A stretch of DNA of 32,580 bases, taken from assembly GCA_943328785.2 (NCBI GenBank), contig CALQBJ020000012.1:1-32580 (forward strand), read 5' to 3'. The position numbers and the translations under genes were made by a program. Positions 1-32,580 of this stretch are shown here, in pieces; position 1 is the first letter of the stretch, and every line of letters starts with the position of its first letter. The notes under the pieces are model-generated. The model was not told the DNA's origin. It was given only the letters and a program-made list of their open reading frames with translations, and ran no database searches. Source of the stretch: Bifidobacterium breve. GTDB taxonomy: Bacteria > Acidobacteriota > Vicinamibacteria > Vicinamibacterales > CAVVIG01.

Positions 1-63
1 CGCGCCGGTTATGTAAACGGCGAGACTATTCGCATCGCTTATGTTCTAATGAATTGTTTCAAT

Positions 64-92
64 TTGACTCAACTCCGCTAAATCGATGTAAT
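64..92 (+). promoter_or_regulatory. Sigma-70-type promoter for the pheA-ilvBNC leader
   Basis: TTGACT (64-69), 17-nt spacer, TGTAAT (87-92), in an AT-rich patch of an otherwise GC-rich window. Confidence 0.6.
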
Positions 93-101
93 TTGTTGCG
101 C

Positions 102-191
102 ATGCTGCTAGTTTCAAATCCCGTCGTTTCGATCGCCGGAGCCGTCGTCGGCTTCGTGGTCGTCGTGACGGGCGTCCGGCCAACCGGATGA
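102..191 (+). CDS. Putative attenuator leader peptide MLLVSNPVVSIAGAVVGFVVVVTGVRPTG (29 aa)
   Basis: Short ORF with 10 Val, 2 Leu and 1 Ile of 29 residues, between a promoter and a terminator-like hairpin ahead of a BCAA operon. Confidence 0.6.
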   Translation: MLLVSNPVVSIAGAVVGFVVVVTGVRPTG

Positions 192-251
192 TGGCAGTGC
201 AGCGTTCAGCAGCTCAGAGGCCATCGTCCGCACAGGATTGATGGCCTTTTT
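173..251 (+). promoter_or_regulatory. Transcription attenuator (alternative hairpins 1:2, 2:3, 3:4)
   Basis: 1:2 CGTCCGG(173-179)/CCGGATG(184-190), loop CCAA; 2:3 CGGATGATGGC(185-195)/GCCATCGTCCG(220-230), 11 bp with one GU; 3:4 AGGCCATC(218-225)/GATGGCCT(240-247) followed by T-run 247-251. Confidence 0.65.
218..251 (+). terminator. Intrinsic terminator/attenuator stem
   Basis: 8-bp perfect stem AGGCCATC-N14-GATGGCCT with TTTTT at 247-251. Confidence 0.6.
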
Positions 252-264
252 GCCGTACAGCGCC

Positions 265-332
265 CGCCTTCGCCCTTCGGGCTTCGGCGAGGCAAGTGAA
301 CAACTAACGACCAACGACTAAAGACCAACGAC
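265..332 (+). repeat. Imperfect palindrome plus GACCAACGAC-type short direct repeats
   Basis: CGCC-TTC-GCCC-TTC-GGGC-TTC-GGCG (265-289), then AACGACCAACGACTAAAGACCAACGACC. Confidence 0.5.
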
Positions 333-338
333 CACCAC

Positions 339-1166
339 ATGAAGATTGCGTATCAGGGAGAACCGGGCGCGTTCAGCGAGGCGGCCTCGAGGCAGGTGAG
401 CGCCTCAGCCGAGCTGCTGCCGTGTAAGGCCTTCGAGGATGTCTTCGCGGCCGTCGACAGCGGCCGGGTCGACTATGGCGTGCTGCCGATCGAGAACTCG
501 ATCGGGGGCAGCATCCATCGCAATTTCGATCTGCTGCTCGAGAACCAGCTACCGATCGTCGGTGAGGTGGAGGTGCCTGTGGTGCACCACCTGCTGGCGC
601 TGCCAGGCACGCAACTCGAGGGGATCAAGCGGGTCTTCTCGCACCCGCAGGCGCTGGCGCAGTGCGACCGCTTCCTGCGCACGCTGACCGGCGTCGAAAT
701 CACCGCCACCTACGACACGGCCGGCAGCGCGAAAATGATCGCCGAGCAGCAGATGAAGAACGCGGCGGCCATTGCGTCGGCCAGGGCCGGGGAGCTGTTC
801 GGGCTCGAACCGGTGCGCTCCTCGATCCAGGACTACGACAGCAACACCACCCGGTTTCTGGTGGTGGGGCGTACGCCGCTGTCGGATGCCGCGCCTGACA
901 AGACGACGATCGTGTTCACGCTCTCGAACGAAGCCGGCGCCCTGTTCAAGGCGCTGGCCGCCATTGCGCTGCGTGGTATCGACCTGACGAAGCTCGAGTC
1001 GCGGCCCATACCGGGCCGGAAGTGGGAATACCTGTTCTACGTCGACCTGGCAGCCGCGCGTGACGATCTGGCATGCGCGCGTGCCCTGGCCCATCTTGCG
1101 GAATTCGCGCCGATGGTTCGGGTGCTCGGGTCCTATCCAAGTTCGAGACCGGCCGCCCACGGGTAG
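339..1166 (+). CDS. pheA: Prephenate dehydratase
   Basis: AYQGEPGAFSEAA, SNTTRFLVVG catalytic motif, C-terminal ACT domain with ESRPIPGRKWEYLFYVD. Confidence 0.95.
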   Translation: MKIAYQGEPGAFSEAASRQVSASAELLPCKAFEDVFAAVDSGRVDYGVLPIENSIGGSIHRNFDLLLENQLPIVGEVEVPVVHHLLALPGTQLEGIKRVFSHPQALAQCDRFLRTLTGVEITATYDTAGSAKMIAEQQMKNAAAIASARAGELFGLEPVRSSIQDYDSNTTRFLVVGRTPLSDAAPDKTTIVFTLSNEAGALFKALAAIALRGIDLTKLESRPIPGRKWEYLFYVDLAAARDDLACARALAHLAEFAPMVRVLGSYPSSRPAAHG

Positions 1167-1220
1167 CCGGTTCATGCATCGCTGACTGCTGGAACGAATT
1201 CAGGCCTGGGATCAACGCTT

Positions 1221-2924
1221 ATGAGCAAGAAGACGCTGACTGGTGCGCAGATTCTGTGGGAATGCCTCGTGCGGGAGGGGGTCGACGTCGTGTTCGGCTA
1301 CCCCGGCGGCGCCATTCTCCCCGCCTACGACGCGATGCTGGACTACCCGATCCGGCACATCCTGGTCCGCCACGAGCAGGGCGCGACGCACATGGCTGAC
1401 GGGTATGCCCGCGCAACCGGTAAGGTCGGCGTCGCTATCGCGACGTCGGGTCCCGGCGCCACGAACATGGTGACCGGCATTGCCACCGCGATGATGGACT
1501 CGTCGCCCATCGTCTGCATCACCGGCCAGGTCGGCAGCGGCCTTATCGGCTCGGATGCGTTCCAGGAAACCGACATCACCGGCATCACGCTGCCGGTGAC
1601 CAAGCACAACTACCTGGTGGCCAGGTCCAGCGACATCGCCCCGGCCGTGCGTGAGGCGTTCGCCATTGCCAAGGACGGTCGCCCTGGGCCGGTGCTGATC
1701 GATATCACGAAGGACGCGCAGCTCGGCGTCTGCGAGCTCGACTGGGAGGACGCCGCGCCGGACATGGCGAGCATCGATCGCAGCGGCCACTCCTTCGGCG
1801 TCGACCCGATTGCGCTCATCAACGCCGCACAGCGTCCCGTGATTCTCGCCGGCCACGGCATCATCCTCGGCGGCGGCGAAGCGGCCGTCCGCGCCTTCGC
1901 CGAGAAGACGCAGATTCCGGTGGCGATGACGCTGCTCGGCATCGGCAGCGTGCCGGCGTCGCACCCGCTCAACCTCGGCATGATGGGGATGCACGGCGAG
2001 TCGTGGGTGAACACCGCCATCCAGGAAGCCGACCTGCTGATCGCGCTCGGCATGCGATTCGACGACCGCGTCACGGGCAACATCAAGACCTACGCGCCGA
2101 ACGCCAAGAAGATTCACGTCGACATCGACCCGGCCGAGTTCAACAAGAACGTGACGATCGACTCGGCCATCTCCGGCGACGTCGGCGCGGTGGTGACCGG
2201 CTGGATGTCGACGCTGGTCGACGTCGACCGCACCACCTGGCTGGCGCACATCTCGGACCAGAAGGGCGATGCCGCGGTCCGCGACATCAAGAACCTGCCC
2301 GACGATGGGCACCTGTATGCGGCGCACGTGATCAACGACATCTGGCGCATCACCGAGGGCAAGGCGATCGTGGTGACCGACGTCGGCCAGCACCAGATGT
2401 GGGAAGCGCAGTACTACCATCACGAAACGCCGCGTTCGCTGATCACCTCTGGCGGTCTCGGCACGATGGGCTTCGCGCTGCCGGCGGCGATTGGCGCCAA
2501 GGTGGGTAAGCCCGACGCCGAAGTGTGGGTGGTGGTTGGCGACGGCGGCTTCCAGATGACGCTCTGCGAACTCGCGACCATGGTGCAGGAAGGCCTGGAC
2601 GTGAAGATCTGCGTCATCAACAACGGCTACCTGGGCATGGTGCGCCAGTGGCAGGAATTCTTCTACCAGCGCCGGTACGCGGCAACGCCGATCACCGGTC
2701 CCGACATCGAGAAGCTCGCGGGCGCCTACGGCATCTGGGGGGCCACGGTGACCTCGCGGTCGCAGGTGCAGTCGACAGTCGACGCCGCCCGCCGTCAGAA
2801 GGGCGCGCTCATCGACTTCCGCGTCGAGCAGGAAGACTCGGTGTTCCCAATGGTGCCGGCCGGCAACGACCTGCACAACATGATTCGCCGCCCGTCGCCG
2901 ATCGTGGAAACCTCGGCCGACTGA
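1221..2924 (+). CDS. ilvB: Acetolactate synthase large subunit
   Basis: ThDP enzyme motifs GYPGGAILPAYD, TSGPGATNMVTGIA, GDGGFQMTLCELAT; followed by ilvN. Confidence 0.95.
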   Translation: MSKKTLTGAQILWECLVREGVDVVFGYPGGAILPAYDAMLDYPIRHILVRHEQGATHMADGYARATGKVGVAIATSGPGATNMVTGIATAMMDSSPIVCITGQVGSGLIGSDAFQETDITGITLPVTKHNYLVARSSDIAPAVREAFAIAKDGRPGPVLIDITKDAQLGVCELDWEDAAPDMASIDRSGHSFGVDPIALINAAQRPVILAGHGIILGGGEAAVRAFAEKTQIPVAMTLLGIGSVPASHPLNLGMMGMHGESWVNTAIQEADLLIALGMRFDDRVTGNIKTYAPNAKKIHVDIDPAEFNKNVTIDSAISGDVGAVVTGWMSTLVDVDRTTWLAHISDQKGDAAVRDIKNLPDDGHLYAAHVINDIWRITEGKAIVVTDVGQHQMWEAQYYHHETPRSLITSGGLGTMGFALPAAIGAKVGKPDAEVWVVVGDGGFQMTLCELATMVQEGLDVKICVINNGYLGMVRQWQEFFYQRRYAATPITGPDIEKLAGAYGIWGATVTSRSQVQSTVDAARRQKGALIDFRVEQEDSVFPMVPAGNDLHNMIRRPSPIVETSAD

Positions 2925-2947
2925 CAGCGCGGAGAGCATAGGTCACC

Positions 2948-3502
2948 ATGCAGACATTCGCCGTATACGTGGACAACAAGCCCGGTGTGCTGAACCGGGT
3001 GTCGTCACTCTTCCGCCGCCGCGCCTTCAACATCGAGTCGTTGACAGTGGGGCACACCGAGGTCTCCGGCCTCTCGCGCATGACCATCGTCGTGAACACC
3101 GACGAGCGGGGCGCGCGGCTGGTGGAAGCCAACCTGTACAAGCTGTTGCCGGTCCGCCGGGTGGACAACATCACGCGCGTTCCGACCATCGGCCGCGACC
3201 TGGCAATGATCAAGGTGCAGGCGACCGGCGATGCCCGGACGCAGGTCATGCAGCTCGTCGACGTCTACCGCGCCAGGATTGTCGATGTCAGCCCGGAGAC
3301 ACTGGTGATCGAAACCACCGGAACTGAAGATAAAATCGATAGCTTGCTTGAAGTGCTCAGGCCCTACGGGGTGATCGAGATGGTCCGGACGGGTCGCGTC
3401 GAAATGGTGCGCGGCACCTCGCAGGCGATCACCGTGGCTCCGTCGCGCGGCATCGGCGACGGGCCGACGCGGACGGCTGACGGCGGCGCCATCTCGGTCT
3501 AG
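2948..3502 (+). CDS. ilvN: Acetolactate synthase small (regulatory) subunit
   Basis: N-terminal ACT domain (YVDNKPGVLNRVSSLFRRRAFNIESLTVGHTE), position between ilvB and ilvC. Confidence 0.93.
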   Translation: MQTFAVYVDNKPGVLNRVSSLFRRRAFNIESLTVGHTEVSGLSRMTIVVNTDERGARLVEANLYKLLPVRRVDNITRVPTIGRDLAMIKVQATGDARTQVMQLVDVYRARIVDVSPETLVIETTGTEDKIDSLLEVLRPYGVIEMVRTGRVEMVRGTSQAITVAPSRGIGDGPTRTADGGAISV

Positions 3503-3522
3503 CGACGGGGACGGACTTCGGG

Positions 3523-3585
3523 TTGCTGTCGCCGCGGGTCATCAGGCCCGCAGATCGGCCGACCTGAAGGTCGGCAGCGACGAAC
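3523..3585. repeat. Palindromic element in the ilvN-ilvC spacer
   Basis: GCCGACCT-GA-AGGTCGGC (3558-3575) plus an upstream GCGGG/CCCGC hairpin, enclosed by an imperfect GTTGCTGTCGCCG / CGGCAGCGACGAAC inverted repeat. Confidence 0.5.
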
Positions 3586-3637
3586 ATGTGTTGGCGGCTA
3601 CGCAGAGTGTCTATTACCGACTTGGAGACTTAGACGA

Positions 3638-4669
3638 ATGGCGAAGATGTACTACGACGCGGACGCGGACCTCAGCCTCATTCAGGGCAAGAAGGTCGCG
3701 GTGATCGGTTACGGATCGCAGGGCCACGCACACTCCCTCAATCTGAAGGACAGCGGCGTGAGCGTCCGTGTTGGCCTGTCGGCGACGAGCCGGTCGCGCG
3801 CGAAGGCGCAGGCGGCTGGTCTCGAAGTCGGCAACCCGGCGGAAGTGGCGGCCTGGGCCGACGTCATCATGATGCTCGTGCCGGACACCACGGCCGCGCG
3901 TCTGTTCAAGGAAGCGGTGGAGCCGAACCTGGCCGCCGGCAAGATGGTGATGTTCGCGCACGGCTTCAACATCCGCTTCGGCACGATCAAGGTCCGCGAG
4001 GACGTCGACGTGTCGATGGTGGCCCCGAAGTCGCCCGGTCATCGCGTGCGTGAGCTGTATGTCGAAGGCGCCGGCACCCCGGCCCTGTTTGCTGTGCACC
4101 AGGATGCCACCGGTCACGCCCGCGCCCTGACGCTGTCCTACGCCAAGGGCATCGGCGTCACCCGCGCCGGCGTCATCGAGACCACGTTCTCGGAAGAGAC
4201 CGAAACCGACCTGTTCGGCGAACAGGCCGTCCTCTGCGGCGGCGTCAGCGCGCTGGTGAAGGCGGGCTTCGAGACGCTCGTCGAGGCGGGCTACCAGCCG
4301 GAAGTCGCCTACTTCGAGTGCATGCACGAGCTGAAGCTCATCGTCGACCTGATGTACCAGGGCGGCCTGAACTACATGCGCTATTCGGTGAGCGACACGG
4401 CCGAGGCCGGCGACTACACCTCCGGTCCGCGCATCGTCACGGCAGAGACCAAGGCCGAGATGAAGCGTGTGCTCGACGACATCCGCAGCGGCAAGTGGGC
4501 GGCGGCCTGGGTCGAGGAGAACGCCACGGGCCGTAAGACCTTCGAGGCCACCCGTAAGTCCGAGCGCGCGCACCAGATCGAGAAGGTCGGCGCCCAGTTG
4601 CGCGGCATGATGCCGTTCCTGCGTCCGGTGACGATCACGGACGAGGACGTCAACAACCAGACCCTTTAG
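3638..4669 (+). CDS. ilvC: Ketol-acid reductoisomerase (class I)
   Basis: [54 protein letters not shown] motifs. Confidence 0.96.
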
Positions 4670-4672
4670 CTG

Positions 4673-6235
4673 ATGGCCAAAACACGTTCGGCTGAGGACC
4701 CGGCCGTCGTCCAGGCCCGTGAGTCGCGACGACTCTCCACGCTGCTGGAGATTAGCCACGCACTCTCGGGCACGCTGAATCTGCGATCGGCCCTGCACCG
4801 GGCACTCGAGATCCTGGCGAAGCACCACGGTACGGTCCGCAGCCTGATCGTGTTCCTGCACGATAATCGCGAACTGCACGTCGAGGCCGCCGATGGCCTC
4901 GACGCGCGCTCGCACGCCGTCCGGTATCGGGTAGGCGAGGGCATCATCGGCAAGGTGGTCGAGAGCAGCCGGCCGATTGTCGTCCCGCGCGTCAGCCAGG
5001 AACCGGAATTCCTCAACCGTGCCGCCAAGCGCGCGGACGTCCACAAGGACGAACTCAGCTTCATCTGCGTACCGATTCTGCTGAACCGGCGCGCCGTCGG
5101 CGCCATCGGCGTCGACCTCAAGTTCAACGCGGACCGCGACTACGAGCGCTACGTGAAGTTCCTCGGCATCGTGGCGTCGAGTATTGCTGCCGCAGTGAAG
5201 ATTCAGCGGCTGGTCGAGGAGGACAAGAAGCGCCTCGTCGACGAGAACACGCACCTCCGCCAGGAACTGAAGGAACGCTACGACTTCTCCAGCATCATCG
5301 GCAGCAGCGGCCCCGTCCGTCAGATGTACGAGCAGATGTCGCAGGTGGCCGCCACCAACACGACGGTGATGATTCGCGGCGAGTCGGGCACGGGCAAGGA
5401 ACTGGTGGCCCACTCGATTCATTACAACTCACCGCGTGCGAACAAGCCGTTCGTGAAGGTCAGTTGCGCGGCGCTGCCAGACAGCCTCATCGAATCGGAA
5501 CTCTTCGGCTACGAGCGCGGTGCCTTCACCGGCGCCGAGCAGCGGAAGAAGGGGCGCTTCGAGATGGCCGAGGGCGGCACGCTGTTCCTCGACGAAATCG
5601 GCGACATCCACCTGTCAACCCAGGTGAAGCTGCTGCGCGTCCTGCAGGAGCGTGAGTTCGAGCGGCTGGGCAGCACCGAAACCGTCAAGGTAAACGTGCG
5701 TCTGCTCGCCGCCACCAACAAGGACATGGAGCGGGCGATTGCCGCCGGTACCTTCCGCGAAGACCTCTACTACCGCCTGAACGTCTTCTCGATCTTCGTG
5801 CCGCCACTGCGCGAGCGGAAGGCTGACCTGCTGCTGCTTGTCGACCACTTCCTCGAGAAGTTCTCGCGTGAGCACCACAAGAACATCAAGCGCATCGCCA
5901 CGCCTGCCATCGACATGCTCATGAGCTATCACTGGCCCGGCAACGTCCGCGAGTTGGAGAACACGCTCGAACGTTCGGTGCTGATGTGCGATGGTCAGGT
6001 CATTCACGGGCATCACCTGCCGCCGTCGCTGCAGACGGCCGAAGCCTCTGGCACGGTGACACGCGTGTCGCTGAATGATGCGGTGGCCGGGTTCGAGAAG
6101 GACCTCATCCAGGACGCGCTGAAGACGACACGCGGCAACCGCGCCAAGGCGGCCCGCCTGCTCGACACCACCGAGCGCGTGCTGAACTACAAGGTGAAGA
6201 AATACGGCGTCGACGTCCGCCGCTTCACGTCCTAG
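4673..6235 (+). CDS. Sigma-54-dependent Fis-family regulator with N-terminal GAF domain (NifA-like)
   Basis: GESGTGKE Walker A, intact GAFTGA loop, GTLFLDEIGD Walker B, C-terminal Fis-type HTH (RGNRAKAARLLDTTERVLNYKVKKYG). Confidence 0.92.
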   Translation: MAKTRSAEDPAVVQARESRRLSTLLEISHALSGTLNLRSALHRALEILAKHHGTVRSLIVFLHDNRELHVEAADGLDARSHAVRYRVGEGIIGKVVESSRPIVVPRVSQEPEFLNRAAKRADVHKDELSFICVPILLNRRAVGAIGVDLKFNADRDYERYVKFLGIVASSIAAAVKIQRLVEEDKKRLVDENTHLRQELKERYDFSSIIGSSGPVRQMYEQMSQVAATNTTVMIRGESGTGKELVAHSIHYNSPRANKPFVKVSCAALPDSLIESELFGYERGAFTGAEQRKKGRFEMAEGGTLFLDEIGDIHLSTQVKLLRVLQEREFERLGSTETVKVNVRLLAATNKDMERAIAAGTFREDLYYRLNVFSIFVPPLRERKADLLLLVDHFLEKFSREHHKNIKRIATPAIDMLMSYHWPGNVRELENTLERSVLMCDGQVIHGHHLPPSLQTAEASGTVTRVSLNDAVAGFEKDLIQDALKTTRGNRAKAARLLDTTERVLNYKVKKYGVDVRRFTS

Positions 6236-6265
6236 CGGAATCGATCGAGGCGACGGCTCGTCCCC

Positions 6266-6577
6266 TCAGCCGCGACGCAGCCGCATCCGCCGGCCGACAT
6301 ACGCCGCCAGCACCATCGGCACACTCAACGCCACGAAATAGAAGAATGGCCAGAGCCACGCCGGCGCCATGCTGGCGCCGCGGTAGAGGGCTGCCGCGAA
6401 CTGTGCCGGGCCAATCACCGCAGGCGTCATCCAGCCACGTCCGGTGGAGAAGTAGCCGATCGCGGCGCACAGGACGACGGCCACCGGCAGCCCGCTGCGC
6501 GAGCCGAGCGTGCCGACTTCGAGCGCCACGCCGAGCGCGAGTGAGAGAATGAGCGCCGTTCGCGCCGGAAGCATCAC
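6266..6577 (-). CDS. Small membrane protein, last gene of the mxa-like cluster
   Basis: 103-aa hydrophobic ORF directly downstream of the VWA gene (1-nt gap). Confidence 0.6.
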   Translation of the reverse strand: MMLPARTALILSLALGVALEVGTLGSRSGLPVAVVLCAAIGYFSTGRGWMTPAVIGPAQFAAALYRGASMAPAWLWPFFYFVALSVPMVLAAYVGRRMRLRRG

Positions 6578-6578
6578 C

Positions 6579-7688
6579 CTACCCGAGGAGAAAGAGGACT
6601 ACGACGGCCGCGAGGCTGACGCCGATGGTCTGGATCCAGAGTTCCGCGCGATCGCGCAGGAACAGCATGCCGAGGAACGGGAAGATGGCGGCCAGCACGA
6701 GGAAGCGCCAGTAGAGCTCCTCGGACTGCTCGACGGCGCCGAGCGACGGCGCCATGCGCTTCGCGGTGTCGATGATCTGGTTGGCGATGCGGCGGTCGCC
6801 GTCGCGGTCCAGCTCGAAGTACTGGCCGCCGCCGGCTGACGCCAGTTTCTGCAGCGTGGCGCGGTCGAGGCGCGAGATCGTTGGCACCTCCGCGTCGTGG
6901 ATGACGTTCCCCGCCTTGTCCTTGAAGTCGGGCATCTTGCCGCCACCGAGCGTGCCGACACCGACCACGAAGACCGGGATGCTCGCCTCCTGCGCCTTCT
7001 TCAACGACTTCTCGACCTCACCGCTCCAGGTCTCACCGTCGGTCACCATGACGAACGCCTTGGCGTTCGGCGACTTGCCATGCAGTTCGGCGTCGCGGTC
7101 GATCAGCCGTACACCCCAGTAGATGCCCTGTTCACTGTTCGTGTCCCAGGTGGTCTCGTCCTCGAGGCGGAATGGCGACATCAGATCGAGGTGATCGATG
7201 AAGAAGAAGAAGGTGTTGGGGTCCTTGGTCAGGCGGATCTGCGGCGTGGCGATGTGGGCGAACAGCGCCAGCGCGATACGGTCGCTGTTCCAACTGAGCG
7301 AGTCGCCGATGACGCGCAGGAACTCGATCGAGCGCTGCCAGCGGTTGCCGGCGACGTCCGCGACGTGCATCGAGGCGGAGCCGTCCTGCAGGATGACCAG
7401 GTCGATGCCGCCGGAGCGGACCGCCGTGGCCGGTCCGTGCGGGCGGGCGAGGGCGAGCACGAGCGCGGCGGACGACAGGATCAGGCAGAGCCAGAACGGC
7501 AGGTCGCCCAGCGGCGCGAAGCGCTCGCGTACCGGCACCATGCGCGTACGCTGCAACTGCCGGCCGGTGATGCGGCGGCGGAGCAGCCGCCACATCCACA
7601 GCACCAGCAGGAGCGCTGGCGCGGCGAGCAGCCAGAGAATCTCCGGCTGCCCAAACGTAATCTGCCTGAGGTCGATCCGGACGAGCAC
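6579..7688 (-). CDS. VWA-domain membrane protein, MxaL-like position
   Basis: N-terminal TM segments, MIDAS-type DGSAS and VTDGETW motifs, C-terminal TM; sixth in RSACKL order. Confidence 0.75.
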   Translation of the reverse strand: MLVRIDLRQITFGQPEILWLLAAPALLLVLWMWRLLRRRITGRQLQRTRMVPVRERFAPLGDLPFWLCLILSSAALVLALARPHGPATAVRSGGIDLVILQDGSASMHVADVAGNRWQRSIEFLRVIGDSLSWNSDRIALALFAHIATPQIRLTKDPNTFFFFIDHLDLMSPFRLEDETTWDTNSEQGIYWGVRLIDRDAELHGKSPNAKAFVMVTDGETWSGEVEKSLKKAQEASIPVFVVGVGTLGGGKMPDFKDKAGNVIHDAEVPTISRLDRATLQKLASAGGGQYFELDRDGDRRIANQIIDTAKRMAPSLGAVEQSEELYWRFLVLAAIFPFLGMLFLRDRAELWIQTIGVSLAAVVVLFLLG

Positions 7689-7691
7689 GCG

Positions 7692-8399
7692 TTAACCCTT
7701 GCGCTGCAGTTTCTGGCCGCGACCTGGATCCATCTGTTCCTCGCGCTCGTCGTAGCGCATCGGCGTGACGGTCTTGAAGTCGCCCATTGGCGTCTCGTCG
7801 GGCGGACCACCGGGGTTGCCGTGGAGGGTGGGACCGATCGGCAGGTCGACGCTCTCCTCGAGCGGCGCACCCTTCGGCGGCGGGCCGCGCCGCGCCGGCG
7901 CCTTCGCCACACGGTCGCGCAGTTTCACCACGTACTCGTAGTTGAACGCCGCGTCGGTCATCGTCGGCGCCTTGCGCAGCACGTCGGCGTAGGCCTGGAC
8001 GACGGCGTCAAGGCGCTGGACGACAGCCTTCTTGTCTTCCGACTGCGGGGCGCTGGTACGGAACGCCGCGTTCGCCGCGAGGAAGAGCAGCGCCGGGTCT
8101 TCCGGCGCCGGACCGCTGGTGTTGTTGGTCAGGTCGGTGAGCGACGTGTAGCGCGCCAGCCAGTACGAGACCGTGGCGGCGTGGCGTGCCTCGACGCCGT
8201 CCCCGAGGCCGAGCGGCGCCGGCAGCCGGCTGAGCGGCGTGGCATCGCTCGCCAGGTCGCCTTCGTCCGTGTACTGCAGCGTCGCGAGGCGCAGTTGCGC
8301 GTCGGCCATGCGCGCCGAATGCCGCGACTCCCGCAGTGCGACGGTGCCGGCCGCAAACAGCAGCACGGCGAGTAGCAGTCCTCCTGCAATGCTCTTCAT
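7692..8399 (-). CDS. Membrane-anchored protein, MxaK-like
   Basis: Single N-terminal TM helix, helical body, Pro/Gly-rich C-terminus, located between two VWA genes. Confidence 0.5.
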   Translation of the reverse strand: MKSIAGGLLLAVLLFAAGTVALRESRHSARMADAQLRLATLQYTDEGDLASDATPLSRLPAPLGLGDGVEARHAATVSYWLARYTSLTDLTNNTSGPAPEDPALLFLAANAAFRTSAPQSEDKKAVVQRLDAVVQAYADVLRKAPTMTDAAFNYEYVVKLRDRVAKAPARRGPPPKGAPLEESVDLPIGPTLHGNPGGPPDETPMGDFKTVTPMRYDEREEQMDPGRGQKLQRKG

Positions 8400-8408
8400 C
8401 GGTCTCTC

Positions 8409-9509
8409 CTAGGGCAGTTTCTGGAACTGGGGCAGCGCCAGTTTGAGCGCCGCGGCTGTGAGCCAGCAGGCCGCCGCCGCGAGCGCGAAGAACGCGAAGC
8501 GGGGACGCTGGCTGGTGTACTGGCGCGTGGCGATCGTGCCCGCCGCCACCTTGTCGAGATCCGCGATCGCCGAGAGGAGCGCCTCTTCGTTGTTCGCGGC
8601 GTAGAACTTGCCGCCGGTCTTCTCAATGGCCGGAATCCAGATCTCGTCGGGAATGACCTTACCCTTTTCCCGCTCGTAGTTCGTCCGCACCATGTAGACC
8701 GGAATCTTGTTGTCGATCGCGTTCTGCAGGATCTCGTCGAGGGTCTTGTCGCCGACCTGCACGCGGGTGTCCTCGCCGTCGGAGAAGAGCACCATGATGT
8801 TGCCAGACGCTTCGAGGAAGTTGAACGCCTTGAAGAGGCCCACCCCCTGGTCGATCGCCGCAGCGATGATCGTGCCCTGGTCGGGGAAGAGCGAGTACTC
8901 GACCGGGTCGCCAATCAGCGAGATGCTCAGCAGGATGTTGTCGTAGTCGTTCGTGAACGGGGTGACGACGTAGGCTTCGTTGCCGAATTCCACGAGCGCC
9001 ATCAGGTCCTTGTAGTTCTGGCCCATCCGCAGCCGGATGAACCGTTCCGCTGCGGCCACCGTGGTGTAGAAGGTGGCGTCGGTTTCGGCGCGGGTGTTCA
9101 GGTGCTGCGCCTTGAACGGCGTCCGCATGCTGGTGGACGCGTCGATCATCACCGCGATGCGCCGCCCAGGATAGGACACCTCGCTGCTCACCAGCGAGGT
9201 GAACGGGTCCGAGAGCGCCACCAGGAAGAACGGCAGGCCGGCCAGCGCCAGCACGAGCGGCAGGTGCCGGATGAAGCCGAAATAGGACGGCCGCAGTGTC
9301 GAGAGCATCGCCGGCACGAGCAGGCGATGGCGGCCAGGCTGACGCGTGACAAACGAGCGCGCGATCAACACGAATAGCGAGAGCACCGCCAGCCCGACGA
9401 CGAAGAGCTGCGCATCGCCGCGGTGCCAGTAGTGCAGGTCGGAGAGGCGGACGTTCTGCCAGTCCGCAATCGTGTTGGCGAGGGAGAGCCGCGCCTCGCT
9501 GAGGTTCAT
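8409..9509 (-). CDS. VWA-domain membrane protein, MxaC-like position
   Basis: MIDASTSM MIDAS motif, FSDGED, TM helices at both ends. Confidence 0.72.
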   Translation of the reverse strand: MNLSEARLSLANTIADWQNVRLSDLHYWHRGDAQLFVVGLAVLSLFVLIARSFVTRQPGRHRLLVPAMLSTLRPSYFGFIRHLPLVLALAGLPFFLVALSDPFTSLVSSEVSYPGRRIAVMIDASTSMRTPFKAQHLNTRAETDATFYTTVAAAERFIRLRMGQNYKDLMALVEFGNEAYVVTPFTNDYDNILLSISLIGDPVEYSLFPDQGTIIAAAIDQGVGLFKAFNFLEASGNIMVLFSDGEDTRVQVGDKTLDEILQNAIDNKIPVYMVRTNYEREKGKVIPDEIWIPAIEKTGGKFYAANNEEALLSAIADLDKVAAGTIATRQYTSQRPRFAFFALAAAACWLTAAALKLALPQFQKLP

Positions 9510-10715
9510 TTACGCTTGGTTCTCCAGCGGCGCCCCGCCCAGGCCCCACTTGCTGAGGAGCGAGCGGGGGAACAGGTGCTGGGCGCGGACGCTCGACGCG
9601 GCACGGGCCGCCCCGTCGAGCGCCTCGTCCAGCGTCGACTCCGAGCGGGCCTGTGCACGGCCGTACTGGGCGGCGGTCAGCGCCGTCAGCGCATCGCGCA
9701 GCGCCTCGAGGTTCGAGCGGCGTGAGTCGTTCGGCTTGAGCCGGTCGACCAGACGCGCCAGGTCGTGCGGCGTCGCCGACGCCGACACAATCCGCTTGGT
9801 GCCGCGACGCGGGCCGCCGGTCATCAGGCGGCCCTCACCACCAACCGTCTCGCCGTTGGTGACGCGCTGGTTGATCGGACGGCCCATCGCCCCTGCGCCG
9901 GCGACGCGAGCCGCACCGAGTGCGCGGTCGAGCAGGTCGTCGGTCCAGCCAGCCGTGCTGCGCTCACGCTTCACCGCCGCCAGTTCGCGCGTCGCCACAC
10001 CCAGCAGGGCGCTGGTCGAGAGTTCGCGCTGGTCGGCCGGCGTCCGCGTCTTCGCGCCGCGCGCCAGTCGGATGAGAACCAGCAGCACCATCAGCGCGCC
10101 GAACGCCATCAGCGCCAGGCCGATGATGTTGAAGAGGCCGGCGCGGAAGGTGAGGCCGTCGATCGAGCCGAAGCTCGCCCCTGTGGCATCGCGGATGTCG
10201 GTGGCGCCGTCCGGCACCACCGACTCGATGCGCATGACCGCCGGCGGCAGGTAGTACATCAGGTCGCGCCCCTGCACCGAGGCGTTGCCGTCCACCTTGC
10301 TGTTGACGCGGTAATGCAGCCCGATGTCCGGTACCCGCACATCCTGGCCGACCACGTCGGGGTTGATGAGCCGCAGCCGGTACTCGTACTGGAAGAAGCG
10401 CCGGATGCCCGCGTGCAGGTCGCCCGGGTGCGTGCCCGACACCACCTCGAACGGCGCCATCTGCACGACCGCGTTTCCGAGCCGAGACTCGTCGACGACG
10501 ACCGAGACCGCCTCGGACTCGAGCACGGCGCAGGTGAGGGCGAGGTCGAACTGTTCGCCCACATGCACCGCCCCGGCGCTGGTGCGCCACCAGCAGCGGA
10601 TCGGGTCCACCGCCACATTGCGCGTGCCCGATTCGCGGGTGGGCGCGGGCTGGGCGACCGCCAGCCCTGAGAGGCCAAGGAAGAGGAAGCCGGTCAGTAG
10701 CAGCCGTTTACTCAT
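9510..10715 (-). CDS. MxaA-like secreted/membrane protein
   Basis: Signal peptide MSKRLLLTGFLFLGLSGLAVAQ, extracytoplasmic domain, later TM helix; start overlaps the DUF58 stop (ATGAGTAA). Confidence 0.55.
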   Translation of the reverse strand: MSKRLLLTGFLFLGLSGLAVAQPAPTRESGTRNVAVDPIRCWWRTSAGAVHVGEQFDLALTCAVLESEAVSVVVDESRLGNAVVQMAPFEVVSGTHPGDLHAGIRRFFQYEYRLRLINPDVVGQDVRVPDIGLHYRVNSKVDGNASVQGRDLMYYLPPAVMRIESVVPDGATDIRDATGASFGSIDGLTFRAGLFNIIGLALMAFGALMVLLVLIRLARGAKTRTPADQRELSTSALLGVATRELAAVKRERSTAGWTDDLLDRALGAARVAGAGAMGRPINQRVTNGETVGGEGRLMTGGPRRGTKRIVSASATPHDLARLVDRLKPNDSRRSNLEALRDALTALTAAQYGRAQARSESTLDEALDGAARAASSVRAQHLFPRSLLSKWGLGGAPLENQA

Positions 10716-11637
10716 GGGTTTTCCGCAAGCGTCGTTCGACGACGAATTCACTGAGGGCGAGATCGGTCTTCGCCTGGTCGAGTCCGATAACCACCACGTC
10801 GAGGTCCTTGTCCTTGGCCAGGCGCTGCACGTGCGCCTGCCAGTCGCGCGCACGCTCGGCCAGCTTCAGGTACTGGCGCCTGGACACCGTCCGCGTGCGG
10901 CCGGTCTCGACGTCCGAAATTTCAATCCAGCCTGCCGAGACATTCGGCAGGTCGAAGGCGAAGGCGCTGTCGACGAGCAGCAGGAACACGTCGTGCGTCA
11001 GCGACAGCATCGACAGTTCCCGAATCACCTCCTCGACGTCGTCGAAGAGGAAGTCCGAGATGATCGGCAGCATCGCGTGACGACGGACGAAGCCGCCGAG
11101 CGAGGTGCTGATGGAGCCGCTGCGCTTCACGTGCTGCAGGCCGCGCTCGAACTGGTAGGCGTCGACGCAGTGCACCACGTGGCTCTTGCCCAGGCGCGGC
11201 CGCAGCGCGGCCACGTGCTCGAACCCGCGGTCGAAGGTGACGAGCCCGAACGGGTCCTGGAAGAAGTTCGCCGACATGCCGAGGGTGGCGATCGCCCGCG
11301 TGATGGCCGCGGCAATCGGCACACCGCCCATGCCGCAGCGGGTGGACGGCGAGAAGTCGGCAATCGGCATCACCGTCGCCGTACTGGGCTGCTCGAACTC
11401 GCGGATGACGAGCGGCGAGAAGTTGTTCAGCGACGATTGCGCCCAGTCGATGTACGAGAACTTGTCGCCCGCCTGCCATTCGCGCAGACCCTGGAAGTCG
11501 AAGCCCGACCCCTGCGAGCGGCTCCGATGGTCGCCGAGGGTCAGTTCGCGCATCCGCTTGAGGATGACGAGTTCGATTTCCGTGATGTCCGCGAGATTGA
11601 CGAGGGGCGCCAGTTCCTCGCGGTCGCGCGTTCTCAT
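10708..11637 (-). CDS. DUF58 protein, MxaS-like
   Basis: GSGFDFQGLREWQAGDKFSYIDWAQSS DUF58 signature; ATGA overlap with the upstream AAA+ gene. Confidence 0.75.
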   Translation of the reverse strand: MRTRDREELAPLVNLADITEIELVILKRMRELTLGDHRSRSQGSGFDFQGLREWQAGDKFSYIDWAQSSLNNFSPLVIREFEQPSTATVMPIADFSPSTRCGMGGVPIAAAITRAIATLGMSANFFQDPFGLVTFDRGFEHVAALRPRLGKSHVVHCVDAYQFERGLQHVKRSGSISTSLGGFVRRHAMLPIISDFLFDDVEEVIRELSMLSLTHDVFLLLVDSAFAFDLPNVSAGWIEISDVETGRTRTVSRRQYLKLAERARDWQAHVQRLAKDKDLDVVVIGLDQAKTDLALSEFVVERRLRKTHE

Positions 11638-12674
11638 GGAACAGGAACCCGCGCGATGATGTCGTCGATCACTGCGTTCGTGGTCAGGCCGTGGCTGGCG
11701 GCATGCGGACCGAGCCAGATGCGGTGACCGAGAACGTAGGGCGCCAGGTCCTGGATGTCTTCCGGCAGCACTTCCTCGCGCCCGCGGATGAGGATGGCCC
11801 ACACCTTGGCCAGACGGCCCCAGGCGATGATCGCGCGCGGCGACGCGCCGAGGTCGACACCGCGCTCGACCAGTTCCGACGGCGAACGGTGCAGCCAGTC
11901 GGTATCGGCGTTATACGGGCGCGTGGCCGACACGAGGCGCTGGATGTACTTCCCGAGCTTCTCGTGCAGGAACACGTGCTCGCTGATGCAGGAGCGCAGT
12001 TCGACGATGCGTTCTTTGGCCATCAGGGTGCCGAGTTTCACGCGCTTGAAGTCGAAGTTCACCAGCTTTTCCTCCTCGGCAGGAGGCAGATAGCCGATGT
12101 TGATCATGATCGCGAAACGGTCGGTCGCCGCTTCTGACAGCGGGAAAGTGCCCTGCCCGAGTTCTACCGGGTTCATCGTCGCAATCGCGAAGCTGAACGT
12201 CGGCAACTCGTAGGTCTCCTTACCGACCGTAATCGTGCGGTCCTGCAACGCTTCGAGGAAGGCGCTCTGCGACTTCAGCGGGATACGGTTGATTTCGTCG
12301 AGCAGGATGACCTCTGCCGACGCCATCGGGCCGAACTCCGTGACCATCTCGCCCGTTGCCGGGTTGATCATCTGGAACCCGACGACTTCCGTCGGTTGCA
12401 GGTCGGCCCGGCCCTGGATACGGGCGAACTTCGCGTCGCTGATCGCCGCGAGGATGACGCCGAAGAACGTCTTGCCGACGCCAGGCACCCCCCGCAACAG
12501 CAGGTTGCCCGAGTTCACCTGGCGCTGTTCGCGCTTGTCATAGGTGGTCGGAATCTCCGACATCAGCACGACGTTGGCGAGCGCCTTCGCGGTGTCGTAA
12601 CCGACGAGAGCCTTGCCACCTTCTTCGATGATGGCTTTGTGGAAATCGATCGCTTCTAGGAGGTCAGGATGCAC
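11634..12674 (-). CDS. MoxR-family AAA+ ATPase, MxaR-like
   Basis: RGVPGVGKT Walker A, EVILLDEINR Walker B, EALQDRTITVG, ATMNPVELGQGTFPLSEAATDRF; GTG start. Confidence 0.85.
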   Translation of the reverse strand: MHPDLLEAIDFHKAIIEEGGKALVGYDTAKALANVVLMSEIPTTYDKREQRQVNSGNLLLRGVPGVGKTFFGVILAAISDAKFARIQGRADLQPTEVVGFQMINPATGEMVTEFGPMASAEVILLDEINRIPLKSQSAFLEALQDRTITVGKETYELPTFSFAIATMNPVELGQGTFPLSEAATDRFAIMINIGYLPPAEEEKLVNFDFKRVKLGTLMAKERIVELRSCISEHVFLHEKLGKYIQRLVSATRPYNADTDWLHRSPSELVERGVDLGASPRAIIAWGRLAKVWAILIRGREEVLPEDIQDLAPYVLGHRIWLGPHAASHGLTTNAVIDDIIARVPVP

Positions 12675-12785
12675 GGCGGGCTAATCCTATCTCAAGGAGA
12701 TGCGCCTAATGAAAACGGACTAGTCTACCGCACGAATATCGTTCCATCTTGCCTGTGGACGCCGTCCCGGATATCTTCCCGCGGC

Positions 12786-14456
12786 ATGCACGGACTGATG
12801 ATGGACTTTCCGCTCGTCGTGCCGGCGCTCGTGCGCCGGGCGAGGACGCTCTTCGGGCACCGCCCTGTGTCTGGCCGGCGACCGGACCGCAGCATCGCAC
12901 GCACGACGTACGCGTCGGTGCTCGAGCGGACGCGCCGCTTGTCGACCGCGCTGGCCGGGCTCGGCGTGGCTCCGGGCGACCGCGTGGCAACGCTGGCGTG
13001 GGCCAGTCAGGAGCATCTCGAGGCGTATCTGGCCATTCCGTCCATCGGCGCGGTCCTCCACACCCTCAACCTGCGCCTCCATCCGGATGACCTCGCCTAC
13101 ATCGTCAACGACGCGCGTGACCGCATCCTTATCGTCGACGAGAGCCTGCTCCCGCTGTTCGAGAAGTTCCGCGCGCAGACCACGACCATCGAGCAGGTCG
13201 TGGTCATTCCCAGTGCGGCCGCCGGCAGCGATGCCGGCGATGCGCGAGACGTGACAGCGAACACCGGGGCGCCCGCACACGGCTTCCTCGACTACGAGGC
13301 GCTGCTTGCCTCGGCCGACCTGTCCGCGCACCTCGAGCCGGTCATCCGCGAAGACGACGCAGCGGTGCTGTGCTACACCTCGGGGACAACCGGCCGCCCG
13401 AAAGGCGTGCTGTATTCGCACCGGTCGATCGTGCTGCACTCGTTCTCGCAGGGGATCGCCGACAGCCTCGGCATCGGCGAGCGCGACGTGCTCCTGCCGA
13501 TCGTCCCGATGTTCCATGTGAACGCGTGGGGGCTGCCGTTCACGGGGGTCCTCTTCGGTGCAGGCCAGGTGCTCCCGGGTCGCTATCTGGACGGCGCCAG
13601 CGTGCTCGATCTCATCGTGCGCGAGCGCGTGACGCTGACGGCCGGTGTGCCGACGGTGTGGCTGGCGATGCTGCAGGAACTCGACAAGAATCCTGGCGGG
13701 CACGACCTCAGCGCCCTCCGCACCATCGCCATCGGCGGCAGCGCGGCTCCCGCCTCGATGATCCGCGCCTACCAGGAGCGGCACCACTTGCGCATCGTCC
13801 ATGCCTGGGGGATGACGGAGGTGACGCCGCTCGGTACGGTGTGCAACCTGCCGGCCGGCCTCGAGGCGGCGCCGCTCGACGAGCAGGTGCGCTATCGCGC
13901 TCGGCAGGGGAAGCCGCTGCCGTTCGTCGAGGTGCGCGGGGTCGCCGACGGGGTGGAGGTGCCGTGGGATGGCCAGACGATGGGGGAGCTCGAGGTGCGG
14001 GGCCCCTGGGTTGCCAGGCAGTACTACAACGTCGAGGGGCACGACAGCCGCTTCTCGGACGACGGCTGGTTCCGCACGGGCGACGTCGTGCTGATTCATC
14101 CCGACGGCTGCGTCGAACTGACCGACCGGGCCAAGGACCTTGTGAAGTCGGGCGGCGAATGGATTAGCTCGGTTGCCCTCGAGAACGCGCTGATGGCGCA
14201 TCCCGCCGTGGCCGAGGCCGCTGTCGTGGCCGTGCCGCATCCGACGTGGGACGAGCGTCCGCTGGCGGTCGTGGTGCTACGCGCCGGCGCGCAGGCGACG
14301 GCCGACGACTTGCGCGAGTTTCTGGCGCCGTCGTTCGCGAAATGGTGGCTGCCGGACCGCATCGAGTTCGCCGTCGAGATTCCTCGGACGTCGGTGGGGA
14401 AGTTCCGGAAGTCGGTACTGCGCGAGCAGTACAAAGGCCTGTACGCCGACGACTAG
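12786..14456 (+). CDS. Medium/long-chain fatty acid-CoA ligase (AlkK-like AMP-binding enzyme)
   Basis: YTSGTTGRPKGVLYSHRS, GWFRTGDV, DRAKDLVKSGGEWIS motifs; N-terminus MHGLMMDFPLVVPALVRRA fits the AlkK-type family; start preferred over 12669. Confidence 0.88.
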   Translation: MHGLMMDFPLVVPALVRRARTLFGHRPVSGRRPDRSIARTTYASVLERTRRLSTALAGLGVAPGDRVATLAWASQEHLEAYLAIPSIGAVLHTLNLRLHPDDLAYIVNDARDRILIVDESLLPLFEKFRAQTTTIEQVVVIPSAAAGSDAGDARDVTANTGAPAHGFLDYEALLASADLSAHLEPVIREDDAAVLCYTSGTTGRPKGVLYSHRSIVLHSFSQGIADSLGIGERDVLLPIVPMFHVNAWGLPFTGVLFGAGQVLPGRYLDGASVLDLIVRERVTLTAGVPTVWLAMLQELDKNPGGHDLSALRTIAIGGSAAPASMIRAYQERHHLRIVHAWGMTEVTPLGTVCNLPAGLEAAPLDEQVRYRARQGKPLPFVEVRGVADGVEVPWDGQTMGELEVRGPWVARQYYNVEGHDSRFSDDGWFRTGDVVLIHPDGCVELTDRAKDLVKSGGEWISSVALENALMAHPAVAEAAVVAVPHPTWDERPLAVVVLRAGAQATADDLREFLAPSFAKWWLPDRIEFAVEIPRTSVGKFRKSVLREQYKGLYADD

Positions 14457-15904
14457 CTGACGCCGAGGCAGAGGTACTTCACAACGAGGTAGTCGTCGAT
14501 GCCGTACTTCGACCCTTCGCGGCCGATGCCCGACTCCTTCACGCCGCCGAAGGGGGCCACCTCCGTTGAAATCAAACCGGTGTTGACCCCGACGATGCCG
14601 TATTCGAGCGCTTCGGCGACCCGGAAGATGCGGCCGATGTCGCGGCCGTAGAAGTAGGCGGCGAGGCCGAACTCGGTGGCGTTGGCCATGCGGATGGCGT
14701 CGGCCTCGGTCTCGAAGCGGAAGAGCGGCGCGACCGGACCGAACGTTTCCTCACGCGCGATCGCCATGGCTTCGGTGGCGCCGGTCAGCACCGTCGGCTC
14801 GAAGAAGCGTCCGCCAGGAGCGGTGCGGTGCCCGCCACGAAGCAGTGTGGCCCCCTTGGCGAGCGCGTCGGCGATGTGCGCTTCGACCTTGGCAACGGCG
14901 GCTTCGTCGATGAGCGGCCCCTGCGTCACGCCAGGCTCGAGCCCCGAACCCACCTTCAGCCGCGAGACGGCCGCTGACAAGCGCGCGGCGAACGCGTCGT
15001 AGACCGGCGCCTGCACCAGCAGCCGGTTCGCACAGACGCAGGTCTGCCCGCTGTTGCGGTATTTCGAGACGATCGCCCCTTCCACGGCTGCGTCGAGATC
15101 GGCATCGTCGAACACGATGAACGGCGCATTCCCGCCGAGTTCGAGCGAGAGTTTCTTCACCGTGGCGGACGACTGCGCCATCAGCAGCTTGCCGACCTCG
15201 GTCGACCCGGTGAACGAGATCTTGCGAACCAGCGGGTTCGACGTGAGTTCGCCGCCGATATCGCGGGCGGAGCCGGTCACCACGTTGAGCACGCCAGGCG
15301 GAAGGCCTGCCTGCTCGGCGAGGGCGGCCAGCGCCAGCGCCGAGAAGGGCGTCTGCGAGGCCGGCTTCACCACGGTGGTGCACCCGGCGGCGAGCGCCGG
15401 ACCCACCTTGCGCGTGATCATCGCGATGGGGAAGTTCCAGGGAGTGATACAGCCGACGACACCGATCGGTTCTTTCGTGACGAGGATGCGCTTGTCGCGC
15501 GCGTGACCGGGGATGATGTCGCCGTAGGTGCGCTTGGCCTCTTCAGCGAACCACTCGATGAACGCCGCGCCGTAGGCCACCTCGCCCCGCGACTCCGCGA
15601 GCGGCTTTCCCTGTTCCAGGGTCATCAGCGTCGCCAGATCCTCCTGGTTCTGCATGATGAGGTCGAACCAGGCGCGTAGCAGCGCCGCCCGCTCCTTGCC
15701 CGTGCGGGCACGCCAGGCCGGGAAGGCCGCCGCTGCGGCGGCGATGGCGTCGCGCGTCTCGTCGCGTCCGGCGTTCGGCACGCTGCCGAGTCGCTCACCT
15801 GTGGCGGGGTTCTCGACCTCGAGCGTCGCGCCTGAGTGCGCCGGCACCCAGACGCCATTGATGACGCACTGCTGGCGGAAGAGGGCCGGGTTCGTGAGTC
15901 GCAT
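14453..15904 (-). CDS. gabD: Succinate-semialdehyde/glutarate-semialdehyde-type aldehyde dehydrogenase
   Basis: LELGGNAPFIVFDDADLD, NSGQTCVCANR, EETFGPVAPLFRF, PFGGVKESGIGREG. Confidence 0.88.
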   Translation of the reverse strand: MRLTNPALFRQQCVINGVWVPAHSGATLEVENPATGERLGSVPNAGRDETRDAIAAAAAAFPAWRARTGKERAALLRAWFDLIMQNQEDLATLMTLEQGKPLAESRGEVAYGAAFIEWFAEEAKRTYGDIIPGHARDKRILVTKEPIGVVGCITPWNFPIAMITRKVGPALAAGCTTVVKPASQTPFSALALAALAEQAGLPPGVLNVVTGSARDIGGELTSNPLVRKISFTGSTEVGKLLMAQSSATVKKLSLELGGNAPFIVFDDADLDAAVEGAIVSKYRNSGQTCVCANRLLVQAPVYDAFAARLSAAVSRLKVGSGLEPGVTQGPLIDEAAVAKVEAHIADALAKGATLLRGGHRTAPGGRFFEPTVLTGATEAMAIAREETFGPVAPLFRFETEADAIRMANATEFGLAAYFYGRDIGRIFRVAEALEYGIVGVNTGLISTEVAPFGGVKESGIGREGSKYGIDDYLVVKYLCLGVS

Positions 15905-15942
15905 GCTGGCTCTATCTTGAACCGTCGGCCCGGACCGAATCG

Positions 15943-16578
15943 TCAGGCGAGCCCGTGCTTCTGCGCGTGCAGCATCAGTTCGAGACGGCCATCGAGCCCG
16001 AGCTTCTCGTAGACATGGTGCAGGTGGATCTTGACCGTGCCCTCGGAGATTGAGAGGCGTTCGGCAATCGCCTTGTTGCGCAGTCCCTCGGCGATCATGC
16101 GGACGATTTCCCGCTCACGCGCCGTCAGCAGGCGATTGGGGTTGCCGGTCGCCTCGCGGCTGGCGATGGTGGCGAGCGCGCGGCTCATCGTTTCACTGTC
16201 CACCCACTGTTCGCCCTTCGCCACGTGGCGGATGCAGTCGAGCAACTCGTCTGGCGACGATTCCTTCAGCACGATCCCGCGTGCGCCGAGTCTGAGCCCC
16301 TCGACGGCGTCGGCATCGGACACGGCGGCGGTGAGCAGCACGGTGGCGCACTTCACGTGGTCGGACGAGAGCTGGCGGAGCACATCGATGCCGCTCATGC
16401 CGCGCATCTTGATGTCGAGCAGCAGCACGTCGACGGCGCCGCCGCGGACGGCCACGATGGCGTCCGGTCCGTTGCCGCAGCAGGCGACGACCTCGAACTC
16501 CGACTCCCCATCGAACAGCCGTTTCAGCCCGTGCAGCACGAGCGCGTGATCGTCGGCGATGGCAATGCGGATGGACAC
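15943..16578 (-). CDS. NarL/LuxR-family response regulator (RR2)
   Basis: REC domain (ADDH, LLLDIKM) plus LuxR HTH (LTAREREIVRMIAEGLRNKAIAERLSISEGTVKIHLHHVYEKL). Confidence 0.93.
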   Translation of the reverse strand: MSIRIAIADDHALVLHGLKRLFDGESEFEVVACCGNGPDAIVAVRGGAVDVLLLDIKMRGMSGIDVLRQLSSDHVKCATVLLTAAVSDADAVEGLRLGARGIVLKESSPDELLDCIRHVAKGEQWVDSETMSRALATIASREATGNPNRLLTAREREIVRMIAEGLRNKAIAERLSISEGTVKIHLHHVYEKLGLDGRLELMLHAQKHGLA

Positions 16579-16587
16579 ACGCTAATC

Positions 16588-18279
16588 CTATAGCGAAAGC
16601 GGCATTTCAACCCGGGAGCCCTGGTCGGACGACTCGATCGACAGCTGCCCGCCCAGCGCCGAGACGCGGTCGAACAGGCTGCGCGGCGCGTCGTGGTTGA
16701 GGGCGAGGGCGTCGTGGTCGAATCGCCCCTTGAACGGGAAGCCGCGGCCGTCGTCGCTCACCGCCACGCGGATGTGGCCGTCGGCCGACTCGACGTCGAC
16801 CGTCACGCGCGAGGGGTGGGCGTGCTTCAGGGCATTCACCACGGCCTCGTTGATCATCAGGGGCAGCGCCTCTTCCACCGCGCCTGGCACTGCCGTCACG
16901 CGGGGCGACACGCGCAGCGTGACCGGCGTCTTCCACTCGAGCGCCAGCCGCTCGCGCACCGAGTCGAGGCGCTGTGCGAGCGTCGACTGCCGATCGATGC
17001 GCCGGTTCGAATCTGGCTCGAGGCCGGAGATGAAGAAGCGCAGTTCGCGCTGCTCCATGGCGAGGGCCCGCTCGAGCGACACGAGTTGCTCGCGCAGGGC
17101 ACCCGGCGAGTCGGGACTCTGGGTGGCCAGGGCGCGCAGTTCCAGCCGCACACCGGTGATCCCCTGCAATACCCCGTCGTGCAGGTCGCGCGCCACGCGG
17201 ATGCGCTCTTCGCGCGCGGCGATCTCCTGGCGCTGGCGGGCGGAGAGGAGTTGGTCGAGCGACGAGGCGATCTCGCGCGATACCACTTCGGTGAGCGGCA
17301 AAGCTTCCGAGGGTGGTGTGCCGAGGTCCGAGAAGTAGACGCGGCCGGTCACGAAGTCGGTCTTGAATGGGGCGCTGGCGAGACCGCTGCCAGTGAGCCG
17401 TTCCCGTACGGTGTCGCTGAGCGGGAATGTGTCGCGCCGCACGAGCCGGCCGGCATGGTCGGCGAGGAGGATCCCGCGCGCCTCCTGCACGGCGCCGGTG
17501 CAGATGAACGTCGAGCGTGCCAGCGTCTCGTCGGTCAGCGCGAAGGGCGCGTCCGGGGGGGGGGGGTGCCGGATGCTGGTGTCTGTCGGCGTCCAGCGCG
17601 CTTCGTGCAGGCCCGGCTCATCGCTCGCTTCCCACACTACGAGGACGCAGCCCGACTGCATCAGGCGGGCGCCATATTCGACGACGCGTGTCAGCGCCGC
17701 GTCGGGACTCGCGCCAAGCGGCACCGGCCATCGCGCCAGGCGTTCGATTTCGAGGCGCAGCCTGGCTTCATACCGGCCGAGATAGACCAGCATGGTGATC
17801 GACACCAGCAGGTAGACGACCCGGATGATGAAGCGGTTCAGCTGGAACGGGAACGGCGGCGCCAGGCTCACCGCCAGCGGCAGGGCAAGGGCGACGTAGA
17901 ACAGCAGCACCGTGGCACCGGTGATCAGCGTGCCGCGCCACCCCCAGCGAATGGCGGCGCAGAACATCGAGAAGACGAAGTACACGTAGAACGGGCTGGA
18001 GGGACCGAGCGTAAGGTATTGCAGCGCCGAGAAGACGGCGATGTCGATGCCGTGCGTCAGCAGCGGGAACCAGTCGCCCCCTTCCCACCCCGTCAGCGTC
18101 CAGACGGCGAGCCCCGCCGCGTAGACGACGTAGGCCCAGTAGACGATGGCGGCGCTGCCCGCGGTGTCGGACGGATCGAGCCAGAGTGCCAGCGTCGCGG
18201 TCGCCGCAAGGGCCACGCGCGCCAGGGCGATGGTGCGTTCAGACTCGACGCGTGACGAGGGGTAGACGACTGTGGGCAT
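16588..18279 (-). CDS. Membrane sensor histidine kinase, HisKA_3/NarX-type (HK2)
   Basis: N-terminal TM region, RVARDLHDGVLQGITG H-box, NEAVVNALKHA and DDGRGFPF ATPase motifs. Confidence 0.9.
   Translation of the reverse strand: MPTVVYPSSRVESERTIALARVALAATATLALWLDPSDTAGSAAIVYWAYVVYAAGLAVWTLTGWEGGDWFPLLTHGIDIAVFSALQYLTLGPSSPFYVYFVFSMFCAAIRWGWRGTLITGATVLLFYVALALPLAVSLAPPFPFQLNRFIIRVVYLLVSITMLVYLGRYEARLRLEIERLARWPVPLGASPDAALTRVVEYGARLMQSGCVLVVWEASDEPGLHEARWTPTDTSIRHPPPPDAPFALTDETLARSTFICTGAVQEARGILLADHAGRLVRRDTFPLSDTVRERLTGSGLASAPFKTDFVTGRVYFSDLGTPPSEALPLTEVVSREIASSLDQLLSARQRQEIAAREERIRVARDLHDGVLQGITGVRLELRALATQSPDSPGALREQLVSLERALAMEQRELRFFISGLEPDSNRRIDRQSTLAQRLDSVRERLALEWKTPVTLRVSPRVTAVPGAVEEALPLMINEAVVNALKHAHPSRVTVDVESADGHIRVAVSDDGRGFPFKGRFDHDALALNHDAPRSLFDRVSALGGQLSIESSDQGSRVEMPLSL
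17555..17566. repeat. 12-nt poly-G/poly-C tract within HK2
   Basis: gtcc-GGGGGGGGGGGG-tgcc; encodes the Pro run in RHPPPPDAPF. Confidence 0.9.
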
Positions 18280-18285
18280 GCCCAG

Positions 18286-18915
18286 CTACTTCATGTGAAT
18301 GAGGCCGCGGCGCACCGCCACCTGTACGGCGCCGGTCCGGTCGTTGACCTGCAGCTTCGCGAAGATGTTCTTGACGTGGATCTGCACGGTACCTTCGGTG
18401 ATGCCGAGCATGGCGCCGACCTCCTTGTTCCGCAGTCCCTGCGAGATGAGCTGAATCACCTCGACCTCCCGCGACGTGAGGGTCGGCATCGAGGCCCGTT
18501 CAGCCAGCCGCGCCTGCACCGCGGGCAACACCGGCCGTAATCCGGCGTGCACCTCGCGGACGACGCGCACGAGGTCCGTGGAGAGGGTGTCCTTCAGCAG
18601 GTAGGTGGTGGCGCCGGCCTGGTGGGCGCGAAAGATGTCTTCGTCCCCCTCGTACATCGTCAGCACGATGATGCGCGCCTCGGCGTTGTCGGCGCGGATG
18701 GCTTTGATGGCGTCGACGCCGCTGCCGGTGCCGAGCCGGAGATCCATCAGCGTGACATCGGGGTGCACCGTGCGGTACAGCTCGATTGCCTCGTTCACGG
18801 TCGCGCAGGAGCCGACGATCTTCATGTCCGGTTCCTGGTTGATGATGAGCGCCAGGCCCTCCCGTACGATGCGGTGGTCCTCGACGCACATGACCCGAAT
18901 CGCTGGCGTAGCCAT
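18286..18915 (-). CDS. NarL/LuxR-family response regulator (RR1)
   Basis: REC domain (CVEDH, LMDLRLG) and HTH LTSREVEVIQLISQGLRNKEVGAMLGITEGTVQIHVKNIF; TGATG junction with HK1. Confidence 0.93.
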   Translation of the reverse strand: MATPAIRVMCVEDHRIVREGLALIINQEPDMKIVGSCATVNEAIELYRTVHPDVTLMDLRLGTGSGVDAIKAIRADNAEARIIVLTMYEGDEDIFRAHQAGATTYLLKDTLSTDLVRVVREVHAGLRPVLPAVQARLAERASMPTLTSREVEVIQLISQGLRNKEVGAMLGITEGTVQIHVKNIFAKLQVNDRTGAVQVAVRRGLIHMK

Positions 18916-21890
18916 CAGTCCATTCCGTCCCGGCCGTCATCGGCCCGTGTTGGCACGACCGCTTCGACGTTGGTGCCAGCGCCTGGCGTCGAGGTGAGCG
19001 TCAGGCTCCCGCCCGCCTGCTGCGCCCGTTCCCGCATCGTCGTCAGTCCGTAGTGGTCGGTCGTGCCCTCGGTACCGCGGTGGGTGTCGAAGCCGCGGCC
19101 GTTATCGGCGATCGTCAGCACCACTGATGCCGGCTCGTAGCGCAACGTCATGGTAATCGCCGTGCCGCCTGAATGGCGAGCGGCATTGAGCAGCGCCTCC
19201 TGGCCAATCCGCAGCAACTGATGCTGGGCATTGGACGACAGGCGGCGCGGGTCGCCAGATTGCGTGAACGAAAAGGCGACGTCATGCCCGGAGACCGCGC
19301 GCGCGGCGCCGTCCTTCAGGGCGTCGACGAGGTCGCCGGTGTCGAGCGCCGGCGAGCGGAGGCTCCAGATGGAACGCCGCGCCTCGCGGATGTACTCCTC
19401 GACCTGCTCACGGATCTTGATGACGCGCTCGCGGGCTGACGCCGGGTTGGTGTCGAGCGACTTCGAGACCGCATCGAACTCGAGCGCCACGCCGACCAGG
19501 CTCTGCAGCAGCGTGTCGTGCAACTCGCGACTGAGCCGGACGCGTTCGCCCAGCACGAGCGCGAACTGGCTCCGGAGGCGGCGGATGCGGTACGCCCAGG
19601 CGCCCCACATGCTGCCGGCGATGCTCAGCACCACCAGGCCGTCGAACCACCAGGTCTGATAGAAGCGCGGGCGGAGCGTGAATGCCCACGTCGCCTCGTT
19701 TTCCGACCAGCGCCCGTCGTCCTGGCTGACGGCCAGCCGGAAGGTGTAATCGCCAGGCGGCAGGTTCGTGTAGAGCGCGACGCGGCGCGTGTCGGCATCA
19801 ATCCAGTCGGCATCGAACCCTTCGAGCCGGTAGCGGAAGCGGGTCTTCAGCGGCGACGAGAGTTCGGGCGCGGTGTACTCGATCTCCAGCTTGGACGTGC
19901 CCGGCGGCAGCGCGTTGCCCTCGATGCGCACGTCGTTCGCGCGGGTTTCGTCGATGGCGACGAGCGGCGGCAGTCGCTGCTGGCCCAGGGCGCGTGGGTC
20001 GGCCACCGAGATGCCGCGGCTGGTGACGAACCAGAGCGTTCCGTCTGGTGCGAGCACCGCATTGCGATCGCCGAACGTCACCGGGTAGCCGGCCAGGCCG
20101 TCCGACGTGTCGTAGATGCGGAATCGCATCACGTAGCCGGGCGACGACACCGCGTGATCGAACTCGCCGGGAGCGAGGCGAATAATGCCGCTGGCCGTAG
20201 CCAGCCACAGGTCCTTCCGGCTGTCCTGCGTGATGGAGTAGACGCCGCCAGCCGGGAGGCCGTTGGCGCGGCCCGCGAACACGAAGTGGTCGCCGCTGTA
20301 GCGGCTCAGTCCGTCGGCGCCGCAGATCCAGATCGCGCCCGAGGGGTCCTCGTAGATGTCGTAGTGCGCGCCGCTGCCGAGTCCGGTATCGCCGAAGGGG
20401 CGGAACTCGCCCGGCTTGCCGATGACGCCGATGCGGGTGCCGTCGTACGAGACCCAGAGGTTGCCCGTGCGGTCGACGAGGCTGGCATTGGTGCGCACGC
20501 CTCGCAGTTCAGGCACCTGATCGATGGCGCGCAGCACACCGCTCTCGGTGCGCATGATGTCGCCGGCCGTCGTCACCACCCACGCCGTGCCGTTGTTGTC
20601 CGCAGCGAGCGCTTCGAAGGTGATCGAGCGCGGCATGCGCATCATCGGTGTTTGCACGACCGACTGCCCGGTGATGCGGTAGAGCCCCGACGGCGTCATG
20701 GCCCACAGCCCGCCGGAGCCGTCGCCACGCACGGCCGTGGCGCCACGCACGGGCATGCGCGTCTCCGACGGTTGCCAGCCGTTCGCGGTGCGCATGAACG
20801 GGATCAGTCCGTCCACGGTGCCGGCCCAGATGCGGCCGTCGGTAGCGGCGTCGATGGTGTTCACGAGGCCGAGGTTGGTCCACGGAGTGATGCGATGCGG
20901 CACCAAACGGTCGACCCCTTCGGTGGTGCCGGCCCAGATGTTCCCGTCGCGGTCTTCGAACACCGTGCGCACGGCGTCGCTCGACAGCCCCGACAGCACC
21001 GTCGTGCGCTCGATGAGCAGTGACGGACGCGGCCCGGAGCCGGCGTCGACGCGCCAGAGTCCCTGGCCGATGGTGGCGACCCACAGGTGCCCGTCGCGGT
21101 CGTGCAGCAGGCGATAGCCGCGGCCGGCGTCGCTGCCGCGTATGCCCGGGCCGTCGCCGAGCGCGCGGAAGCCGACAAACGAGTCGCTGGCCCAGACACG
21201 GCCTGCCGCATCCTGGCTGAGCCCGAGCAGGCGCTGCGGGTCGTACGACGGCTCGAGTTGCTCGAAGCGCCCGCGCGTGTCGCGCTCGCGCCTGAACAGC
21301 CCATCGGGCGTGCTCACCCAGAGCCGTCCATCGTGATCGAGGAACGCGTTCGCCGCGCCTTCCGCCGGGAGCCCTTGATCGGGGCCAACGCGAACCGTGT
21401 GGCCGTCGGCCAGGCGGAAGAGCCCCGCGGCTGCGGAGGCCCAGATGGTGCCCGTCTCATCTTCGGCAATTGACGATACGGCACCGATGGCGTCGGCGGC
21501 GTCGGCCGAGACGTAGGCCGAGACCACGCGGTTCTCGATGCGGGCGAGACCGCCGCCGGCCCCGAAGCCGACCCAGAGCGCGCCCGCCTTCGAGACGAAG
21601 AGCGAGCGGATCGGCAGGCGGGGCAGCGCGGTGCCACCAAGCCCCTCCCACGATACGAAGCGCACACCGTCGAAGCGGATGAGCGCGGTGTCGGTGCCGA
21701 GCCAGAGGAAGCCGTTGCCGTCCTGCGCGATGGCCCAGACCGGACCGACGAGGCCGTCCTTCCGGCTCCACGACGTGAAGGTGTAGTCGGTAAGGACGTT
21801 GCGCAGGTCGACCGCGGCGACGTGCGCCGGTGAGAGCCACGACGAGGCGAGCGTGAGAAAGGCGACGACGAACCGGAGGACTCGCCGCAT
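18915..21890 (-). CDS. Two-component regulator propeller hybrid sensor kinase with Y_Y_Y domain (HK1)
   Basis: Signal peptide, repeated propeller blades (DGNGFLWLGTDTALIRFDG, DRDGNIWAGTTEGVDRL), Y_Y_Y region, TM helix, RLSRELHDTLLQSLVG H-box. Confidence 0.9.
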   Translation of the reverse strand: MRRVLRFVVAFLTLASSWLSPAHVAAVDLRNVLTDYTFTSWSRKDGLVGPVWAIAQDGNGFLWLGTDTALIRFDGVRFVSWEGLGGTALPRLPIRSLFVSKAGALWVGFGAGGGLARIENRVVSAYVSADAADAIGAVSSIAEDETGTIWASAAAGLFRLADGHTVRVGPDQGLPAEGAANAFLDHDGRLWVSTPDGLFRRERDTRGRFEQLEPSYDPQRLLGLSQDAAGRVWASDSFVGFRALGDGPGIRGSDAGRGYRLLHDRDGHLWVATIGQGLWRVDAGSGPRPSLLIERTTVLSGLSSDAVRTVFEDRDGNIWAGTTEGVDRLVPHRITPWTNLGLVNTIDAATDGRIWAGTVDGLIPFMRTANGWQPSETRMPVRGATAVRGDGSGGLWAMTPSGLYRITGQSVVQTPMMRMPRSITFEALAADNNGTAWVVTTAGDIMRTESGVLRAIDQVPELRGVRTNASLVDRTGNLWVSYDGTRIGVIGKPGEFRPFGDTGLGSGAHYDIYEDPSGAIWICGADGLSRYSGDHFVFAGRANGLPAGGVYSITQDSRKDLWLATASGIIRLAPGEFDHAVSSPGYVMRFRIYDTSDGLAGYPVTFGDRNAVLAPDGTLWFVTSRGISVADPRALGQQRLPPLVAIDETRANDVRIEGNALPPGTSKLEIEYTAPELSSPLKTRFRYRLEGFDADWIDADTRRVALYTNLPPGDYTFRLAVSQDDGRWSENEATWAFTLRPRFYQTWWFDGLVVLSIAGSMWGAWAYRIRRLRSQFALVLGERVRLSRELHDTLLQSLVGVALEFDAVSKSLDTNPASARERVIKIREQVEEYIREARRSIWSLRSPALDTGDLVDALKDGAARAVSGHDVAFSFTQSGDPRRLSSNAQHQLLRIGQEALLNAARHSGGTAITMTLRYEPASVVLTIADNGRGFDTHRGTEGTTDHYGLTTMRERAQQAGGSLTLTSTPGAGTNVEAVVPTRADDGRDGMD

Positions 21891-21893
21891 CAA

Positions 21894-22379
21894 TCAGTTC
21901 CTGCCGCGACGCGGGCGCGCCACGCGGGCCGGACGGGGCGCCGGCGATTGCGGCACCTCGCGGCCGATCATCACCTCGGTCGACTTGATGATCGCCATTG
22001 CATCGTCGCCGCGGCGAAGCTTGAGTTCGCGAATCGCGTCGGCGGTAATCACGGCGGTCAACGTCTGATCGCCGATGCGCAACCGGACCTGGCCGAGCAG
22101 GCCGTCGGTCCGCACCTCCTCGACGAAGCCGTGCAGGCGGTTGCGTCCACTGAGCGCCACGATCACGCCGGCGGGGTGACGCTCGCGTGCCGGCGCCGGT
22201 GCCAACCGCTCATCGGTCTTCGACACCAGCCGATCGAGCTCCGCCTCGGCGATGCGGTGATGGCCACCAGGGGTCTGCGTGGTGCGGACGCGGCCATCGT
22301 GAATCCAGTGTTTCAGCGTCGAGTAGCCGACGCCCAAACGCTCGGCGGCGGCACGCACGGTCAGCAGCGCCATGGGCAT
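21894..22379 (-). CDS. HTH (MerR/excisionase-like) plus TOBE domain regulator, probable molybdate sensor
   Basis: LTVRAAAERLGVGYSTLKHWIHDGRVRTTQTPGGHHRI HTH, then TOBE-like GRNRLHGFVEEVRTDGLLGQVRLRIGDQTLTAVITADAIRELKLRRGDDAMAIIKSTEVMI; 7-nt gap after modC. Confidence 0.82.
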   Translation of the reverse strand: MPMALLTVRAAAERLGVGYSTLKHWIHDGRVRTTQTPGGHHRIAEAELDRLVSKTDERLAPAPARERHPAGVIVALSGRNRLHGFVEEVRTDGLLGQVRLRIGDQTLTAVITADAIRELKLRRGDDAMAIIKSTEVMIGREVPQSPAPRPARVARPRRGRN

Positions 22380-22386
22380 ACCTCTA

Positions 22387-23472
22387 TCACAACCACACGA
22401 TACGGCAGGAGTGTGTCTTCACCACGAGCCAGACCGGCATGCCCGTCCGCAGTCCGAGCGAGTCGACAGCGCCGGCCGTGAGGTGTACGACGAAGCGTTC
22501 CCCGGCCTCGACCGTGGCGACCACGGTCGTCCCCTGCGGTGAGAGCGACGCGAGCGTGCCGCGCAGGACGTTACGCGCGCTCAGGCCGCGCGGTTCCTCA
22601 GTGGCGAGCAGGATGTCACCGGCCCGAATCGCCACCCGCACAGCGGCGCCGACGTCGGCGACGCCCAGCGGTACCTCGAGTTCGGTGGCGCTCTCGCCAA
22701 GGCGGCACTGCATGACGCCGCCCTCGGGCCGGCGTCCGGCGACCGTCGCCGAGAACAGATTCTCGAAGCCGGCCAGTTGCGCAATCGTTTCGTGCACGGG
22801 CAGGTCGATCACCTCGTGCGGTGTGCCACTGGCGAGCACGCGGCCGCGCTCGAGCACGACCACCCGTTCGCCGAGCGCGAAGACCTCGCGGTGCGCATGC
22901 GTCACGTAGAGCACCGGGATGCGTCTGGCGCGGTTCCACTCCCGCAGGTCGTCGATGATTCGCGTCTGCGTCGCGTGGTCGAGCGCCGACAGTGGTTCGT
23001 CGAGCAGCAGGACGCCCGGGTCGGTCACAAGGGCCCGTGCCAGCGCCACCCGCTGACGTTCGCCGCCCGAGATCTGGGTGGGGCGACGTTCAAGCAGGCG
23101 ATCGATGTGGAAACGCTGCGCGATGTCGTCGACGCGCACCAGGCGCTCAGCCGGCGGCACGTCGTGCAGTCCGAACTCGAGGTTGGCTCGTGCCGTCAGG
23201 TGCGGGAAGAGCGCCAGGTGCTGGAACACGTAGCCGATGCTGCGGCGCTGCGGCGGCAGGCAGACGCCGGCTGCGGCGTCGAACAGCGTCCGCTCGCCGA
23301 CCGCGATGCGTCCCGCATCGGGACGCAGCAGGCCGGCAATGGCCCGTAGCAGCGTCGACTTCCCGGAGCCGGAGGCGCCGAAGAGGATGGTGATGCCGGG
23401 CGGCGTGTCGATCGACACGTCGAGCGTGAACTGCTCGGAGACACGCGAGCGGACGACGGCGTGCAGTGTCAT
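22387..23472 (-). CDS. modC: Molybdate ABC transporter ATP-binding protein
   Basis: GASGSGKSTLLRAIAG, SGGERQRVALARAL, LLDEPLSALDH, C-terminal TOBE region; ATGA overlap with modB. Confidence 0.93.
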   Translation of the reverse strand: MTLHAVVRSRVSEQFTLDVSIDTPPGITILFGASGSGKSTLLRAIAGLLRPDAGRIAVGERTLFDAAAGVCLPPQRRSIGYVFQHLALFPHLTARANLEFGLHDVPPAERLVRVDDIAQRFHIDRLLERRPTQISGGERQRVALARALVTDPGVLLLDEPLSALDHATQTRIIDDLREWNRARRIPVLYVTHAHREVFALGERVVVLERGRVLASGTPHEVIDLPVHETIAQLAGFENLFSATVAGRRPEGGVMQCRLGESATELEVPLGVADVGAAVRVAIRAGDILLATEEPRGLSARNVLRGTLASLSPQGTTVVATVEAGERFVVHLTAGAVDSLGLRTGMPVWLVVKTHSCRIVWL

Positions 23473-24155
23473 GCGATGGGCGCCACCGCCCACGGCTTCC
23501 GCAGCACCGCGTAGACCGCGGCCAGTGCCGCGAACGAGACGCCGAGCAGCAGCAGCGCCGTGGCGTTTGCCGCGGCCAGATCGAACGCCTGTACCTGGTC
23601 GTAGATCGAAATGGACACCGTGCGTGTCACACCTGGGAGGTTACCGCCGACCATCAACACCACGCCGAACTCCCCGAGCGTGTGGGCGAAGCCGAGCACG
23701 GCGGCCGTGAGCAGTCCGTCGCGTGAGAGCGGCAGCGTGACACGTGTGAAGGTGCGCCACGGCGAGGCGCCGAGCGTGGCCGACGCTTCGAGGATGGTGC
23801 GATCGAGTTGGGCGAAGGCCGTGGCGATCGGTTGCACGACGAACGGCAGGCTGTAGAACAGCGAGGCCAGCACCAGTCCCTCGAAGGTGAAGGCGAGGCC
23901 GTGTCCGGTCAGGGCGTCCCAGGCGCGCCCGAGCGGGCTGTGCGGCCCCATCGCCAGCAGCATGTAGAAGCCGAGCACGGTCGGCGGCAGGACGAGCGGC
24001 AGCGCGACGACCGCTTCGACGAGAAAGGTCCAGCGCTTGCGCCGGAACGTCAGCCACCACGCGAGCGGCGTGCCGAGCACGAGCAGGATGCTCACCACCA
24101 CCACGGCCAGCCGGACGCTGAGGGCGATTGCCTGCCAGTCGATGCCGCCGCTCAC
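23469..24155 (-). CDS. modB: Molybdate ABC transporter permease
   Basis: LPLVLPPTVLGFYMLLAMG and ASATLGASPWRTFTRVTLPLSRDG; GTG start at 24155 in a GTGA overlap with modA. Confidence 0.93.
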   Translation of the reverse strand: MSGGIDWQAIALSVRLAVVVVSILLVLGTPLAWWLTFRRKRWTFLVEAVVALPLVLPPTVLGFYMLLAMGPHSPLGRAWDALTGHGLAFTFEGLVLASLFYSLPFVVQPIATAFAQLDRTILEASATLGASPWRTFTRVTLPLSRDGLLTAAVLGFAHTLGEFGVVLMVGGNLPGVTRTVSISIYDQVQAFDLAAANATALLLLGVSFAALAAVYAVLRKPWAVAPIA

Positions 24156-24925
24156 GGGCGGGTACCGAAGCCCGAGTCGCGCAGCAGTTGCGCGATCTCC
24201 GGCTGGACGAGGAACTGGAGGAAGCGTCGCGCTGCGTCGCGCCGGCGCGACGCAGTCAGCATGACGCCGGTCTGGGTGATGGGGGCGAAGGTGTCTGGTG
24301 CGAGTTCGACGGCGATGCCTGAGGCGTGCATGGCCGGCGCCAGCGTCAGCGACAACGCGATGATGGCGGCGTCGGCGTTGCCGGTCTGCGCGAACTGCGC
24401 GGCCTGCGAGACGTTCTCGCCGAGCACGAGCCGCGACTGCACGCGTTCGTAGAGTCCCGCGTGACGCAGCGCGTCGACGGCGGCACGGCCATACGGTGCG
24501 TGCTCGGGATTGGCGATGGCGATGCGGCGCACGGCGGGGGACGTCAGCAGGCGCAGGCCCTGGCCGAGGTCGAGCTGGCGATCGGTCCGGCTCCAGAGCG
24601 CCAGACGGCCGCGGGCGTACGGCGCGACGCTCGCGGCGTCGGCATGGCCAGACGCGACCAGGCGCTGCACGAACGACTCGTCGGCTGACAGGAACAGATC
24701 GAAGGGCGCACCGTTCTGGATCTGCGAGACGAACTGTCCGGACGACCCATAGGTGACGCGTAGCGTCTGTCCGGAGGCGCGCTGGAAGCGGGCGCCGATC
24801 TCCGGCAGCACGGCCTGCAGGTCGGCGGCAGCAGCCACCGACAACTGGGCCGACGCGGGAGCGGCCAGCGTCGCAAGCAGGGCCCAGGCGGCGAGCACGG
24901 CACGTCGAAGGGCGCAGCCGGTCAT
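24152..24925 (-). CDS. modA: Molybdate-binding periplasmic protein
   Basis: Signal peptide, LSVAAAADLQAVLPEIGARFQ, YGSSGQFVSQIQNGAPFDLFLSADE. Confidence 0.93.
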   Translation of the reverse strand: MTGCALRRAVLAAWALLATLAAPASAQLSVAAAADLQAVLPEIGARFQRASGQTLRVTYGSSGQFVSQIQNGAPFDLFLSADESFVQRLVASGHADAASVAPYARGRLALWSRTDRQLDLGQGLRLLTSPAVRRIAIANPEHAPYGRAAVDALRHAGLYERVQSRLVLGENVSQAAQFAQTGNADAAIIALSLTLAPAMHASGIAVELAPDTFAPITQTGVMLTASRRRDAARRFLQFLVQPEIAQLLRDSGFGTRP

Positions 24926-25017
24926 GGGCGCGATTATAGGCCAAGCCGATTCAAGACGGTTTCGACTGATTCGAAGGGTGTCTCGATCCACTCCGGCCGG
25001 TGGGCTATCATGGCGCC

Positions 25018-25395
25018 GTGAGGCTGTGGCGCGTCATCGCATTGCTCCTCGTGCTCGGCGTCGGCGCTGGGCCGGCACTCCTGGACCCGTGTCTCACCGG
25101 GTGCCATGAGCCGGCAGTGAAGGCCGGGGTGGCGCCGTGCCATGAGGCGCCCAGTACGGTCGACACTGCAGCGACGTCCATTGCCGGCACGGCTGCGTGC
25201 GGCCACGACCACACGGGCATCGACGCCGACTCGCCCGTCGAGACCCGGTCTGCCGCCCGCCAGCTCAACCACCCGGTGGTGCTCGCCGTGGCCCCCGCGC
25301 CGGCTTACCCTCTTCTCGGCAGCACCCGCCTGCTGCTGCCGCCCGCGTCCGCGCTCCACCCGCACGTTCCGCTGCATCCGCCACTGCGGGTGTAA
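25018..25395 (+). CDS. Small secreted His/Cys-rich protein, possible metal-binding
   Basis: N-terminal hydrophobic segment, then LLDPCLTGCHE, APCHE, ACGHDH; upstream of an outer-membrane-type protein. Confidence 0.5.
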   Translation: MRLWRVIALLLVLGVGAGPALLDPCLTGCHEPAVKAGVAPCHEAPSTVDTAATSIAGTAACGHDHTGIDADSPVETRSAARQLNHPVVLAVAPAPAYPLLGSTRLLLPPASALHPHVPLHPPLRV

Positions 25396-25499
25396 GACGC
25401 CACGCCGTCAACCAGCATTCACGCGAGCGCCGTCGCCGTGTCCGCATGTGCGGCCGCGTCGCGTTCGTGTTCGAAGGTGTGTGTCGCCGTGGAGGAATT

Positions 25500-26789
25500 G
25501 TGTCGAAGCCTGTGATGCGTTGGTCTGGGGCGGCGCTGACCGCCGCCCTGTTGCTGGGTGTACCTGCTGTGTGGGCGCAGGACCCTGCGCCGCCCGAGCA
25601 TCAGCACGACATGAGTCAGATGGACATCTCCGCGCCAGGCGCGTGGCATCTCATGCAGGACGGCTCGCTCTCCTTGCTATTCAACCGGCAGGGCGGTGAG
25701 CGGGGGGGCAACGAGTTCAAGGCGCCCAATTGGTGGATGGGCATGGCCTCGCGCAAGGCGGTCGGCGGCGATCTGACGCTGACCGGCATGCTGAGCCTCG
25801 ACCCCGCCACCGTGGGGACGGAGGGCTATCGCGAGATCTTCCAGGTGGGCGAGGCGCTCGACGGTCGGCCGCTCGTGGACCGGCAGCACCCGCACGACTT
25901 CTTCATGCAGTTGTCGGCCGCCTGGAGAACCACGGTGCGGGGGACCGGCCTGACGCTGGCCGGCGGGTTGTCGGGTGAGCCGGCGCTCGGCCCGGTGGCC
26001 TTCATGCATCGGGCGTCGGCGGCCGGCATTCCGTTCGCGCCGCTCGGGCATCACACGTTCGACTCGACCCACATCGCCTTCGGCGTCGCCACCGTTGGCG
26101 TCGACCGCGGCAGGGTGGCGGTCGAGGCGTCGGTGTTCAACGGACGCGAACCCGACCAGCGCCGCTGGGATATGGATTTCGGCCGAATGGACTCGGTGTC
26201 GGGGCGCCTGTGGTTCCGCCCGTCGGCGAACTGGGAACTGCAGGTGTCGAGCGGACGCCTGGTCGAACCCGAACAACTGCACGCGGGTAACGTCAGCCGC
26301 ACCACCACCTCGGCGTCGTATCTGGTCGGAACCGACGCGAATCGACTGGCGCTGTCGGTCGGCGCCGGGATGAACGCGACGGACGAGGTGACCCGGCACG
26401 CCGTCTTCGGTGAGGTCAGCCGGTGGTGGGGCCGCACGCTCGGCTCGCTGCGCGCCGAGGTGGTTGAAGTGGAGGCTGAACTGCTCATCCACGGCGAGCT
26501 TCCCGGTGCGGGCGGTCATGGCGCGGCCGAGAAGGCCACGCTCGGGGCGCTGACGCTGGGTGCAGTGCGCGACGTCGCCAGCTGGAAGGGACTCACGGCA
26601 TCGTTCGGTGCGAACGCGACGCTCTACGGCGTACCGGTGGCCTTGCGCGCCACCCACGGCGTGCACCCGGCATCGGCCCAGTTGTTCATCCAGTTGCGCC
26701 CACGGGCCGGCGGCATGGGGCGCATGTGGAACATGCGCATGGCCGCGCCGCCCGCGGGCGAGGATGATGAGGGCCGAGAGCGCCAGTAA
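25500..26789 (+). CDS. Outer-membrane beta-barrel-like protein, possible copper-associated family
   Basis: GGAGG ribosome-binding site then GTG at 25500; signal peptide; EHQHDMSQMD; RQHPHDFFMQLS; strand-like repeats. Confidence 0.6.
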   Translation: MSKPVMRWSGAALTAALLLGVPAVWAQDPAPPEHQHDMSQMDISAPGAWHLMQDGSLSLLFNRQGGERGGNEFKAPNWWMGMASRKAVGGDLTLTGMLSLDPATVGTEGYREIFQVGEALDGRPLVDRQHPHDFFMQLSAAWRTTVRGTGLTLAGGLSGEPALGPVAFMHRASAAGIPFAPLGHHTFDSTHIAFGVATVGVDRGRVAVEASVFNGREPDQRRWDMDFGRMDSVSGRLWFRPSANWELQVSSGRLVEPEQLHAGNVSRTTTSASYLVGTDANRLALSVGAGMNATDEVTRHAVFGEVSRWWGRTLGSLRAEVVEVEAELLIHGELPGAGGHGAAEKATLGALTLGAVRDVASWKGLTASFGANATLYGVPVALRATHGVHPASAQLFIQLRPRAGGMGRMWNMRMAAPPAGEDDEGRERQ

Positions 26790-26965
26790 CTCGCGCCAGT
26801 GCGCGACGAGGTCGCCCGGGTTCACCATCATGCCGACCGAGACGAAGAACAGGACGGCCAACGCGTCGCGGAACGGCAGCAGTTCCGCGGTCATCTCGTG
26901 CGATGTCAGCCGCACCAATCTCCGGAGCAACCACGGTACGAGGCGCGCGCCGCGTCGCTAGGGTC
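26760..26965 (-). pseudogene. Remnant of a KefB/CPA2-type cation:proton antiporter
   Basis: RLVPWLLRRLVRLTSHEMTAELLPFRDALAVLFFVSVGMMVNPGDLVAHWRELLALSALIIL resembles joined internal pieces of a CPA2 antiporter; in-frame TAG just upstream and no flanking domains. Confidence 0.65.
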
Positions 26966-26988
26966 GGCGGCCGGCCGGTCGCGGGCGC

Positions 26989-27144
26989 TCAGGCGCGGGT
27001 GATGAAGCGGGCGATGGCGTCGCGTTTCCAGTTCCAGAGTCCGGCCAGGGCCATGCCTGCCGCGACGGCCGGAATCGGCGCGCCGAATTTTACAAGGAGA
27101 CCGCCGGCCATGAGGCACGAGATGGTGAAGAGTCGCTGAGTCAT
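26989..27144 (-). CDS. 51-aa predicted membrane protein downstream of amt
   Basis: MTQRLFTISCLMAGGLLVKFGAPIPAVAAGMALAGLWNWKRDAIARFITRA; GAGG upstream of ATG. Confidence 0.45.
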   Translation of the reverse strand: MTQRLFTISCLMAGGLLVKFGAPIPAVAAGMALAGLWNWKRDAIARFITRA

Positions 27145-27168
27145 CGGAAAGACCTCGAGAGAGAAGAT

Positions 27169-27197
27169 GCGGGCGCCGTCCATGTGACGGCGCCCGC
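27169..27197 (-). terminator. Strong hairpin downstream of amt
   Basis: Perfect 12-bp inverted repeat GCGGGCGCCGTC-CATGT-GACGGCGCCCGC, 17 nt past the amt stop; pyrimidine-rich but no clean T-tract on the minus strand. Confidence 0.6.
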
Positions 27198-27213
27198 GGG
27201 ACGTACGGTCGAC

Positions 27214-28773
27214 TTACTTCATGACGAAGTCGGGGTAGGCCAGAGCGCCCATCTCGTCCATGTCGAGACCTTCGATTTCCACCTCGGCCGACACGCGGTT
27301 GCCGACCACCTTGTCGCACACCTTGAAGAAGGTGTAGAACGCGGCGAAGACGAAGACGAAGCAGGTGGTGATACCAATCAACTGCGCGAAGAGCTGGCTG
27401 GCGTCACCGTAGAAGAGGCCCTTCACGGTGCCGGGGACGCCGTTCCAGCCGTCGCCGTAGGAGCCGTCAGCGAAGAGGCCGACGCAGAGGACGCCGAACG
27501 CGCCGTTCACACCGTGCACCGCGATGGCGCCGACCGGGTCGTCAATCTTCAGCGTGCGTTCGATGAAGAACACCGCCAGGACGACGAGGACGCCCGAGAT
27601 CGCCCCGATCAGCATGGCGATGGGAGCGCTCACGAACGCGCAGGGCGCCGTGATGGCCACCAGGCCGGCCAGCAGGCCGTTCACCATCATGCTCGGGTCC
27701 GGCTTGCCGAACTTGAACATGACGAAGAGCATCGCGGTGAGAGCGCCGCCCGTGCCGGCCAGCATCGTGTTGGTCGCCACAATCGCCATGCGGAAGTCGC
27801 CGCCAGAGAGCGTGGACCCGGGGTTGAAACCGAACCAGCCGAACGCCAGGATGAACGTGCCGACGATAGCCATCGGGATGTCGTGCCCGACGATGGCGTT
27901 CGCCGAGCCGTCCTTGTTGAACTTGCCGATGCGCGGTCCGATGACAATCGCACCTGCCAGCGCGGCAACGCCGCCGACCATGTGCACGACGGACGAGCCA
28001 GCGAAGTCGACGTGTCCGTGGCCAAGGCCGAAGTTGGCGCCGAGCGACGCCAGCCAACCTGCACCCCACACCCAGTTGGCAAAGAGCGGGTAGACGACCA
28101 TCGACATGAAGAGCGCGTAGATACAGAAGGCGGTCCACTTCCAGCGTTCAGCCATCGCGCCGGTCGGGATGGTGACGGTGGTGTCCATGAACACCATCTG
28201 GAACAGGAACAGGGTGTAGACGCCAGTATCGTAGGCGTTGCCGCTCAGGAAGAACCCTTCGAGACCGAAGAGCCCGAACGGTTTACCGAACAGGTTGATG
28301 GTGAACTCGTGCGCCAGTGGTGCGCCGCCGCCGAGTGTCGCCATCGCCCCGAGGCCGCCCATCTGCAGCGCGTAGCCGCAGACCCAGTACCCGAACATGC
28401 CGAGTGGGTACACCATGAAGTTCATGCTCATGGTGTGCGACGCGTTCTTCGCCCGCGTGAAGCCGGTTTCGACCATCGCGAAACCTGCCTGCATGAACAT
28501 GACGAGGAAGCCCGTGATGAGCGTCCACACCATGTTGATGGCCACCTTGTTATGGCCAACGGTATCCATCACCTCAGCGAGCGTCGGCGCATTCGCGTCC
28601 GCAACCGCAACGTCCTTCTTCGTCCCGTAGGTGGCACCTGTCGGATCGGCCGGCGTCTGGGCCTGGACGAGCGCGGGCGCAACAACCGCCGCGAGGGTCA
28701 ACGCCAGGAGGGCCCACATCACTACTCGTCGTACGAGTCCTGCGCTACTCATTACTGAATCCTTTCTCGTCAT
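27214..28773 (-). CDS. amt: Ammonium transporter (Amt/MEP/Rh family)
   Basis: MQAGFAMVETGFTRAKNASHTMSMNFM, GFLVMF, GFNPGSTL, HGVNGAFGVL; signal peptide; start may be 28752. Confidence 0.95.
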   Translation of the reverse strand: MTRKDSVMSSAGLVRRVVMWALLALTLAAVVAPALVQAQTPADPTGATYGTKKDVAVADANAPTLAEVMDTVGHNKVAINMVWTLITGFLVMFMQAGFAMVETGFTRAKNASHTMSMNFMVYPLGMFGYWVCGYALQMGGLGAMATLGGGAPLAHEFTINLFGKPFGLFGLEGFFLSGNAYDTGVYTLFLFQMVFMDTTVTIPTGAMAERWKWTAFCIYALFMSMVVYPLFANWVWGAGWLASLGANFGLGHGHVDFAGSSVVHMVGGVAALAGAIVIGPRIGKFNKDGSANAIVGHDIPMAIVGTFILAFGWFGFNPGSTLSGGDFRMAIVATNTMLAGTGGALTAMLFVMFKFGKPDPSMMVNGLLAGLVAITAPCAFVSAPIAMLIGAISGVLVVLAVFFIERTLKIDDPVGAIAVHGVNGAFGVLCVGLFADGSYGDGWNGVPGTVKGLFYGDASQLFAQLIGITTCFVFVFAAFYTFFKVCDKVVGNRVSAEVEIEGLDMDEMGALAYPDFVMK

Positions 28774-28881
28774 CTACAGCAACCTTTCCTCGCGGACCAG
28801 AGGAGATGGCCGCCTGTGCCGCGTCGCCGTGTCGTGCGCGCCGTGGCAGTTCCGAAGTCAGAACGTGTATGCGTTCGACTC

Positions 28882-28897
28882 TGCAAGGCGAACGCCA
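28882..28897 (-). promoter_or_regulatory. Candidate sigma-54 (-24/-12) promoter for amt
   Basis: Minus strand TGGCGTT-CGCC-TTGCA fits TGGCACG-N4-TTGCW in spacing, with GG/GC cores kept. Confidence 0.4.
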
Positions 28898-29188
28898 CGC
28901 GGTCGAGCCGGGAGGTCTGGTGTTGTTCGCGCGTTTATCGTGCAATTCGCGCAATTCCACGGATTCAGCGGAAGACGTAACGGCGACATTCCTGTCTGTA
29001 GTGCGCCTTGGGGCGACGTTTTCGTCTCGCCCTCCATCTGGCGTCATCAGGTCGCAGCCGTCTGGTCGCGCCTCGATCAGGCGCGGAGCGACATAAGTGT
29101 GAGAACAGCGTTGAAATGGTCACAGTTGTGTCCGCTGCCTCACGCGGCGGTGCCTGCGGCGGGGTAGGATCGCGGTCATGGAGGGACG

Positions 29189-30189
<1,001 letters not shown>

Positions 30190-30190
<1 letters not shown>

Positions 30191-30990
30191 TGCGGGCGCG
30201 GTGGGGCGGGCGGGTGGCGCTGCTGGTGGCGACGCTGGTGCTCGCCCTCACCGGCGTTGTCGTCGCGCAGCGCCGACAATTCTTCTACGGATGGGACGAG
30301 ACGGTGAAGAACGCGCAGTACGACGGCCGCTTCACCTTTGCACGGGTACGCTATCGGCCCGCTCCGGGGGGCAATTGGGCGGGTGGCCGTCCGTCGTGGG
30401 TGCACGGCTATCCGCTGGCCGAGCGGAACCTGATGCAGATCATGAAAGAGGTGTCGCTGCTCGACGCGAACGTGGACAACGCCAATGTCGTCACGCTCGA
30501 CGATCCGGAGTTGTTCACCTACCCGGTCGCCTACATCATCGAAGTGGGGTGGTGGACGCTCACCGACCTCGAGGCCGCCGGCCTGCGCGCCTACCTGCAG
30601 AAGGGCGGCTTCCTCATCGTCGACGACTTCAAGCTGCCCGGATGGCGCGGACTCCCTGGCGGCGGTTGGGAGCCGTTCGAGGAGAACGTTCGGCGTGTCC
30701 TGCCTGGCGTGAAGTTCTTCGACATGGACCCGTCCGACCCGATCTTCCACAGCTTCTTCGACATCGCGTCGCTCGACGACTTCCCGCAGGCCTACACCTC
30801 CGGCCAGGCGGTGTTCCGCGGCGTCTACGAGGACAACGATCCAAAGAAGCGCCTGCTGATGATCATCAACTACAACACCGACGTGTCGCAGTACTGGGAG
30901 TGGTCGGGGCGCGGGTTTCGTCCGTTCGACGACACCAACGAGGCGTACAAGCTGGGTGTGAACTATCTGATCTACGGCCTGACGCACTGA
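30190..30990 (+). CDS. DUF4159 domain-containing protein
   Basis: TGATG coupling to the AKR; FTFARVRYRP, LRAYLQKGGFLIVDDF, PIFHSFFDI, NYNTDVSQYWEW. Confidence 0.85.
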
Positions 30991-30991
30991 A

Positions 30992-31096
30992 GTCCGGCTA
31001 AAGCCTGACACCAGGAGTGCGTCAGACAGGTCCGGCTCAAGCCGGACACTACACCTGCCCGCGTGTTCCACGTAGTGTCCGGCTTCAGCCGGACCT
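30992..31096. repeat. REP/BIME-like palindromic cluster
   Basis: AGGTCCGGCTCAAGCCGGACACTAC (31028-31052) and its inverted copy GTAGTGTCCGGCTTCAGCCGGACCT (31072-31096), 24/25 identical; degenerate third unit 30992-31011. Confidence 0.8.
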
Positions 31097-31104
31097 TCTG
31101 GCTG

Positions 31105-32580
31105 TTACCGGTGGTTCTCGCCCTGCACAGGCACCAGCGTGATGCCGGCCGTTTCACGCGCGAGCTGCGCGGCGCGGCGGGCCTCATCCTGCAGGACCTG
31201 CTGCACGCGGTAGGCCGGTTCGCCCGGAGCCGGAGGCCGTCGGGAGTAGCGACCATCGGCGCCCAAGTGTCGCGCCTTCACGTTGTCGCGGAACATCGAC
31301 CGCAGCACGTGCAGCACCTTGGCCTTGTGGTCCGGGCGTTCAACGGGGAAGAGCAGTTCGATGCGCTTGTCGAAGTTGCGGGTCATCCAGTCGGCGCTGG
31401 CAAGGAGGGTCTCTTCCTCGCCGCCGTTCAGGAACCAGTAGACCCGCGAGTGTTCGAGAAAGCGGTCGACCACCGACACCACCTCGATCGTGTCACTGTG
31501 CCCCTTCACGCCAGGACGCAGCGCGCAGATGCCGCGCACGTTCAGGCGGATGATGACCCCCTCGCGCGATGCGGCATACAGCGCTTCGATGACCTCATCG
31601 TCGATGAGCGAGTTCATCTTCGCCATGATCTCGGCCGGCTGCCCGGCCTCCGCACGACGCCGCTCGCGATTGATTAGGCGCAGGAACCGTTCACGCAGCC
31701 CAGTCGGCGCCATCGTCAGCTTCTTCAGGCGCGGCGGATCGGAGTAGCCGGTGAGGGCGCTGAAGAAGGCGCTGGCGTCCTCGGCAATCGCCTGCGACGT
31801 GGTGAGCAGGCCGAAGTCGGTGTAGACGCGAGCGGTGCGCTCGTTGTAATTGCCCGTGGCCAGGTGCGTATAGCGGCGCAGGCCGTACGGCGTCCGCTTG
31901 ATCACCTGGCAGATCTTCGCATGCACCTTGTAGCCGCGGATGCCGTAGATGACGTGCGCGCCGGCTTCTTCGAGCGAGCGCGCCCAGCGGATGTTCCGCT
32001 CTTCGTCGAAGCGCGCGGTCAATTCGACCACGACGGTGACCTGCTTGTTGCGCTCGGCGGCGCGGCGCAGGCTGGCGATGATCGCGGAACTCGGGCTGGC
32101 GCGGTAGAGCGTCTGCTTGATCGAGAGGACGTCGGGGTCGTCCGCCGCCTGTGCCAGGAGCGCCACGATCGGGTCGTACGACTCGTAGGGATGGTGGAGC
32201 AGGATGTCGCGCTCGTCCATGGCGGCGAACAGGTCGGCGCCGTCGAGTAGTCCGGTCGCCTGCAGCGGTGCATCGCGCAGGTCGGCGTAGCCGGGCAGGT
32301 CGCAGAGCTGCATGAACACGCGCAGGTCGAGCGGGCCGTCCACCGCGTAGACGTCGTCCTGTTCGATCTCGACCTGCTCGCACAGCAGGGAGACGAGCTC
32401 CGCTGAGGCGCTGGCCTGAATTTCCATGCGGACAACGTCGCTGATACGGCGGCGGCGCAACTCGCGCTCGATCCGTTCGATCTGCGTGCGGCCGCCTTCG
32501 TCATCGAAGTCGAGTTCGGCATCGCGCGAGAGACGGATCGATGCCGCCTCGATGATGCGCTGGCCCGGGAAGAGCTGCGC
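31105..32580 (-). CDS. ppk1: Polyphosphate kinase 1, 5' end beyond the window
   Basis: HHPYESYDPIVALLAQAADDPDVLSIKQTLYR, VELTARFDEERNIRWARSLEEAGAHVIYG, YKVHAKICQV, HLATGNYNERTARVYTD; frame stays open to the window edge. Confidence 0.94.
   Translation of the reverse strand, partial: AQLFPGQRIIEAASIRLSRDAELDFDDEGGRTQIERIERELRRRRISDVVRMEIQASASAELVSLLCEQVEIEQDDVYAVDGPLDLRVFMQLCDLPGYADLRDAPLQATGLLDGADLFAAMDERDILLHHPYESYDPIVALLAQAADDPDVLSIKQTLYRASPSSAIIASLRRAAERNKQVTVVVELTARFDEERNIRWARSLEEAGAHVIYGIRGYKVHAKICQVIKRTPYGLRRYTHLATGNYNERTARVYTDFGLLTTSQAIAEDASAFFSALTGYSDPPRLKKLTMAPTGLRERFLRLINRERRRAEAGQPAEIMAKMNSLIDDEVIEALYAASREGVIIRLNVRGICALRPGVKGHSDTIEVVSVVDRFLEHSRVYWFLNGGEEETLLASADWMTRNFDKRIELLFPVERPDHKAKVLHVLRSMFRDNVKARHLGADGRYSRRPPAPGEPAYRVQQVLQDEARRAAQLARETAGITLVPVQGENHR

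Follow-up and report, generated by a model that had tools for sequence, protein, structure and literature searches.

A short valine-rich open reading frame followed by a potential terminator lies upstream of a pheA-ilvBNC gene cluster in the genome of an uncultured Acidobacteriota bacterium, probably of the order Vicinamibacterales, and it raises the question of whether, and in response to which signal, the segment controls the genes behind it. The window (the whole stretch of DNA that was analysed, 32,580 nucleotides) belongs to contig C12 of a draft genome of 3.83 Mb and 312 contigs and starts at the contig end, so that only 63 nt are visible upstream of the −35 box discussed below. The cluster contains pheA (prephenate dehydratase, 339–1166; NF008865, 262 bits), ilvB (acetolactate synthase large subunit, 1221–2924; TIGR00118, 701 bits), ilvN (acetolactate synthase small subunit, 2948–3502; NF008864, 189 bits) and ilvC (ketol-acid reductoisomerase, 3638–4669; NF004017, 543 bits), all on the forward strand and all above their NCBIfam cut-offs, which confirms the gene assignments of the initial annotation. 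pheA is directly upstream of ilvB in the window and in genomes G001, G004, G016, G020 and G049; the gene order in most relatives is pheA-ilvD-ilvB, and the ilvD of the window's genome sits elsewhere (contig C236). A gene for a NifA/NorR-like sigma-54 activator (4673–6235) begins three bases past the ilvC stop codon and may be part of the same operon. We note that the segment at 299–336 immediately 5′ of pheA (AACAACTAACGACCAACGACTAAAGACCAACGACC) is a dispersed intergenic repeat, with 14 other genomic matches at E ≤ 0.001.

The putative control region occupies positions 64–251 of the forward strand. Direct reading and comparison with relatives place a promoter at 64–92, with a −35 box (TTGACT, 64–69), a 17 bp spacer and a −10 box (TGTAAT, 87–92). 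The leader reading frame (102–191; ATG at 102, TGA at 189–191) codes for a 29-residue peptide (MLLVSNPVVSIAGAVVGFVVVVTGVRPTG) with ten valines and one phenylalanine, the amino acid to whose precursor the pheA step leads; valines 15, 16, 19–22 and 25 (144–176) are the likely control codons, as judged from the classical mechanism. Downstream of these codons there are three potential stems. Stem 1:2 (173–179/184–190, seven pairs) could act as an anti-antiterminator or pause hairpin; region 2 (185–195), which contains the stop codon and the family-wide GGATGATG core, forms the 5′ arm of the antiterminator; and region 3 (218–230) pairs either with region 2 (through 220–230) or with region 4 (through 218–225), and both alternatives covary. 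Region 4 (240–247) and the T-run (247–251) complete the terminator (218–251). Promoter, leader and stems are present to the base as initially annotated, and every pair proposed for 1:2, 2:3 and 3:4 is a standard one. A generic promoter and terminator scan of the window detected neither element at its thresholds, because the −10 box lacks the A required at position 2 and the terminator is outside the limits of the scan, and the promoter and terminator calls thus rest on conservation. The sequence has no Shine-Dalgarno site 5′ of the leader ATG, which is 9 nt downstream of the −10 box. At so short a distance the transcript would start at or beside the ATG, and the leader mRNA is therefore probably leaderless.

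The predicted energies are compatible with a switch between these structures. The isolated helices 1:2, 2:3 and 3:4 have energies of −11.0, −17.9 and −12.5 kcal/mol respectively, and the full terminator hairpin −20.1 kcal/mol; antiterminator (185–195/220–230) and terminator exclude each other, since both use positions 220–225. The segment 95–260 folds with z = −6.3 relative to dinucleotide shuffles, none of 200 of which is as good. In computed folds the full leader without translation adopts 1:2 together with 3:4, which corresponds to termination. With a ribosome placed at Val22, the RNA preceding region 4 folds into the 11 bp antiterminator (−24.8 kcal/mol), and with a ribosome at the stop codon the terminator alone is left (−24.1 kcal/mol). 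These modelled states agree with the logic proposed initially, in which stalling at valine codons favours the antiterminator and arrival at the stop favours the terminator. The accompanying label of 'translational attenuator' is a misnomer, as the switch would act on transcription, and ribosome-mediated transcription attenuator is the appropriate term.

We are confident, if short of certain, that the element is a ribosome-mediated transcription attenuator that would sense charged tRNA-Val and control pheA-ilvBNC, with the valine dependence deduced from the codons. In the scheme that we infer from the sequence, from the start site through to the dependence on valine, transcription would begin at or a few bases from the leader ATG, and a ribosome would enter the valine-rich leader without a Shine-Dalgarno site. 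When valine is plentiful the ribosome would reach the TGA and cover region 2, so that 3:4 forms and the polymerase stops near position 251. When valine is scarce it would stall on the valine run, and 2:3 would pair ahead of the synthesis of region 4, giving readthrough into pheA-ilvBNC. Counting against this reading are the limited conservation of stem 1:2, the relatives described below whose pheA has no attenuator, the single phenylalanine in a leader ahead of pheA, and the absence of another copy from the genome.

The arrangement is conserved upstream of pheA in relatives. Sixteen pheA-class loci, including that in the window, keep the promoter, a valine-rich leader that stops within or close to region 2 (bearing out the initial annotation, which put the stop codon inside that region) and the terminator. 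Their −35 boxes are TTGAC or TGGAC, with spacers of 17–18 bp, and the −10 box is TNTAAT in 15 and CACAAT in one; the ATG follows the −10 box by 8–13 nt (median 9), a spacing that is longer in other leader classes. The terminator reads GGCCATCATCC...GGTGATGGCC-Tn or a version of it with compensating changes, and the leader ends with the same TGA in most relatives and with the TAG of ATGATGTAG in some. Valine accounts for 33% of the leader frame in this class vs 3–4% of the other two frames. An additional locus (L043), located upstream of pheA-ilvD and preceded by a run of N, has TGTAAT and a distance of 8 bases. At five other loci (L042, L058, L061, L062 and L065) a similar promoter runs straight into the pheA ATG and there is no attenuator; in these, pheA starts a few bases past the −10-like box and itself looks leaderless, as does the hom gene of the window's own genome (upstream region L268).

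Covariation is seen in both alternative helices. An initial set of 15 sequences gave eight doubly changed cells in 3:4, the terminator, vs 1.3 in shuffles, and too little variation in the antiterminator 2:3 to judge. A larger alignment (A3) comprises 84 matches of covariance model R1, three rows of which are reverse-strand noise from the palindromic terminator. Across these 84 copies 3:4 is 97.5% paired with 39 doubly changed cells vs 1.3 in shuffles, a count biased towards 3:4 by the fitting of A3 to that helix; 2:3, which is outside the model, reaches 88.4% pairing and shows 34 doubly changed cells vs 15.3 ± 2.9 (0 of 500 shuffles as high), and kinship among the sequences inflates such counts. 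A clear case of compensation is GGGTG with CACCC replacing GGATG with CATCC, and in one locus (L047) all three strands have changed jointly (GGCTGACGG / CCGTCAACC / GGATGACGG). Stem 1:2 generalizes least: a clear form occurs only in the window and the near relatives L077, L124 and L125, and an upstream pairing of region 2 is present in 34 of 80 copies. The initial annotation had expected relatives to retain the leader frame, its valine codons and compensatory pairs in all three stems, and this holds for the frame, the codons, 2:3 and 3:4 but not generally for 1:2. The element is also found independently, in that a profile HMM built without the window's whole family matches window positions 180–252 with E = 3.7e-10, the remaining window matches being the opposite strand of the same hairpin (E = 0.002) and places with E > 0.1. 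A covariance model with the window included in its build, run over the whole 3.8-Mb genome, identifies the window element (5e-13) and no second copy (next best E = 2.5), and the ilvD and homoserine dehydrogenase genes of this genome have no such element upstream.

Sequence comparisons indicate that the window element belongs to a larger Acidobacteriota family in which a single RNA core, GGATGATG...GGCCATCATCC...GGTGATGGCC-Un, is combined with differing leader peptides. Of 162 genomes from the order, 93 carry the core (model R1, E up to 0.01), often with two to five matches per genome, some of which are reverse-strand echoes; such reverse-strand matches were rejected as real copies because they are the palindromic terminator read backwards. 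Model R2 (E up to 1e-5) identifies it in 40 of 396 genomes drawn evenly from the phylum, 24 within the order and 16 elsewhere. When 85,462 species genomes were scanned with a pattern, 69 loci emerged; R1 scores exceed 37 bits at 45 of them, and 42 of these 45 are labelled Acidobacteriota (Vicinamibacteria, Terriglobia [gp1, Sulfotelmatobacter], gp2, Blastocatellia and Chloracidobacterium); the other three are in MAGs labelled Woeseiaceae (L207) and Acidimicrobiia (L213, L225). Pattern matches labelled Proteobacteria or Actinobacteria are nearly all below 30 bits or unscored, and were set aside as mostly chance palindromes. At one locus labelled Betaproteobacteria, perhaps wrongly (L188, 29.9 bits), ilvD is preceded by a gp2-like Val/Ile leader.

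The composition of the leader tracks the gene that follows it (genes named here from conserved protein motifs), with Val/Ile before pheA, ilvD and ilvB, Leu before leuA, and Thr/Met before hom and lysC. The 39 leaders preceding pheA, ilvD, ilvB or ilvA contain 26% Val, vs 3% in the other frames and 5% in leaders before hom/lysC (Mann-Whitney p ~6e-9). The 19 hom/lysC leaders contain 22% Thr and 10% Met, vs 4% and 2% in the former class (Thr+Met, p ~2e-9); the loci are related, and both p-values thus overstate independence. Several single cases fit as well. Two leuA loci (L230, L227) have Leu-rich leaders, a threonine deaminase locus (L185) has a leader with AAIIIIGVL, hom-metY-metX (L152/L170) has the leader MGMAMRMRSMAAMSMRRRAGG as a Met case, and a siroheme synthase-sulfite reductase operon (L128/L160) has a leader with ICPICSCCC as a Cys case. 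The isoleucyl-tRNA synthetase gene ileS (L145/L169) also has the core upstream, here with a leader frame that is rich in Ile and starts at GTG; control by a leader peptide would be unusual for this gene. Copies with Leu-rich leaders also precede a small ORF of 46–90 residues (L119, L120, L122, L123, L136, L139, L140; ~440–820 in the oriented loci), which has a conserved C-terminal GYG(H/F/Y)G(V/I), matches no Pfam or NCBIfam family above cut-off, is convergent with ilvC in f2 genomes and has a relative in 12 of the 162 genomes of the order. Three copies with Val/Leu-rich leaders (L142, L144, L150) are located before LysR-type regulator genes, and in Blastocatellia, Chloracidobacterium and other Acidobacteriota the core lies before glutamate synthase genes with no clear leader signal (L206, L223, L226, L250).

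Other accounts of the window element can be weighed against these patterns. Attenuation could respond to several amino acids (Val, Leu and Ile together, or Phe by way of pheA) rather than mainly to valine, as ilvBNC supplies all three branched-chain amino acids and the leaders of the branched-chain class contain Ile (9%) and Leu (8%) in addition to their 26% Val. These Ile and Leu contents nevertheless show no difference from hom/lysC leaders (p ~0.2) and the run closest to the stop codon in the window is of valine, so that we regard a multi-amino-acid signal as rather unlikely. A few of the leaders contain Phe, but it averages 4% in the pheA class, and control by phenylalanine through pheA was rejected on leader composition. 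If instead the hairpin terminated an upstream or leader transcript constitutively, with the short ORF untranslated or non-regulatory, the lack of a Shine-Dalgarno site before the leader ATG would fit; but conservation and covariation extend to the frame, its valine bias, the position of the stop codon in region 2 and the 2:3 alternative, and a constitutive terminator does not explain a leader composition that changes with the downstream gene, making this very improbable. We give marginally less credence still to an incidental peptide in a leader RNA that binds a small molecule or protein, as in a riboswitch, a T-box or the target of a regulator such as the sigma-54 activator. The strong conservation of the RNA core and the presence of that regulator gene (4673–6235) after ilvC are in its favour, whereas no Rfam family matches, and the core lies upstream of genes for six amino-acid pathways and its leaders match the pathway. 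The combination of one core with pathway-matched leaders argues that specificity sits in the codons.

A separate choice concerns how the core came to precede such different operons. The copies could represent convergence on a good switch, but the bases shared in regions 2, 3 and 4 and past the stop codon (TGATGTAGCC) make a common origin likely. A fuller account, towards which we lean slightly, is that an ancestral core was copied between Acidobacteriota operons and the leader recoded each time, giving rise to a phylum-wide family of at least Val, Leu, Ile, Thr, Met and Cys sensors that would also control ileS and the undescribed small-protein gene.

Proteobacteria and Actinobacteria are the groups in which attenuation by leader peptides is best known, and the classical trp, his, ilv and thr attenuators of Proteobacteria have a leader peptide with control codons, mutually exclusive antiterminator and terminator, a T-run, and a stop codon that favours termination. 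The window element shares with these, and with E. coli ilvB (ivbL), the leader peptide, exclusive hairpins, T-run and stop placement, and the initial comparison with ivbL is thus apt. It differs from them in having no Rfam match, in being probably leaderless and in controlling an operon that starts with pheA, and the Acidobacteriota element differs from the classical ones in that one RNA core serves operons of different amino acids. Branched-chain-rich uORFs before ilvB have been described in Corynebacterium, ilvB-OMG RNAs and Leptospira (PMC10272879), and the Corynebacterium glutamicum ilvBNC attenuator has mutational support (PMC11857589); its leader peptide is made without a ribosome binding site, according to Morbach 2000 as cited in PMC10272879. 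The Corynebacterium ilvB-II, ilvB-OMG and Leptospira ilvB motifs have a branched-chain-rich uORF, alternative hairpins and a terminator before ilvB, as in the window, but they occur in different phyla and have no Rfam match with it (the Rfam copy used may not include all three). Leader peptides have been predicted at several actinobacterial operons (trp, ilvB, leuS and leuA), together with a LEU element and conserved complementary triples in the trp attenuators (PMC1262725). Here too, amino-acid operons of a non-proteobacterial group combine a leader peptide with a terminator, although each operon type there has its own element whereas in Acidobacteriota one core carries Val, Leu, Ile, Thr, Met and Cys leaders. 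According to a 2010 survey, the attenuators predicted in Acidobacteria almost all lack an associated function (PMC2965389).

The window and six related loci gave no gathering-score match to an Rfam leader, T-box or riboswitch family, and Rfam searches without thresholds of the window and relatives returned chance-level matches only (E up to 10). No published description of the element was found in the open-access literature, a coverage outside which most subscription papers fall; the initial annotation likewise knew of none for this lineage. The mechanism is already known, and it is the shared, recodable core and its lineage that seem new to description. If the interpretation is correct, the specificity carried by the leader codons would allow amino-acid regulons to be read from sequence across a large and mostly uncultured soil phylum, and the family would offer a natural system for studying how attenuators are copied and retargeted.
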